Shown here: positions 1 through 54,646 of the stretch, piece by piece | How positions within the stretch are numbered: position 1 is the first letter of the stretch | How the letters are laid out: every line of letters starts with the position of its first letter | Assembly (NCBI GenBank): GCA_026001245.1 | Contig: BNZR01000002.1 | Coordinates: forward strand, 1 to 54,646 | From: Clostridia bacterium | Lineage (GTDB): Bacteria; Bacillota_A; Clostridia; Oscillospirales; UBA929 | Reading direction: 5' to 3' | DNA length: 54,646 bases | The notes under the pieces: model-generated | Databases searched by the model: none | Told to the model about the DNA's origin: nothing | The model's input: only the letters and a program-made list of their open reading frames with translations | Translations under genes and position numbers: made by a program

Positions 1-1113
1 AATCTCAATCGCAACGCCCTCCGCGTCCTCCGAGCCGCCCCAGCGCAGCTTTAGCGGGAACGCCGCCGTTCCGCCCTGCTCGATTTCCGGCGAAAAATAC
101 GGGTCGTGGATAAGCTGTTTATAGGTCTGCAAAATCGGTTGCGCCCAGCCCACCTCGGCGTTGTTGGGGTCTTGAATCTCCAGCCCCAGTCGTCCCCTGT
201 CGCGGAACTGATAAAACGTGAAGCCCGAAAACCAGCCTTGCTCCGGGTCATTTTTGATAAGCTCGATAAACTCGCGCACGCGCTGCGCCTGCCAGTATGG
301 GCCGCTGACATCGCCATCGCAGTTCAGCTCGCTCATCACAAAGGGCTTGGCCGCGCCGCCGTTTAGCTCGCGAAAACGCTTAAAGCTGGCCTTGGTCAGG
401 CTGTACACACCCGCCACGCTGTCGATATAATGCCCGAAATTGTCCGGCTCGGCAATCTCGTAAGGGTACTTGAAATTAAGCGACAGGTATTTGTCCACCG
501 ACCAAATGTCCGTGGCGCGAACCGCATCGGAAAACTCCAATTCCTTGACAATCTCGGTCGCGCCATGCTTTTCAATCCCGCCGATACACAGTATCGTCTG
601 AATCTGCGGCGCGTCCCGCTTGACTATGTTGTGGAAGCGCACAAAAAAGTCCGCCACCTGCTGATAGGTACAGCGTTTATTGAACTGGAACCATGTCCCC
701 GTGGCCTCGTGGTTTATCCGCAATTGCATACGCCCGAACACTTTCAGCTTTTGGACAACGCCCTCGATATGCGCGTCCGTGACGTTGGGGTCCACCGTCA
801 GCGTCAGGATTACGTCCTGCCCATGGCGGCGAATGTCGCGCATTTGTTCCAGCACCGCGTCGCCGTCAAACGGAAAGTAGTCGTCATAGGGATAGTCCCA
901 GGCAAAGGCCGCGTCCGCGTGGGCGTGGACTACCGATGCTCGCCCCGGCCAGCCCGCGTCCAACGGATAGTAGCAGTACATCAGATTTATCGCCCGGTGC
1001 GGGCGACCCAAACGTTCCAGTATATAGTCCTGATTGACGTATTCGCCGCGCTCTGACCCGTCCCCCAAGTCCACCGCGCAACGCGCCGGCTTTAGCGTGA
1101 TTTTACTCGCCAT
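1..1113 (-). CDS. glycoside hydrolase of clan GH-A type, C-terminus cut by window edge
   Basis: About 371 residues are visible, from ATG at 1113 to the window edge, with no stop. The start has GGGAGGT just upstream, which is embedded in the stop of the preceding gene. The protein looks like a (beta/alpha)8 glycosidase: residues 131-138 read LRINHEAT, like the acid/base strand of GH26/GH39-type enzymes (candidate Glu136), and residues 258-264 read FVMSELN, like the nucleophile strand (candidate Glu262). No signal peptide is visible, so it probably acts in the cytoplasm. It is the last visible gene of a leftward operon with two PLP enzymes of sulfur metabolism, an unexpected partnership. The GH family and substrate cannot be fixed from the sequence alone. 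Confidence 0.6.
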   Translation of the reverse strand, partial: MASKITLKPARCAVDLGDGSERGEYVNQDYILERLGRPHRAINLMYCYYPLDAGWPGRASVVHAHADAAFAWDYPYDDYFPFDGDAVLEQMRDIRRHGQDVILTLTVDPNVTDAHIEGVVQKLKVFGRMQLRINHEATGTWFQFNKRCTYQQVADFFVRFHNIVKRDAPQIQTILCIGGIEKHGATEIVKELEFSDAVRATDIWSVDKYLSLNFKYPYEIAEPDNFGHYIDSVAGVYSLTKASFKRFRELNGGAAKPFVMSELNCDGDVSGPYWQAQRVREFIELIKNDPEQGWFSGFTFYQFRDRGRLGLEIQDPNNAEVGWAQPILQTYKQLIHDPYFSPEIEQGGTAAFPLKLRWGGSEDAEGVAIEI

Positions 1114-1119
1114 AATTTT

Positions 1120-2286
1120 TTACCTCCCGAACTCTTTTTCCAGCTGTTCCAACGCTTTCTTTAGCACCGAGCGCGGACAGGCCACGTTCACGCGCTGAAA
1201 TCCCGCGCCCTCAGCCCCGAACATCGTGCCGCGGTCAAGCCAAAGCTTCGCGCCGTTTATAACTCGCTTGTTGACCGCCTCGTCCTCGCCGTATGCGCGG
1301 AAGTCCAGCCACACCAAATATGTCCCCTTCGTGTCGATAAACCCGATTTTAGGCAGTCTTTCGGCCAAAAACTGCCGCGCAAAGTTGATATTTTCGGCCA
1401 AATATTCCGTAAGCTGATCCACCCAATCCGCGCCATGCTCGTAAGCGGCGCGGCAGGCCGCCATACCCATAATATTCAGCTGGCTGTAGCCCGAATCGTA
1501 GACCGCCTCGCGGAATTTGCGGCGCAGACCCGGATTCTTGACGAAAATATTAGCCAACTGCAACCCCGCCAGATTAAACGTCTTGCTGGGCGCGGTGCAG
1601 ACCACGGCAATATCCGCAAATTCCGGCTTGATAGACGCGAACGCCGTGTGTTTACAATTGTAAGTAAAATCCGCGTGAATCTCGTCCGATACCACAATGA
1701 CGCCGTGCTTTAGGCAAATATCCCCCAACTGCTCCAACTCGTCCCGCGCCCAAACGCGCCCAACCGGATTGTGCGGACTGCACAATATGAACATTTTCAC
1801 ATCATTGTCGGCGATTTTACGCTCAAAATCCTCAAAATCAATACTATACACGCCGTCCTCTAGCTTTAACGGATTTGTAATCAGACGGCGTTTCTTGCTG
1901 TCCACCACCTCGTGGAACGGATAGTAGACGGGCGGCTGAATCAGCACCGCGTCGCCTTTGTCGGTGTACGCCTCCACGGCCATCGCCAGCGCGTATACCA
2001 CGCCCGGCGTTTTAACCAACCAGTCGCGGCGCACCTCGTAATTGTGGCGCGTTTTGAACCAATTTTGCACCGCGTTAAAGTAGCTGTCGTCCGGGTCAGA
2101 GTACCCGAAAATCCCGTGTCGCGCCACTGCAACCAACGCGTCCGTCACGGCGGGCGCGGTTTTAAAGTCCATGTCGGCCACCCACATGGGCAACAGGTCT
2201 AGGGGCATGCCGCGCTTGGCGGCGCAGTCGTATTTAAGCGACCACGTACCCGCCCGGTCAACAACGCTGTCAAAATCGTATTTCAT
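1120..2286 (-). CDS. patB: PatB/MalY-type pyridoxal-phosphate C-S lyase (cystathionine beta-lyase-like aminotransferase fold)
   Basis: 388 residues, the usual length for this family. The N-terminus WVADMDF (35-41) is typical of MalY/PatB. PLP-binding elements are SPHNPVGRVW (170-179, Asn173), VVSDEIHADF (198-207, Asp201) and APSKTFNLAGL (232-242, Schiff-base Lys235). The family cleaves C-S bonds of cystathionine or cysteine conjugates to thiol, pyruvate and ammonia in the cytosol. The start ATG overlaps the end of the upstream MetB/MetC-type gene by four bases, so the two are co-translated and may form a transsulfuration pair. The symbol is by family resemblance; an aminotransferase activity is not excluded. 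Confidence 0.85.
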   Translation of the reverse strand: MKYDFDSVVDRAGTWSLKYDCAAKRGMPLDLLPMWVADMDFKTAPAVTDALVAVARHGIFGYSDPDDSYFNAVQNWFKTRHNYEVRRDWLVKTPGVVYALAMAVEAYTDKGDAVLIQPPVYYPFHEVVDSKKRRLITNPLKLEDGVYSIDFEDFERKIADNDVKMFILCSPHNPVGRVWARDELEQLGDICLKHGVIVVSDEIHADFTYNCKHTAFASIKPEFADIAVVCTAPSKTFNLAGLQLANIFVKNPGLRRKFREAVYDSGYSQLNIMGMAACRAAYEHGADWVDQLTEYLAENINFARQFLAERLPKIGFIDTKGTYLVWLDFRAYGEDEAVNKRVINGAKLWLDRGTMFGAEGAGFQRVNVACPRSVLKKALEQLEKEFGR

Positions 2287-3410
2287 AGCAATGCTTGCTC
2301 CAAATCCTGAATAATATCGGCGGCGTTTTCCACGCCCACGCTTAGTCGCAACAACCGCCCGTTTATGCCGCGCTCTAGGCGTTGCTGCTCCGGCACATCG
2401 GCGTGAGTTTGGGTGACGGGGTATGTAATCAGCGTCTCGGTGCCGCCCAAGCTCTCGGCAAACAGCACCAGTTTAAGGCGCGTGAGTACGTTTTTCGCGG
2501 TCTGCTCGCTGTCCGTCTCGAATGAAATCATCGCGCCAAAGCCCGCCGCCTGCCTGCGCGACAGCTCGTAGGACGGATGAGTTTCCAGCCCCACATAGTA
2601 GATTTTTTTGACCTTCAGGTGCCGCTCCAGCACCTTCGCGATTTCCAACGCGTTGGACTGCGACCGCTCCATGCGCAACGCCAGTGTTTTAATCCCGCGT
2701 GTAATCAAAAAGCTGTCAAAGGGCGACAGGCACGCGCCCGTGGTCTTGAAGACAAAGCGCAATCTCTCCGAAATTTCAGAGGTCGCGGCGACTAAAAAGC
2801 CCGCCAGTGTGTCGTTATGGCCGCCCAAAAACTTTGTGCCGCTGTGAACCACAATGTCCGCCCCCAGCTCGATCGGGCGGCAGAAGTAGGGCGTTAGAAA
2901 GGTGTTGTCCACAATCAGCAGGATATTATGGGCTTTCGCAAGCTTCGCGGCGGCGGCCAAATCCGTTACATGCATCATCGGATTGGTGGGGGTTTCGATA
3001 AACAACGCGGCGGTGTTGGGGCGAATCAGCGCGGCTGTCGTGGCCAAGTCCGAGGTGTCCGCGTAATCCACCGACACTCCGTTTTTCACGGACACATTGT
3101 CAAACAGCCGGATACTGCCGCCGTATAGATCCGCCGAGGCCACGATGTGGTCGCCCGGCTTGAACAGCTCCATCAGCGCGGACATCGCCGCCATGCCGCT
3201 TGAAAACGCCAGCGCGTCCGCGCCGCCCTCCAGCGCCGCGACAACGCTTTCAAGGTTCGCCCGTGTCGGGTTTTGCAGGCGCGAGTAATCGTAGCCCGTA
3301 CTAACGCCGCCGGGGTGGGCGAACGTTGCGGACTGAAAAATCGGAAAGCTGACAGCCCCGCTGTAGGTTTCCACCGAGCTGCCGTGGACGCATATGGTTT
3401 CAAGCTTCAT
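2283..3410 (-). CDS. transsulfuration PLP enzyme of the Cys/Met metabolism family (cystathionine gamma-synthase/lyase-like)
   Basis: 375 residues from ATG at 3410. Upstream TTG (3419) and GTG (3416) codons are in frame, but GGTGAG and AAGGG before the ATG favour it. Signature features are YSRLQNPT (42-49), SSGMAAMSAL (70-79), IVDNTF (166-171, Asp168) and the PLP-lysine motif SGTKFLGGHND (Lys193). The family includes MetB, MetC, MetY and MGL; the sequence does not tell which reaction (gamma-synthase, beta- or gamma-lyase) is carried out. First gene of the leftward operon, with a good sigma-A promoter at 3442-3471. With the PatB-like gene it could convert cysteine to homocysteine or recycle sulfur amino acids. 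Confidence 0.85.
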   Translation of the reverse strand: MKLETICVHGSSVETYSGAVSFPIFQSATFAHPGGVSTGYDYSRLQNPTRANLESVVAALEGGADALAFSSGMAAMSALMELFKPGDHIVASADLYGGSIRLFDNVSVKNGVSVDYADTSDLATTAALIRPNTAALFIETPTNPMMHVTDLAAAAKLAKAHNILLIVDNTFLTPYFCRPIELGADIVVHSGTKFLGGHNDTLAGFLVAATSEISERLRFVFKTTGACLSPFDSFLITRGIKTLALRMERSQSNALEIAKVLERHLKVKKIYYVGLETHPSYELSRRQAAGFGAMISFETDSEQTAKNVLTRLKLVLFAESLGGTETLITYPVTQTHADVPEQQRLERGINGRLLRLSVGVENAADIIQDLEQALL

Positions 3411-3441
3411 ACTCACCAAACCCTTGTATGTTATTCTAGAT

Positions 3442-3471
3442 ATTATACCACATATATTGTCGGCATGTCAA
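3442..3471 (-). promoter_or_regulatory. sigma-A promoter of the metB/C-like-patB-GH operon
   Basis: On the minus strand TTGACA (3466-3471), an 18-base spacer and TATAAT (3442-3447). The TATAAT lies about 30 bases before the chosen ATG. Both hexamers are perfect consensus. Confidence 0.75.
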
Positions 3472-3476
3472 CACAA

Positions 3477-3506
3477 AAAACAGAGCGCCCGAAGACGCTC
3501 TGTTTT
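3477..3506 (-). terminator. rho-independent terminator after the sugar-binding lipoprotein gene
   Basis: An 11-base-pair stem (CAGAGCG flanked by A/T pairs) with an 8-base loop lies 16 bases beyond the stop of the gene ending at 3523. Read on the minus strand it is followed by a T-run (TTTTTTGTG). It separates the ABC operon from the promoter at 3442-3471. Confidence 0.8.
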
Positions 3507-3522
3507 GAGATCTGTGATGATT

Positions 3523-5154
3523 TTACTTTGTGGCCAAGAATGCGTCGAGCTGTTTCTGATACTCTTCCACTACATCGCCGATGCCGTTGTCCTTCAGCTT
3601 GTTAACAAACTCCGGCAGTTTTGTCGCAACATCGGCCGAACCGAGGTTCAGGGACAGCGAGTACTCCTTCTCGATGTTGGAAAGCGCGGCCAGCTTGGTC
3701 TTTACAGGCTCGCTGTCAAAGGTGAAGCCCAGCGTGGAAACGGCTACGCCCTCTTCGTTGTAGGCCTTGAACTCTTTGAAGTAGTCCGCGCCCTCGGCGG
3801 TGGAGGGGGTAAGAACGAAGATGTTACCCATGCCGTTTCTCCAAGGCAGGTAGGCGGCGTGACCCTTGCCGATTTCGTCGGCTTCAATGCCTTTGTCCGG
3901 GTCAGCGGCGACGCCGAAATCAATCAGACCGTCTTTAAGGGTGTAGTTGGTGCCCTCGACGCCGTAGGCCAGTATGTTGGCAAGCTTGCTGTCGGTGTAC
4001 CACAGGTTTAGGAACTTAACGGCCTCGGCTTTGTGCTTGGAGTAAGCCGAAATCGCATAGCCCGCGCCCTGCGCCGAGCCGGTGGAGATGATGGCCTTGC
4101 TCATAGCGGGGAACTTCGCGTCGATTTTACGCTCGGTGGAAGCGGTAACGTCAAAGCCATAGGAGTAGGTCTGTGTGCCGATAAGATAGTTGCCGTCTTT
4201 TCTTGCGTTGGCCATGCCGTCAGACGCGGCCTGAGCGCTGGTGGTAAGCTGGGGATCAATGTAGCCGGCCTGATAGAATTCACGGACTCTGTTCAGGTAT
4301 TTTACATAATCTGCGCTCTCATAGCGGCTCTCAACCGTCAGTTTCTCGGGCTTGGAGGGATCCTTGGGGTCAAACGCCAGGCTTAGCAGGTATGTGGCGT
4401 CAACGTCAAGGTTGGCGATCTGACGGCCCGGCAGTTCCGGCTCGAAGTTCAGCGGGTAGAAGCTTTCGCCGTATTTTTCTTTGGCGGCTTTCAGCGCGTT
4501 GGCAAAAGCCTCGGAATAGAACGCATCTTCACTCCATTTGATGCTGTCGAAGTCGATGCCCAGCTCTTTAAGGCGGGTGTTGTTAACGTCCCATGTGTAC
4601 AGCTGGGAGTAGTCCTTGTAGCCGGGAACGCCGTAGATGCCCACGTCTGTCGAGCCTTTAACGGTGAACGCGTCCCACAAAGAGCCGGGCAGAGCGGCTT
4701 TCAGCTCTTTGCCGTAGGTATCAAGCAGGTTGTCAGCGGGGTCGTCAAGACGAACCCACGCGCCTTTGCTGGCGTACGCGGCGAAGTTGTTGTCCGTCCA
4801 AGAGCAGGTGAAGAAGATGTCGATAGAGCTGTCGCCCGTGTCGATGGCGGTGGTGGCTTTCTCGCCGAAGTCGCCCCAGGTTCCCCAAATGGGCTTAATC
4901 TTCAGACCCTTGTCGGCCAGGTATTCGTTGGCGGCCGCGATAACGCCCTTGTCGTCCGTCACGTTACTGCCCTCGAACAGTACCGCGATTTCGACTACGT
5001 CGCCGGTGTTTCCGCCCGAGGTGGGCTTGTCTGTGACCTTGTCTGTGGTTTTGTTGCCGCTGGAGTCGGTGGTGTTGCCGCTGTCCGTCGAACAACCGAC
5101 AAACAGCATGGCCATCATGGCCAGAGCCAGTGCTATAGCTAACGCTTTCTTCAT
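3523..5154 (-). CDS. LplA-type sugar ABC transporter solute-binding lipoprotein
   Basis: 543 residues from ATG at 5154, chosen because GGAGGG lies at the right distance (5161-5167); an upstream in-frame start at 5169 would place five residues before the signal peptide. Residues 1-21 are a lipoprotein signal (MKKAL... LFVGC), with lipidation expected at Cys21, followed by a Ser/Thr/Asp-rich linker. The body is a family 1 extracellular sugar-binding fold, and the last 120 or so residues resemble DUF3502, found at the end of LplA/YtcQ proteins. It follows two LplB/LplC-type permeases. From the linked chitobiose phosphorylase, the ligand is inferred to be chitobiose or short chitooligosaccharides. 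No ATPase gene is present; such systems usually borrow a shared MsmX/UgpC-type ATPase. Confidence 0.88.
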   Translation of the reverse strand: MKKALAIALALAMMAMLFVGCSTDSGNTTDSSGNKTTDKVTDKPTSGGNTGDVVEIAVLFEGSNVTDDKGVIAAANEYLADKGLKIKPIWGTWGDFGEKATTAIDTGDSSIDIFFTCSWTDNNFAAYASKGAWVRLDDPADNLLDTYGKELKAALPGSLWDAFTVKGSTDVGIYGVPGYKDYSQLYTWDVNNTRLKELGIDFDSIKWSEDAFYSEAFANALKAAKEKYGESFYPLNFEPELPGRQIANLDVDATYLLSLAFDPKDPSKPEKLTVESRYESADYVKYLNRVREFYQAGYIDPQLTTSAQAASDGMANARKDGNYLIGTQTYSYGFDVTASTERKIDAKFPAMSKAIISTGSAQGAGYAISAYSKHKAEAVKFLNLWYTDSKLANILAYGVEGTNYTLKDGLIDFGVAADPDKGIEADEIGKGHAAYLPWRNGMGNIFVLTPSTAEGADYFKEFKAYNEEGVAVSTLGFTFDSEPVKTKLAALSNIEKEYSLSLNLGSADVATKLPEFVNKLKDNGIGDVVEEYQKQLDAFLATK

Positions 5155-5206
5155 GTAGATACCCTCCATATTTTATATTCGTAATCGGCTTTTGGCCGTA
5201 TTACCC

Positions 5207-6148
5207 TTAACCTTTGACCGAACCTACGGTCAAGCCCGCCACAATGTAGCGTTGGAAGAACGGGTACGCGCATGCGATTGGCACAACGATGAACACGCAC
5301 AGAGCCATACGCAGTCCGGCTGTAGGCATATTCTCCATGGCCTTTATCGCCTCGGGCCCCAGCATGCTTCCGTTTTTGACGATGAACTCAATGTTCCGCT
5401 GTAGCATCATCAATAGATATTGCAATGGGTACAGATCTTGATTCCGCAGGAACAGCAGGGCGTTGTACCAGTCGTTCCAGTAGGCCAGCGCGTTTAGCAA
5501 CGCGATTGTCGCGATACCGGGCGTTGAGATTGGTACGATAATCTGGAATAGCGTTCGGTACTCTCCGCTGCCGTCTATCGCGGCGGATTCTATCAACGCC
5601 TCCGGCACAGAGCTTGAGAAGAACGTGCGCATGACGATGAAGTTAAACGGACTGACCAGCAACGGCACGATAACCGAGGCATAGTTGTCGTTAAGGTGCA
5701 ACATCTGCTTCATAACCATAACCGTCGGGGCAAGGCCGCCGCCGAATATCATTGTGAAGAAGCTGAAGAACGCGAAGAACGTGCGGTACTTAAAGTCGCG
5801 CCTGTACAGGCCGTAGGAGTACATAATGCAAATCAGCACGCTTAGCACCATGCCAACGATTGTAATCAGAAAGCTGTTGGCATAGGAACGCCATAGCTGA
5901 CTGCCCATTTTAAACGCGAACTTGTACGCGTCCAACGACCATTCCGCCGGGAGGAACGAGTAACCGTTGGCTTTAATACTGTCCTCGGCCGTGAACGAGA
6001 TAATTACCACGAAGATAAACGGGACAATACAGGCCAGCGCGAACAGTCCCAGCACAACGTGCACCACGGCCTCCGACTTTTTACTTAGTGAGTTAAGGCG
6101 ATGGTCTTTTTGCTTCTGTTTCTTCGGGATGGTTAACAACGTATCCAT
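5207..6148 (-). CDS. LplC/YtcP-type carbohydrate ABC transporter permease
   Basis: 313 residues with six predicted membrane helices, beginning VVHVVLGLFALACIVPFIF near residue 28. The EAA-loop region reads ESAAIDGSGEYRTLF, the site that contacts the ATPase. The C-terminus FFQRYIVAGLTVGSVKG is characteristic of the CUT1 permease subfamily partnered with LplA. It lies 18 bases after the LplB-type permease and 52 bases before the binding-protein gene, in one transcription unit. Confidence 0.9.
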   Translation of the reverse strand: MDTLLTIPKKQKQKDHRLNSLSKKSEAVVHVVLGLFALACIVPFIFVVIISFTAEDSIKANGYSFLPAEWSLDAYKFAFKMGSQLWRSYANSFLITIVGMVLSVLICIMYSYGLYRRDFKYRTFFAFFSFFTMIFGGGLAPTVMVMKQMLHLNDNYASVIVPLLVSPFNFIVMRTFFSSSVPEALIESAAIDGSGEYRTLFQIIVPISTPGIATIALLNALAYWNDWYNALLFLRNQDLYPLQYLLMMLQRNIEFIVKNGSMLGPEAIKAMENMPTAGLRMALCVFIVVPIACAYPFFQRYIVAGLTVGSVKG

Positions 6149-6166
6149 ATTATTACTTCCTCCCCC

Positions 6167-7201
6167 TTAAAACAGCGCGCTGTCGGGGTCAACTTTTTTG
6201 GCGACTTGGTTCGTAGCCATTATAAAGATAAACCCAACCACGTTTTGTAGCAGTCCCGCCGCGGTACTCATGCCGGTGTCGTGCATATTGACCAGCGCGT
6301 TGTAGACGTATGTATCAATGACCTGCGTTGCGTTATACAACGCGCCGGAGTTCATAGGTACGCTGTAGAACAGTCCGAAGTCGGCGTTGAAGATACGACC
6401 CACGTTCAGGATAAGCAGGATCATGATCATGGTGCGCAAGTGGGGCAAGGTCACGTGCCAAACCTGCTGGAACTTGGTCGCGCCGTCCATGCTTGCGGCC
6501 TCGTACTGCGAGGTGTCGATACCCGCTATGGCCGCCATATAGAGTATACACGAGTAGCCGATGTTTTTCCACAGGCTTGCGATGGTCAGGATACCCGGCC
6601 AAACGCTGGCGTCTCCGTAAAAGTCCTTAGTACCCAGTGCGCGGGACAGCAGTCCGTCTGTGGGAGCCAGGAACGCGAAGACGAAGTAGCTTACGACCAC
6701 CCAGCTTAAGAAGTAAGGGAAGAACATCATGGTTTGGTAGGTTTTTGCCATAAACTTTTTGGTTATCTCGTTTAGCAGAACCGCGAACGTGACAGAGATA
6801 ACCAATGTCAGGATAATCCACACGCCGTTGTAGGCCAGTGTGTTGCGGATCATGCGTGCCGCGTCCGTGGAGGAGACCATAAACTCGAAGTTTTTAAGAC
6901 CCGACCACGCGCTATGTAGAATGTTGTTCAGCAGCGTGGGGTCTTTGCCGTACACCTTATAGTCTTTGAACGCGATGACTATACCGAACATGGGCAGGTA
7001 GCGGATAAGCAGCAGCCAGATAGCGCCGGGGAGCATCATGGTTATCAGGATGAACGTCTTTTTTCGGCGTGCGAAGCCTTTTCGGAAAGGCTTGACCTGA
7101 GGCAACGTTGTTGGAGCGTCCAAGGTATCACCCAGCTTTCCTCGTGTTTTTGTTAATACTATGTTAACATCTTTTGCGGCATTTTCCAATGTCGGTAACA
7201 A
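6167..7201 (-). CDS. LplB/YtcO-type carbohydrate ABC transporter permease
   Basis: 344 residues if started at TTG 7201. The start is uncertain: TTG at 7123, preceded by GAGGAAAG, is an alternative and would remove 26 polar residues that look non-essential. The first membrane helix begins at about residue 50 (KKTFILITMMLPGAIWLLLI). The loop YEAASMDGATKFQQVW is the EAA motif contacting the ATPase, and the sequence is typical of the LplB family. It partners the LplC-type permease immediately downstream. The 63 bases separating it from the phosphomutase gene show no clear promoter or terminator, so the ABC genes probably belong to the chbP operon. Confidence 0.88.
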   Translation of the reverse strand: MLPTLENAAKDVNIVLTKTRGKLGDTLDAPTTLPQVKPFRKGFARRKKTFILITMMLPGAIWLLLIRYLPMFGIVIAFKDYKVYGKDPTLLNNILHSAWSGLKNFEFMVSSTDAARMIRNTLAYNGVWIILTLVISVTFAVLLNEITKKFMAKTYQTMMFFPYFLSWVVVSYFVFAFLAPTDGLLSRALGTKDFYGDASVWPGILTIASLWKNIGYSCILYMAAIAGIDTSQYEAASMDGATKFQQVWHVTLPHLRTMIMILLILNVGRIFNADFGLFYSVPMNSGALYNATQVIDTYVYNALVNMHDTGMSTAAGLLQNVVGFIFIMATNQVAKKVDPDSALF

Positions 7202-7264
7202 AACAATCTTGTCTGTGAGTGTTCAGTTGCGAAACAAGTGTTCTGTTAACGCCAAGTATTCACA

Positions 7265-8692
7265 CTATAAGCCAAGAAAAACCTTGGTTAGGTCGCATTG
7301 TTCCTCGGCCAGCTTATAGTCCGGCATCTCGCAGAATATGCGGATAAGCGGTTCCGTGCCGGAGAATCTGGCCACAAGCCACCCGCCGTTTTTGAAATAC
7401 ACCTTACAGCCGTCCATGTACGACACGCGCTCGACCTCTGATGTAAAATTCGGCAGTTTCTTGTCTTCCATAAGCAGTTTCACTACGGCGGGCTTGATTT
7501 CGGCGGCAAAGCTGTAGTCGCGCTCGCACATAAACACCTCGCCCAGCTTGTCGGTAATCTCCTTGTACATCTCGGACAGCTTGCGCCCGGTAACCGCCAT
7601 CATCTCGACCAAAAGACTTGCCGCGTAGATACCGTCCTTGCCCGCGATATGGCCGCGCACGGTCAGGCCGCCGGAGCTTTCGCCGCCGATTACGGCGTTT
7701 ACCTCGGTCATCTTGGCCGACACATGCTTGAACCCGACAGGCACCTCGTAGCAGGTCTCGCCCAAATGCTCCGCCACGCGGTCAAGCAAATGCGTGGTGG
7801 CAAGATTGCGCACCGCCGCGCCCTTCCAGCCCTTGTAGCGCACCAAGTAGTAGTACAACAGCACCAAAATCTCGTTGGGGTGCAAAAACCGCCCCTGCTC
7901 GTCGATAACGCCCAGTCTGTCCGCATCGCCGTCCGTGGCTATTCCGATGTCCGCCTTATTTTCAACCACCGCGGCGCGAAGCGCGTCCAGTGTGTTGACG
8001 TTCGGGGAGGGCAGTCTGCCACCGAACAGCGTGTCGTGCCGCTCGTGGATAACGTCCACATTGCAACGCGCCGTCATCAAAATAGTCTGCAGTGAGGTTT
8101 TTGAAACGCCGAACATCGGGTCCAGCACGGCGTTAAGCTCCGCCTCGCGGATGGCGGCAGTGTTGATTGAGGACAGGATACTGTCAACATAGGCGTTGTT
8201 GGGGTCGATTTCGGAGATTACGCCCTTGGCGATCCCCTCCTCGTAGCGCATGAGTGGGATCTCGGCGTCGTAGACCTTGTCGATGAATACCTCTAACTGC
8301 GCGGTAACGGTTTCGTCCGCGTCGCGCCCGCCGCGTGTGAACACCTTAACGCCGTTGTAAATCGCGGGGTTGTGCGACGCGGTGATGGCCAGCCCCGCCG
8401 GCAGGTCAAAGTTTTTCACGGTGTACATGATAAGGGGCGTTGGCGCGGCGTGCTTCAGCACGCGGACGGGGCAACCCCTTGCGGCGAAGACCTCCGCCGC
8501 CCATTTCGCGGCCACGTCGGACAGAAAGCGGCGGTCGTAGCCGATGGCTATCCCTCGGTTTAGCATGCCGTCCGCCTCCAGCTTCTCGCACAGCGCACAG
8601 GACAGCACCTGCACGTGGCGGCGTGTGAACTCGTCCGCGATAACCGCCCGCCAACCGCCCGTGCCGAATTTAAGTACGTTCTTGTCCTTCAT
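7265..8692 (-). CDS. alpha-D-phosphohexomutase, likely GlcNAc-phosphate mutase in chitobiose breakdown
   Basis: 475 residues, full length for the phosphoglucomutase/phosphomannomutase superfamily. The four functional sites are present: catalytic phosphoserine loop TASHNPA (Ser106), metal loop DGDADR (254-259), sugar-binding loop GGESSGG (336-342) and phosphate-binding loop RFSGTEPLIRIF near 440-455. It starts within the stop codon of chbP (TAATG), so the two are translationally coupled. The phosphorylase releases GlcNAc-1-phosphate; this enzyme is inferred to convert it to GlcNAc-6-phosphate, the substrate of NagA encoded across the divergent promoter. A general phosphoglucomutase role is the alternative. 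Confidence 0.85.
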   Translation of the reverse strand: MKDKNVLKFGTGGWRAVIADEFTRRHVQVLSCALCEKLEADGMLNRGIAIGYDRRFLSDVAAKWAAEVFAARGCPVRVLKHAAPTPLIMYTVKNFDLPAGLAITASHNPAIYNGVKVFTRGGRDADETVTAQLEVFIDKVYDAEIPLMRYEEGIAKGVISEIDPNNAYVDSILSSINTAAIREAELNAVLDPMFGVSKTSLQTILMTARCNVDVIHERHDTLFGGRLPSPNVNTLDALRAAVVENKADIGIATDGDADRLGVIDEQGRFLHPNEILVLLYYYLVRYKGWKGAAVRNLATTHLLDRVAEHLGETCYEVPVGFKHVSAKMTEVNAVIGGESSGGLTVRGHIAGKDGIYAASLLVEMMAVTGRKLSEMYKEITDKLGEVFMCERDYSFAAEIKPAVVKLLMEDKKLPNFTSEVERVSYMDGCKVYFKNGGWLVARFSGTEPLIRIFCEMPDYKLAEEQCDLTKVFLGL

Positions 8693-11055
8693 TACTGCTC
8701 CTCCATAACTATATTTATTTTGGTTACGCTGCCCGACGGGTGTATGGGAAGCCTAACGGGTTTACCCTTTTGCAGTCCCTTGGGGTTTTGCACGGTGATG
8801 TCATAGGTCGCGCCGCGGAACACGCGGGTTACCTTAAATTCCTTCCAGTCGGACGGCACGCAGGGATCTACCACCAGCGCGTCATAGTCCGGGCGAACGC
8901 CTAAGATATAGCTTGTGGCGGCGAAGTACGCCCAGCCCGCGCTTCCCGTCATCCACGGGTGGTTGGCTCGGCCGAACGAGTCGCTGTCCGGCCCGCCCAC
9001 GAACTGACAGTACGAGTAAGGCTCGGCAAAGCGCGTCTCAATGTTGTCGTTTTGCAGTGCGGGACACAGCGCGTCATAGAACTTCATGGCTCTGTCGCCG
9101 CGCCCCAGCTTGCACTCGGCAATCCACGCCCACGGATTGGGGTGGCTGAAAATCGCGCCGTTTTCCTTGATACCCGGGTACACACGCGACACAAAGCCGA
9201 TCCCGTCGTCAATAGTCCTGAACGACGGGGAGTTTAGCACCAGCCCGTATGGCGTGTAGAGATACTCGTCCACCGCGTCCATAGCAAGCCTGCCGCGCTC
9301 GCCGATTGACGCGCCGGACAGCACCGCCAGCGTGTTGCACTCCATATGCACCTTGCCCTCGGGGTTTTCGTCCGAGCCGATTTTGCGCCCGTCCCTCGTA
9401 AAGCCGCGCAGATACCACTTGCCGTCCCAAAGCTCGCGCTCGCAGATCTCTTGTGTCGCCTTAGCAAGCTTGGCGTATTTTTCCGCGTCTTCCGTTTTGC
9501 CCAAATACTTTGCCGCATCTACAAATACGGTCAGCGCCCAGTAGTGCAAAAAGCTTACCATCGCGCTCTCGCCGCCGCCCAAATTCAAGCAGTCGTTCCA
9601 GTCGGCGCGAAGGCCCTTGCACACGCCGTGCGCCCCGATCTGCTGCGCCGAGAAGTCAAGACTGCGTTTTAGATGCTCGTAAACCGTACCCTCGCCCTCG
9701 TCGGCGAAGGGGATCACGCGGTCGAAAAATGCCGTGTCGCCCGTCTCGGCCACATATTCGCACACGGCCGGGATAAGCCACAGCGCATCGTCCGAGCAAA
9801 CATCGTCTATGCCGTGAATCATGCTGGCCTTGTCCGGCACGGGGACCACCGTGGGCGACTTAAAGCTCTCCTGCCGCTCCTCCGGTATGAACCAATCCGG
9901 CGAGAACAGGTGCAGACCGTAACCCTTTGAGGTCTGCCCGTGCAACAGCTGCACCAGCCGCCACTTACAGCCCTGCGGGTCAGCCGAGGGGATACACATC
10001 GCGTCCTGCGCGGTGTCGCGATAGCCTAAACCCGTGCGCCCGCCCACCTCGACAAAGGACGCGAAGCGCGAGAACAGCACGTTAACGTCCGCCTGATACA
10101 GCGTCCAGGTGTTTATCATGGAGTTCATGCCCTTGTGCGGCGTTTTAATCTGCAAGGTTGATAGGCGGTTGTCCCAAAATTCCGCAAGCTTTTCAAGCTC
10201 TGCGTCTATCTCCTCATAGCTGGAATACTTCTCGCGGGCGGCGATCCCGGCCTCGCGCTTGCCCTCGCCCAGCAGGAACCACAGACGTGCGTCCTCGCCG
10301 GGTTGCAGTGTGATGCGTTTGTGCAGTGAACCGCAGGAGTTGTAGCACTTGCGCTGAGAGTTCGCAAGCTCGCCGCGCTCCACGCCGATGGGATTCGTCT
10401 CGGTGCGGTACGCGCCCAAGAAAACATCGCGCTCGCAGTCGAAGCTGTCGGGGGTGAAGCTTGACGTGAAGTATTGATAGCCGAACTGTTCGTAGTACAG
10501 GTCGTATTCGATAACGCTGTCGGCATAGGACGCGCCGGACGCGTACAGGCTCATCTGAAAGTTCTGGTTGTCCATGTCGATATGGTGGTAAGAAAACTCG
10601 CAGTACGAGAAAACCGAGAGACGGCGGGGCTTGCCGCAGGTGTTGCGCAGTTTTAGATCCCAAATCTCCGTGGGTTCCCCCACCGGGATAAACAGCGTCT
10701 GCGCCGCCTGGATACCATTCCGGCGCGAGATAAACGTGGAGTACCCCAAGCCGTGGCGGCACTCGTAGTCCTTCACGTCCCCGCCCACGGGCTGCCAGCT
10801 TACCGACCAGTACTCGCCGGTATCGTCGTCCCGCAGATAGATGTAATGGCCGGGTCTGTCCAGCGGCACGCTATTGGGGCGAAAGCGCGTGATTCTGTGG
10901 TATTGCGGCGATTTGTACCAAATGTAACCTCCTGCGTTGTGAGATACGACGGCACCCATGTCACCGGTGCCGAGATAGTTCGTCCACGAGACCGGCACGT
11001 CCGGCCTTGTTATGACGTACTCGCGGTTGGCATCGTCAAAATGTCCGTAATTCAC
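8692..11055 (-). CDS. chbP: GH94 N,N'-diacetylchitobiose phosphorylase
   Basis: 787 residues, starting at GTG with AGGAGGG seven bases upstream. The N-terminus (REYVITRPDV, SHNAGGY, RPGHYIYLRDDD, SVSWQPV) closely follows what I recall of Vibrio chitobiose phosphorylase and less closely cellobiose phosphorylases. VEVGGRTGLGYRDTAQDA (336-353) is the conserved catalytic-cleft stretch, and GLRADWNDCLNLGGGES (481-497) holds the general acid, most likely Asp488. The enzyme uses phosphate to split GlcNAc-beta-1,4-GlcNAc into GlcNAc-1-P and GlcNAc in the cytosol, conserving bond energy. Linkage to nagA, nagB, a mutase and a sugar importer supports this specificity over cellobiose. Confidence 0.88.
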   Translation of the reverse strand: MNYGHFDDANREYVITRPDVPVSWTNYLGTGDMGAVVSHNAGGYIWYKSPQYHRITRFRPNSVPLDRPGHYIYLRDDDTGEYWSVSWQPVGGDVKDYECRHGLGYSTFISRRNGIQAAQTLFIPVGEPTEIWDLKLRNTCGKPRRLSVFSYCEFSYHHIDMDNQNFQMSLYASGASYADSVIEYDLYYEQFGYQYFTSSFTPDSFDCERDVFLGAYRTETNPIGVERGELANSQRKCYNSCGSLHKRITLQPGEDARLWFLLGEGKREAGIAAREKYSSYEEIDAELEKLAEFWDNRLSTLQIKTPHKGMNSMINTWTLYQADVNVLFSRFASFVEVGGRTGLGYRDTAQDAMCIPSADPQGCKWRLVQLLHGQTSKGYGLHLFSPDWFIPEERQESFKSPTVVPVPDKASMIHGIDDVCSDDALWLIPAVCEYVAETGDTAFFDRVIPFADEGEGTVYEHLKRSLDFSAQQIGAHGVCKGLRADWNDCLNLGGGESAMVSFLHYWALTVFVDAAKYLGKTEDAEKYAKLAKATQEICERELWDGKWYLRGFTRDGRKIGSDENPEGKVHMECNTLAVLSGASIGERGRLAMDAVDEYLYTPYGLVLNSPSFRTIDDGIGFVSRVYPGIKENGAIFSHPNPWAWIAECKLGRGDRAMKFYDALCPALQNDNIETRFAEPYSYCQFVGGPDSDSFGRANHPWMTGSAGWAYFAATSYILGVRPDYDALVVDPCVPSDWKEFKVTRVFRGATYDITVQNPKGLQKGKPVRLPIHPSGSVTKINIVMEEQ

Positions 11056-11073
11056 TACAATCCCTCCTATTTA

Positions 11074-11089
11074 TACTATTATAATAGTA
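11074..11089. promoter_or_regulatory. perfect 16-base palindrome overlapping the chbP -10, candidate operator
   Basis: TACTATTATAATAGTA reads identically on both strands. It covers the minus-strand -10 hexamer TACTAT (11084-11089) of the chbP promoter, whose -35 TTGCCT is at 11107-11112 with a 17-base spacer. A repressor bound here would block chbP transcription directly. A short AT-rich palindrome can also arise by chance. Confidence 0.45.
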
Positions 11090-11112
11090 GCACGAAATTT
11101 TTCACAAGGCAA
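11084..11112 (-). promoter_or_regulatory. sigma-A promoter of chbP and the leftward operon
   Basis: On the minus strand TTGCCT (11107-11112), 17 bases, TACTAT (11084-11089). The chbP GTG start is about 30 bases downstream. The -35 differs from consensus at two positions, so a regulator may help or restrain it. Confidence 0.55.
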
Positions 11113-11121
11113 CGACTGATG

Positions 11122-11151
11122 TTGACTTTTATGGACTGTAAATGCTATAAT
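11122..11151 (+). promoter_or_regulatory. sigma-A promoter of nagB-nagA
   Basis: TTGACT (11122-11127), 18 bases, TATAAT (11146-11151). The two -35 boxes of the divergent promoters are only nine bases apart, so a single regulator could control both directions. Confidence 0.7.
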
Positions 11152-11204
11152 GGCCTTATCAAAGCACATGTTCAACTATAAAATACCAAAGGAGGCCAAT
11201 AAAA

Positions 11205-11921
11205 ATGCGAATTTACACAGCCGAAAACTACGACGACATGAGCCGCAAGGCCGCGAACATCCTCTCGGCGCAGGTTATCCTAAAGCCCAATTGCGTGCTG
11301 GGGCTGGCCACAGGCTCAACGCCGCTGGGGATCTACCGCCAGCTTATCGAATGGTACAACAAGGGCGACGTGGACTTTTCCGAAGCCCGCTCCGTCAACC
11401 TGGACGAGTACGTAGGGTTAGGGCCGGACGACGACCAAAGCTACCGCTGGTTCATGAACGAAAACTTTTTCCGCCACATCAATATCAAACACACCGACCT
11501 GCCCGACGGTCTGGCCGCCGACCCCGCCGCCGAGTGTATCCGCTACGAGAGCGTAATCGCGTCCCACGGCGGCGTTGACATGCAGTTGTTAGGGCTTGGC
11601 CACAACGGCCACATCGGCTTTAACGAGCCGGGCGCGTCCTTTGAGACGGGCGTTCACCACGTAAAGCTGACCGAAGCAACCCTTAAGGCCAACAAACGCT
11701 TCTTCCCCGGCCGCGAACAGCCCACCTCCGCGTTCACAATGGGCATACGCTCGATTATGCAGGCGCGGCGTATACTGCTTGTGGTATCCGGCAAGGACAA
11801 GGCCGAGATTGTGCGCCGCGTGTTCAAGGGCGCGGTCACCTCCGAGGTTCCCGCGTCGATTCTGCAAATCCACAACAACGTGACTCTTGTGGGCGACCGC
11901 GAGGCGTTGAGTTTGCTATGA
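11205..11921 (+). CDS. nagB: glucosamine-6-phosphate deaminase
   Basis: 238 residues, typical of Firmicutes NagB, which lack the allosteric tail of the E. coli enzyme. Start ATG at 11205 has AAAGGAGG at 11188-11195. Motifs: LGLATGSTPLG (32-42) phosphate loop, SVNLDEYVGL (63-72) with catalytic Asp67, and LGLGHNGHIGFNEP (129-142) with catalytic His136 and Glu141. It converts glucosamine-6-P to fructose-6-P and ammonia. The stop overlaps the nagA start (ATGA). It is the last step of the chitobiose route encoded around it. Confidence 0.95.
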   Translation: MRIYTAENYDDMSRKAANILSAQVILKPNCVLGLATGSTPLGIYRQLIEWYNKGDVDFSEARSVNLDEYVGLGPDDDQSYRWFMNENFFRHINIKHTDLPDGLAADPAAECIRYESVIASHGGVDMQLLGLGHNGHIGFNEPGASFETGVHHVKLTEATLKANKRFFPGREQPTSAFTMGIRSIMQARRILLVVSGKDKAEIVRRVFKGAVTSEVPASILQIHNNVTLVGDREALSLL

Positions 11922-13024
11922 TTATTAAAAACGCCGAAATCTATCAGCCGGACTTCACATTCAAGAGCGGTGACGCGTATGTCGAGGGCGACAGCTTTGC
12001 AATCAGTACGGGCGGCGAGGTTATCGATGCGGCGGGGCAGTATCTTATCCCCGGCTTGATTGACATTCATCTGCACGGCGCGATGGGGCGCGACTTCTCT
12101 GACGGGGCGAATGAGGACATTGCCACTATGGCGCGGTTTTTGGCGTCCCACGGTGTCACGGCGTTCAGCGCCGCCAGCATGACGCTGCCCGAAGACCAGA
12201 TGATGACCATCGCCAAGACCGCCCGCGAGTATAAAAATTCAAGCGGCGCGATATTCGCGGGGATAACGATGGAGGGGCCGTTTTTCAACGAATGCAAAAA
12301 GGGCGCACAGAACGCAAAGTTCCTGCGCGACCCCGATATTAATTTTTTCAACCACTTCAACGCCGCGTCCGGCGGCCTTGTTAAAGTCGCCTGTGTCGCG
12401 CCCGAGTTGCCCGGCGCGGATGCGTTTATCCCCTACGCGTCTAAAATCTGCACGGTATCCGTGGCGCACACGGACGCGGACTACGACACGGCGCGCCGCG
12501 CCTTCAAGCTTGGTGCCAGGCAAGTTACGCATACCTTTAACGCCATGCCGCCGTTTTCACATCGCGCCCCCGGCGTGGTGGGCGCGGCGGCGGACGCGGG
12601 CGCGTACTGCGAGCTGATATGCGACGGGATACATATCCATCCCGCCATGGTTCGCGCCGCCGTGAAGCTGTTCGGCGCGGACAAGGTTGTGCTGGTAAGC
12701 GACAGTATGCGGGCGGCGGGGCTGTCCGACGGCGATTACTCGCTGGGCGGCCAGAACGTCACGGTCAAGGACGGTAAGGCAACGCTGGCCAACGGCACAA
12801 TAGCGGGCGGCGTGGCCAATCTGATGTATTGCGTGCAAAAAGCCGTGGAATTCGGCGTGCCGCTTGGCGACGCTATCCGAATGGCCACGGCCAATCCCGC
12901 GCATGTCATAGGCGTGTATGACACGATGGGCAGTATCCAACCCGGCAAACTGGCCAACTTCGTCCTGCTGGACAAAAAGCTGAACGTTACGCAGGTTTAT
13001 ATTAAAGGTGTCAGTTATTCCTGA
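11918..13024 (+). CDS. nagA: N-acetylglucosamine-6-phosphate deacetylase
   Basis: 368 residues, amidohydrolase fold. Metal and catalytic residues are visible: IDIHLHG (His51, His53), TMEGPF (Glu119), SVAHTDAD (His184), VTHTFNAM (His205) and catalytic Asp262 in LVSDSM. It removes acetate from GlcNAc-6-P in the cytosol, feeding NagB. It is coupled to nagB by a four-base overlap. Its 3' end overlaps by 14 bases the 3' end of the convergent response-regulator gene, and no terminator separates them. Confidence 0.95.
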   Translation: MIIKNAEIYQPDFTFKSGDAYVEGDSFAISTGGEVIDAAGQYLIPGLIDIHLHGAMGRDFSDGANEDIATMARFLASHGVTAFSAASMTLPEDQMMTIAKTAREYKNSSGAIFAGITMEGPFFNECKKGAQNAKFLRDPDINFFNHFNAASGGLVKVACVAPELPGADAFIPYASKICTVSVAHTDADYDTARRAFKLGARQVTHTFNAMPPFSHRAPGVVGAAADAGAYCELICDGIHIHPAMVRAAVKLFGADKVVLVSDSMRAAGLSDGDYSLGGQNVTVKDGKATLANGTIAGGVANLMYCVQKAVEFGVPLGDAIRMATANPAHVIGVYDTMGSIQPGKLANFVLLDKKLNVTQVYIKGVSYS

Positions 13025-13754
13025 ACTCGCCGGGGGTCTTGTTTGTCAGACGTTTGAACACCTTTGAGAAGTGCGCCGCGTCTGTGTACCCCACCTTGTC
13101 GGAAATTTCATGTATGCGCAGAGCCGGGTCACGGAGTAAATCCTTGGCCACGGCTATTCGCGCTTTGTGCAAGGTGTCCGCAAAGCTGTCCCCCACGTGG
13201 CGTTTAAGCAGCTTTGACAGGTACCACTGGCTGACAAACGTATGCTCCGCCACCTGTTGCAGTGTGATCCGCTCCATGTAATGCTCCTCTATGTAGGCCA
13301 GCGCGTTGCGGACTATAAAGCTGCTTACGCGGGGCGGGTCGTCCTCTGTCTCGACCTCCGGCTCCGCCGTAACGCTGGTGCGGCGCAGACGCTCCGTTAC
13401 GGCGGCCAGCGCGTCGTAAAGCTCGTGAAGCTTCGGGGGCTTTAGCAGGTACCGCGCAACGCCCGCGTTGATGGCGCGTTGGGCGTACATAAAGTCCTGC
13501 ACCTTTGTAAGTATGACAATTTGCAGGAGAGGGTATTCCTCCTGCAAAACCTCGGCCACGCGCAGTCCGTCCGCGCCCGGCATAACCGCGTCAAGGATCA
13601 ATATGTCCGCGCTGTGTTCATGCACGGCGGCAACGCCCCGCACGGCCGCGCTTACGCTGGCCACAACCTCACAGCCATATTTCTCCCAATTAACCTCCTG
13701 CTTAAGGAAGTTGCGCACGAACTCGTCGTTGTCCAACAGTACAACCTTCATCAT
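13011..13754 (-). CDS. YesN-type response regulator with AraC-family DNA-binding domain
   Basis: 247 residues (start ATG 13754, or the next codon ATG). The receiver domain occupies residues 3-118, with phosphoacceptor Asp55 (LILDAVMPG) and Lys105. The C-terminal 100 residues are an AraC/XylS helix-turn-helix pair with the signature LRIHEISDKVGYTDAAHFSKVFKRLTN split over its last helices. YesN-type regulators usually sit beside a YesM sensor kinase and control sugar ABC operons; here no kinase gene adjoins it. Position suggests control of the nag/chb promoters, an inference. It has its own perfect consensus promoter. Confidence 0.88.
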   Translation of the reverse strand: MMKVVLLDNDEFVRNFLKQEVNWEKYGCEVVASVSAAVRGVAAVHEHSADILILDAVMPGADGLRVAEVLQEEYPLLQIVILTKVQDFMYAQRAINAGVARYLLKPPKLHELYDALAAVTERLRRTSVTAEPEVETEDDPPRVSSFIVRNALAYIEEHYMERITLQQVAEHTFVSQWYLSKLLKRHVGDSFADTLHKARIAVAKDLLRDPALRIHEISDKVGYTDAAHFSKVFKRLTNKTPGEFRNN

Positions 13755-13786
13755 AGGCGGGTATAACCCCCTTGTCGTTCGTAATG

Positions 13787-13815
13787 ATTATACTCCAAGA
13801 TGTTCAATTTGTCAA
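13787..13815 (-). promoter_or_regulatory. consensus sigma-A promoter of the response-regulator gene
   Basis: On the minus strand TTGACA (13810-13815), 17 bases, TATAAT (13787-13792): both hexamers and the spacing are perfect, so strong expression is expected. Confidence 0.8.
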
Positions 13816-13820
13816 CGCAG

Positions 13821-13870
13821 TCCCCCACAAAAATTATTCCCGCGGTCCCCCACAAAAATTATTCCCGCGG
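13821..13870. repeat. exact tandem duplication of a 25-base unit
   Basis: Two identical, adjacent 25-base copies (13821-13845 and 13846-13870), each starting TCCCCCACAAAAATT and ending TTCCCGCGG. They lie between the divergent promoters of the response regulator and the transglutaminase-like gene. Confidence 0.95.
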
Positions 13871-13874
13871 CATA

Positions 13875-13903
13875 TTGCTTTTCCCGCGCACGTGTGGTAA
13901 TAT
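13875..13903 (+). promoter_or_regulatory. probable sigma-A promoter of the dlt-like operon
   Basis: TTGCTT (13875-13880), 17 bases, TAATAT (13898-13903). Transcription would begin near 13910, which excludes in-frame ATG codons further upstream and fits the GTG start at 13947. Confidence 0.55.
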
Positions 13904-13946
13904 ATTATCGTGTGTTATGTCTATCACTCAGATTGGTGGGGGCGCT

Positions 13947-15248
13947 GTGAAAAACAAGCTGTTTGCAATCAATATTGTGCTTTTGATAATAGCCGTTGGC
14001 GCGTTGGCGCTTAGCGGCTCGTTGTTCACGCCGGACGTTTCGCACGGCGCGGAGTTCGCGCCTATGTCGGACGGGCCGCTGGCGGCCACCGAGGTAGACG
14101 TGACCTCTGTATGGGGCGAGGGCATTGCGCCCCAAGCGTTTGTTACCGAGCTTCAGGCCAAGACCTCCGTTTACATCAGCTACCTCACCCAGCCGGATTT
14201 TCGTCTGCTTGGGCCGCAACCCGTGTCCGTGGTGGTGCGGGATCGCAAAAACCACGAAATAGTTGTACATTCCAAGCTTTTTGTGCTGTCAGGTACGCTT
14301 TCCGCCACTGTTGACGGCGGCGAAGTAAATGTTTCGGACTTTGTCCCTGACGCGCAGGGGCATAACGTGTCTATCAAAGATACGCTCCCCTCTCCCCTGC
14401 CTTCGGGCGTGCTTTCGCTTACATTATTGTTGGACGGGCGCGAATGCCCCGTGACATTAACGGTGAAAGGCACCGCAACGCCGACATCAACGTCAACGCC
14501 CATGCCCTCATCTACGCCGTCCCCCTCCCCCTCGCCGTCCGAAGATCCGGACACCGAAGCCCCCGTGATAACTGGCGCAAAGGATTTGTCCATCATGAAG
14601 GGCGACAAGGTTCAGTACCGCAGTGGGGTCACGGTGACGGACAACCGGGACGAAAGCGTGGAGCTAATGGTGGATTCAAGTGCTGTCAACACGGCGGCCG
14701 AGGGCAAGTATACCGTAGTTTACAGCGCGACGGACGCGGCGGGCAACAAGGCCGAGGTTAAGATAACCGTCACGGTCGGGGTGACCAACGAGGATACCGT
14801 GTACGAGCTGGCCGATAATGTCATCACAAGCTTGAATCTAACAGGGCTGGATACCAAGCAGAAGCTGATAAAAATCCGCACTTGGGTTATCAACAACGTC
14901 GTCTACGAGAATCACGGCGACAAGGACAGCGTTATTTCGGGCGCGTACAACGCTTTCAAGCTTAAAAAAGGCGACTGCTACACGTTTTACGCGGTGTCCG
15001 AGGTGTTACTCACCCGCGCCGGGATTGAAAACATGGAGATAGAGCGCGTTCCGGACAGACCCAGCAAGCATTATTGGAACCTTGTTAAGGTGGACGGCAA
15101 GTGGTACCATTATGACGCCACGCCGCACAAAAAACCTATCGACACCTATATGTTCACCGACGCGGACATAGCAAGCTACGTACAGCTGGGACTGCGCAGT
15201 AACTACTATTACGAGTACAAGGCCTCGCTGTACCCGGAGGTGCAGTAG
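13947..15248 (+). CDS. secreted or membrane-anchored transglutaminase-like protein with Ig-like domain
   Basis: 433 residues from GTG 13947, chosen because GGTGGGGG precedes it and the product then begins with a signal/anchor (MKNKLFAINIVLLIIAVGAL). Residues 45-175 are an uncharacterised beta-rich region; 176-202 are a Thr/Ser/Pro linker; 203-277 resemble DUF5011, an Ig-like domain of surface proteins (DTEAPVITG start); 285-433 are a transglutaminase-like fold with Cys344 (KKGDCYTFYAV), His375 (SKHYWNLV) and Asp390 (WYHYDATP). Such domains act as proteases, peptidases or acyl transferases outside the cell. Its stop overlaps the racemase GTG by one base, so it is the first gene of the dlt-like operon. 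Confidence 0.82.
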   Translation: MKNKLFAINIVLLIIAVGALALSGSLFTPDVSHGAEFAPMSDGPLAATEVDVTSVWGEGIAPQAFVTELQAKTSVYISYLTQPDFRLLGPQPVSVVVRDRKNHEIVVHSKLFVLSGTLSATVDGGEVNVSDFVPDAQGHNVSIKDTLPSPLPSGVLSLTLLLDGRECPVTLTVKGTATPTSTSTPMPSSTPSPSPSPSEDPDTEAPVITGAKDLSIMKGDKVQYRSGVTVTDNRDESVELMVDSSAVNTAAEGKYTVVYSATDAAGNKAEVKITVTVGVTNEDTVYELADNVITSLNLTGLDTKQKLIKIRTWVINNVVYENHGDKDSVISGAYNAFKLKKGDCYTFYAVSEVLLTRAGIENMEIERVPDRPSKHYWNLVKVDGKWYHYDATPHKKPIDTYMFTDADIASYVQLGLRSNYYYEYKASLYPEVQ

Positions 15249-15916
15249 TGCGGACATTAGGCGTAATCGGCGGGATGGGTCCCGAAGCCACGGCGCGTTT
15301 TTACGAGCTGTTCACAACGCTGGACGACGCGGCCTGCGATCAAGACCGCCCCGACGCGATTATCATAAGCCGCCCGTCTATCCCGGACAGGACGCGGCAC
15401 CTGCTGGGGCTGTCGGGCGACGACCCCGCGCCGCATATCGTTCAGGCGGCGCAACAGCTTGCCGCTATGGGCGCGGATTGCGCGGCTATCCCCTGCCTTA
15501 CCTCGCATTGCTACTTGCCGCGCATACTACCGGAGCTTAAGTTGCCGCTGATAGATATGGTTAAGGCGACTACGGAAGCTGTGGCGCAACGCCGCGTGGG
15601 ACTGCTGGCCACGGACGGGACGGTACAAACCGGCCTGTTCGCCGCGCTTGACCCGATATTGCCCGGCGCGGACGGGCAACGGCAGTTGATGAAGATAATC
15701 TACGAGCAGTTGAAGACGCGCAAGTCCCCTTTCAGCGTTGACGCGTTGCTGTCGATAGCGGACGAGCTGTTTGAATCCGGCGCGGAAGTTGTGCTGTTGG
15801 GCTGTACCGAGCTGTCGCTTGCGGCGCGGGATCCCAAAATCGGCGGCGACACGCGCTTTGTTGACCCTTTAAAGCTGTTGGCGCGCCGCGCCCTGGCGTT
15901 TTGCAAGGAGGAGTAA
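15248..15916 (+). CDS. aspartate/glutamate racemase family protein
   Basis: 222 residues starting at GTG 15248 and overlapping the preceding stop by one base. LGVIGGMGPEAT (4-15) is the hallmark N-terminus of the Asp/Glu/hydantoin racemase superfamily; catalytic cysteines lie in AIPCLTSHCYLP and LLGCTELSL, the usual pair of PCNTAH-like and GCTEL motifs (here PCLTSH). These cofactor-independent enzymes invert acidic or other amino acids by two-cysteine proton transfer. Followed after one base by the adenylation gene, it plausibly makes the D-amino acid that is then activated. Substrate identity is not readable from sequence. Confidence 0.87.
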   Translation: MRTLGVIGGMGPEATARFYELFTTLDDAACDQDRPDAIIISRPSIPDRTRHLLGLSGDDPAPHIVQAAQQLAAMGADCAAIPCLTSHCYLPRILPELKLPLIDMVKATTEAVAQRRVGLLATDGTVQTGLFAALDPILPGADGQRQLMKIIYEQLKTRKSPFSVDALLSIADELFESGAEVVLLGCTELSLAARDPKIGGDTRFVDPLKLLARRALAFCKEE

Positions 15917-15917
15917 A

Positions 15918-17390
15918 ATGCAACGCAACCTTATGGAATATCTTGAACACAGCGAAAGGCTGTTCCCCGATAAAACCGCGTTTACGGACGGCAAAACCAG
16001 TCTCACGTTCGCCGAGCTAAGTCAGCGGGCGCGCAGCGTGGGCAGTGCGCTGTCGGATTACAGGCGCGAGCCGATAGCCGTGTTTATGGACAAACAGCCC
16101 GACATGATCGCGGCGTTTTTCGGGGTGCTGTACAGCGGCTGTTTTTACGTGCCGCTTGACGCGGAGATGTCCGCCTATCGTATATCCGCGATTTTGGACG
16201 CGCTGAAGCCGCGAGCCGTAATCTGCGACGCAAAGGCCGCAAAAGCTATGGAGCGGCTGAGCTATGACGGACACATATATATGTATAGCGAACTACTCTC
16301 CGCACCGATCGACAGCCCCGCGCTGGACGCGATTCGCGCCGCCGCGCTGGACACCGACCCCGCGTACCTGGTCTACACTTCGGGTTCCACAGGCACGCCC
16401 AAGGGCGTTGTGGCCAACCACCGCAACGTCATTGATTATATTGAACAGCTAGGCGCGGTGCTTAAGGTGGACGAGCATACGATTTTCGGCAACCAGACCC
16501 CGCTGTATGTGGACGCTTGTTTGAAAGAGCTGTATCCCACAATCAAGTACGGCGCGACTACGGTGATTATCCCCAAGTCGCTGTTCCTGTTCCCGCTTAA
16601 ACTGCTGGAGTTTATCGAAAAGCACAACATCAACACGCTGTGCTGGGTTGTGTCCGCACTAACCATGATTTCCGGCTACGGCGCGTTGGATAGCGCATCT
16701 CCCAAGGGATTGCGGGTTGTGGCTTTCGGCAGTGAGGTGTTCCCGCCCAAGCAACTGCGCCTGTGGCGGCAGGCTCTGCCCGATACGCGCTTTATCAACC
16801 TATACGGGCCGACCGAGGCGACGGGCATGTCCTGCTACTACGAGGTAAAGCGCGATTTTGCGGACGACGAGCCGATTCCGATAGGCCGTGCGTTCCCCAA
16901 CACCGAGGTAATGCTTATAGACGGCGAGATTTACATTCGCGGGGCAGGCGTAGCGTCCGGCTACTATGGGGACGCGGAGCGCACGCATCAGGTGTTTGTG
17001 CAAAACCCGCAAAACGACAAGTATACCGAAATCGTTTATAAAACGGGCGATTTGGCGTATTACAATCCGCACGGGGAGCTGGTCTACAGCTCGCGCCGCG
17101 ACCATCAAATCAAGCACATGGGCTATCGGATAGAGCTTGCGGAAATCGAGGCCGCCGCCGCGTTAGAAGACGGAATTGCGCTGACCTGTTGCGTGTTCGA
17201 CAAAGCCCGAAGCAAAATCGCGCTGTATTACACGGGGACATTGGAATCCGGCGACCTAATCAAGCGATTGGTTGCGCGTCTGCCGCGATACATGGTACCC
17301 GCGTTCGCGGAAAAGCTGGACGCGCTTCCCCTGACCAACAACGGCAAGATAGACCGCGTTACCCTTACAAAAAAAGCGGAGGAAAGATGA
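15918..17390 (+). CDS. DltA-like amino-acid adenylating enzyme (carrier-protein ligase)
   Basis: 490 residues, close to DltA length. AMP-forming motifs: LVYTSGSTGTPKG (151-163), NLYGPTEATG (294-303), YKTGDLAYY (374-382), RDHQIKHMGYRIELAEIE (394-411) and catalytic Lys477 in NGKIDR. Asp199 matches the residue that binds the substrate alpha-amino group, so an amino acid is activated. Other pocket positions differ from DltA: the FCGE motif is FGSE (Gly271 in place of the conserved Cys), and Lys203 occupies a pocket position. A dlt-type role is thus likely, but D-alanine is not assured. The preceding AAGGAGGAGT gives a strong ribosome site, and the stop overlaps the carrier start (ATGA). Confidence 0.88.
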   Translation: MQRNLMEYLEHSERLFPDKTAFTDGKTSLTFAELSQRARSVGSALSDYRREPIAVFMDKQPDMIAAFFGVLYSGCFYVPLDAEMSAYRISAILDALKPRAVICDAKAAKAMERLSYDGHIYMYSELLSAPIDSPALDAIRAAALDTDPAYLVYTSGSTGTPKGVVANHRNVIDYIEQLGAVLKVDEHTIFGNQTPLYVDACLKELYPTIKYGATTVIIPKSLFLFPLKLLEFIEKHNINTLCWVVSALTMISGYGALDSASPKGLRVVAFGSEVFPPKQLRLWRQALPDTRFINLYGPTEATGMSCYYEVKRDFADDEPIPIGRAFPNTEVMLIDGEIYIRGAGVASGYYGDAERTHQVFVQNPQNDKYTEIVYKTGDLAYYNPHGELVYSSRRDHQIKHMGYRIELAEIEAAAALEDGIALTCCVFDKARSKIALYYTGTLESGDLIKRLVARLPRYMVPAFAEKLDALPLTNNGKIDRVTLTKKAEER

Positions 17391-17620
17391 CTATGGAAGC
17401 TTTGCTGAATATCCTGCAAGACCTGCACCCGGAGGTGGACTTCACCGACAATTGCGCGTTGATAGACGACGGGATTTTAGACTCGTTTGACATTATCTCG
17501 ATTATCGCCGCGCTGAACGACGAGTTTGACATCACCGTGTCCGCCGAGGAGATTGTGCCTGAAAACTTCAACTCCGCCGAAGCGCTCTACGCTATGACAC
17601 AGCGTCTGGCGGACGAGTGA
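17387..17620 (+). CDS. acyl/peptidyl carrier protein (DltC-like)
   Basis: 77 residues, a lone carrier. The phosphopantetheine attachment serine is Ser33 in ILDSFDIISI. Acidic composition and helical pattern fit DltC/ACP proteins. It overlaps the adenylation gene by four bases and is followed one base later by the MBOAT gene. It would carry the activated amino acid as a thioester to the membrane acyltransferase. Confidence 0.9.
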   Translation: MTMEALLNILQDLHPEVDFTDNCALIDDGILDSFDIISIIAALNDEFDITVSAEEIVPENFNSAEALYAMTQRLADE

Positions 17621-17621
17621 G

Positions 17622-19079
17622 ATGATATTTACATCGTATCAGTTTCTGCTGTTTTTGCCGCTTGCCGTGGCCGCCTATTACTTGATTTTTCGCAAATATC
17701 AGTGGCAGTTTTTGCTTGCGGCAAGCCTTGTGTTCTACGCGTTTTCGGGCTGGCAGAACCTGCTGTACATCGCCGCGACTATTATAACAACATATATCGC
17801 AACCATCAAGATGTCCAAGCACGGCGGCGACAAGCGAAAAAAGCGGCCTTGGCTTATCGCCTGTCTGGCTGTGAACTTGGGGATTTTGGCGGTTATCAAG
17901 TACGCGGAGTTTGTTGTTGGGATATTCGCGCCGCCCGCCGACGCGGCGTTTTTCCGTTTCGCCCTGCCGCTGGGGCTTAGCTTCTACACGTTCCAAACGC
18001 TAAGCTATTTGATTGACGCATACCGCTCGAAAAAACCGGAGTTCGCGGAGCGCAATCCGTTCAAGCTGGCGTTGTTCACATCGTTCTTTCCCCAAGTGAT
18101 TCAAGGCCCCATAAGCCGCTTCGGCGACCTTAAAAAGACGCTGTTCGCGTCCCACAAGGCCGACTATTCCGATATTTCGGCGGGGGCAATGCGGGTGCTG
18201 TTCGGGTTTTTCAAAAAGCTTGTCGTGGCGGACAGATTGTTGCCCGCCGTGCGGACGCTTACGGGTTCGCCCGACGAGTTTCAGGGCGTTTACGTCCTGC
18301 TTGCGATGTTTTTGTACGCGATTACGCTGTATGCCGACTTCACGGGCGGCATAGACGTGACTATCGGCGCGGCGCGGCTGTTTGGAATCAACCTGAAAGA
18401 AAACTTCGACCGGCCTTTCTATTCAAAATCCATATCCGAGTATTGGCGGCGTTGGCACATCACCATGGGGACGTGGTTCCGCGACTATATCTTCTACCCG
18501 ATGTCGGTTTCAAAGCCCATGCTGGGGCTTATAAAGCCCGCCCGCAAGCTGCTTGGCGACCATTGGGGCAAGCGCGTTCCCGTGTATATCGCCACGATGG
18601 TCACATGGTTCGCCACGGGACTGTGGCACGGCGCCAGCTGGAATTTTATCGTTTGGGGCTTGGTAAACGGCGCGGTAATCTTGATTTCGCAGGAGTTCAC
18701 GCCGCTGTACGAGCGCTTTCACAAGGCCGTACCTATCGGCAAAACGGCGGTCTACGGCGCGTTTCAGATTTTTCGCACGTTTTGGCTGATGTGCTTTATC
18801 CGCACCTTTGACATCTACGCCGACGTGCCGCTTACCTTTAAGATGTTCGGCTCGATAGTCACCGATTTTTGGCACGGCTGGATAGACTTCGGGCTGACCC
18901 TGACCGACTGCGGCGTTGTTGCGGTGTGTATCGCGGTGATGATCGCGGCGGGGCGGCGTAAGCCGCAAAGCCCGGCGGCCAGACTGGCGGCCTGCGGCGC
19001 GTTGGCCTTGGCGATTCTAATCTTCGGCATGTACGGGCTGGGGTATGACGCAAGCCAGTTTATCTACAACAAGTTTTAA
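17622..19079 (+). CDS. MBOAT-family membrane O-acyltransferase (DltB/AlgI-like)
   Basis: 485 residues with about 11 hydrophobic segments. The MBOAT hallmarks are EYWRRWHITMGTWFRDYIFYP-type stretch (273-293) and invariant His336 in FATGLWHGASWNF. In the dlt pathway the homologue takes the aminoacyl group from the carrier and passes it across the membrane; AlgI-like relatives acetylate polysaccharides. Tight coupling to an adenylation/carrier pair favours the aminoacyl role. The last 60 residues are hydrophobic with a short basic loop. Confidence 0.9.
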   Translation: MIFTSYQFLLFLPLAVAAYYLIFRKYQWQFLLAASLVFYAFSGWQNLLYIAATIITTYIATIKMSKHGGDKRKKRPWLIACLAVNLGILAVIKYAEFVVGIFAPPADAAFFRFALPLGLSFYTFQTLSYLIDAYRSKKPEFAERNPFKLALFTSFFPQVIQGPISRFGDLKKTLFASHKADYSDISAGAMRVLFGFFKKLVVADRLLPAVRTLTGSPDEFQGVYVLLAMFLYAITLYADFTGGIDVTIGAARLFGINLKENFDRPFYSKSISEYWRRWHITMGTWFRDYIFYPMSVSKPMLGLIKPARKLLGDHWGKRVPVYIATMVTWFATGLWHGASWNFIVWGLVNGAVILISQEFTPLYERFHKAVPIGKTAVYGAFQIFRTFWLMCFIRTFDIYADVPLTFKMFGSIVTDFWHGWIDFGLTLTDCGVVAVCIAVMIAAGRRKPQSPAARLAACGALALAILIFGMYGLGYDASQFIYNKF

Positions 19080-19093
19080 GGAATGGGGAGACT

Positions 19094-20155
19094 ATGAAGC
19101 TAAAAATCGCGGCGATCGCCGCGGCGTTTATCGTGGCGGCATTGGCTGTTCAGCAGTTGCTTATGCCGAAATACATGTCGTCGGTCTATGACGGCGCGTT
19201 GATTGCCGAGTATTATGGCGAACCGAAGAATCACGAGGTTGTTTTTGTCGGGGACTGCGAGGTTTACGAGAATTTCTCGCCCGTGACGCTGTTTGACGAG
19301 TTCGGCGTTACCTCATACATTCGCGGCGGCCCGCAACAGTTGATTTGGCAGTCGTATTATTTGCTTGAAGACACGTTGCGGTACGAGACTCCAAAGGCCG
19401 TGGTGTTCAACGTGCTGTCAATGCAGTACGGCCAGCCGCAGAACGAGGCCTACAACCGTCTGAATTTAGACGGCATGGCGCTGTCGGCTTCTAAACTCAA
19501 AGCCGTGAATGTCTCTATGACCGAGGGCGAGGACGCGCTTAGCTATTTCGTCCCGATTTTGCGCTATCACGAGCGTTGGGCGGAGCTTACCTCCGACGAT
19601 TTGCGGTATTTTTTCAGCCGCGACATGGTGGGGCATAACGGCTATTACATGCGCAACGACGTGAAGCCCGTGACGATTATCCCGGACGGGCCGAAGCTTG
19701 CCGACTACAGCTTCGCGGAGCAATGCTGGCAGTATCTTGACAAAATGCGGGATCTGTGCGCGGAACGCGGCGTTGAGCTGATTTTGATCAAGGCGCCGAC
19801 CATTTGGCCGCATTGGTACGATCAATGGGAGACCCAAATTGAAGATTACGCCGAGCGCAACGCTCTGCTTTATATAAACTTCTTGGAGCAAACCGATGCG
19901 GCGGGGCTGGATTTTAACACCGACACCTACGACGCGGGACTGCACCTAAACCTTTCGGGCGCGGAGAAGCTGACGCGCTACTTCGGCAAACAGCTAACCG
20001 AACGCGTTGATCTGACGGATTTGCGAAACGACCCCGCCGTCAAGGACGAGTGGGCGAAAAAACGCGAGGCGTACGAGCAAATGAAATCCGCACAGCTAAG
20101 CGAGCTGGCGACCTTGGGCAAAATTGAGACGTTTACGTATAGGAGGATAAAATGA
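19094..20155 (+). CDS. membrane-anchored SGNH-like protein (DltD-position) with Cys at the nucleophile site
   Basis: 353 residues: an N-terminal membrane anchor (residues 4-24), then an extracellular SGNH/DltD-like domain. The block-I motif expected as GDS or GSS reads VFVGDCEVYEN, placing Cys55 where the nucleophilic Ser normally is; the codon is TGC. The block-V motif DTYDAGLHLN (277-286) supplies the Asp280/His284 pair. By position it replaces DltD, which completes transfer of the aminoacyl group to the polymer. GGGGAG precedes the start; the stop overlaps the lipoprotein gene. Whether GDC is the norm in its subfamily needs an alignment. Confidence 0.78.
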   Translation: MKLKIAAIAAAFIVAALAVQQLLMPKYMSSVYDGALIAEYYGEPKNHEVVFVGDCEVYENFSPVTLFDEFGVTSYIRGGPQQLIWQSYYLLEDTLRYETPKAVVFNVLSMQYGQPQNEAYNRLNLDGMALSASKLKAVNVSMTEGEDALSYFVPILRYHERWAELTSDDLRYFFSRDMVGHNGYYMRNDVKPVTIIPDGPKLADYSFAEQCWQYLDKMRDLCAERGVELILIKAPTIWPHWYDQWETQIEDYAERNALLYINFLEQTDAAGLDFNTDTYDAGLHLNLSGAEKLTRYFGKQLTERVDLTDLRNDPAVKDEWAKKREAYEQMKSAQLSELATLGKIETFTYRRIK

Positions 20156-20673
20156 TGAAAAGATTTGCGAGCATAGCGGTACTATTGTTGTTATTGGCGG
20201 GGTGCGCACAGACGCCCGCCGCGTCCCCGTCCGTGCCGCCGACGGATAAAACCACGCCGCAGACAGAGACGGGCTTCGCGTACACCTACAAGTCCGTGCC
20301 GATAACGTTGGGGGCTAAGGCCGACGATTTTATCGCGGCGGCCGGCGAACCGACTAAAGTCTTCGAGTCGCCCAGCTGTGCCTTTGAGGGGATCGACAAA
20401 ATCCTGTACTATCCGGGCTTTGTGATAAACACCTATCCCGACAACGGCGTGGATTTTATCCTGTCGGTGGTGTTTGAGGACGACAGCGTTAAAACCCCGG
20501 AGGGCATATTTTTAGGTTCCTCGGCGGCGGATGTCGAGAGCAAGTACGGCAAGGCGCAAACCTCGGACGCGACACAGCTGAAGTACGTCAAGGGCGACAC
20601 TTCGCTGACGTTTTTGCTGGAGGACGGCGCGGTCAGCGATATTAGCTACAGATACACCAAGGCCGGGGTTTAA
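20152..20673 (+). CDS. small lipoprotein ending the dlt-like operon
   Basis: 173 residues from ATG 20152 (the next codon, ATG 20155, has better spacing from AGGAGG). Lipobox LLLLLAGC gives lipidated Cys18, then a Pro/Ser/Thr linker. The remainder shows two similar halves (ITLGAKADDFIAAAGEP and IFLGSSAADVESKYGK), a layout reminiscent of tandem BamE-like modules. I do not recognise a named family. Operon position suggests an accessory role at the outer membrane face in surface-polymer modification. Confidence 0.72.
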   Translation: MMKRFASIAVLLLLLAGCAQTPAASPSVPPTDKTTPQTETGFAYTYKSVPITLGAKADDFIAAAGEPTKVFESPSCAFEGIDKILYYPGFVINTYPDNGVDFILSVVFEDDSVKTPEGIFLGSSAADVESKYGKAQTSDATQLKYVKGDTSLTFLLEDGAVSDISYRYTKAGV

Positions 20674-20700
20674 TTGTTCGCAAGCGGATTAAAAAATCAC

Positions 20701-20729
20701 TTGACAAACGTGCAAAAAGGGACTATAAT
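20701..20729 (+). promoter_or_regulatory. perfect consensus sigma-A promoter of the subtilase gene
   Basis: TTGACA (20701-20706), 17 bases, TATAAT (20724-20729), beginning 28 bases after the lipoprotein stop. It marks an independent, probably strongly expressed unit. Confidence 0.85.
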
Positions 20730-20764
20730 AAACAAAATACGCCCTGAAAGGATTTGATCCGCCC

Positions 20765-23700
20765 ATGAATTCACGTTTTCTTAAAAGATCCCTCAGCGTG
20801 GTCGCCGCGCTTATGCTGGCTTTCAGCATAGCACTGCCCTCCTTCGCCGTTGACGGCGAGGCGCAAGCCAGACGACTTCCCAATTTCCATGACTTTTCAA
20901 GCGCACAGCTTGACGCGCTTCGCACAATTTCCGAAAGCCACGGTATAAACGGTCTTATCGGCTTTAACGGGGATTACGCGCTGAAGGACGGCGATACCCC
21001 CACAAAGGTTATCGTGCTTTTCGGCAACGACCCCGCCGCAACGCAGGTGCTGTCCGCCAAGCTTTCGGGCAAGAGCCTTAGCCTGTCCAAGGCCATTCAA
21101 AACGTTAAGGCCGACCACGCAAACTTTAAAAAAGAGCTTAAATCCGTGGCCGCGAGTGCCGCGCTTAAATTTGAGTACAGCGACGCGATAAACGGCGCGG
21201 CGTTGACGCTTCCCGCCAACCAAGTTGCGGCTTTGGCCGCTTTGCCGACCGTGCGCGCCGTGTACCCCGACAGGCTTGTCACCATCGATGCGCCCTCCGC
21301 GCCCTATACCGGCCGCGACCCCGAGGGTATGCAGACGGGTCGCGCACACACGGGCGCGAATGATCTGCACGCGCTGGGCTACACCGGCAAGGGCGTAACA
21401 GTCGCCATTCTTGACACCGGTATCGACTACAACCACCCCGCCTTTGCGGGCGCGTTCCTAACCGAATCGCCCACGAAGGACCCGGCTGACCTTATAGACG
21501 GCGTTTTCTACGGACGCAACTATGTAAACGAGGCCGAATACGGCTATCCGCTGTACAACGACGGAACGGTCGCCGCGAAGAACGACCCCATGGAGACTAC
21601 ATACTACGGCTGGGAAGGCACGGACTATCCCGAAGAAATCCCGGGCTTGGGCGAATTCTACACCTCGCACGGTACCCATGTCGCGGGGACAATCGCGGGG
21701 CGCGACGTGGCCGCTGACGCCGCGGACGGCACCCCCGGCGTGCTGGGCATGGCTCCCGAAGCCAACATCTACTCCTACCGCGTACTCGGCCCCTACGGTT
21801 CGGGCTACGGCTCCGGCATTATCGCCGCCATCAATCAGGTTGCCACGGACAAGCCCGACGTTGTTAACATGTCGCTGGGCAGCTCCGTCAACGACCCCTT
21901 TGACCTTCAAGCGATCGCCGTAAACAACGTCACGCTTGACCCCGCCAACAACAACGTGCTGTTCGCCATCTCGGCGAGTAACAGCGGCGAATACGGCCTG
22001 TACTCGCTGGGTACGCCCGGCGTGGCCTCGCTTGCCATCACCGTCGGCGCGGCCTCCGAACCCAACAACCAAGCCGGAATCATCGGCGGCGGCGTGCAGT
22101 TCGGCTTCACCGCCACCAAGGCCGGCTCGCTGGTAACTGACAAGGCCTACGGCGTGGTCTACATGCCGCAGCTTACCGTATTGGAATCCCAAGTCGCCGT
22201 CCCCGGTATCGGTTCGGGTTCCTCCGAGGAATGGGCGAAGTTACTGGGCTTTGTTACCCCTGAAGTGCCGCAGCTTGCCGATTGGCTTGAGATAATCAGC
22301 GTCGAAAGCGCCCGTGATTTGGTTCAATTTATCTATTACTCGAACAATACCGCTGACTTTGCGGGTTTCTTCGGCGAAATCGGCACTGATATTGACTTTG
22401 AAGACGCGTTGGACATCATAGCGTACTATCTGTTCGACATTGACTTTGAGGCCGCGTTCCCCGACAGCGCGGACTATTACGACGACTTGGCCGTTATACT
22501 GGACGGCACGCTGGAAAATCTGCTGGGCATTCTGGGTATCGAGACCACGGCGGATCTGTTTGACGTGGCGTCCCAAGGCTGGGACGACTACGTTCAGGCG
22601 GCCAACGACGCAATCGCGGACGACAGCCCGATTGCGGGCAAATTTGTGGTGCTGGGGCGCGGACAGAACTTCCAGTCCAACCACGACTGGGCGAAGAAAT
22701 ACGGCGCGGCCGGCGTTATCTTGGTAGACCGTGTCACGGGTGCGCTGTCCGCTGACAGCGTGGGCGTTAAGGGCGATTTGCCGTTCCTATACTTGGACAA
22801 CGCGCAGGGCCTGAAGTTCACGAAGACTTTGCCCGACACTCTTACGTTCAGCAAATTCGTGAAAGCGAACACCAAGCTGGCCGACCTGTCCTCACGCGGC
22901 CCCGTGAACGGCTCCTACGAAATCAAGCCCGACGTGCTGGCGCAGGGCATTGACGTGTACTCCTCCGTTCCGAAGTACATCACGGGCAACCACAAGGCCA
23001 CGGATTACGCGGACGCGTATGAGGGCGGCTGGAACGGCACGTCCATGTCCTCGCCCCATGTGGCGGGTGCCATCGCCCTGCTGAAACAGGCCACCGACGG
23101 CCTTTCGTCCGGCGAGCTGAAAGCCCTGCTGATGAACAACGCCGAAATCCTTGACGGCAACTACAGCGTCTACGAGACGGGCGCGGGCTACATACAAGTC
23201 GCAAAGGCGTACGAGGCCTCGAAGCTGGGCTACGTGACGGTTGCGTATGACGACGCGAACATCTCCGTAGTCGAAGAAATTGACGGCGGCGACGGCGCGA
23301 CGCAAACCAGCCTGAAAAAAGCAATCTCTGACACGGGTTCGTTCAGCTTCGGCGGCGTTGACGTGTTCAGCAAGGACGGCTTCGGCGCGTCCGAGAGCAT
23401 CTACACAAAGACACTGACCGCCACAATCCACAACACCTCCGGCACGGACAAAACCTACAGCCTGTCGTACGAGAAAAACGCGGCCGGCAACGGCGCGGCC
23501 ACGAAATGGCCGACAGGCGCGTCACTGGTGTTAGGCCAGAGTAGCGTGCCTGTCTCGGCGGGAGCGACCGCCGACTTCACCGCCACGCTGACACTGCCCG
23601 CCGGGCTGACGCTGGACAATGTCGGCTCCTACGAGGGTCTTATAACCGTGACAAGCGGCGCGGAGAGCTACAGCCTGCCGTTCGCGGCTCGCGTAAGCGA

Positions 23701-25633
23701 GGATCGCCCCATTATCACGAATGTGGAGCTTACGCGCAACCTTATCTCCACCAATCCCAACAGCTTGGATTGGTCGGGCGCGTTCATTGATGTGACCTAC
23801 AACTCTTGGCGCGAGAGCATTCAGGAGTACTTCCTGTTCGACGCGGCGACCTTTGACCCCACAAATTGGGACAACGGCGCGCTTGCTGGCGAATTGTTCC
23901 TCGGCATGTCCTACAGCGATGTAAATGACGGCTCGTCTGTCTCCGCCACGTTGCCCTTGGGGGCGTTGCTCACCCCGGACGAAGAGCTGATTCCCATTCC
24001 GCAGGGCGAGTACATACTGGCATGGAACAGCTTTGATGTCAACAACCGTTACTTGGGCGACGGCTACGCGAAAAACGCACATGTAATCGTGGACAACACC
24101 CCCGCCGCGCTTGCGCTGTCCGGCCTTGAAAACGGCGTAGTCGCCACCGGCAGTACAATCACGGGTACGGTCACCAAGGCCGGCAGCGACAACGCTCTGT
24201 TCGCAAGCGTCAACGGCGCGGACGCCGAGCCGGTGGCATTGCTGGGCGGCGGCGCGTTCAACTACAAGGTTCCCGCCGACGCTAAGACCGTCACATTCTA
24301 CGCGGTGGATAACTATCAGCAACACTTAGATACGTTTACCTACTTCGGCTCCCCTCTCAAAATTTCGGATCTTTGGGAGTGGAAATACCCGATCGCCCCG
24401 AACACCGCCGACGGCAAATCGTGGATTGGCGGCAACGTCACCGAGACGACCTTGCTGGTTGCGGACGCTGTCCCCGACTCGATTACCATCAAGGGCGACG
24501 AGGGCAGCTATCTTTCCTCCACCTTGCTGGACACGTTGCTGGACGGCGAAATTCAGCTGATTGTTGATCTAGACCAAAGCTCACTTTACCCCGACCAAGA
24601 CGCGCTGCAAGCCGTTGCGGATTGGATTGACGAGCTGGGCGGTTCGGCCTACTTCTACCTGTACGCCGAGGAAAACACCAAGGTCACCGGGCTGGACTTT
24701 GACCCGCAAGCGGTGGTCTACAACCTGGGCATAGTCGTAAACGGCACCGAGGTTGACGACCTAAACGGCGGCACGGTTCACGTCCGAGCGGCGTACACGT
24801 TGCCCGAAAAGGCATCCGTCAAAACCCTAACCATATCCCCCATCAAAGCCGAGGATGTGGACACGCTTGCCCAAAAGGAGCCCCCCTTGGCCGACGGCAC
24901 CTACAACGAGGACGGCTCTGTTGAGTTCACCGCGCTTCACTTCTCGTGGTACGTGGTAGAGGTTGACCTGCTGGGCTTCTCCTACGACAGAGGCCACTGG
25001 TATGACGACTACATCGAGGATCTTGACCCGGCAGGCACGGGCATATGGAAGGATTATCTTGACGCGGACGGCTACTTGGACGCAAACGCCGAGATAACCC
25101 GTATCCAATTCGTGGTATCGCTGCTTAAGTCTTTGGAGATTGAACCCGTTGAGTATGTGGCGACAGAGACTTCGCTTGCAACCGCTACATCAGTCGCCAG
25201 CTCTACGTCGATCTCCAGCCCGACAACGCTAGTCCCGTTCCTTGATGCCGACCAACTCACCGACGAGCAACAGGGCTACCTGTACGCGGCGCAGTCGATT
25301 GGCATAGTGAACGGCGTGGGCGACGATTTGTTTGACCCCTATGGGGACGCGGAGCGCGTCCACCAATTCCAGATTATTTGGAAGCTGTTGAAATACCAAG
25401 AAGCGGATCTAACCGCCATCAACGAGCTGACAGTCGCCGACTTCGCGGATCCCGAAACCATTCCCGATTGGGCGTTGCAGGCCACAAGTGCCTTGATTGC
25501 GATAGGCGAGGTCACGGGCGACAGAGATTTAACCTTGGCCAGATCCGCCGCGTCCAACCTAAAGGGCGGCCGCACGCTGTTGCTAAGCGACCTGGCGGCA
25601 CTGCTCTACAGACACAGACTAATCGCGGAGTAA
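20765..25633 (+). CDS. giant secreted S8 subtilisin-like protease (lactocepin type) with S-layer homology region
   Basis: 1622 residues. Signal peptide 1-28 (ending PSFA), an I9-like propeptide region to about 175, then a subtilase domain with Asp217 (AILDTGID), His302 (TSHGTHVAG) and Ser760 (WNGTSMSSPHVAG). The long His-Ser gap holds a protease-associated (PA) insert near 630-700 and an extra acidic region, as in cell-envelope proteinases. Beyond 800 come Fn3/Ig-like beta domains. The last 200 residues resemble S-layer homology modules (around ITRIQFVVSLLK, and FADPETIPDWA), expected to bind secondary cell-wall polymer. Function: surface proteolysis of peptides for nutrition or maturation. 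It is the only gene between its promoter and the terminator at 25646. Confidence 0.92.
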   Translation: MNSRFLKRSLSVVAALMLAFSIALPSFAVDGEAQARRLPNFHDFSSAQLDALRTISESHGINGLIGFNGDYALKDGDTPTKVIVLFGNDPAATQVLSAKLSGKSLSLSKAIQNVKADHANFKKELKSVAASAALKFEYSDAINGAALTLPANQVAALAALPTVRAVYPDRLVTIDAPSAPYTGRDPEGMQTGRAHTGANDLHALGYTGKGVTVAILDTGIDYNHPAFAGAFLTESPTKDPADLIDGVFYGRNYVNEAEYGYPLYNDGTVAAKNDPMETTYYGWEGTDYPEEIPGLGEFYTSHGTHVAGTIAGRDVAADAADGTPGVLGMAPEANIYSYRVLGPYGSGYGSGIIAAINQVATDKPDVVNMSLGSSVNDPFDLQAIAVNNVTLDPANNNVLFAISASNSGEYGLYSLGTPGVASLAITVGAASEPNNQAGIIGGGVQFGFTATKAGSLVTDKAYGVVYMPQLTVLESQVAVPGIGSGSSEEWAKLLGFVTPEVPQLADWLEIISVESARDLVQFIYYSNNTADFAGFFGEIGTDIDFEDALDIIAYYLFDIDFEAAFPDSADYYDDLAVILDGTLENLLGILGIETTADLFDVASQGWDDYVQAANDAIADDSPIAGKFVVLGRGQNFQSNHDWAKKYGAAGVILVDRVTGALSADSVGVKGDLPFLYLDNAQGLKFTKTLPDTLTFSKFVKANTKLADLSSRGPVNGSYEIKPDVLAQGIDVYSSVPKYITGNHKATDYADAYEGGWNGTSMSSPHVAGAIALLKQATDGLSSGELKALLMNNAEILDGNYSVYETGAGYIQVAKAYEASKLGYVTVAYDDANISVVEEIDGGDGATQTSLKKAISDTGSFSFGGVDVFSKDGFGASESIYTKTLTATIHNTSGTDKTYSLSYEKNAAGNGAATKWPTGASLVLGQSSVPVSAGATADFTATLTLPAGLTLDNVGSYEGLITVTSGAESYSLPFAARVSEDRPIITNVELTRNLISTNPNSLDWSGAFIDVTYNSWRESIQEYFLFDAATFDPTNWDNGALAGELFLGMSYSDVNDGSSVSATLPLGALLTPDEELIPIPQGEYILAWNSFDVNNRYLGDGYAKNAHVIVDNTPAALALSGLENGVVATGSTITGTVTKAGSDNALFASVNGADAEPVALLGGGAFNYKVPADAKTVTFYAVDNYQQHLDTFTYFGSPLKISDLWEWKYPIAPNTADGKSWIGGNVTETTLLVADAVPDSITIKGDEGSYLSSTLLDTLLDGEIQLIVDLDQSSLYPDQDALQAVADWIDELGGSAYFYLYAEENTKVTGLDFDPQAVVYNLGIVVNGTEVDDLNGGTVHVRAAYTLPEKASVKTLTISPIKAEDVDTLAQKEPPLADGTYNEDGSVEFTALHFSWYVVEVDLLGFSYDRGHWYDDYIEDLDPAGTGIWKDYLDADGYLDANAEITRIQFVVSLLKSLEIEPVEYVATETSLATATSVASSTSISSPTTLVPFLDADQLTDEQQGYLYAAQSIGIVNGVGDDLFDPYGDAERVHQFQIIWKLLKYQEADLTAINELTVADFADPETIPDWALQATSALIAIGEVTGDRDLTLARSAASNLKGGRTLLLSDLAALLYRHRLIAE

Positions 25634-25645
25634 GCCCCCGCAAAT

Positions 25646-25677
25646 AAAAGAACCGCCCCTTTTGGGGCGGTTCTTTT
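25646..25677 (+). terminator. strong, potentially bidirectional intrinsic terminator
   Basis: A perfect 14-base-pair stem (AAAAGAACCGCCCC with its complement) around a TTTT loop, 12 bases after the protease stop. Confidence 0.9.
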
Positions 25678-25686
25678 CAAACCCCC

Positions 25687-25715
25687 TTGCATTTCAAGCC
25701 CAAAAATGCTAAAAT
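25687..25715 (+). promoter_or_regulatory. sigma-A promoter for the two-gene unit 25746-26865
   Basis: TTGCAT (25687-25692), 17 bases, TAAAAT (25710-25715). Transcription should start near 25722, only six bases before an in-frame ATG at 25728, which argues for a later start. Confidence 0.6.
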
Positions 25716-25745
25716 GATTACGACAAAATGCCGGAGGTGTATGTG

Positions 25746-26090
25746 GTGGACGTGCCGGGCAAGGTGCAAAAGGAAGAAGTCGGCAAGTGGCTGGCGTGTC
25801 TGAACAGCCACGCCAAGGAGTTGAGGAAACAAAGCGATGAAAATCCGGAGCTGAAGCAATTGGCAGATGAGCTGTACGCCTTAAAGGAAGCCGTGATTCT
25901 GAAGCTATTCGCCGACGGGTATATCCGAAAACTCTACAAGCAGATTGGCGGCTCGAAGGAATACTGGGTTTTTTGCGTGACCAGTAACATCAGCTTTCAT
26001 TGCCCGGGAACAGAACGATTGAAGGAGGCGTTGCGGGGATATGAAGACGACGAGGATCTCAATGAAGCCGGCGGATGCGCCCCCGAATAA
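25746..26090 (+). CDS. uncharacterised protein, about 114 residues
   Basis: Not recognised. GTG 25746 is chosen (GTG 25743 is equally possible) because GGAGG at 25733-25737 lies 5-8 bases upstream; the in-frame ATG at 25728 would leave almost no leader. The protein is charged and largely helical (KVQKEEVGKWLACLNSHAKELRKQ), with a central LFADGYIRKLYKQIGGSKEYWVF segment and an acidic tail. Its 3' end overlaps the next gene by up to 50 bases in another frame, suggesting coupled expression. The helical, Lys/Glu-rich pattern gives no functional hint beyond a cytoplasmic location. Confidence 0.55.
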   Translation: MDVPGKVQKEEVGKWLACLNSHAKELRKQSDENPELKQLADELYALKEAVILKLFADGYIRKLYKQIGGSKEYWVFCVTSNISFHCPGTERLKEALRGYEDDEDLNEAGGCAPE

Positions 26091-26865
26091 ATACGCGAAC
26101 TATCTGCCCCTTGACGAGGTACGGGAGCTATTGTCCCAATACTTAGCGGGCAACATTGAAATAGGCGACACCCCGGCTTTGCCCACAAAAAAACACAAGA
26201 AAAAACGCAAGAAACGCAAGGCCGCAAAAGCTTTGCCGCCGATTGTTTTATCTGCTTCCGGGACAATACTGGCAAGCATAGCGGTTATCATGCGGCGCAT
26301 TATGCGTAAATATTGCAAAGGCCAACTACCCCACCCGGAGCGCATAACATTGTGGCGCGAGTCGCTTATAATACTGGCGGATATGGTCAACAAGGGAAAA
26401 CTGCAATTTGGTGCGGAACAAGAGCTTGTCGTTGGCAGCTATGTGTTTAATGTTGTGCGTTTCAAGGTGAAATACGTGTGCAAGGGTATAGTTCCGTTGC
26501 GTCCGCCAAGATTATCTGCCGTTACCAATGGCCTTGAACTTGATTTAAACGCGAAATTTTTTCAGGGTATAAATAAACAGACGGCACGCTTAAATATTAT
26601 CAATTACTCGCCCGAAGTGCAGTCCAAGCCCGGGCTATGGAATTATGTCTACATACTGAAATGCGCCGACGGTACGCTTTATACGGGCCGGACGAATGAC
26701 CTTTACGGCGGGTTTGACTCGAAGTACACCAAGTCGCGGCGGCCTGTAACGCTGGTGTACTGGGAGGCGTTCGTCCGCGAGCAGGACGCGGCAAAGCGCG
26801 AAGATCAGATTAGGCGGTACACGCGCAAGCAGAAGCTAAAGCTTGTCGCCGGGCATAGGGGGTAA
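26041..26865 (+). CDS. protein with C-terminal, shortened GIY-YIG domain
   Basis: 274 residues from ATG 26041; ATG 26062, with GAGGAT before it, is an alternative start. The N-terminal 195 residues are unrecognised and include a strongly basic stretch (KKHKKKRKKRKAAKA, near 43-57). The last 75 residues are a YhbQ-like GIY-YIG domain (YVYILKCADGTLYTGRTNDL ... SRRPVTLVYWEAF). Relative to that family, the helix after TNDL, which carries the catalytic Arg and a His-containing loop, is replaced by a few residues (YGGFDSKYTK). Nuclease activity is therefore doubtful; nucleic-acid binding is plausible from the basic region. Confidence 0.65.
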   Translation: MKTTRISMKPADAPPNKYANYLPLDEVRELLSQYLAGNIEIGDTPALPTKKHKKKRKKRKAAKALPPIVLSASGTILASIAVIMRRIMRKYCKGQLPHPERITLWRESLIILADMVNKGKLQFGAEQELVVGSYVFNVVRFKVKYVCKGIVPLRPPRLSAVTNGLELDLNAKFFQGINKQTARLNIINYSPEVQSKPGLWNYVYILKCADGTLYTGRTNDLYGGFDSKYTKSRRPVTLVYWEAFVREQDAAKREDQIRRYTRKQKLKLVAGHRG

Positions 26866-26874
26866 AGTTTTCCC

Positions 26875-26903
26875 TTGACTTTTCCTCTCCAATAGTATAC
26901 AAT
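26875..26903 (+). promoter_or_regulatory. sigma-A promoter of the catalase gene
   Basis: TTGACT (26875-26880), 17 bases, TACAAT (26898-26903), about 30 bases before the catalase ATG. No convincing PerR box was seen. Confidence 0.65.
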
Positions 26904-26932
26904 AATAGTAACTTTTGGAAAGGGGCGATGGT

Positions 26933-28435
26933 ATGGACAAGCAGAGGCTAACCACAGAGAACGGCGCGCCTGTTGCGGACAACACTAATTCGACAACGGT
27001 CGGCAATCGCGGCCCGATGACCATGCAAAACCCGTGGTTTATCGAAAAACTCGCGCATTTTGACCGAGAGGTCATACCCGAGCGGCGTATGCACGCCAAA
27101 GGCTCCGGCGCGTTCGGCACGTTTACCGTGACGGGCGACATAACCGCGTACACCAAGGCCAAAATCTTCTCTCAAATCGGCAAAAAGACCGAAACCTTCA
27201 CGCGTTTCAGCACCGTTGCGGGCGAGCGCGGCGCGGCGGACGCCGAGCGCGACATTCGCGGCTTCGCCACAAAATTCTACACCGAGCAGGGCAACTGGGA
27301 TCTGGTGGGCAACAACACCCCCGTGTTTTTTCTGCGTGACGGCCTGCGCTTCCCCGACCTGAACCACGCGGTAAAGCGCGACCCGCAGACCAACTTGCGC
27401 TCGCCGCAAAACAACTGGGACTTTTGGACGGCGTTGCCGGAGGCGTTCCAGCAGGTTACCATCACCATGTCCGACCGCGGTATCCCCGCAAGCTACCGCC
27501 ACATGCACGGCTTCGGCTCACACACGTTCAGCCTTATAAACGCCGAAAACCAGCGGCACTGGGTCAAGTACCACTGGGTGTGCCAGCAGGGCATTAAAAA
27601 CCTGACCGACGCGGAAGCGGCCGACATTGTGGCCAAGGATCGCGAAAGCCATCAGCGCGACTTGTTTGACGCGATAGCGCGGGGCGACTTCCCGCGTTGG
27701 ACGCTGTGCGTGCAAATCATGACCGAGGAACAGGCCAAAGCCCACCGCGAGAACCCGTTTGACATCACAAAGGTTTGGTTCCACAAGGATTTCCCGCTTA
27801 AAGAGGTCGGCGTACTGGAGCTGAACCGCAATCCCGAGAACTACTTCGCCGATGTGGAGCAATCCGCGTTCTCTCCCGCCAACATCGTCCCCGGCTTGGG
27901 ACTGTCGCCCGACAAGCTGTTGCAGGCGCGGCTGTTCTCGTATGGCGACGCGCACCGCTATCGGCTGGGCGTGAACCACACGCAGATACCCGTAAACGCG
28001 CCGAAAGTCCCCGTCCACGCCTATCATCGTGACGGGCAAATGCGTGTGGACGGCAACTACGGCGCGACCAAGGGCTATGAACCCAACAGCTTCGGCGAAT
28101 GGGCGGACTCAAAAGAGCTGTCCGAACCGGCCTTGGATTACAGCGGCATGATGGCCGCCTTTGAGCCGAAGGACGATTTGACCGACAACTGCTTCTATCA
28201 GGCGGGCTTGCTGTATCGGCTGTTCACCGAGCCGCAGAAGCGGGCGCTTATCGACAACACCGCCGCGAACATCTACGGCGTTACCCAAAACGTGCAACTG
28301 CGCCACGCCGCGCACTGCTACGCCGCAGATGAAGATTACGGCCGCCGCATGGCCGCCGCGCTGAATTTGGAGCTATCCAAGGTTGTCGAGCTATCCAAGC
28401 TGACGCATGACGAACTGATGAAAGCTACAACGTAA
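26933..28435 (+). CDS. katA: monofunctional heme catalase
   Basis: 500 residues from ATG 26933 (preceded by GGAAAGGGG); an in-frame TTG at 26915 is rejected because it overlaps this ribosome site. Clade-3 small-subunit catalase. Catalytic His54 ([12 protein letters not shown]) and Asn127 ([10 protein letters not shown]), and the heme-ligand Tyr337 ([14 protein letters not shown]) are all present. It dismutates hydrogen peroxide to water and oxygen in the cytosol. A catalase in a presumably anaerobic lineage suggests tolerance of transient oxygen. Its stop is two bases from the convergent ybeY stop. Confidence 0.95.
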
Positions 28436-28437
28436 GT

Positions 28438-28922
28438 CTACAGACCCAGCCGTTCCATGACGGCGCGTTCGCGCAGGCGCATAACGTCGCCCTCGCGCTC
28501 GTCCTCATGGTCGTAGCCCAGCAGATGGAGCGTGGAGTGGACGGTTAAGAACGCCGCTTCGCGCTCCAACGAATGCCCGTATTCAAAGGCCTGCCGCTGT
28601 GCCTGCGGCAGACAGAGCATAATGTCGCCCAGCATAAGCCGCCCCGTGCGCGGGTTCAAGTCCCCCGCCCCAACGGACAGCGGCTGACCCGGCACATGCT
28701 GTTGCAGGGGAAAGCTTAACACATCCGTCACGCGGCCTATGCCGCGATGCTGAAAATTCACGTCCAAAATCGTGGGGTCGTCCACCAGCTCCGCGTGGAT
28801 TTCGCATGCCCTGTCTGCGTTTTGCACCTTAAGCGTGGCCAGCATGGCGGCGCGCAGCATGGGCTTTAGATTGTGAAATAAAATATGCAGCTGCGGCTGT
28901 ATACGAATGTTAAAACGATGTA

Positions 28923-28926
<4 letters not shown>
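28438..28926 (-). CDS. ybeY: endoribonuclease YbeY, 16S rRNA maturation factor
   Basis: 162 residues, start GTG 28926 with GGAGGAAAC upstream, overlapping the phoH stop (GTGA). The zinc site is HSTLHLLGYDH (His130, His134, His140). NFQHRGIGRVTDVLSFP-type region (57-73) is the conserved YbeY signature. It acts in ribosome maturation and quality control. phoH-ybeY is the conserved Firmicutes order. Confidence 0.95.
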
Positions 28927-29908
<982 letters not shown>

Positions 29909-29912
<4 letters not shown>

Positions 29913-30457
29913 TTAAAAATCTCCTTCAACGTTATCTCGCAACCCGGCAGTACGGCCACAGGCAATACATCGTCCTCGCCGTAGATATTGCCGTCATATT
30001 TCCCGTTTCGCAGGATATTCGCGTGTACGGTGTTGTCCATAGGGTCGATAATCCAGTATTCCCGAACTCCCGCCCGAAGATATTTGTGATACTTTGTAAA
30101 GCGGTCGTGCCGCGAAGTAGAGGGCGATAAAATCTCCGCAATAAAATCCGGCGCGCCGTAACACCCGTCCTCCCGAAGCTTAGACTTGTCGCAAACCACC
30201 AAAACATCAGGCTGAAACACGTCCTCGTCCCCACGGTCCACCAAATGAACATCAAATCCCGCCGGAAAAACCCGACAGCTTCGCCCCCGAAGAAACCCAT
30301 GCAAAAAAGCCGACAAATTCATCTGCACCCGCTGATGTGCCGCAGAAGCCCCCGCCATCATAACAATAGCCCCATCAACAAGCTCCGCCCGAGTATTTTC
30401 GGGCAACCCCCGAAAGTCCGAAACAGTCTGCCGCTCAATATTCTTAGCCAAGTCCAT
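29909..30457 (-). CDS. Uma2 family protein (putative PD-(D/E)XK nuclease fold)
   Basis: 182 residues from ATG 30457. Uma2 (formerly DUF820) features are visible: RAELVDGAIVMMAGAS near 24-39, FQPDVLVVCD, and PDFIAEILSPST followed by KYHKYLRAGVREYWIIDP. Catalytic Asp/Glu/Lys positions of the nuclease fold are compatible. Uma2 genes are often scattered through genomes and linked to mobile repeats; function is unknown. Here it lies between yqfD and phoH, a place normally without a gene, preceded by a 7-base repeat array. Its stop overlaps the phoH start, so phoH translation may depend on it. Confidence 0.85.
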
Positions 30458-30472
30458 ATCGTCCGTACCCCC

Positions 30473-30507
30473 AACTATCCACTATACACTCTCAACTATC
30501 CACTAGC
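30473..30507. repeat. heptamer array, five 7-base units (consensus CACTATC)
   Basis: Units AACTATC, CACTATA, CACTCTC, AACTATC, CACTAGC fill exactly 35 bases. The array spans the stop of yqfD (30492-30494) and the gap before the Uma2 gene, supplying the last residues of YqfD. Confidence 0.85.
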
Positions 30508-31658
30508 GGAACGCTAACCGCGCCCGATTCCAGGCATTCCGCCGCCACCTCGCACAGCCATACGCCGTCGCCACGCGTTGTCTTGAACTCGGCGGCTATT
30601 ATTTCGCCGCCCTCGCTTTGCGCGTCCAGCCGCAGTCCCAGCACGCCGCGCAGGTACGCGTCCGCCGACGGCTCGGCTATTTTGTACTCCGAGGTCTCAA
30701 ACTCCGTGAAGGTCTCCGTTACGAAGGTCACGGGCAGGGTCAGGTTCGGCGGGACGCGCAAGGTCGTCCTCTGTTCAAGTTTATCACAATTCGCATAGGT
30801 TTGGCTAGCGTTTTTATAAAAATTTATGCGTTTTCCCGCGATTATTATTGCGCGGCGCGTTATCGTACGCCCCGTGTAGCGTTTCCCGCCGAAATTTTCG
30901 GGTAAGGCCGCCCGGTTTTCATACCATGTCCGCAAGGTTACGTCCGCCATGGCGTGTACCTCGCGAAAGCCAATCGCGTCCGAGTTAAGCAATCCGCTTA
31001 CCAACAGCTCGCCCGCCTCCACCGTCTGCCCGACCACGCGCTGCGCCGCGCCCGCCAAGGTGTCCATCTTTACTATAAGCCCCGACTTGGCCGCCACCAC
31101 GTTGCACGGCACGTCCTGCGCTACGATTTCGGGCTTCATCACGCGCTCGCGCACCTCCACCGTCGCCACCGAGCCGCGGACGTTTACCGCCAGCCACTCG
31201 ATTTGCGGAACCTTTAGTATCAGCAGATTCTGCAAATGCGCGGAGTTTATCCCGCGCTTGGGCGAGCCTATTTTCACCCCCAGCGCGTCCAGCTCGCGCA
31301 GAATCACCTCGGAATCCACCGCTTCCGCGCCGACCAAATTTATCTCCCACACGAATTGCGACAGCGCGAACAGCCCCACAATTGTAATCAGCAGTCCCGC
31401 GAACAGCGCGTACCGCTTGCGAAAACGCCGCACAAACGTCGGCACGCCGATATGACGCACAACCGTCAGACTGTCGCCCGCGAACGCCTTTGCGGCCTTG
31501 ACGTCGCGCAAACACAGGCGCAGTGTCACGCCGTCCACGCGCTCCACGTTCCAGATGGCGATAGAGTTTTGGGCGCAGAAGTTCAAAAAACGCTCCGGAA
31601 ACGCACAAACCACCGACACCAGCGCGTATCCCTTTAGTAACAGGAATATGTTACGCAT
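30492..31658 (-). CDS. yqfD: sporulation protein YqfD
   Basis: 388 residues. One membrane helix near 84-104 (KRYALFAGLLITIVGLFALS) is preceded by a small N-terminal domain and followed by a large extracytoplasmic domain; the overall pattern (VVRHIGVPTFVRRFRKR, VNVRGSVATVEVRE, NVVAAKSGLIVKMDT) is characteristic of YqfD. YqfD is a sigma-E-dependent sporulation protein of Clostridia and Bacilli acting in the mother cell. GAGGTGAG precedes the start, 11 bases after yqfC. The C-terminal residues VPLVDS are encoded by the heptamer array, so the natural end has been altered. Confidence 0.92.
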   Translation of the reverse strand: MRNIFLLLKGYALVSVVCAFPERFLNFCAQNSIAIWNVERVDGVTLRLCLRDVKAAKAFAGDSLTVVRHIGVPTFVRRFRKRYALFAGLLITIVGLFALSQFVWEINLVGAEAVDSEVILRELDALGVKIGSPKRGINSAHLQNLLILKVPQIEWLAVNVRGSVATVEVRERVMKPEIVAQDVPCNVVAAKSGLIVKMDTLAGAAQRVVGQTVEAGELLVSGLLNSDAIGFREVHAMADVTLRTWYENRAALPENFGGKRYTGRTITRRAIIIAGKRINFYKNASQTYANCDKLEQRTTLRVPPNLTLPVTFVTETFTEFETSEYKIAEPSADAYLRGVLGLRLDAQSEGGEIIAAEFKTTRGDGVWLCEVAAECLESGAVSVPLVDS

Positions 31659-31669
31659 TTTCGCTCACC

Positions 31670-31936
31670 TCAATACTCAAACTCAATCGAGAACACCTGC
31701 CCGCGCACCAGCAGGTCGGCGGCGTTCATCGCCGCGATAACCAAGCCGTCGCCGCGCAGCTTGACCAGCACATCGCCGCCGATGTCTATCGCGTTCGGCT
31801 CGCACAGCAAAACGCCCTTGTGGTTTTCAACCAGCACCTCGCGGCAACCAACAATCTGCACACGCGGCAAGCCCGCCACAATATCGGCGGGCAGTGAGAA
31901 TAACCGCGCGGCATGCTCTAAAGCGGAACTTTTCAT
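31670..31936 (-). CDS. yqfC: sporulation protein YqfC (YabP/YqfC family)
   Basis: 88 residues from ATG 31936, with GGGGTGAT six bases before it; GTG 31942 is the in-frame alternative but would touch the ribosome site. The pattern LPRVQIVGCREVLVENHKGV and the DVLVKLRGDGLVI segment mark the YabP/YqfC family, small mother-cell proteins of early sporulation. It precedes yqfD as in other spore formers. A possible sigma-E promoter lies at 31955-31984. Confidence 0.92.
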   Translation of the reverse strand: MKSSALEHAARLFSLPADIVAGLPRVQIVGCREVLVENHKGVLLCEPNAIDIGGDVLVKLRGDGLVIAAMNAADLLVRGQVFSIEFEY

Positions 31937-31954
31937 TTCCACATCACCCCGTAT

Positions 31955-31984
31955 ATGCTATGCGGAGGGGGGGCGGAATATCAA
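31955..31984 (-). promoter_or_regulatory. candidate sigma-E promoter of yqfC
   Basis: On the minus strand TTGATATT (31977-31984), a 14-base G/C-rich spacer and CATAGCAT (31955-31962). The sigma-E consensus is about GKMATATT-N14-CATACAMT. Spacing and the ATATT and CATA cores match; four positions do not. YqfC belongs to the sigma-E regulon in Bacillus. Confidence 0.4.
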
Positions 31985-32478
31985 TTGCCGCTTATAGAAG
32001 CGGAAGACGCGCCGGCCGCGTCCGCGTGTACGCAGTCGATGGCTAGCGCCACGCACAGGCACAACAGCTCGTTTTCCGGGCGCGGAATGTCCAGCTCGTA
32101 GCTGTCGCCCCAGGACAGCCACTGCCTGGAAAGCGACATCACCTGCTCCGAGCCGTTTAGAACCTCGTATTCGTGCCCCAAAAAGTTGCCGCTTATCGTC
32201 CAGTCCGCGTTTTCCAGCCGGAAGCGCGGCTTTAGCAGCGTCAGTTCCTTGGCCAGCGTGTAGGTAACGCCCTCGATTTCGATGAAGTATTTGGGCATAA
32301 GCGTCATTATTTTTTGCCGGATAAACGCCGCCTCGCGTCCCTGCTCGTCAAAGATTTGCAGCTTGCGCCCCCAAGAGAAGACCTTGCCCTGCGCGAACCA
32401 GCGGTCGTGCTGTTGTTCGTCCCAAACCGCGAATTTGTCGCGCCACGAGAACACTTTTTGTTTGATGTAAAGCTTCAT
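31981..32478 (-). CDS. LURP-one-related / YxjI family protein
   Basis: 165 residues. The opening MKLYIKQKVFSWRDKFAVWDEQ, broken here as KLYIKQKVFSWRDKF and AVWDEQ, and YEVLNGSEQVMSLSRQW are typical of the LURP-one-related (YxjI) beta-barrel family, related in fold to Tubby and phospholipid scramblase C-terminal domains. Function in bacteria is not established; membrane-lipid association is suggested by fold. It has its own promoter (32511-32539), divergent from the sugar cluster. Confidence 0.85.
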   Translation of the reverse strand: MKLYIKQKVFSWRDKFAVWDEQQHDRWFAQGKVFSWGRKLQIFDEQGREAAFIRQKIMTLMPKYFIEIEGVTYTLAKELTLLKPRFRLENADWTISGNFLGHEYEVLNGSEQVMSLSRQWLSWGDSYELDIPRPENELLCLCVALAIDCVHADAAGASSASISGN

Positions 32479-32510
32479 TTTTACAACTCCCGGTATATTT
32501 GATAAGCTTA

Positions 32511-32539
32511 ATTATAGCATGTTTACGGGCGGAATACAA
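32511..32539 (-). promoter_or_regulatory. sigma-A promoter of the LURP-one-like gene
   Basis: On the minus strand TTGTAT (32534-32539), 17 bases, TATAAT (32511-32516). Confidence 0.65.
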
Positions 32540-32555
32540 TATAGAAATTTTTTGC

Positions 32556-32584
32556 TTGCTTTTTGTCCGGGACTGTGATACACT
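32556..32584 (+). promoter_or_regulatory. probable sigma-A promoter of the surface-sugar cluster
   Basis: TTGCTT (32556-32561), 17 bases, TACACT (32579-32584), 31 bases before the ATG at 32616. Confidence 0.5.
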
Positions 32585-32615
32585 TTAACGTGAAATTTGT
32601 TTGGGGAGTGGGGCC

Positions 32616-33641
32616 ATGTTCGGCGGTAAAACATTATTGATTTCAGGCGGCACGGGATCCTTCGGGAACGCCGTGCTACATAGATTTCTGGACAGCGACA
32701 TAGCAGAGATACGCGTGTTCAGCCGCGACGAGAAGAAACAGGACGATATGCGAACCATCTATCGCAACCCGAAGCTGAAGTTTTTTATCGGCGACGTGCG
32801 GTCACAGGAGAGCGTCCGCCGGGCGATGGAGGGCGTTGATTACGTGTTTCAGGCGGCCGCGCTTAAGCAGGTGCCGTCCTGCGAATTTTTCCCGATGGAG
32901 GCCGTGCAGACCAACGTCGCCGGCACGGATAACGTGCTTGAGGCCGCCATCGCCGCGAAGGTCAAAAGTGTAATCTGCTTGTCAACCGACAAGGCGGTCT
33001 ATCCAATAAACGCCATGGGCATGTCCAAGGCATTGATGGAAAAGGTCGCGGTATCGAAGTCGCGTGGGTCGAGTCGCGGCACGACGATTTGCGTCACGCG
33101 GTACGGCAACGTGATGTGTTCACGCGGGTCGGTTATTCCGCTGTTTATCAAGCAAATCAAGGCGGGCAAGCCACTTACGGTGACCGATTCCGGCATGACG
33201 CGCTTCATGATGTCCCTGAAAGACGCGGTGGATTTGGTGCTGTTCGCGTTTGAAAGGGGAGCAAGCGGCGACACATTTATACAAAAGGCCCCCGCGACGA
33301 CGGTCGGCGAGTTGGCCGAGGTTTTGTGCGAGATTTTCGGCGTTGGGCCGGACATTCGCTGTATCGGCACGCGCCACGGCGAGAAGCTATACGAGTCGTT
33401 GCTGACACGGGAGGAACTTTCACGTGCCGAGGATTTGGGCAATTATTACCGCGTGCCGTCTGACAGCCGCGACCTGAATTACGGCAACTATCTAACCAGC
33501 GGGCAGGAGCGCGTGGCAACCTTTGAGGACTACACCTCGCACAACACCCACCGCCTGACGCGTGAGGAATTGCGGGACATGCTACTGGGGATTGACTACA
33601 TACGTCAAGCTCTGGACGGGCGCGAGCCGGAGGAATTTTGA
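32616..33641 (+). CDS. CapE/FnlA-type UDP-GlcNAc 4,6-dehydratase (5-inverting)
   Basis: 341 residues from ATG 32616 with GGGGAG upstream; TTG 32601 is in frame but unlikely. Short-chain dehydrogenase fold: nucleotide motif GGTGSFG (11-17), active site STDKAVYPINAMGMSK with Asp125 and Lys126. The usual catalytic Tyr is Met134 (MxxxK), the mark of CapE/FnlA/WbjB enzymes rather than retaining FlaA1-type ones. It removes water from UDP-GlcNAc and inverts C5, giving a 4-keto-6-deoxy-L-sugar nucleotide. It is first in a four-gene cluster with reductase and glycosyltransferases, so it feeds a surface glycan containing a 6-deoxy-amino-sugar. Confidence 0.9.
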   Translation: MFGGKTLLISGGTGSFGNAVLHRFLDSDIAEIRVFSRDEKKQDDMRTIYRNPKLKFFIGDVRSQESVRRAMEGVDYVFQAAALKQVPSCEFFPMEAVQTNVAGTDNVLEAAIAAKVKSVICLSTDKAVYPINAMGMSKALMEKVAVSKSRGSSRGTTICVTRYGNVMCSRGSVIPLFIKQIKAGKPLTVTDSGMTRFMMSLKDAVDLVLFAFERGASGDTFIQKAPATTVGELAEVLCEIFGVGPDIRCIGTRHGEKLYESLLTREELSRAEDLGNYYRVPSDSRDLNYGNYLTSGQERVATFEDYTSHNTHRLTREELRDMLLGIDYIRQALDGREPEEF

Positions 33642-34411
33642 GGATTTTAATTTTAGGCAGTACGGGTATGCTGGGCAATGCCGTCACGCGTTATTTTACG
33701 CCGCGTTATGATATAACAGCTACCACGCGAACGACCTTTGACGCGTTGCGTGACGCGCCGGAAATTCTGCCGTCCGGCTTTGATTATGTTATAAATTGTA
33801 TCGGCGTAATTAAGCCTTTTATGACGCGTGACCCAGCGGGGGCTATCGTGGTAAATGCGCTGTTTCCGTGGAAATTAGCCGATTGGTGTGAACAAAACAG
33901 CTCTCGGCTTATTCACATTACCACCGATTGCGTGTATTCCGGGAAGAAAGGTAAGTACATCGAAACTGACGCGCACGACGCGCTGGATGCCTACGGCAAG
34001 ACGAAATCGCTAGGTGAATGTATTGACCGCGCTATGGTTTTGCGCACAAGCATTATCGGCGAGGAATTGCACAGCGGCGTTAGTCTACTGGCGTGGACGA
34101 AAAAACAGAGCGGCAAAACGGTCGGCGGATATGTAAATCATCTATGGAACGGCGTTACTACCGACACTTACGCGCAGATTTGTGATGCAATTATCAAGCG
34201 CGGGTTGTATGAAAAGGGATTGTTTCACATTCACGCCGCCGATGATGTATCAAAACGTGATATGCTGGAGCTGTTTGATAGACGTTTTAATCTAAATTTG
34301 ACTATTCGCGATGAAACGCCAGAACCTATAGACCGTACACTTCGCACCGAGCAAAAACTATGTACGGAGTTGAACATTCCGACAGTTGGGGAGATGATTG
34401 ACGCGCTATGA
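33638..34411 (+). CDS. RmlD-like sugar-nucleotide reductase
   Basis: 257 residues from TTG 33638 with GGAGGAATT before it, overlapping the upstream stop by four bases. NAD(P) motif GSTGMLG (7-13), INCIGVIKP, HITTDCVYSGKKG and the YGKTKSLGE (Tyr/Lys catalytic pair) are visible. It presumably reduces the 4-keto group made by the preceding dehydratase. It is shorter than CapF/FnlB (no C-terminal cupin) and nearer RmlD or WbvR-type enzymes. No C2-epimerase gene follows, so the final sugar is probably not UDP-L-FucNAc unless that gene is elsewhere. Confidence 0.85.
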   Translation: MRILILGSTGMLGNAVTRYFTPRYDITATTRTTFDALRDAPEILPSGFDYVINCIGVIKPFMTRDPAGAIVVNALFPWKLADWCEQNSSRLIHITTDCVYSGKKGKYIETDAHDALDAYGKTKSLGECIDRAMVLRTSIIGEELHSGVSLLAWTKKQSGKTVGGYVNHLWNGVTTDTYAQICDAIIKRGLYEKGLFHIHAADDVSKRDMLELFDRRFNLNLTIRDETPEPIDRTLRTEQKLCTELNIPTVGEMIDAL

Positions 34412-35823
34412 ACAAAAAGATACTTTTTTTCGGGCAACATATCAATCCCTGCAAGGACGCGTCTGCGAAAGCGTTGATGATTATCGCCAAAAAGCTTGCC
34501 GAGTCCGGCTGTGAGGTGCATTGCCTGGACAGCGAGCTTTTGTATCATCCCTACAGCACTGAAATCAACGAGGACGGTGTGATTATTCACACAAAAACCG
34601 ATCAAAAACCGGCAGATGTTCCGACGGCTGTGTCGGAAAATATACCTCAAACTACGCCGCAGCCCGCAAAACCACACCACTCTAAAATCAGGCTTTTCGT
34701 TCGGGATAACCCCATATTGCGTAGATTTTATCTTTTGGCGCATAAAGCGAAATCGTTTCTTGTTAGATTCCGTATTGCGTCCAATAAAAAGATTGGCGAA
34801 ATTGGCGAAAAATCCGCCCAAATGTCTGTGCAACGGTATTACGGCAAGATATACAGAACCCCGCATATGGCGTGGCTTGACGCGCCCACACTAATCTACA
34901 ATTTGGTCGCAGGATTGCATGAAAAATATAAGTTTGACGTGGTAATACCGGTAGTTGACCCTTTTGTGGCGTTGGTCGCGGCGTTTTGGCTTAAGGAGAA
35001 GAACCCAAACATCACACTTATAATCTATTCCTTGGACGCGCTGTCCGATATAGGTGAGTATGAAAGTTATTCCGCAAAGACTATGGAAGCGGCGGGTTGG
35101 GAGTGGGAAAAGCGCGTCTTCCCGCACTGCGCGGCAATAATCGAAATGGCCTCGCACGAACAGCACTATTTGACACCGCCTTTTAATAGGTTCGCGGACA
35201 AAATGTACTATGCCGACCCGCCGTTTTTGCTTGACAACAGCAACCCGAAAACTGAATATTTCTCAAGCGGTTATACAAGCTTTTTATACATGGGGATACT
35301 GCATAACAGCTTTATTCCGATTGATTATTCGTTGGGCTTTTTCGCCCGTTTGTCTTCGGATTTAAAATTTAAATTCTATGTATACGGCTGGGGGCCGGAC
35401 GAGCAATTGGTGAAACGCTTTGAGAAAGAAACAAACGGCACAATCGAACACCGTGAGCGCGTTCCGATGAGCGAGGTGGCTAAAATACAGAAATGTTGTG
35501 ACGTTTTGGTTAGCGTTGGCACCAAAAATTCAAATCAAATCTCATCGAAGATATTTGAATATATGTCGTCCGGGGGCAAGATTGTACACTTCCAGTCAAA
35601 TACAAACGATGTATGTCTGCCGTACTTTGATAGGTATCCGAATGTGATAGCTTTGCGCGCTTGGGATAGCTTTGAGGAAAACGCCGCAAAGCTCAACGAC
35701 TTTTTGTCAAAGCCATTGGTTGAAGTGAACTTTGAAAAGCTTACGGAATTGTTCCCCGAAGCGTTGCCGGAATTTACGCAAAACATCATACTTAAGACAA
35801 TATCGGAGGTGGAAAAGCAATGA
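34408..35823 (+). CDS. GT-B fold glycosyltransferase, copy 1 of a tandem paralogue pair
   Basis: 471 residues, overlapping the reductase by four bases. N-terminal Rossmann half begins KKILFFGQHINPC; C-terminal half has the donor-site pattern ISSKIFEYMSSGGKIVHF, as in GT4/GT1 families. A 60-residue basic, Pro-containing linker lies near 65-130. It is clearly homologous to the next gene (shared YYGKIY, LDALSDIG, EWEKRVFPHCA, YADPPFL). No membrane helix is evident; it likely acts on the cytoplasmic face of the membrane in surface-glycan assembly. GC is lower than in flanking genes. Confidence 0.82.
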   Translation: MNKKILFFGQHINPCKDASAKALMIIAKKLAESGCEVHCLDSELLYHPYSTEINEDGVIIHTKTDQKPADVPTAVSENIPQTTPQPAKPHHSKIRLFVRDNPILRRFYLLAHKAKSFLVRFRIASNKKIGEIGEKSAQMSVQRYYGKIYRTPHMAWLDAPTLIYNLVAGLHEKYKFDVVIPVVDPFVALVAAFWLKEKNPNITLIIYSLDALSDIGEYESYSAKTMEAAGWEWEKRVFPHCAAIIEMASHEQHYLTPPFNRFADKMYYADPPFLLDNSNPKTEYFSSGYTSFLYMGILHNSFIPIDYSLGFFARLSSDLKFKFYVYGWGPDEQLVKRFEKETNGTIEHRERVPMSEVAKIQKCCDVLVSVGTKNSNQISSKIFEYMSSGGKIVHFQSNTNDVCLPYFDRYPNVIALRAWDSFEENAAKLNDFLSKPLVEVNFEKLTELFPEALPEFTQNIILKTISEVEKQ

Positions 35824-37226
35824 AAATATTGTTTGTGGGCGCGACTGTACATCCCTGTGTTTCGGCTACCGGAAAGATGACGCTCGCAGTTGCGAAATCG
35901 CTCACGCGGGACGGCCACGAGGTGCATTGTGTTGACGAATTGTATCGCGCAGATCATAATAAAACCATAGTTATTGACGGCATTTTTGCTCACACGAAGC
36001 CGCAAAAACCCAAGAAAATCAACGCCGAAAGCAATGTCGAAGCCATCCAACCCTCAAAGGGATTAAAGGCGTTTTTACGCGAAGCCCCGGTATTGGGAAA
36101 GCTGTATTTTGGGCTATACAAAGTGAAGCACGCGATAGTAAGCCTTCCGAGCTTACTAAGCAATCTAAAAGAGAACAGACGGCTGTCAAAAGAAAACAAA
36201 AGTCTTGCAAAATACTACGGAAAGATATACAAAACACCGTATATGTATGACAAATATCAGCCGAATGTGTACTTAAACGCTATCACAGACTTAAACGACA
36301 AGCATCAATTTGATGCGATTGTCGCGCAAGTGGTACCGTTTACATCCATGGTTGCGGTGTATTGGTTCAAGGAAAAACATCCCGAAACTCCGATTTTGGT
36401 GTACGCGGTTGACGCGATTTCCGACATCGGCGCGTATATGGGTTTCTCCGCCGAATACATGGAACAGGCGGGCTTTGAGTGGGAAAAACGCGTATATCCG
36501 CACTGCGCGGGGATTATTGAAATGGCCTCTCATCGCGAGCATTATAGTGCGCCGCCTTTTAATATGTTCGCGGAAAAAATGCACTATGCCGACCCGCCGT
36601 TTTTGATCGAAAACAATAGCTCTCCCTCAAGTTATTTTTCAAAAGAGCATACCAATTTGCTGTATACCGGCGCGATTAACAATAGCTTCGTGCCTTTTGA
36701 GGTGTCGCTTGAATTCTTCTCAAAACTGCGAAACAGTTGTAATATTAAGTATTGCATTTTCGGCTTTGGCGAGGATATTCCTATGGTCAAAAACTACACG
36801 GCAAGTTCCGGCGGTTCGATACATTACGGCGGTCGGCTTAATTCGGAGGATGTGCCGATTTTTCAGAAAAACGCGGACATTTTGGTGTCTGTGGGGACAA
36901 ACGGCTCGAAGCAGATAACCTCTAAAATTTTTGAGTATATGGCGACGGGCAATAAGATTGTGCATTTTTCGATCGACCCGCAGGATGTGTGCATACCTTA
37001 CTATGAAAAGTACCCAAATGTGCTAGTTTTGCGCGTCTCTGACAGCTTTGAGACTAACGCCGCGAAGTTCAGCGATTTTTTGATACAGCCCAAGACGGAT
37101 ATTTCGTTTGAGGCGATTCAAAAACTGTTCCCGGCGGCCGTGCCGGATTTCACTGCGGCTCTGATTGAGAAAATCCTCGCAACACCTGAAAACTTAGCTT
37201 GCAATTCACGCCGCTCTGTGCTATAA
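35820..37226 (+). CDS. GT-B fold glycosyltransferase, copy 2 of the tandem pair
   Basis: 468 residues, starting in an ATGA overlap with copy 1. Same domain order: N-terminal KILFVGATVHPC, basic linker, EWEKRVYPHCAGIIEMASH, YADPPFLIENN, and donor-site ITSKIFEYMATGNKIVHFS. The two copies match along their whole length, so they arose by tandem duplication and probably add successive or alternative sugars. The -10/-35 of the following kinase promoter is embedded in its last codons. Confidence 0.82.
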   Translation: MKILFVGATVHPCVSATGKMTLAVAKSLTRDGHEVHCVDELYRADHNKTIVIDGIFAHTKPQKPKKINAESNVEAIQPSKGLKAFLREAPVLGKLYFGLYKVKHAIVSLPSLLSNLKENRRLSKENKSLAKYYGKIYKTPYMYDKYQPNVYLNAITDLNDKHQFDAIVAQVVPFTSMVAVYWFKEKHPETPILVYAVDAISDIGAYMGFSAEYMEQAGFEWEKRVYPHCAGIIEMASHREHYSAPPFNMFAEKMHYADPPFLIENNSSPSSYFSKEHTNLLYTGAINNSFVPFEVSLEFFSKLRNSCNIKYCIFGFGEDIPMVKNYTASSGGSIHYGGRLNSEDVPIFQKNADILVSVGTNGSKQITSKIFEYMATGNKIVHFSIDPQDVCIPYYEKYPNVLVLRVSDSFETNAAKFSDFLIQPKTDISFEAIQKLFPAAVPDFTAALIEKILATPENLACNSRRSVL

Positions 37227-37227
37227 T
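37199..37227 (+). promoter_or_regulatory. sigma-A promoter of the hybrid kinase gene, inside the end of the glycosyltransferase gene
   Basis: TTGCAA (37199-37204), 17 bases, TATAAT (37222-37227). The TATAAT overlaps the stop codon at 37224-37226. Confidence 0.65.
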
Positions 37228-37265
37228 AACAATTAATAATGTGTTTTAATTCGAGAGGATCAAAA

Positions 37266-39365
37266 ATGTTAAACGACGACAGAGCCGCTATCTTTGCCGC
37301 GAACCCGTACCCCGTGTTGGTCTTTGACGAGCAACTTAGCCTGCTGGACGCGAATCCTGCGGGCGTTAAGGTTACGGGCGCGTCGTCGCTTGACGACATA
37401 CGCGGCATGCTATACGCGCCGCTGTTGGCCGCCGTAATCCCCAAGCTTCAACCGGACGGGCGGCCGTCTATGTCGTGGGGCGAGCGCGTAAAATACATGG
37501 AAAAGGCCGGGCGGGATCGCTTTGAAACCTGGCTTATGCGCGACGGGGAGTTGCGCCCTGTGGACGTAACCATACGCCGCATGACCTACAGCGGCGTCCC
37601 CGCGATAGCGCTGTTCGTTTGCGAAACCTACGACGTGGCGCGGGTGGAGCGAACCCTGACGTACTTACAGACAATGCTAAACGCGGTGGATCAATGCGTC
37701 AGACTGCTGGTGGATTTGGACGCGGACAACGTGGACGAGATTGTTCGGCTTGCCATGGTAACGTTGTCAACCTCAATTAACGCCGACCGCGCAACGGTGT
37801 ATTGCATTGATTCGGACGACGATAATATCTTCAACCTGCGCTATTTGATCAGCAACATACCCGGCGACGACCCGAACGCGAGACCATTGCTTACGCGTGT
37901 CAACTTTGCCAGCGATTTGCCGAACTGGCAAGCAATCATCGCACGCGGGGAATGTGTTAACCTGACGCTAAGCGCCATGAGTCCTGCGGAACGTGCGGCT
38001 ATGGGGCCTTTAGGCGTTAAGGCCATTTTGCTGATGCCGATAAAATTCAAGGGGCGGCTGTGGGGCGGCGTGGTCTTAGAGTCCTGCTTCCGCGAGCGCA
38101 CGTTCACAAGCTCCGAGATTGCCATCATGCGGTCGGGCGCGGCGCTTGTCGCGTTTTGCCTTAGCCGCTTGGATATTATGGACAATTTGAAAACCGCGCA
38201 GGAGGCGGCCTTGAAAAGCTCCAGCGCGAAAAGCTTCTTTTTGGCCAACATGAGCCACGAAATACGCACCCCGATCAACGCGGTAATCGGCATGGCGGCG
38301 ATCGCCCAAAGTACGGACGACGCGGCCTACAAGGAACGCTGTCTGCAAAAAATATGCGACGCGTCCGCGCATTTGCTGGGCATTATCAACGATATTTTGG
38401 ACATGTCCAAGATAGAGGCCGACAAGATGGAGCTTAGCTACGCGGATTTTAACTTTGAGAAAATGTTGCGAAAAGCTGTGAATATCGTGAACTTCCGCGT
38501 GTCCGAAAAGAATCAGGAGTTGCTGATAAACATAGACGACAGCGTCCCCGCCGACTTGGTTGGGGACGACCAGCGTCTGGCGCAAGTGGTTACAAATTTG
38601 CTGTCAAACGCCGTGAAGTTCACGCCGGGCGGCGGGCGTATCCGCCTTACCGCAAGCCTTGAGGAACAACAGGAGGACATCTTCTATGTCAAAATCGCGG
38701 TAACGGACACGGGCATCGGCATATCCGCCGAGCAACAAAGCGTGCTGTTCAACTCGTTCCAGCAGGCCGAAAACAGCACGTCGCGCAACTTCGGCGGAAC
38801 AGGACTGGGGCTGTCAATTTCCAAGCGCATTGTCGAGCTTATGAACGGCAGAATATGGGTCGAATCCGCATTGGCAGAGGGTTCTTCCTTTATGTTCGTG
38901 GTACCGATGAAGCGCGGCGCGCCCCTTGAAACAGAGGTGTCGGACGGTCTGCCCGACGGCAAACCGGACTTCACCGGCTACCGCATAATGCTGGCCGAGG
39001 ACAACGAGATAAACCGCGAGATTGTTTTGACCTTGCTGGGGCCGACGGGTATAACGGTGGATTGCGCGGAAAACGGCGAGGAGGCCGTGAAGCTGTACAA
39101 CGCGAACCCGGGCAAATATCAGATGATATTTATGGATTTGCAAATGCCGTTCATGGACGGTTACGAGGCCACGCGCCTGATACGCGAGGCGGGCGGCGAC
39201 GTGCCGATAGTCGCGATGACGGCGAATGTGTTCCGCGAGGACGTGGAGCAATGCCTTAAAGCGGGCATGAACGACCATGTAGGCAAACCGCTGGATTTTG
39301 ACGAAGTGCTTATAAAGTTGCGAAAAAACCTGTTTTCCGGGGGGGGGGCGATTAATCGCGTTTAA
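37266..39365 (+). CDS. soluble hybrid histidine kinase: PAS-GAF-HisKA-HATPase-receiver
   Basis: 699 residues from ATG 37266 (GAGAGGATC before it). PAS-like domain 8-125; GAF-like domain about 135-305; HisKA with His331 (NMSHEIRTPINAV); intact ATPase domain with N-box NLLSNAVKF (444-452), DTGIGI (481-486) and GTGLGL (511-516); receiver 572-690 with Asp624 (IFMDLQMPFMDG). No membrane helix, so it senses a cytoplasmic signal. The C-terminal codons contain a run of ten G (39339-39348), where slippage would change the last residues. No partner HPt or regulator adjoins; it may feed the phosphorelay cassette downstream. Confidence 0.9.
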   Translation: MLNDDRAAIFAANPYPVLVFDEQLSLLDANPAGVKVTGASSLDDIRGMLYAPLLAAVIPKLQPDGRPSMSWGERVKYMEKAGRDRFETWLMRDGELRPVDVTIRRMTYSGVPAIALFVCETYDVARVERTLTYLQTMLNAVDQCVRLLVDLDADNVDEIVRLAMVTLSTSINADRATVYCIDSDDDNIFNLRYLISNIPGDDPNARPLLTRVNFASDLPNWQAIIARGECVNLTLSAMSPAERAAMGPLGVKAILLMPIKFKGRLWGGVVLESCFRERTFTSSEIAIMRSGAALVAFCLSRLDIMDNLKTAQEAALKSSSAKSFFLANMSHEIRTPINAVIGMAAIAQSTDDAAYKERCLQKICDASAHLLGIINDILDMSKIEADKMELSYADFNFEKMLRKAVNIVNFRVSEKNQELLINIDDSVPADLVGDDQRLAQVVTNLLSNAVKFTPGGGRIRLTASLEEQQEDIFYVKIAVTDTGIGISAEQQSVLFNSFQQAENSTSRNFGGTGLGLSISKRIVELMNGRIWVESALAEGSSFMFVVPMKRGAPLETEVSDGLPDGKPDFTGYRIMLAEDNEINREIVLTLLGPTGITVDCAENGEEAVKLYNANPGKYQMIFMDLQMPFMDGYEATRLIREAGGDVPIVAMTANVFREDVEQCLKAGMNDHVGKPLDFDEVLIKLRKNLFSGGGAINRV

Positions 39366-39420
39366 AAGTTCGGATTTTTAAGCGCGCCCAAAAACAGTTA
39401 AAATAAATATTGAAAAATGC

Positions 39421-39449
39421 TTGACAAATTGCGCGTTGTTATGTATAAT
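39421..39449 (+). promoter_or_regulatory. perfect consensus sigma-A promoter of the zinc-ribbon gene
   Basis: TTGACA (39421-39426), 17 bases, TATAAT (39444-39449), followed by a leader of about 120 bases before ATG 39578. The leader shows only a short CGGCT/AGCCG hairpin and no riboswitch that I recognise. Confidence 0.8.
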
Positions 39450-39577
39450 AGCAAAGGAATGTGGCCTTGCGCCGCAGACCCAACCAAAATGCCCTATAAG
39501 CAGCTTAAATTTCCTGAGCGCGCACGTGTCGGCTTCAGCCGGTCCGAAGGGCAAAATCAAAGTGAGGTAAAAGCAAA

Positions 39578-39856
39578 ATGTACGAGGACAAGACACTAAA
39601 GTGCAAGGAATGCGGAGCCGATTTCGTATTCACTGCCGGCGAACAGGAATTCTATGCGGAGCGCGGCTTTATGAACGAGCCCCAGCGTTGCAAAAACTGT
39701 CGCGACGCCCGCAAAAACGCCTCCCGTGCCCCCCGCGAGTTCTTTGTGGCCACCTGCGCCTCCTGCGGCGGCGAAGCCAAGGTTCCTTTCGAGCCGAAGA
39801 CTGACCGCCCCGTCTACTGCAGCGATTGTTTCGCTCGCATGAGAGAGAACGGCTAA
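39578..39856 (+). CDS. small zinc-ribbon protein
   Basis: 92 residues with four CxxC knuckles: CKEC, CKNC, CASC and CSDC, the arrangement of the 'probable zinc-ribbon' family (zf-trcl) plus a second CxxC-x(17)-CxxC ribbon. The GEQEFYAERGFMNEPQRC segment is highly typical. Two zinc ions are expected to be bound. The biological role is unknown. GAGGT lies upstream of ATG, and a hairpin terminator follows. Single-gene unit under a very strong promoter, implying abundance. Confidence 0.88.
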   Translation: MYEDKTLKCKECGADFVFTAGEQEFYAERGFMNEPQRCKNCRDARKNASRAPREFFVATCASCGGEAKVPFEPKTDRPVYCSDCFARMRENG

Positions 39857-39870
39857 CAAAACGATTGAAT

Positions 39871-39896
39871 ATAAGCCCCGTGGATGCGGGGCTTAT
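39871..39896 (+). terminator. hairpin terminator after the zinc-ribbon gene
   Basis: Ten-base-pair stem (ATAAGCCCCG and complement), six-base loop. The T-tract after it is short (TTC), so termination may be partial, allowing readthrough into the DUF1858 gene. Confidence 0.6.
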
Positions 39897-39930
39897 TTCA
39901 GTACACACTAGATAAAGGAGATGAATTAAC

Positions 39931-40143
39931 ATGGCACAGCTAAACAAAAACACCATCATCGGCGATATTTTGGACATTGACACAGGCACCGCGCCGTTTT
40001 TCTTTGAAATAGGTATGCACTGCTTGGGTTGCCCCTCCTCGCGTAACGAAACGCTGGAGCAGGCCTGCGCCGTCCACGGGGTTGACCCGGACGCGTTGCT
40101 GAACAAGCTAAACGGCTACCTGGAACAAAAGAAAAGCGCGTAA
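39931..40143 (+). CDS. DUF1858 domain protein
   Basis: 70 residues, whole length a DUF1858 domain, with IGMHCLGCPSSRNETLEQAC holding the conserved Cys pair plus a third Cys. AAAGGAGATG precedes the ATG. DUF1858 domains occur alone or fused to hybrid-cluster-like or cupredoxin-type redox proteins; binding of metal or iron-sulfur has been suggested. Five bases before trmK. Confidence 0.88.
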   Translation: MAQLNKNTIIGDILDIDTGTAPFFFEIGMHCLGCPSSRNETLEQACAVHGVDPDALLNKLNGYLEQKKSA

Positions 40144-40147
40144 TCCG

Positions 40148-40810
40148 TTGCTATCTAAGCGTTTGCAGGCCGTCGCGGATATTATCCCCGGCGGCTTGCG
40201 TGTTATTGACGTGGGCGCGGATCACGGTAAATTGGCCGCACATCTAGCCCTTACCGGGCGGAGCGTTATCGCCGCCGACCTGCGCCGCGAACCCTTGGAA
40301 CGCGGGCGGAGCTACGCCGAAAGCGTGGGCGCGGCGGTGGATTTTCGGCTGGGCGACGGCTTGAGTATTACTCAACCCTCCGAGGTGGACGCGATTGTAA
40401 TCGCGGGCATGGGCGGCGAGACTATCGCCGAAATTTTGGGCGCGGCTACTTGGTCGCGGGACAAGCTCTGCGTGCTACAGCCCGCGTCAAAGGCCGAGCG
40501 ATTGCGGCGGTTTTGTTGCGAAAACGGCTATAAAATCCGAAAAGAGCGGGTTATTTGTGACGCGGGGCGCTGGTATCCTGTGCTTCAAACGGAGCGCGGG
40601 GATTGCCTGAAAACCTCCCCCGGATACCATTTTATCAGTTCCGCGTTGCGGTTGCAGGCGACGGGGGACGTGTTGTTGTACGCTGACAAAACCATAAAAT
40701 GGTTGCACTCGGTGCTTCCCAGCCTGCGGGGCGACCCGCGCCACGCGGGGCTTGCGGAATACTATCAGTGCGCATTAGTTGAGATTTTGGAATGGAGGAA
40801 CGGGTTTTGA
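40148..40810 (+). CDS. trmK: tRNA (adenine-22-N1)-methyltransferase
   Basis: 220 residues from TTG 40148 (LSKRLQAVAD start is typical of the family, though no good ribosome site is seen). Class I SAM methyltransferase: motif I VIDVGADHGKLA, acidic loop AADLRREPL, and VDAIVIAGMGGETIAEIL, diagnostic of TrmK/YqfN. It methylates N1 of A22 in tRNAs. The trmK-Nif3 pair is conserved in Firmicutes. Confidence 0.92.
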   Translation: MLSKRLQAVADIIPGGLRVIDVGADHGKLAAHLALTGRSVIAADLRREPLERGRSYAESVGAAVDFRLGDGLSITQPSEVDAIVIAGMGGETIAEILGAATWSRDKLCVLQPASKAERLRRFCCENGYKIRKERVICDAGRWYPVLQTERGDCLKTSPGYHFISSALRLQATGDVLLYADKTIKWLHSVLPSLRGDPRHAGLAEYYQCALVEILEWRNGF

Positions 40811-41583
40811 CGGTTTTTGAGTTATCAAAGGTTATAGAAAAGGTCGCGCCGCCCGAACAGATGTGGAGCGGCGACAACATCGGCTTGCTTGTCGGCCGCG
40901 AGGGCGCGGCTGTGACTCGTGCGCTGGTGAGCTTAGACGTGTCGCTTGCCGTCATCGATGAGGCGAAAAGCGTTGGGGCGCAGGTGATTCTGGCGCACCA
41001 CCCCGTGATTTTTCATCCCGTCAGGCGCGTCACGGACGCGGACGCGGCGGGCCGCCGTCTGCGCGCCTTGATTCAGGCCGACATCGCCGCAATCGCCCTG
41101 CACACCAACTATGACGGCGCATGGGACGGCGTGAACGACGAGCTGGCGCGCCAGCTGGGGCTGAAGGATATCACGGTGCTGGAGAACTCGCCGGGCAACT
41201 ATCTGCGCGTGGGGTTCGCCGACGGCGTGACACTGTCCGACTACGCGGCGCGGGTGCAAAAAGCCTTGAACGTCAAGGGTTTGCGGTTTTATGACGCGGG
41301 CAGAACTGTACAGCGCGTCTGCGTGGGAAGCGGCGGGTCGGGCGGCCAATTCGTCCGCGCCATAGCCGATGGTTGCGACACGTATATTTCGGGCGACATC
41401 TCGCACGACGTGTTTTGCGACGCACGCGACATGGGGCTGAACCTAATTGACGCGGGGCATTTCGCCACGGAGGACGTGATGTGCGACCTGCTTATTCGCC
41501 AACTCGCAACCCTCGCGCCGGAGCTACACACGCAAAAAAGCGTCCACAGCGTTGCGCCCTTTGAGGATTTGCCATGCCGCTAG
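40807..41583 (+). CDS. yqfO: Nif3-like dinuclear metal center protein
   Basis: 258 residues from TTG 40807, chosen because GGAGG (40794-40798) is eight bases away and TTGA overlaps the trmK stop; ATG 40792 would put the start upstream of that ribosome site. Metal-binding motifs: ILAHHPVIFHP, ALHTNYDGAWDGVND and DAGHFATEDV near the end. The family (YqfO/YbgI/Nif3) binds two metals; a GTP cyclohydrolase or regulatory role has been proposed. No PII-like insert is present, so this is the short form. Confidence 0.92.
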   Translation: MTVFELSKVIEKVAPPEQMWSGDNIGLLVGREGAAVTRALVSLDVSLAVIDEAKSVGAQVILAHHPVIFHPVRRVTDADAAGRRLRALIQADIAAIALHTNYDGAWDGVNDELARQLGLKDITVLENSPGNYLRVGFADGVTLSDYAARVQKALNVKGLRFYDAGRTVQRVCVGSGGSGGQFVRAIADGCDTYISGDISHDVFCDARDMGLNLIDAGHFATEDVMCDLLIRQLATLAPELHTQKSVHSVAPFEDLPCR

Positions 41584-43217
41584 ACGCGATTTGCCTGTCC
41601 GCCGTGACGGACGAACTGCGCGGCCAGCTAATCGGGGCGCGTGTGGATAAGGTCGTCCAGCCGGAGCGGGACGAGCTGGGGATTGCTGTGCGTTCGCAAA
41701 CAATCGGCAACGTAAAGTTGTTGATTTCCGCGAATCAGAATCATGCTCGTATACATTTAACCGCGCAAAGTCGCGAAAACCCATCAACCCCGCCGATGTT
41801 TTGCATGCTTCTGCGCAAGCACTTAAACGGGGCGCGGGTGGTTGAAATCACCCAGCCGGCTTTTGAACGCGCCGTGCTACTGGTCTTTGACGCGACCAAC
41901 GAGATGGGCGAACGTGTCAAGCGCACGCTGGTCGCAGAGCTACAGGGGCGGCACTCGAATATCATACTTTTGGACGAGAATGAGCGGATTGTGGACTGCC
42001 TTAAACGCGTGGATTACGAGATGTCTGAACAACGCCCCGTGTTGCCGGGGCTGTTCTACCATCTGCCGCCAAAGCCCGATAAAATCGCCCCGGACGACAT
42101 AGCCGCTTGGCGTGAATTGGACGCGGCAAATCTAACTGATAAGGCGATAATCGCCAGATTTTCAGGTATTTCGCCGCTTATAGCGCGTGAAATATCGCAT
42201 AATCGCGACATTTCGGGCTTTGTGGAACGCGTAAAGTCTAAGCAGTTCACGCCGGTTTTGCTGTCGGACGGCGGCAAGCCTGTGGACTTTGCCTACATGC
42301 CGATCACACAATACGGCGGCTTGTATCAGCTTGACACGCTTTCGGGATTTTCACAACTTTTGGACAACTTTTTCACCGCCCGCGACAGCCGCGAGCATCT
42401 GCAAAAACGCGCTTCGGGACTGCGCAAAACCGTCAAAACGGCCTTGGAGCGCACCCGCCGCAAGCTGGCCTTGCAGGCCGTGGAGTACGAAGCGACGCTG
42501 AACCGCGAACGTCTGCGCGAGTGCGGCGATTTATTGATGGCCAACCTGCACAACATGACGCGGGGGGACGCGGCAATCACCGTGGCGGACTTCTATCACG
42601 ACGACGCACCCGCGACTATCAAGCTGGACGTGTTGCTCACGCCGCACCGCAACGCCTCTAAGTATTACCACAACTATCAAAAGGCGAAAAACGCGCAGGA
42701 AATGCTTAAAATCAACATAGAACGCGGGAATATCGACCTAGAATATTTGGAATCCGTGCTAAACGCCTTGGATAATATCGCGGGCGAGGCCGATATTCGC
42801 GACATTCAGGATGAGCTTATCGCGGCGGGCTTTTTGCCGAAGCGCAAGGACGTGAAAAAGGCTCAAAAAACCTCAAAACCATTGGTATTTACCACGGAAT
42901 CCGGCATAAATATCTATGTGGGGCGCAATAATCGCCAGAATGACGAGCTTACGCTTAAAACCGCCGCAAAGTCCGATATTTGGTTGCATGTTCAGAAAAT
43001 AGCGGGCAGTCACGTCATAATAGATTGCAAAAACGGGGAGCCGAGCGACGCGGATTTGCTAAAGGCGGCCACGCTGGCCGCGCAGTATTCCCAAGCCCGC
43101 AACGGCTTGAAGGTTCCCGTGGACTACACGCGGGTGAAGTACGTGAAGAAAATGGCGGGCGGCAAGCCCGGCATGGTCATCTACGATAGGTTCAAGACAA
43201 TAATAGTTGACCCTTGA
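41574..43217 (+). CDS. rqcH: RqcH / NFACT ribosome quality-control protein
   Basis: 547 residues. NFACT-N domain (1-270) with LDAICLSAVTDELRGQLIGARVD-like start (MPLDAICLSAVTDEL), coiled-coil middle (about 280-430) and NFACT-R domain with the GRNNRQNDELTLKTA and DIWLHVQKIAGSHVII stretches. RqcH binds stalled 50S subunits and recruits Ala-tRNA to add C-terminal alanine tails. The Asp-Arg pair needed for tailing in Bacillus is Glu98-Arg99 here (AFERAV), a conservative change. Start ATG overlaps the Nif3 stop by ten bases. Confidence 0.92.
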   Translation: MPLDAICLSAVTDELRGQLIGARVDKVVQPERDELGIAVRSQTIGNVKLLISANQNHARIHLTAQSRENPSTPPMFCMLLRKHLNGARVVEITQPAFERAVLLVFDATNEMGERVKRTLVAELQGRHSNIILLDENERIVDCLKRVDYEMSEQRPVLPGLFYHLPPKPDKIAPDDIAAWRELDAANLTDKAIIARFSGISPLIAREISHNRDISGFVERVKSKQFTPVLLSDGGKPVDFAYMPITQYGGLYQLDTLSGFSQLLDNFFTARDSREHLQKRASGLRKTVKTALERTRRKLALQAVEYEATLNRERLRECGDLLMANLHNMTRGDAAITVADFYHDDAPATIKLDVLLTPHRNASKYYHNYQKAKNAQEMLKINIERGNIDLEYLESVLNALDNIAGEADIRDIQDELIAAGFLPKRKDVKKAQKTSKPLVFTTESGINIYVGRNNRQNDELTLKTAAKSDIWLHVQKIAGSHVIIDCKNGEPSDADLLKAATLAAQYSQARNGLKVPVDYTRVKYVKKMAGGKPGMVIYDRFKTIIVDP

Positions 43218-43249
43218 CGTTAAATTTTGCGGAATCTTGCGGATTTTTG

Positions 43250-43278
43250 TTGACTTTTTGGCGGCAAAACGATATAAT
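43250..43278 (+). promoter_or_regulatory. sigma-A promoter of the phosphorelay cassette
   Basis: TTGACT (43250-43255), 17 bases, TATAAT (43273-43278), 22 bases before ATG 43301, which has GGTGAGGG upstream. Confidence 0.75.
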
Positions 43279-43300
43279 ATACTCAGGGTGAGGGTTAATT

Positions 43301-45514
43301 ATGCAAAAGGCGGGAAAGTCCAAACGGCTTAGATGCGTCTTGGCTGTGTGCGCGGCGTTCCTCCTGATGGCGGGAGGCGGCTTTGTTGTCCTGCTGTTTG
43401 AAGCCCACGGGAACACGCGCGGCATTATAACCGTCGCGGCGGTACTGTTGGTGCTGGCGGCGGGGTTTTCGATAACGCTGTCTTCGGTGCTTATTCGCCT
43501 GATTGACCGGCAGGAGCGCGAGCGCGCCGCCAGCCACTTCAAATCCTCATTTTTGGCGCACATGAGCCACGAGATACGCACCCCCATGAACGCCGTAATC
43601 GGCATGTCCGAGCTGGCTCTGCGCGAACCGGTCAGCCCCGTGCTGTACGGGTATCTTGGCGCGGTGCGGGACGCGGGCGGCATGCTGTTGTCGATAGTCA
43701 ACAACGTTTTGGATTTATCCAAGCTTGAAACGGGTCAGCTTGATCTGTTTTGCGCGGATTACGAGACCGCCGCGCTTGTAGCGGACGCGATAACCCTTAC
43801 CCAGCCTGTGTTTGCGGAGGATTTCGCCACGCTGGCGGTGCATGTTGACGCCAAGCTGCCGCGTGTGCTAAACGGCGACGAAACGCGCCTGCGGCAGATT
43901 ATCACGGGTGTGCTGGGCGAGGTTGCCGGGGACGCGATACTGCTGGTCGGCTTTGAAAACGGGCGGCTGTCGGTGTGCATAGAGTACGCGGGCGAGCTAA
44001 AGCGCGGCGCGGGTACTAACCTTGCCGAGCGGCTGTGCGGAATGATGGGCGGCGAGTCGGATATCGGCCAAGGTGCGGCGGCCTTTTTCATACCCCAAGT
44101 GCTTGTGGACGCGGCCCCCAATTGGACGCTGTGCGACCCCGCGTTTGTGCTGGTCTTTGACGAGCGGCGGCTTAACCGCCGCGCCGTGGGGCTTACGCTG
44201 GATTCCTTGGGGGCGCGGCGCGAGATCGTGGGCGACGCGCAGCAGTTCCGAAAGGCGCTCGGGCGTTTCGTCGGGGAGCTTACGCATGTGTTTGTGCCTG
44301 TCGCCCGGCTGGACGCGGTGATGTCCGCCGTGCGCGAGTTGGTCGAGCCTATGTCGGCGCAGATAACGGCGGTCGCGGATTACGGCGGCTCGGTGTTTTC
44401 GCGCCGGGTGGACAGCGTTACCGCCCCCCTGTACGCGGAAAATCTGTTGCTGGCGATGGGGTACGGCGAGGTCGGCGAGTCGCGCAACTTTCAGGCTCCG
44501 GGGGCAAAGGTGCTGGTGGTGGATGACATTCGCGCCAATCTAAGCGTTGCCGAGGGACTGCTTAAGACGTTTGGGCTGGAGGTTACCTGCTGTCAAAGCG
44601 GGCGCGAAGCCATCGAGCTAATCGGGCGGCAGGACTTTAACTTGGTGCTGATGGACCATATGATGCCCGAAATGGACGGCCTGCAGGCCGCCGCCGGGAT
44701 ACGCGCCTTGCAAAAATCCGTACCCATAATCGCGCTTACCGCCAACGCGGGCTTGGGCGTGCGGGAGCTGTTTTTGGCGCACGGCATGGACGACTATTTG
44801 GCCAAGCCCATAAACGCGGGCAAGCTGAAAGCCATGCTGGAGCGGTGGATTCCGCAGGAGCTGTGCGTAAACCGCGACAAGCCGCCGCGTGAAGACCCCG
44901 CCCGATACGCGGAAGTAAGAGCCGAGCTGTCCGCAATCCCACAGCTGGACGCGGAGACGGCGGTCAAGCTACTTGGCGATTGGGAGGGCTACCTGTCCGC
45001 CCTGCGCCGCTTTTACTTAGACATCCCCGGCTATTTGCGCGACATGCGCGGCTTCGCGGCAAGTGAGCAGTGGCGGGATTACCACGTAAAGATTCACGCC
45101 GTTAAAAGCGTGTTCGCGCTGTTGGGCGGGGGCGAGCTGTCAAGCCGGGCGCGTGAGCTGGAGGACGCCGCAAAGCGCGGCGACACGGAGTATTGCGCCG
45201 CGTGGAACGAGGATTTTTGCGCCGAGGTGTCGGCATTTCGGGACGCGCTGTCGCGAACCTCGATAGCGCGGCAGGACGCTTCGGAAAAGACCGAAATATC
45301 CGCGCCGGAATTGGTAAAGCTGTTACAGGGGCTTATCGCGGCCTGCGAAACCGGAAAGGTTGATACCTGCGCGGCTTTTGCCGCAAGGCTTAAAACCGCG
45401 AAGCTTGAAGAACGAGCGGACGCGCTCGCGGGGGAGATATGCGCCCTTGCGGACGATTTTGAATATGACAAGGCCGCTGAAAAATGCCTGCTGTTGAAAG
45501 GAATGTTACTATGA
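43301..45514 (+). CDS. hybrid kinase-like protein with degenerate ATP-binding domain, receiver and HPt
   Basis: 737 residues. Two membrane helices (10-33 and 41-65) with almost no external loop; HisKA with His90 (HMSHEIRTPMNAV); then a shortened ATPase-like region (190-270) in which the N-box reads ITGVLGEV and no DxGxG loop is present; a receiver-like domain 280-390 without an obvious phospho-Asp; a receiver 402-518 with Asp452 (VLMDHMMPEMDG); an HPt domain 545-650 with His599 (KIHAVKSVFALLGG). A final helical region extends to 737. It may be phosphorylated by another kinase or act as a phosphatase or relay hub. Start of a four-gene coupled cassette. Confidence 0.88.
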   Translation: MQKAGKSKRLRCVLAVCAAFLLMAGGGFVVLLFEAHGNTRGIITVAAVLLVLAAGFSITLSSVLIRLIDRQERERAASHFKSSFLAHMSHEIRTPMNAVIGMSELALREPVSPVLYGYLGAVRDAGGMLLSIVNNVLDLSKLETGQLDLFCADYETAALVADAITLTQPVFAEDFATLAVHVDAKLPRVLNGDETRLRQIITGVLGEVAGDAILLVGFENGRLSVCIEYAGELKRGAGTNLAERLCGMMGGESDIGQGAAAFFIPQVLVDAAPNWTLCDPAFVLVFDERRLNRRAVGLTLDSLGARREIVGDAQQFRKALGRFVGELTHVFVPVARLDAVMSAVRELVEPMSAQITAVADYGGSVFSRRVDSVTAPLYAENLLLAMGYGEVGESRNFQAPGAKVLVVDDIRANLSVAEGLLKTFGLEVTCCQSGREAIELIGRQDFNLVLMDHMMPEMDGLQAAAGIRALQKSVPIIALTANAGLGVRELFLAHGMDDYLAKPINAGKLKAMLERWIPQELCVNRDKPPREDPARYAEVRAELSAIPQLDAETAVKLLGDWEGYLSALRRFYLDIPGYLRDMRGFAASEQWRDYHVKIHAVKSVFALLGGGELSSRARELEDAAKRGDTEYCAAWNEDFCAEVSAFRDALSRTSIARQDASEKTEISAPELVKLLQGLIAACETGKVDTCAAFAARLKTAKLEERADALAGEICALADDFEYDKAAEKCLLLKGMLL

Positions 45515-45885
45515 GTAAGAACATCTTAGCTGTTGACGACGTATCCACGTATCTACAGCGCGTTAGCGAAATCCTGTCGCCCAAGTACAATATAATGGTG
45601 GCCAAATCGCCGGAAAAGGCGATTAAAATCCTGCAAACCGAGCAAATTGACCTGGCCTTGCTGGACATCGAGATGCCCGGCCTTGACGGGTTTGAGCTGC
45701 TTACCGTGATTCGCGACCTGCCCGCCTACACGCAACTGCCGATTATCTTTGTCACCTCGCACGCGGACAAGGAATTTATCGCCAAGGCGTATGCCAACAA
45801 GGCCGTGAACTACGTCCTAAAACCCTATGACCAGACCGACCTTAAGCGCAAGATAGCGGAGGCGTTGGGAGAAACCGAGGCTTGA
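45511..45885 (+). CDS. stand-alone receiver-domain response regulator A
   Basis: 124 residues from ATG 45511, in an ATGA overlap with the kinase gene; AAAGGAA precedes it. Only a receiver domain: acidic pocket Asp9/Asp10, phosphoacceptor Asp52 (LLDIEMPGLDG), Thr-Ser at VTSHAD and Lys in YVLKPYD. No output domain, as in CheY or Spo0F. Likely an intermediate in a phosphorelay between the two hybrid kinases' HPt domains or a partner-binding regulator. Confidence 0.92.
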   Translation: MSKNILAVDDVSTYLQRVSEILSPKYNIMVAKSPEKAIKILQTEQIDLALLDIEMPGLDGFELLTVIRDLPAYTQLPIIFVTSHADKEFIAKAYANKAVNYVLKPYDQTDLKRKIAEALGETEA

Positions 45886-48800
45886 AACGCGGGGAGCTGG
45901 CGGGGACAATCCGCTCGAACTATCTGCAATTTATATTCGTATTCGCCGCGTTTTTGATTATGGTGCTGGCCAGCTACTTCGCCGTTGGGACGATAGTGCG
46001 CAATAACATGGAAAACGGCGTTGAGGGCTTGCTTAACACCGCGCAGGAGAGTCTGCGCTCCGCATTAAACGAGCCGGAGCTTATACTCACAAGCGCGACT
46101 GTCCGGCTGGCCGAAATGGCTGAAAACGACCGCTCGGCGGATGATATGCGGGTGTACTTGGGCAACATAGCCCGTCAGGCGCGGGGCGAGGGTAAATCCG
46201 CCGTGGCATCGGTGTTCGCCTACGTAAACGGCCAGCCGATTAACCTGGACGGGTTTGTGCTGGGCGACGATTTTGTTCTTGAAGATCGCCCGTGGTACGT
46301 GGCGGCGGTGAAGGGCGACGGGGTAACCGCCGCTTATGAAGACGCGGCCACAGGTAAGCTGACCGTGTCCTTTTCCCGCGTGATAACAAGCTCGAAGGGC
46401 GAGTTTATCGGCGTGGTTGTCGCGGAGACGCGCCTGGAATATCTGATGGAATACACCTCCACACTGCAACCGCGCCGTGACGCTTACGGCTTTATGCTGG
46501 ACGGCGACATGGTGGTGCTGGCGCACCCGGAGCAGTCCATGATAAACACGCCCTTGAAGCACGACGCTATGCGCGAAAAGCTTATCGCGGGCGAGGAGGT
46601 AAAGTATTTCACCACCCGCGACGCGGAGAACGTTAAGGTTATCGCGTTTGTTCGGCAGGTGTTCAACGGCTGGTACATCGGCGTTATGATCCCCCACGCA
46701 ACATATTATCGCGACCTGCACATCATAGCTGTTAGCCTGTCCGCGCTGGGGTTTGCGCTAATGCTGTCGCTGTGCTGGATACTTCTGCGCCTTAATTTGG
46801 ACAGAGAGCGATCCGAGCGGGAAAACCAAAGCAAATCGTCGTTTTTGGCGCGCATGTCGCACGAGATACGCACACCTATGAATTCGATTATCGGCATGTC
46901 CGAGCTGGCTCTGCGCGAGAATTCCTCCCCAAGGGTCGAGGAGTTTATCATGGAGATACGTCAGGCGGGGGGCAACCTACTGTCCATAGTCAACGATATT
47001 TTAGACTTTTCAAAGATTGGCGCGGGCGGGTTGCGGATAAACTGCGCGCCTTACGAGTTCGCGTCAATGATTAACGACGTGCTTAACGTCGTACGCGTGC
47101 GCGTGTCGGAACGTCCCATACTGTTATTGGTAAATACCGACGTAAATATCCCCAACAATATGGTGGGCGATGAGGTGCGCGTGCGGCAGATTCTGCTTAA
47201 CCTGCTAAGCAACGCCGCGAAATACACACAGCAGGGCTTTATAAAACTGGACATCACCGCCGAAAAGCCCCTGTCCGGCAAAGTAAGGTTGACCTTTAGG
47301 GTTGAGGACAGCGGAATCGGCATTAAAAAAGAGGCTCTGCCGGATTTATTCGGCGAGTTCGTGCGGCTGGACATGGACGCCAACCGCAAGATAGAGGGTA
47401 CCGGGCTGGGGCTTAATATAACGCGCAGTCTGTGCCGCGCAATGGACGGCGACATTGAGGTTAGCTCCGTTTATCGGCAAGGCTCAACGTTTACGGTCAC
47501 GCTGGAGCAACGCTATGACGGGGTTCCCGTGCCTATCGCGGCGGTCGGCAACGCCGAGGCGGTGAACGCCCTGCTGTTCGCCCCGCGTAAATTGCTACAG
47601 GAATCCATTGTGCGCACGCTTGAAAACCTTAAGGTTAAAACCCACGCCGCCGCCGATGAAGACGAGTTTTTCGACAAGCTAAAGGACGCGGCGTACACCG
47701 TCGCGCTGTTTCCGGGCAAGCTGTCCGCACGTGCGGAGGAAAAAGCCCCGGCTTCCACCGCGCTTGTCGCGCTGGTGGGGGTCGGCGAAAGCTTCCCGTC
47801 GCACAGGCGCGTTACGGGGGTGACCGCGCCCGCGTACGCTATCCCCGTGGCCAACGCGCTCAACGGCGTGTTGGTAAATCGCCGCCGCTCTGTCAACGCC
47901 GCAAGGTTTATCGCGCCCTCGGTCAATGTGTTGCTTGTTGACGATATTGCCACGAACCTTAAGGTTGCCGAAGGGCTTATGTCGCCGTTCAAGATGTCGA
48001 TACGCGCCTGCGTGTCCGGCGAGGACGCGCTGGAACTGGTGCGCCGCCATCGTTACGACATGATATTTATGGACCACATGATGCCGGGCATGGACGGGGT
48101 TGAGACAACAAAGGCTATTCGCGCCATAGACGGGGATTACTTCCGCACGGTGCCGATTATCGCGCTTACGGCCAACGCCATTGTGGGCACGCGAGAGATG
48201 TTCCTGCAAAACGGCTTTAACGATTATCTGGCTAAGCCCATCGACATCAACAAGCTAAACGAGGTGGTCGAGCGTTGGGTGCCGGAGGACAAGCGATTGA
48301 AGCCGGGCGAGCCGGAGCAAGAGAGCGACGACGCGCCGCCGCTGATTATCCAGGGTGTGGACACGGCGCTTGGGACGACGCGTGTGTCGGGTTCGGCGGG
48401 GCTGTATTTGGAGGTACTGCGGCTGTTCTGCCGCGACGCGGAGGTGCGTATCCCAAGACTGGGCGAAATTCCGGACTCCGCCGTCGAGATACAGCGGTTT
48501 ATCACGGATGTACACGCGCTTAAGGGCGCTTCCGCCAACATCGGCGCGATAAAGGTGACCGAGATGGCCGCCGCGCTGGAAACCGTGGCCAGAGCGGGCG
48601 ATTTGGATCGCGTAGAGGGCCGCTTGGGCGAGTTTGTGACGGAGCTATCCGCGCTGGTGGATCGCGTGCGCGAGGCGACGGAGTACGAACACCGCGAGGT
48701 GCCGCGAGCGGAGATCGAGACGATAGACGGCGAATCGCTTGATCGCCTGAAAACGGCGTTGAACGCGGTGGACATAGGCACGATAGACGAGCTTTTGAAT

Positions 48801-48926
48801 CGCTGGGAAACTATGCGGCTGGACGAATCCACACGCCAAGACGTGGAAGAGATCGCGCAAAATGTCTTGGAATTTAACTTTAACGCGGCGATGGACACCA
48901 TAGGAAGAATGGAGACGAGAACATGA
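45882..48926 (+). CDS. dCache hybrid histidine kinase with receiver and HPt domains
   Basis: 1014 residues from TTG 45882 (TTGA overlap with the previous stop). Membrane helix 17-38, an extracellular dCache-like sensor 45-270 (RPWYVAAV, FNGWYIGVMIP), helix 280-303; HisKA with His327 (RMSHEIRTPMNSI); intact ATPase (LLNLLSNAAKYT, DSGIGI, GTGLGL); a degenerate receiver near 555-665; a true receiver with Asp731 (IFMDHMMPGMDG); HPt with His878 (VHALKGASANIG). dCache domains sense small molecules outside the cell. It is a paralogue of the kinase at 43301 with the same C-terminal order, and is the likely phosphate source of the cassette. Confidence 0.92.
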   Translation: MKRGELAGTIRSNYLQFIFVFAAFLIMVLASYFAVGTIVRNNMENGVEGLLNTAQESLRSALNEPELILTSATVRLAEMAENDRSADDMRVYLGNIARQARGEGKSAVASVFAYVNGQPINLDGFVLGDDFVLEDRPWYVAAVKGDGVTAAYEDAATGKLTVSFSRVITSSKGEFIGVVVAETRLEYLMEYTSTLQPRRDAYGFMLDGDMVVLAHPEQSMINTPLKHDAMREKLIAGEEVKYFTTRDAENVKVIAFVRQVFNGWYIGVMIPHATYYRDLHIIAVSLSALGFALMLSLCWILLRLNLDRERSERENQSKSSFLARMSHEIRTPMNSIIGMSELALRENSSPRVEEFIMEIRQAGGNLLSIVNDILDFSKIGAGGLRINCAPYEFASMINDVLNVVRVRVSERPILLLVNTDVNIPNNMVGDEVRVRQILLNLLSNAAKYTQQGFIKLDITAEKPLSGKVRLTFRVEDSGIGIKKEALPDLFGEFVRLDMDANRKIEGTGLGLNITRSLCRAMDGDIEVSSVYRQGSTFTVTLEQRYDGVPVPIAAVGNAEAVNALLFAPRKLLQESIVRTLENLKVKTHAAADEDEFFDKLKDAAYTVALFPGKLSARAEEKAPASTALVALVGVGESFPSHRRVTGVTAPAYAIPVANALNGVLVNRRRSVNAARFIAPSVNVLLVDDIATNLKVAEGLMSPFKMSIRACVSGEDALELVRRHRYDMIFMDHMMPGMDGVETTKAIRAIDGDYFRTVPIIALTANAIVGTREMFLQNGFNDYLAKPIDINKLNEVVERWVPEDKRLKPGEPEQESDDAPPLIIQGVDTALGTTRVSGSAGLYLEVLRLFCRDAEVRIPRLGEIPDSAVEIQRFITDVHALKGASANIGAIKVTEMAAALETVARAGDLDRVEGRLGEFVTELSALVDRVREATEYEHREVPRAEIETIDGESLDRLKTALNAVDIGTIDELLNRWETMRLDESTRQDVEEIAQNVLEFNFNAAMDTIGRMETRT

Positions 48927-49342
48927 AGCAAAGTGTTTTGATGGTTGACGATAACATGGCGAACCTTAAAATCGGCAAGGGGATTCTTAGCGATATATAC
49001 AATGTATACACGGTGCTGACAGCCGAGAAGATGTTCGAGCTGTTGACAAAGGCCATGCCGGATATAATTTTGCTGGACATTGAAATGCCCGGCATGGACG
49101 GCATGGAGGCCATCGGGCGGCTGAAGAGTGACGAGACGCTGAAAAACATCCCCGTGATTTTTCTCACCTCGCGCTCTGACGGCGGCAGCGAGCTGAAGGG
49201 CTTGAGCCTTGGCGCGGTGGACTATATCTCAAAGCCGTTTTCGCCCGCGCTGTTGCGCAAGCGGTTGGAGCTGCATCTGTTGATGGCGGAGCAGACGCGG
49301 TTGTTGCAGGAGTACAAGGAGCGGTACGGGGCGATTTCGTAA
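48923..49342 (+). CDS. stand-alone receiver-domain response regulator B
   Basis: 139 residues, ATGA overlap with the dCache kinase. Receiver only: Asp9/Asp10, phosphoacceptor Asp52 (LLDIEMPGMDG), VIFLTSRSD and YISKPFSP. A 20-residue helical tail (LLMAEQTRLLQEYKERYG) extends beyond the domain. It differs from regulator A enough to be a separate target. The cassette ends here, with no DNA-binding or enzymatic output domain. Confidence 0.92.
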   Translation: MKQSVLMVDDNMANLKIGKGILSDIYNVYTVLTAEKMFELLTKAMPDIILLDIEMPGMDGMEAIGRLKSDETLKNIPVIFLTSRSDGGSELKGLSLGAVDYISKPFSPALLRKRLELHLLMAEQTRLLQEYKERYGAIS

Positions 49343-49402
49343 ATTTTTGGGGTTGACAACCGCCCCCAACGCTGTGTGTTTGTATCGACAAAATCTTCGG
49401 TG

Positions 49403-49431
49403 TTGACAAGCGCGTGTTTTTCCGGTATAAT
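49403..49431 (+). promoter_or_regulatory. perfect consensus sigma-A promoter of the DUF1292 gene
   Basis: TTGACA (49403-49408), 17 bases, TATAAT (49426-49431), 33 bases before ATG 49465. Confidence 0.85.
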
Positions 49432-49464
49432 GTAGTTACTTTCTTTAAGAAACGAGGAGTAAGC

Positions 49465-49794
49465 ATGGACGAAGAACTGAACATCAGCGGCGACATTATC
49501 ACGTTGACTGACGAGGACGGCAAGGAATACGAGCTTGAACACATGGACACCATAGAATATAAAGGCACGTCCTACATGGCGTTTATCCCCGCCGACGCGG
49601 ACTTGGACGCGGACGAGATCGACTTTATCATCATGAAGGCCGCCGAGGAAGACGGCGAAGAAATCCTGATAACCGTGGACGACGACAAAGAGCTTGACGC
49701 AGTGTACGAACTGTTCATGGAACACATGGACGAAGAAGAAGACGAGGAAGAATTCGAAGCCCACGTCCACGGCCCCAACTGCCACCACGATTAA
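49465..49794 (+). CDS. acidic DUF1292 (YrzB-like) protein with His-rich tail
   Basis: 109 residues from ATG 49465 (AGGAGT at proper distance). The ISGDIITLTDEDGKEYELE opening and YMAFIPAD are typical of DUF1292, a small domain of Firmicutes often near yrvJ/yrzL genes. The protein is very acidic (EEEDEEEFEAH) and ends HVHGPNCHHD, a possible metal-binding tail. Function unknown; the promoter suggests high expression. Confidence 0.85.
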   Translation: MDEELNISGDIITLTDEDGKEYELEHMDTIEYKGTSYMAFIPADADLDADEIDFIIMKAAEEDGEEILITVDDDKELDAVYELFMEHMDEEEDEEEFEAHVHGPNCHHD

Positions 49795-49898
49795 AAAAAC
49801 CAAACGCAACCAAACGCAACCAACCCCCGTAACCCCCACGTAATCAAAGGGTTGCGCAGGCGGATTCACTCCGCCGTAGCAACATTCCCTATTCCAAA

Positions 49899-49957
49899 CG
49901 CTTGAAAATCCTCAGATTTTCAAGCGGGGATTTGCCCCGATAAGGGGGCAAATCCCC
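49899..49957. repeat. two adjoining long inverted repeats
   Basis: First: CGCTTGAAAATC (49899-49910), loop CTCA, complement to 49926, a perfect 12-base-pair stem. Second: GGGGATTTGCCCC (49926-49938), six-base loop, complement 49945-49957, a perfect 13-base-pair stem. No T-run follows, so a simple terminator is not indicated. Confidence 0.85.
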
Positions 49958-50087
49958 CTCCCCCTGCTTGGTGCGTGACAAACCTGCTTTAAACCTACAG
50001 AACATCTACGGGATTCTTGATTTTTGCGGCTGTTTTGCAGGCCTCCCGCCCCCGTTCGCGGGCAAGCGGATGTTGGAAGCAGTTATG

Positions 50088-50134
50088 CCGCAAAGCGGTA
50101 ACCCACCTGCGTGAGCGTGCAGGTTACTTTGCGG
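50088..50134. repeat. bulged inverted repeat
   Basis: CCGCAAA (50088-50094) and GTAACC (50098-50103) pair with GGTTAC (50122-50127) and TTTGCGG (50128-50134), a 13-base-pair stem with a three-base bulge; the inner loop can form a further TGC/GCA pairing. Confidence 0.75.
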
Positions 50135-50165
50135 GTTTGCACGGCCAAAGCGGGGGAACTTTATT

Positions 50166-50200
50166 CAATTAACAATTGACAATGTACAATTGACAATTGG
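50166..50200. repeat. heptamer array, five 7-base units (consensus CAATTGA)
   Basis: Units CAATTAA, CAATTGA, CAATGTA, CAATTGA, CAATTGG fill exactly 35 bases, ending ten bases before the start of the MntR-like gene. Confidence 0.85.
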
Positions 50201-50210
50201 GGGGACGGTT

Positions 50211-50558
50211 GTGGACGATTATTTGGCGGCTATTTATCGGTTGGGGGATGCTAGGGATCCGGTTCGTTTGACTGATTTGGCTTTGGCTTTGGGGCTTAGT
50301 AAGTCCAGCGTTTCTCGTGCTGTTGGGATTTTGTGCGAGCGGGGGTTGCTTACCCATTCGCGGTATGGGAATATTGTTTTGACTGATGAGGGTTTTGCGC
50401 TTGGCCGGGCTATTCAGGCTCGGCGCGAGGTTTTTAAGCGGTTTTTGATTGAGATTTTGGGGCTTCCCGCTGATGTCGCTGCCGCTGACGCGGGACGCTT
50501 GGAGCATGCCGCCAGCCCTGATACGGCTGTGGCTTTGGAACGGTTTGTTAACCGCTAG
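50211..50558 (+). CDS. MntR/DtxR-like winged-helix regulator with lost metal ligands
   Basis: 115 residues from GTG 50211 with GGGGGGACGG upstream; an in-frame TTG at 50190 lies within the heptamer array and is rejected. The start DDYLAAIYRL and the helix-turn-helix RLTDLALALGLSKSSVSRAV match MntR-type regulators. By alignment with Bacillus MntR, ligand Asp8 and the Glu102-His103 pair are kept, but Glu11, His77 and Glu99 are replaced by Ala, Arg and Gly. Manganese control is thus doubtful. Codon use (TTG, GCT, GGG, GTT) differs sharply from neighbours. It precedes a DUF4349 lipoprotein by nine bases. Confidence 0.78.
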   Translation: MDDYLAAIYRLGDARDPVRLTDLALALGLSKSSVSRAVGILCERGLLTHSRYGNIVLTDEGFALGRAIQARREVFKRFLIEILGLPADVAAADAGRLEHAASPDTAVALERFVNR

Positions 50559-50567
50559 GAGGATTTT

Positions 50568-51446
50568 ATGAAAAAGCTGGCTTTGGCAATCATTTTTTTG
50601 ATGATGATTGCTGTTTTTGCGGCTTGCAGTGCGGGGTCGGGCGACAATATTTCCGCGCCTTATCCTAATGTTGACACTGAAGAGAAGAATTCCGGCGAGA
50701 CTTCGTCCGCCTATCCGGATTCTGCCGGGGGCGATGGTAAGAAGCTTATTCAGACCGCCGAGCTTACGCTTGAAAGTGTTGAATTTGAGGATAGCGTCTC
50801 GCGTTTGGAGACCTTGCTTTCTAACGCCGGGGGTTATATTGAAAGCTCCGAGGTCAGCGGGCGCAACGGTCATACTCTGCGCAACGCGCGGTATGTCGTG
50901 CGCGTACCCGTGTCGGGCTTTGACGGGTTTTTGACCGCCGTTGGGGACGCGGGGCATTTGCTGAACCGCTCCCGCAACGCTAAGGACGTCAGCGGCGAGT
51001 ACTATGACACGCAAAGCCGCCTTGAAGTGGCGACCATGCGCCGCGACAGACTGCTTAAGCTGATCGCGGAGAGTACCGACAGCACCGCGATTGTCAACTT
51101 TGAAAACGCTTTGTCCGACACGCTGTACGAAATCGACAAGCTTACCGGCACGATTCGCCACTACGACAGTCTTGTGGAATTCGCCAGCGTCAGCGTGCAG
51201 TTGCACGAGGTTTCGGCCTATACGGACGAGGAGGCGCCGCCGCCTAAAAACGTTCCGGAGCGCATATCCCGCGCCTTTTCGGACTCCACTGCGGCCTTGG
51301 GCGCGTTCTTCACGGGGCTTGCGGTGTTTATAATCGGCAACATTTTGTATATTCTGCTTATCGGCGGGGTTATCGCGGCGGGCTGTGTGTTGGCTCTGCG
51401 CTCGTCAAAAAAGCGCAAAACTCCTGCTGCGAGTACAGAAGATTAA
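50568..51446 (+). CDS. DUF4349 lipoprotein with C-terminal membrane helix
   Basis: 292 residues, preceded by AGGAGG. Lipobox AVFAAC gives Cys20. Residues 60-225 are a DUF4349 domain (LIQTAELTLESVEFEDSV, GGYIESSEVSG, RYVVRVP, DVSGEYYDTQSRLE), including a coiled-coil region. A membrane helix follows (GLAVFIIGNILYILLIGG) with a basic end. DUF4349 proteins lie on the outer membrane face of Gram-positives; function is unknown. Its last 77 bases overlap the convergent TOPRIM gene. Confidence 0.87.
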   Translation: MKKLALAIIFLMMIAVFAACSAGSGDNISAPYPNVDTEEKNSGETSSAYPDSAGGDGKKLIQTAELTLESVEFEDSVSRLETLLSNAGGYIESSEVSGRNGHTLRNARYVVRVPVSGFDGFLTAVGDAGHLLNRSRNAKDVSGEYYDTQSRLEVATMRRDRLLKLIAESTDSTAIVNFENALSDTLYEIDKLTGTIRHYDSLVEFASVSVQLHEVSAYTDEEAPPPKNVPERISRAFSDSTAALGAFFTGLAVFIIGNILYILLIGGVIAAGCVLALRSSKKRKTPAASTED

Positions 51447-51978
51447 CTATCGCAATCAAGGCGTTGGCGGACATTACGGGGAAGTCCATGCGTTTCAGCA
51501 ACTTTTCACGTAGTAACGCCGCGTCGGGGCGACCCGACAGCCCCAGCTCGTACAGCTTCGCCTTGGTCAGCCATGCCGACCTTACAGGCGGCGCGTCCTC
51601 GCCTAAAATCGTTGCGCCGGCGCGGCGCAGACTGTTCTCGATCGTTGCGTTATCCATGCCCTCCACGCCGAGCAATCCGGCGGCGGAGGGTTTATCTTTG
51701 CGCCGCTCCTTGCCCTTTATCGCGGGGACGTAGGCGTGCTTGACAAGCTCCGGCGGCAGTCCGTCCTTTAGCTTGTTGCGTATCAAAAACCCGGCGGGGT
51801 CGCTGTCTGTCAGGATTATCAGCCCGGTTTTGCGCGCCAGCGTCTGCAATAAAGCCCGCTTATCGGCGTTGTTGAAAATCGAAAAGCCCTCCGCCGTGAC
51901 GATTACCGCGTCCACAAAGCCCGCCAGCGCGGCCTTGTCGTAACGCCCCTCTACCAAAATCGCCTCGCGTATTTTCAA
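51370..51978 (-). CDS. RNase M5-like TOPRIM domain protein
   Basis: 202 residues from TTG 51978, whose TTGA overlaps the holA stop. A longer frame reaching 52080 is rejected since it would run far into holA. TOPRIM motifs: ILVEGRYDK (catalytic Glu) and IILTDSDPAG (metal Asp pair). The arrangement with GVEGMDNATIENSL resembles RnmV/DUF4093 proteins, which mature 5S rRNA. The N-terminus KIREAILVEG is typical. The C-terminus reads 14 or so residues beyond the usual end, into the overlap with the DUF4349 gene. Could also be a paralogue of true RNase M5. Confidence 0.72.
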   Translation of the reverse strand: MKIREAILVEGRYDKAALAGFVDAVIVTAEGFSIFNNADKRALLQTLARKTGLIILTDSDPAGFLIRNKLKDGLPPELVKHAYVPAIKGKERRKDKPSAAGLLGVEGMDNATIENSLRRAGATILGEDAPPVRSAWLTKAKLYELGLSGRPDAALLREKLLKRMDFPVMSANALIAIVNLLYSQQEFCAFLTSAEPTHSPPR

Positions 51979-52976
51979 CACGCCGCAAGCTCCAGCAACA
52001 GCCGCTCCAACACGCCGGGGCGGCTCATTTTCAAGTCGCTGTCCGCTTTGGCACAGGCCAGCACGGCGGCTCGGCACCATTGCAGGTCGGCGGCTTTGGC
52101 CGCCCGCAACACCTTCTCGGCGGGATAGGTGTTTTTGTACTTCATCACGCGCATAACGGTGTTCTTCGCGGTGCCGGGCGATTGCGCCAACGCCAGCTTG
52201 CCCACGTACATCGCCCGCAGTTGCTTGCCAATCAGACCCAACAGCTTGATCGGCTCCTCGCGCATATCCAAAAAGCGGCGCAGAATATCCCTAGCATCGG
52301 CGAATTTTCGCCCGGCCACCGCGTCGGTCAGGTCGAACACGGCGGCCTCTGTCGTGGGGATAGCCACCGCGTCAATGTGGCGGCGCGTGATGTCCTCCAC
52401 CGTGGCAAACGCGGCGATCTTCTCCGTCTCGCCGATAAGGCTAGTCATCAAATGCCCGCAGACAAACAGCAAATACCGCGCCGTCTCGCTGTCGATTCGC
52501 CGATTCAGCGCGGCAAAACGCCGCTTCAGCCACGGCACCAAATCCTCCGCGCTCTGCGCTTCAAACTGCACCGCCGCCCCCAAACGCGCAAACGCCTTGT
52601 GAAACTTGGTGCGAGCGTCGGGCTTATATTCCAAAGCGTCATAAGCGAACACCAAAGTACATCCCGTATACCCCTCGTTAAACAAAACCTCCAAATCGTC
52701 GCGCAGACCAGACTTGTACATATCCACGTCACGGGCGACAATCAGCCGCCGCTCCGACATAAACGGCGCGGAATCCAAAGCCCGCCGCAAATCAACAATA
52801 TCCATCTTTCCGTCAAACCGAGTAAGATTAAAAGGCTCCGTCCCAGCAGGAACAAGCACCCGAGCAAGCTCTTTCAAGTAAAACTCCAAAAGATACTTCT
52901 CCTCGCCAAAAAAAACATACAACGAAGCAAGCTCCCCAGTTTTAAGGCCTTTTTTCAAATCCAACAAAGCACTCAT
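51975..52976 (-). CDS. holA: DNA polymerase III subunit delta
   Basis: 333 residues, standard HolA length. Features: N-terminal LYVFFGEEKYLLEFYLKEL, LRRALDSAPFMSERRLIVARDVD, and the C-terminal helical domain with DIVDLRR-DILRRFLDMREEPIKLLGLIGKQLR pattern. The protein opens the sliding clamp as part of the clamp loader. comEC-holA is the expected order in Firmicutes. Confidence 0.93.
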   Translation of the reverse strand: MSALLDLKKGLKTGELASLYVFFGEEKYLLEFYLKELARVLVPAGTEPFNLTRFDGKMDIVDLRRALDSAPFMSERRLIVARDVDMYKSGLRDDLEVLFNEGYTGCTLVFAYDALEYKPDARTKFHKAFARLGAAVQFEAQSAEDLVPWLKRRFAALNRRIDSETARYLLFVCGHLMTSLIGETEKIAAFATVEDITRRHIDAVAIPTTEAAVFDLTDAVAGRKFADARDILRRFLDMREEPIKLLGLIGKQLRAMYVGKLALAQSPGTAKNTVMRVMKYKNTYPAEKVLRAAKAADLQWCRAAVLACAKADSDLKMSRPGVLERLLLELAAC

Positions 52977-52987
52977 ACCAGCACCCC

Positions 52988-53022
52988 TATCTGTTATCCG
53001 TTATCTGTTAACTGTTATCTGA
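52988..53022. repeat. heptamer array, five 7-base units (consensus TATCTGT)
   Basis: Units TATCTGT, TATCCGT, TATCTGT, TAACTGT, TATCTGA fill exactly 35 bases between comEC and holA. On the minus strand it encodes the last residues (QITVNR) and stop of ComEC. Confidence 0.9.
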
Positions 53023-54646
53023 ATATTTCCGTGTAGATCCGTGCGATAAACCGCCGCGTTACTCAGTCTCTCCAGCGTCTCCAAGGCGGGATGGCCGTAA
53101 TTGTTCGCCCCGACCGAGATAATCGCGGCGGCGGGGTTCACCCGCTGCAACAGCGTATCGCCGCTGGAGTATTTCGACCCGTGGTGACCCACGATGTAAA
53201 CGTCCGCGCCGGGCAGGTTGACCTCCGACACAAGGCGGTTCTCGGACGCGCCGTCCATGTCGCCCGTGGCCAAAAACCTGAAATTACCGTACTGCCCCAG
53301 CATCGACAGGCAACGCTCGTTCGCGTCTCCCCCGCCGCGCGGCGCGTAGACGTTCAGGCCGCAGTCGCTTATACGCACAAGCAAATCCTGCGTGGCGTAG
53401 CGAATCGTCACGCCGTGGGCGCGGGCGGCGGACTCCACCTCTTCGCGCAATTCCTCGTCCCGCATGTCGCCGGGCGGGGGCGCGATTAACGTCCCGACGC
53501 TAACGCGCTCCAGCAACGCCACAACACCGTTAACGTGGTCGGCGTGGAAATGGCTTAAAATCAGCGCGTCCACCGATGTGCGGCCTTGCGACAGCAACAC
53601 GTCCGCCATGGCCACGCCCGCTGTTTTACTGCCGCCGCAGTCGAAAACGGCCACGCGGTTGTTGGTCTGCGCCAGCAGTCCCGCGCCCTGCCCAACGTCC
53701 ACAACGGTAAGCTTTAAAAGCTCCTGATTGTCGTAAATCGAGGTAAACAGCAACACCGCGCACAGGGCGCAGACCGCCATGCCCGCCGAGGTCACAGCCC
53801 GCACGTACCGCCGCCCGATTACGGTTATCAGCACCAGCGCGTAAAGGTACAGCAGGAATATAATCATCGGCGTGTTCAGCGTGGACAACGCCGCGAACTT
53901 TATCCGCGCCGCACCCGTCACGCACAGCTCGACCATATCAAAGCCCCGCTCCAGCACCCAACCCGCCGCGCCCGCCAAGGGCATCCACGCAAACGACAGC
54001 GCGGCGGCGATTACCGTCCCCGCGAACAACAGCGACAGCAAGCCGATAAACAGCACATTCATAATCGGCGCGATTAGCGACACCACGCCGAAATAATACG
54101 CCACCAGCGGCGTTGTGAACACCATCGCCCCCAACGTCACGCCCAAGTACTTCGGCAGTTTGTTCGCGAACAGCAAAATCCCTAGCGTCGCGCCGAACGA
54201 CAGCTGCAAGCCCACGTCAAACACCGCGTTGGGGCTGACGGCCACTATCAAAATCAACGCCAACGCCAGGGCGTTCAGCGCGTCATAGTCCCGGCGCAGA
54301 GCCGGAGCGAGCAAAGCGGCGGTTGTCATAATCCCCGACCGCACGGCGGAGGGCGGCGCGCCCACAACCAATATGAACAGCCAAATAAGCGGGATTATCA
54401 CAAAGGCCGAGCGGCGTTTGCCGCCCAAAATCGCCCCCAGCATACCCGCCAAAAACGCCACATGCAACCCCGAAACCGCCACCGTGTGCGATAGCCCCGT
54501 CAGCGACAGCGCGGAGCGCAACCCCGCGTCGATCCCGCTGGTATCGCCCAGCAATAAGGCGCGGGGCAGTTTTGAATCCTTAAAAATCGCGTCCAAACGG
54601 TTTTGCAGCTCGTGCCGATACACCTCCGGCTTGAACCGCAACGGCA
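53001..54646 (-). CDS. comEC: DNA internalisation competence protein ComEC/Rec2, N-terminus beyond window
   Basis: About 548 codons visible, open to the right edge; the N-terminal domain is missing. The competence membrane domain has SGLHVAFLAGMLG and several helices (VVGAPPSAVRSGIMTTAALLAPALRR is the conserved stretch, here spread over 70-130 of the visible part). A metallo-beta-lactamase-like domain follows (VDVGQGAGLL, SHFHADHVNG, IVGHHGSKYS). It forms the channel moving single-stranded DNA inward in natural transformation. Its 3' end is made of the heptamer array. Confidence 0.92.
   Translation of the reverse strand, partial: PLRFKPEVYRHELQNRLDAIFKDSKLPRALLLGDTSGIDAGLRSALSLTGLSHTVAVSGLHVAFLAGMLGAILGGKRRSAFVIIPLIWLFILVVGAPPSAVRSGIMTTAALLAPALRRDYDALNALALALILIVAVSPNAVFDVGLQLSFGATLGILLFANKLPKYLGVTLGAMVFTTPLVAYYFGVVSLIAPIMNVLFIGLLSLLFAGTVIAAALSFAWMPLAGAAGWVLERGFDMVELCVTGAARIKFAALSTLNTPMIIFLLYLYALVLITVIGRRYVRAVTSAGMAVCALCAVLLFTSIYDNQELLKLTVVDVGQGAGLLAQTNNRVAVFDCGGSKTAGVAMADVLLSQGRTSVDALILSHFHADHVNGVVALLERVSVGTLIAPPPGDMRDEELREEVESAARAHGVTIRYATQDLLVRISDCGLNVYAPRGGGDANERCLSMLGQYGNFRFLATGDMDGASENRLVSEVNLPGADVYIVGHHGSKYSSGDTLLQRVNPAAAIISVGANNYGHPALETLERLSNAAVYRTDLHGNIQITVNR

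Follow-up and report, generated by a model that had tools for sequence, protein, structure and literature searches.

The seven genes at positions 13947-20673 of the window, i.e. the whole analysed stretch of 54,646 nucleotides from Clostridia bacterium contig BNZR01000002.1, are read here as a Dlt-related surface aminoacylation system that handles an acidic amino acid, D-aspartate being the most likely candidate. We assign this reading a probability of about 0.55. The Dlt machinery decorates cell-surface polymers such as teichoic acid with D-alanine. A published description of a seven-gene operon of this kind was not found.

In the ORF reading of the window, all seven genes are located on the + strand. 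The distances between neighbours are -1, 1, -4, 1, 14 and -4 bases, which confirms the overlaps or gaps of at most 14 bases in the earlier sequence-only reading. Its family assignments were also recovered: racemase, ligase, carrier, MBOAT and transglutaminase-like protein by profile, the SGNH assignment of gene 6 by structure prediction. The start of gene 1 is GTG 13947; its longest frame opens at 13800. The operon comprises:

13947..15248, + strand: protein with an Ig-like domain and a transglutaminase-like core (Cys344-His375-Asp390), membrane-anchored or secreted (Pfam PF16403, PF01841)
15248..15916, + strand: Asp/Glu-family racemase, PhAspR-like, with Cys83, Cys186, Arg48 and Lys156 (TIGR00035, PDB 1jfl)
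15918..17390, + strand: DltA-like adenylation-domain ligase (AMP-binding A domain), code DAKCVFLGMK (family models, pocket comparison)
17387..17620, + strand: carrier protein with ATG at 17387 and DSFD phosphopantetheine site, Ser33 (PF00550)
17622..19079, + strand: MBOAT transferase with His279/His336 and C-terminal FIYNKF at 19059-19076 (PF03062, TIGR04091)
19094..20155, + strand: predicted SGNH-fold membrane-anchored protein with GDCE instead of GDS, Cys55 and His284 (structure prediction)
20152..20673, + strand: predicted lipoprotein with a two-repeat alpha/beta fold, weakly YfeY/YjgB-like (lipobox, structure prediction)

The search across genomes proposed earlier recovered this gene set in 80 related loci, which are the best 80 of at least 556 confirmed relatives (in the following, the best 80). 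The families and genera with the system include Lachnospiraceae, Oscillospiraceae, Clostridiaceae and Paenibacillus; Paenibacillus glycanilyticus and Pseudobutyrivibrio xylanivorans are two of the host species. The complete set of seven was found in 37 of the 52 loci among the best 80 that have sufficient flank, and any other neighbour recurs in at most nine of the 80. Since the set recurs in the best 80 and the flanks vary, the seven genes form a unit beyond chance. The S8 protease gene (20765-25633), which begins 91 bases past the operon, was rejected as an eighth member: it has no homolog in the best 80 loci and its own perfect TTGACA-17-TATAAT box. The upstream nagA/nagB genes were rejected, too, as the list of the 30 commonest neighbour clusters contains none of this kind. 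A promoter-box scan of positions 13000-21000 on both strands yielded 16 matches versus 4.8 expected; a 10-of-12 match lies inside the operon (20124-20153, + strand). The absence of an internal promoter, as read earlier, is therefore tentative.

The 80 loci were found by patterns including the stretch NT[VI]CWVV. Therefore, the conservation of Cys242 in the ligase is partly by choice; Lys203 is absent from the patterns. A separate, pattern-free draw selected ligases by a score of at least 730 bits and comprised 16 of 196 genomes. Thirteen of these loci were read, and the other three genomes (G002, G013, G015) were already among the 80. Fourteen further genomes at E 1e-140 contain lower-scoring sister ligases, seven of which were read. 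Of the seven DltA loci over cut-off, five served as canonical controls. Two pattern matches on viral contigs were not relatives, and on plasmids a single relative of the ligase was seen at E 1e-60, with 34.8% identity. The racemase of the Anaerolineaceae locus L050 groups with Clostridiales/Lachnospiraceae, so this locus possibly belongs to a contaminated MAG.

The ligase remains below the cut-offs of two DltA models (233.7 versus 559.85 bits and 241.1 versus 476 bits), and so does the carrier with the DltC model (37.4 bits, cut-off 68). Ser33 of the carrier is kept in 76/76 aligned loci of the best 80. DltA contacts D-alanine through Leu, Met and Cys, according to the available portion of PMC8972799. 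At these positions, the window ligase has Ala200, Lys203 (codon 16524-16526) and Gly271. Among the best 80 loci, Ala and Lys are found in 80/80 and Gly in 79/80; the canonical controls have Leu and Met in 5/5 and Cys in 4/5. In the separate draw, the side-chain position is occupied by Lys in 12 and by Arg in one of 13 ligases. The entire code is DAKC[IV]FLG[MI]K in all of the best 80 loci versus DLM[TV]FF[TA]VAK in 5/5 canonical controls. No substrate known for DAKCVFLGMK was found in the literature. The D-alanine pocket is gone, and the side-chain position is occupied by a Lys that is invariant in the best 80. Both observations support the initial proposal of a Dlt-like route for an amino acid other than alanine, probably an acidic one.

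The racemase exceeds the TIGR00035 cut-off (145.9 versus 93.1 bits) and matches PDB 1jfl with E 6.6e-39. Cys83, Cys186, Arg48 and Lys156 correspond to C82, C194, R48 and K164 of PhAspR, and all four are kept in 65/65 racemase rows of the best 80 loci. A racemase relative is present in 13 of 16 ligase genomes versus 29 of 180 others (P 1.3e-7, kinship ignored), the latter including the sister-ligase genomes with three of 14. Both the co-occurrence and the retained residues, among them the two catalytic Cys, speak for the postulated dedicated racemase. Sister clusters with DVK pocket code carry a different gene, of the PLP type, in 5/5 cases, and this gene is present in none of the best 80 or the 13 drawn loci; pocket and tailoring enzyme therefore go together. 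The claim that the racemase is kept beside the ligase holds in part: this is so in 55 of 65 loci (best 80), but in only six of 13 in the separate draw, where a contig end truncates L157, which is among the seven loci without it. All ten genomes of the best 80 with a racemase-less locus carry a racemase relative elsewhere, and in genome G087 the cluster is split, with the racemase grouped with the carrier, MBOAT and SGNH genes. The racemase also exists outside this seven-gene system: five of eight genomes with DltA at E 1e-150 contain an unlinked one. Co-evolution with the ligase was assessed by identity correlation over 55 rows. Its r of 0.67 lies inside the range of other pairs (0.56-0.81) and was, therefore, not used as evidence.

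The MBOAT reaches 157.6 bits with the TIGR04091 DltB model (cut-off 375). Within the best 80 loci, His336 is kept in 71/71 rows and FIYxxF terminates 70 of 76, window included; it was found at the end of none of five canonical DltB controls. The Tyr of a C-terminal FXYXXF is the acyl-shuttle motif of an MBOAT, as far as the available text of PMC12148441 describes it. Genes 6 and 7 matched no family at E 0.001. By structure prediction, gene 6 has an SGNH fold: the AlphaFold model (pLDDT 88.5) has TesA, DltD and PatB among its structural matches, and PF13472 is found on two relatives below cut-off. GDCE replaces the Ser motif in 68/68 rows of the best 80, window included (Cys55 codon 19256-19258), and canonical DltD has GSSE in 5/5 controls. 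The ester bond and the wall-polymer acceptor proposed in the sequence-only reading gain no support here; with Cys as its nucleophile, the transferase might form an amide instead.

Two further proteins are candidates for work outside the cell. In the transglutaminase-like protein, Cys344, His375 and Asp390, which we take to be the catalytic triad of the core, are kept in 73/73, 75/75 and 75/75 aligned loci of the best 80; its best PDB matches are confined to the Ig-like part. The lipobox Cys18 of gene 7 is kept in 55 of 56 rows of the best 80. Its predicted structure (pLDDT 85.8) gave a best Foldseek E of 7e-4 (9j9w), followed by YfeY with 1.7e-3, at TM values of at most 0.51.

The path might be the same but the amino acid another acidic or near-acidic one, such as D-Glu, cysteate, Asn or an L-form; the racemase would then be needed for balance or in a different pathway. 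This is possible, though on the doubtful side. The nearest NCBIfam model of the racemase is the cysteate racemase CuyB (NF052483): the window protein remains below its cut-off (179.5 versus 190), whereas a relative in locus L140 exceeds it (200.6). The active-site Asn84 of the CNT motif is Leu84 in the window. Of 65 relatives in the best 80, 58 carry I, M or V at this position and six retain Asn; the aligned position in McyF has Cys. As Asn84 is lost in most relatives, the substrate may differ from Asp. In addition, three of 16 ligase genomes have no racemase match at E 1e-50, and the incomplete linkage in the draw points the same way. Adenylation codes need not distinguish acid from amide: in the accessible part of PMC12283262, those for Asp and Asn are identical (DLTKVGHVGK). 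The invariance of Arg48 and Lys156 in the best 80 argues for Asp, and so does the company of the unlinked racemase. In five of nine places read, two of which are cut by contig ends, it is preceded by an ATP-grasp gene that is, by similarity, of the D-aspartate-ligase type. Four of these five genes are near-identical and from close relatives, one is 53% alike. Counting against this type, one of four plasmid relatives of the gene is located beside a racemase, two are not and one lacks annotation. A Latilactobacillus racemase relative is part of an aspS-racemase-ligase run, and an aspartate racemase/D-aspartate ligase run is the racD/aslA context in the available excerpt of PMC4155827.

It is improbable that the operon is a clostridial dlt replacement still loading D-alanine. 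The distribution of canonical DltA would suit this: it is over cut-off in none of 26 ligase genomes, the eight genomes with DltA at E 1e-150 (one over the curated cut-off) and the 16 ligase genomes of the 196-genome class draw are disjoint, and the Paenibacillus group has DltA in 0/51 and the ligase in 6/51 genomes. Coexistence with canonical DltA, which the sequence-only reading had raised, was thus not encountered in any genome among the samples tested for both. Mutual exclusion was considered and dropped, since sets of 16 and eight among 196 genomes would miss each other by chance in half of all cases (P 0.50). All three D-alanine pocket residues are replaced, one by Lys, and the linked racemase is of the Asp/Glu type instead of an alanine racemase; both argue against D-alanine. 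A small natural-product or lipid-modifying aminoacyl cluster, in which carrier and MBOAT serve a secreted molecule instead of a polymer, appears equally hard to favour. Among PDB entries, the ligase is indeed closest to NRPS adenylation domains, and a peptide is conceivable as the target of the lipoprotein and the transglutaminase-like protein. However, no further gene recurs in more than nine of the best 80 loci, and an SGNH-fold partner together with an MBOAT that keeps its His and ends in FXYXXF fits envelope acylation.

If the operon acts on D-aspartate, the presumed handedness, the racemase would convert L-Asp to D-Asp in the cytosol. The ligase would adenylate it, with Lys203 gripping the side-chain carboxylate, and charge the carrier. 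The MBOAT would then move the aminoacyl group across the membrane onto the Tyr of its own FIYxxF tail. From there, the SGNH-fold partner may accept D-Asp as a Cys55 thioester and hand it to a surface acceptor, on or near which the transglutaminase-like protein and the lipoprotein would work. A farther-reaching and rather speculative proposal is a widespread envelope class that attaches D-Asp as an amide via the Cys-SGNH thioester, with the transglutaminase-like protein using or cross-linking the product and sister clusters each having their own pocket and amino-acid-making enzyme. Here, the product would be an amide because an aspartyl thioester favours amines.

D-alanylation sets the surface charge of many Gram-positives and thereby determines how they respond to antibiotics and cationic peptides. 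D-Asp on a surface acceptor would add a zwitterionic or negative group versus the positive one of Dlt, and surface aminoacylation would be a family of chemistries, not a single one. In this system, the partner with the SGNH fold has naturally exchanged Ser for Cys, and an MBOAT that is fed by a carrier has its shuttle motif built in. Which D-amino acid the envelopes of these gut, rumen and soil bacteria carry can be tested directly.

Parts of the operon are known from other systems. McyF (PDB 5wxx), the aspartate racemase of the microcystin NRPS cluster, is likewise PhAspR-like. It is located beside adenylation enzymes, and the product is a secondary metabolite; to our knowledge, this cluster has no MBOAT/SGNH pair. 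In racD/aslA, an aspartate racemase also provides D-Asp to the envelope, but there an ATP-grasp D-aspartate ligase serves peptidoglycan cross-bridges (available excerpt of PMC4155827), whereas here an adenylation enzyme with carrier and MBOAT export is predicted. PatA/PatB, which O-acetylate peptidoglycan, share the FXYXXF-tailed MBOAT and separate SGNH partner (available text of PMC12148441). However, PatA is fed by acetyl-CoA, while this operon encodes ligase and carrier and has Cys at the nucleophile position of the partner. According to the same portion of PMC12148441, carrier-fed donors pair with DltX and acyl-CoA donors with a fused tail; our operon mixes both arrangements. With Dlt (dltX-A-B-C-D) it shares the adenylating ligase, the carrier, the His-conserved MBOAT, the SGNH-fold partner and the tight operon. 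Dlt has a separate DltX, whereas gaps of at most 14 bases leave no room for dltX between the genes here and the motif is fused to the MBOAT, as seen at the locus itself. Judged by ligase, MBOAT and carrier scores far below the DltA/B/C cut-offs, this system is not canonical dlt: the pocket has Ala/Lys/Gly instead of Leu/Met/Cys, the SGNH partner Cys instead of Ser, and the operon has its own Asp/Glu-type racemase, transglutaminase-like protein and lipoprotein.

The seven-gene operon is a real and conserved system, a variant of Dlt-type aminoacylation; literature searches for the gene combination, with thin coverage of subscription journals, yielded no description of it. A search with a 24-row ligase alignment gave at least 556 confirmed relatives, and the best 80 genome loci were annotated with iterated models built from the window's proteins. 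The left flank is 3 kb or longer in 65 loci, 64 of which have the transglutaminase-like gene. Among the 58 loci with at least 5.2 kb of right flank, carrier, MBOAT and SGNH genes were found in 57 and the lipoprotein gene in 49. All seven genes occur in 37 of the 52 loci with both flanks long enough. Clustering of the remaining ORFs showed the commonest other neighbour in only 9 of 80 loci. The seven-gene set is a unit, and its conservation across genomes, which the sequence-only reading proposed to check, is borne out.

Among the named hosts are Lachnospiraceae, Oscillospiraceae, Clostridiaceae, Alkalibacter, Paenibacillus and Stoquefichus. A separate draw of 196 genomes from a single class gave 30 with a match to the ligase at E 1e-140: 16 carry this ligase type (at least 730 bits) and 14 lower-scoring sister ligases. 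In the Paenibacillus group, 6 of 51 genomes have the ligase. Of 7998 sequences scored in a protein search, 7990 were relatives, a figure that pools sister types.

Upstream of the operon in the window lies a divergent gene:
13011-13815, minus strand, AraC-type response regulator, diverging from the operon
It has a perfect TTGACA-17-TATAAT box (13815-13787). Directly upstream of the operon, positions 13820-13869 form an exact tandem duplicate of a 25-base stretch. A large S8 subtilase (20701-25633) has its own perfect sigma-70-type box and homologs in 0 of 80 loci.

The ligase pocket was read by alignment to the ten classic adenylation positions (GrsA numbering). The 80 loci show the codes DAKCIFLGMK (46), DAKCVFLGMK (33) and DAKCIFLGIK (1), and the canonical DltA controls (five of the seven proteins that exceed the family cut-off) DLM[TV]FF[TA]VAK. 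In DltA the D-Ala methyl is held between Leu, Met and Cys, and Cys chooses D over L (PMC8972799). Leu and Met are present in 5/5 controls and Cys in 4/5; at these contact positions the 80 loci have Ala (80/80), Lys (80/80) and Gly (79/80). The 13 class-draw loci fetched (the 16 ligases minus three already among the 80) have Lys in 12 and Arg in one. This one (L152, G187:C50) has the code DARCIFLGIK and no linked racemase. The remaining side-chain positions contain no acidic residue. Together with the kept positive charge, this points to an acidic side chain on the substrate. A precedent for such charge pairing is found in Arg-activating adenylation domains with Glu239 and Asp278, and a caution in that one code can serve both Asp and Asn domains (PMC12283262). 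An acidic substrate is probable, and D-Asp is the best single guess.

The window racemase matches the P. horikoshii aspartate racemase (1jfl) with E 6.6e-39. Its Cys83, Cys186, Arg48 and Lys156 align with C82, C194, R48 and K164 and are present in 65/65 racemase relatives; R48 and K164 hold the side-chain carboxylate. The CNT-motif Asn (residue 84) is I, M or V in 58/65 relatives and Asn in 6/65. The window has Leu (15497-15499). Most operon-linked racemases thus have a hydrophobic residue where this active-site Asn would stand. McyF aligns with Cys here, so family members can do without the Asn, but the substrate may have drifted. The nearest NCBIfam model is cysteate racemase, with the window protein just below and the L140 relative above cut-off. 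In a quick tree whose forks have weak support and whose window branch is long, 61 of 66 operon racemases form one group. Since the Paenibacillus and L063/L077 copies fall outside it, the gene may have been recruited into the cluster more than once.

The expectation that the racemase is conserved beside the ligase held in the best-80 sample (55 of the 65 loci with a left flank of 3 kb or more, in 49 directly before the ligase) but in only 6 of 13 class-draw loci. One of the misses is truncated at a contig end, and one of the six hits (L154) has a different gene order. At E 1e-50, 13 of the 16 class-draw ligase genomes have a racemase and three have no match, versus 29 of 180 others (P 1.3e-7, uncorrected for kinship), the latter including 3 of 14 sister-ligase genomes. 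The racemase alone is no marker of the system, because 5 of 8 genomes with DltA (E 1e-150) also have one, unlinked to DltA.

For each of the ten flanked loci without a racemase, the genome contains a relative at another place (202-363 bits; two matches with an inner stop). At five of nine sites read (L132-L135, L139), an ATP-grasp gene precedes it, truncated at contig ends in L135 and L139; four of these genes, from close relatives, are 86-100% alike, that of L133 53%. The other four sites, L140 among them, have no ATP-grasp gene before the racemase. Three lactobacillar genes, two of which bear the name carboxylate-amine ligase, show 36-37% identity to the ATP-grasp. One of four neighbourhoods viewed, from Latilactobacillus, is a run of aspS, racemase, ligase and aspartate decarboxylase; two lack an adjoining racemase and one is unannotated. 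In L. lactis, racD and aslA form one operon that produces the D-Asp cross-bridge (PMC4155827). This likeness suggests that a D-Asp source would often be available where the cluster has no racemase of its own. Genome G087 splits the system over two contigs, with the ligase on L014 and racemase, carrier, MBOAT, SGNH and lipoprotein genes on L140:4866-12184.

DltA above cut-off was found in 0 of 26 ligase genomes (best score 311 bits). Among the 196 class-draw genomes, DltA is present in 8 at E 1e-150, and one of these exceeds the curated cut-off; their overlap with the 16 ligase genomes is zero, an outcome expected by chance half the time (P 0.50).

Seven of the 14 sister ligases were fetched: a carrier gene is in view in 7/7, MBOAT in 5/7 and an SGNH gene in 4/7. 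Their pocket codes differ from those of the operon. Including L114, L116 and L117, they are DVK[IT][IV]F[LV]CNK, DSKDIFIVDK, DIQYIFVVNK, DSQPVFVVDK and SM[SL]YVFLDIK. A PLP gene (decarboxylase or alanine-racemase fold) lies in the stretch of 5/5 DVK-code sisters (L116, L117, L159, L161, L163), two of which are:
L116, 5147-10762, DVK-code sister cluster, PLP gene between ligase and carrier
L117, 9923-15475, DVK-code sister cluster, PLP gene between ligase and carrier
It is absent from the other sisters (L114, L118, L158, L160, L162, L164), the 13 class-draw loci (0/13) and the 80 loci (0/80). The pocket is thus accompanied by a matching amino-acid enzyme, a pairing that supports a wider group of putative amino-acid-specific envelope systems. 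In L114 (8473-12763) and L162, with SM[SL]YVFLDIK, Ser replaces the amino-group-binding Asp, and the substrate is perhaps a non-amino acid. L158 (G248:C29:6000-18000) combines DSKDIFIVDK with a fused FIYRGF and a GSS partner. L118 (8436-13223), from a Flavonifractor-type genome, has two tandem ligases (DNFF codes), a carrier and a 384-aa MBOAT.

The transglutaminase-like core has conserved Cys, His and Asp. In MBOAT-SGNH systems, the acyl group travels via the Tyr of an FXYXXF motif located in a separate DltX in Dlt and in the MBOAT tail in PatA; DltX pairs with a carrier-fed donor, whereas the fused tail pairs with an acyl-CoA donor (PMC12148441). The window MBOAT ends in FIYNKF. FIYxxF is terminal in 70 of 76 MBOAT rows, absent from the ORF used in the other six, and present in 13/13 class-draw loci. 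The SGNH partner has GDCE in 68/68 rows and 13/13 class-draw loci. In the TesA alignment of its model, residue 46 pairs with TesA residue 1, which would place Cys55 at the TesA Ser10 position, provided there is no intervening gap. In sister clusters with an SGNH gene in view, GDS, GNS or GSS replaces GDCE. In contrast to Dlt, where 0/5 canonical DltB have FXYXXF and 5/5 DltD have GSSE, the motif is fused to the MBOAT here and the partner has GDCE. The fused tail is shared with PatA, yet ligase and carrier are encoded here.
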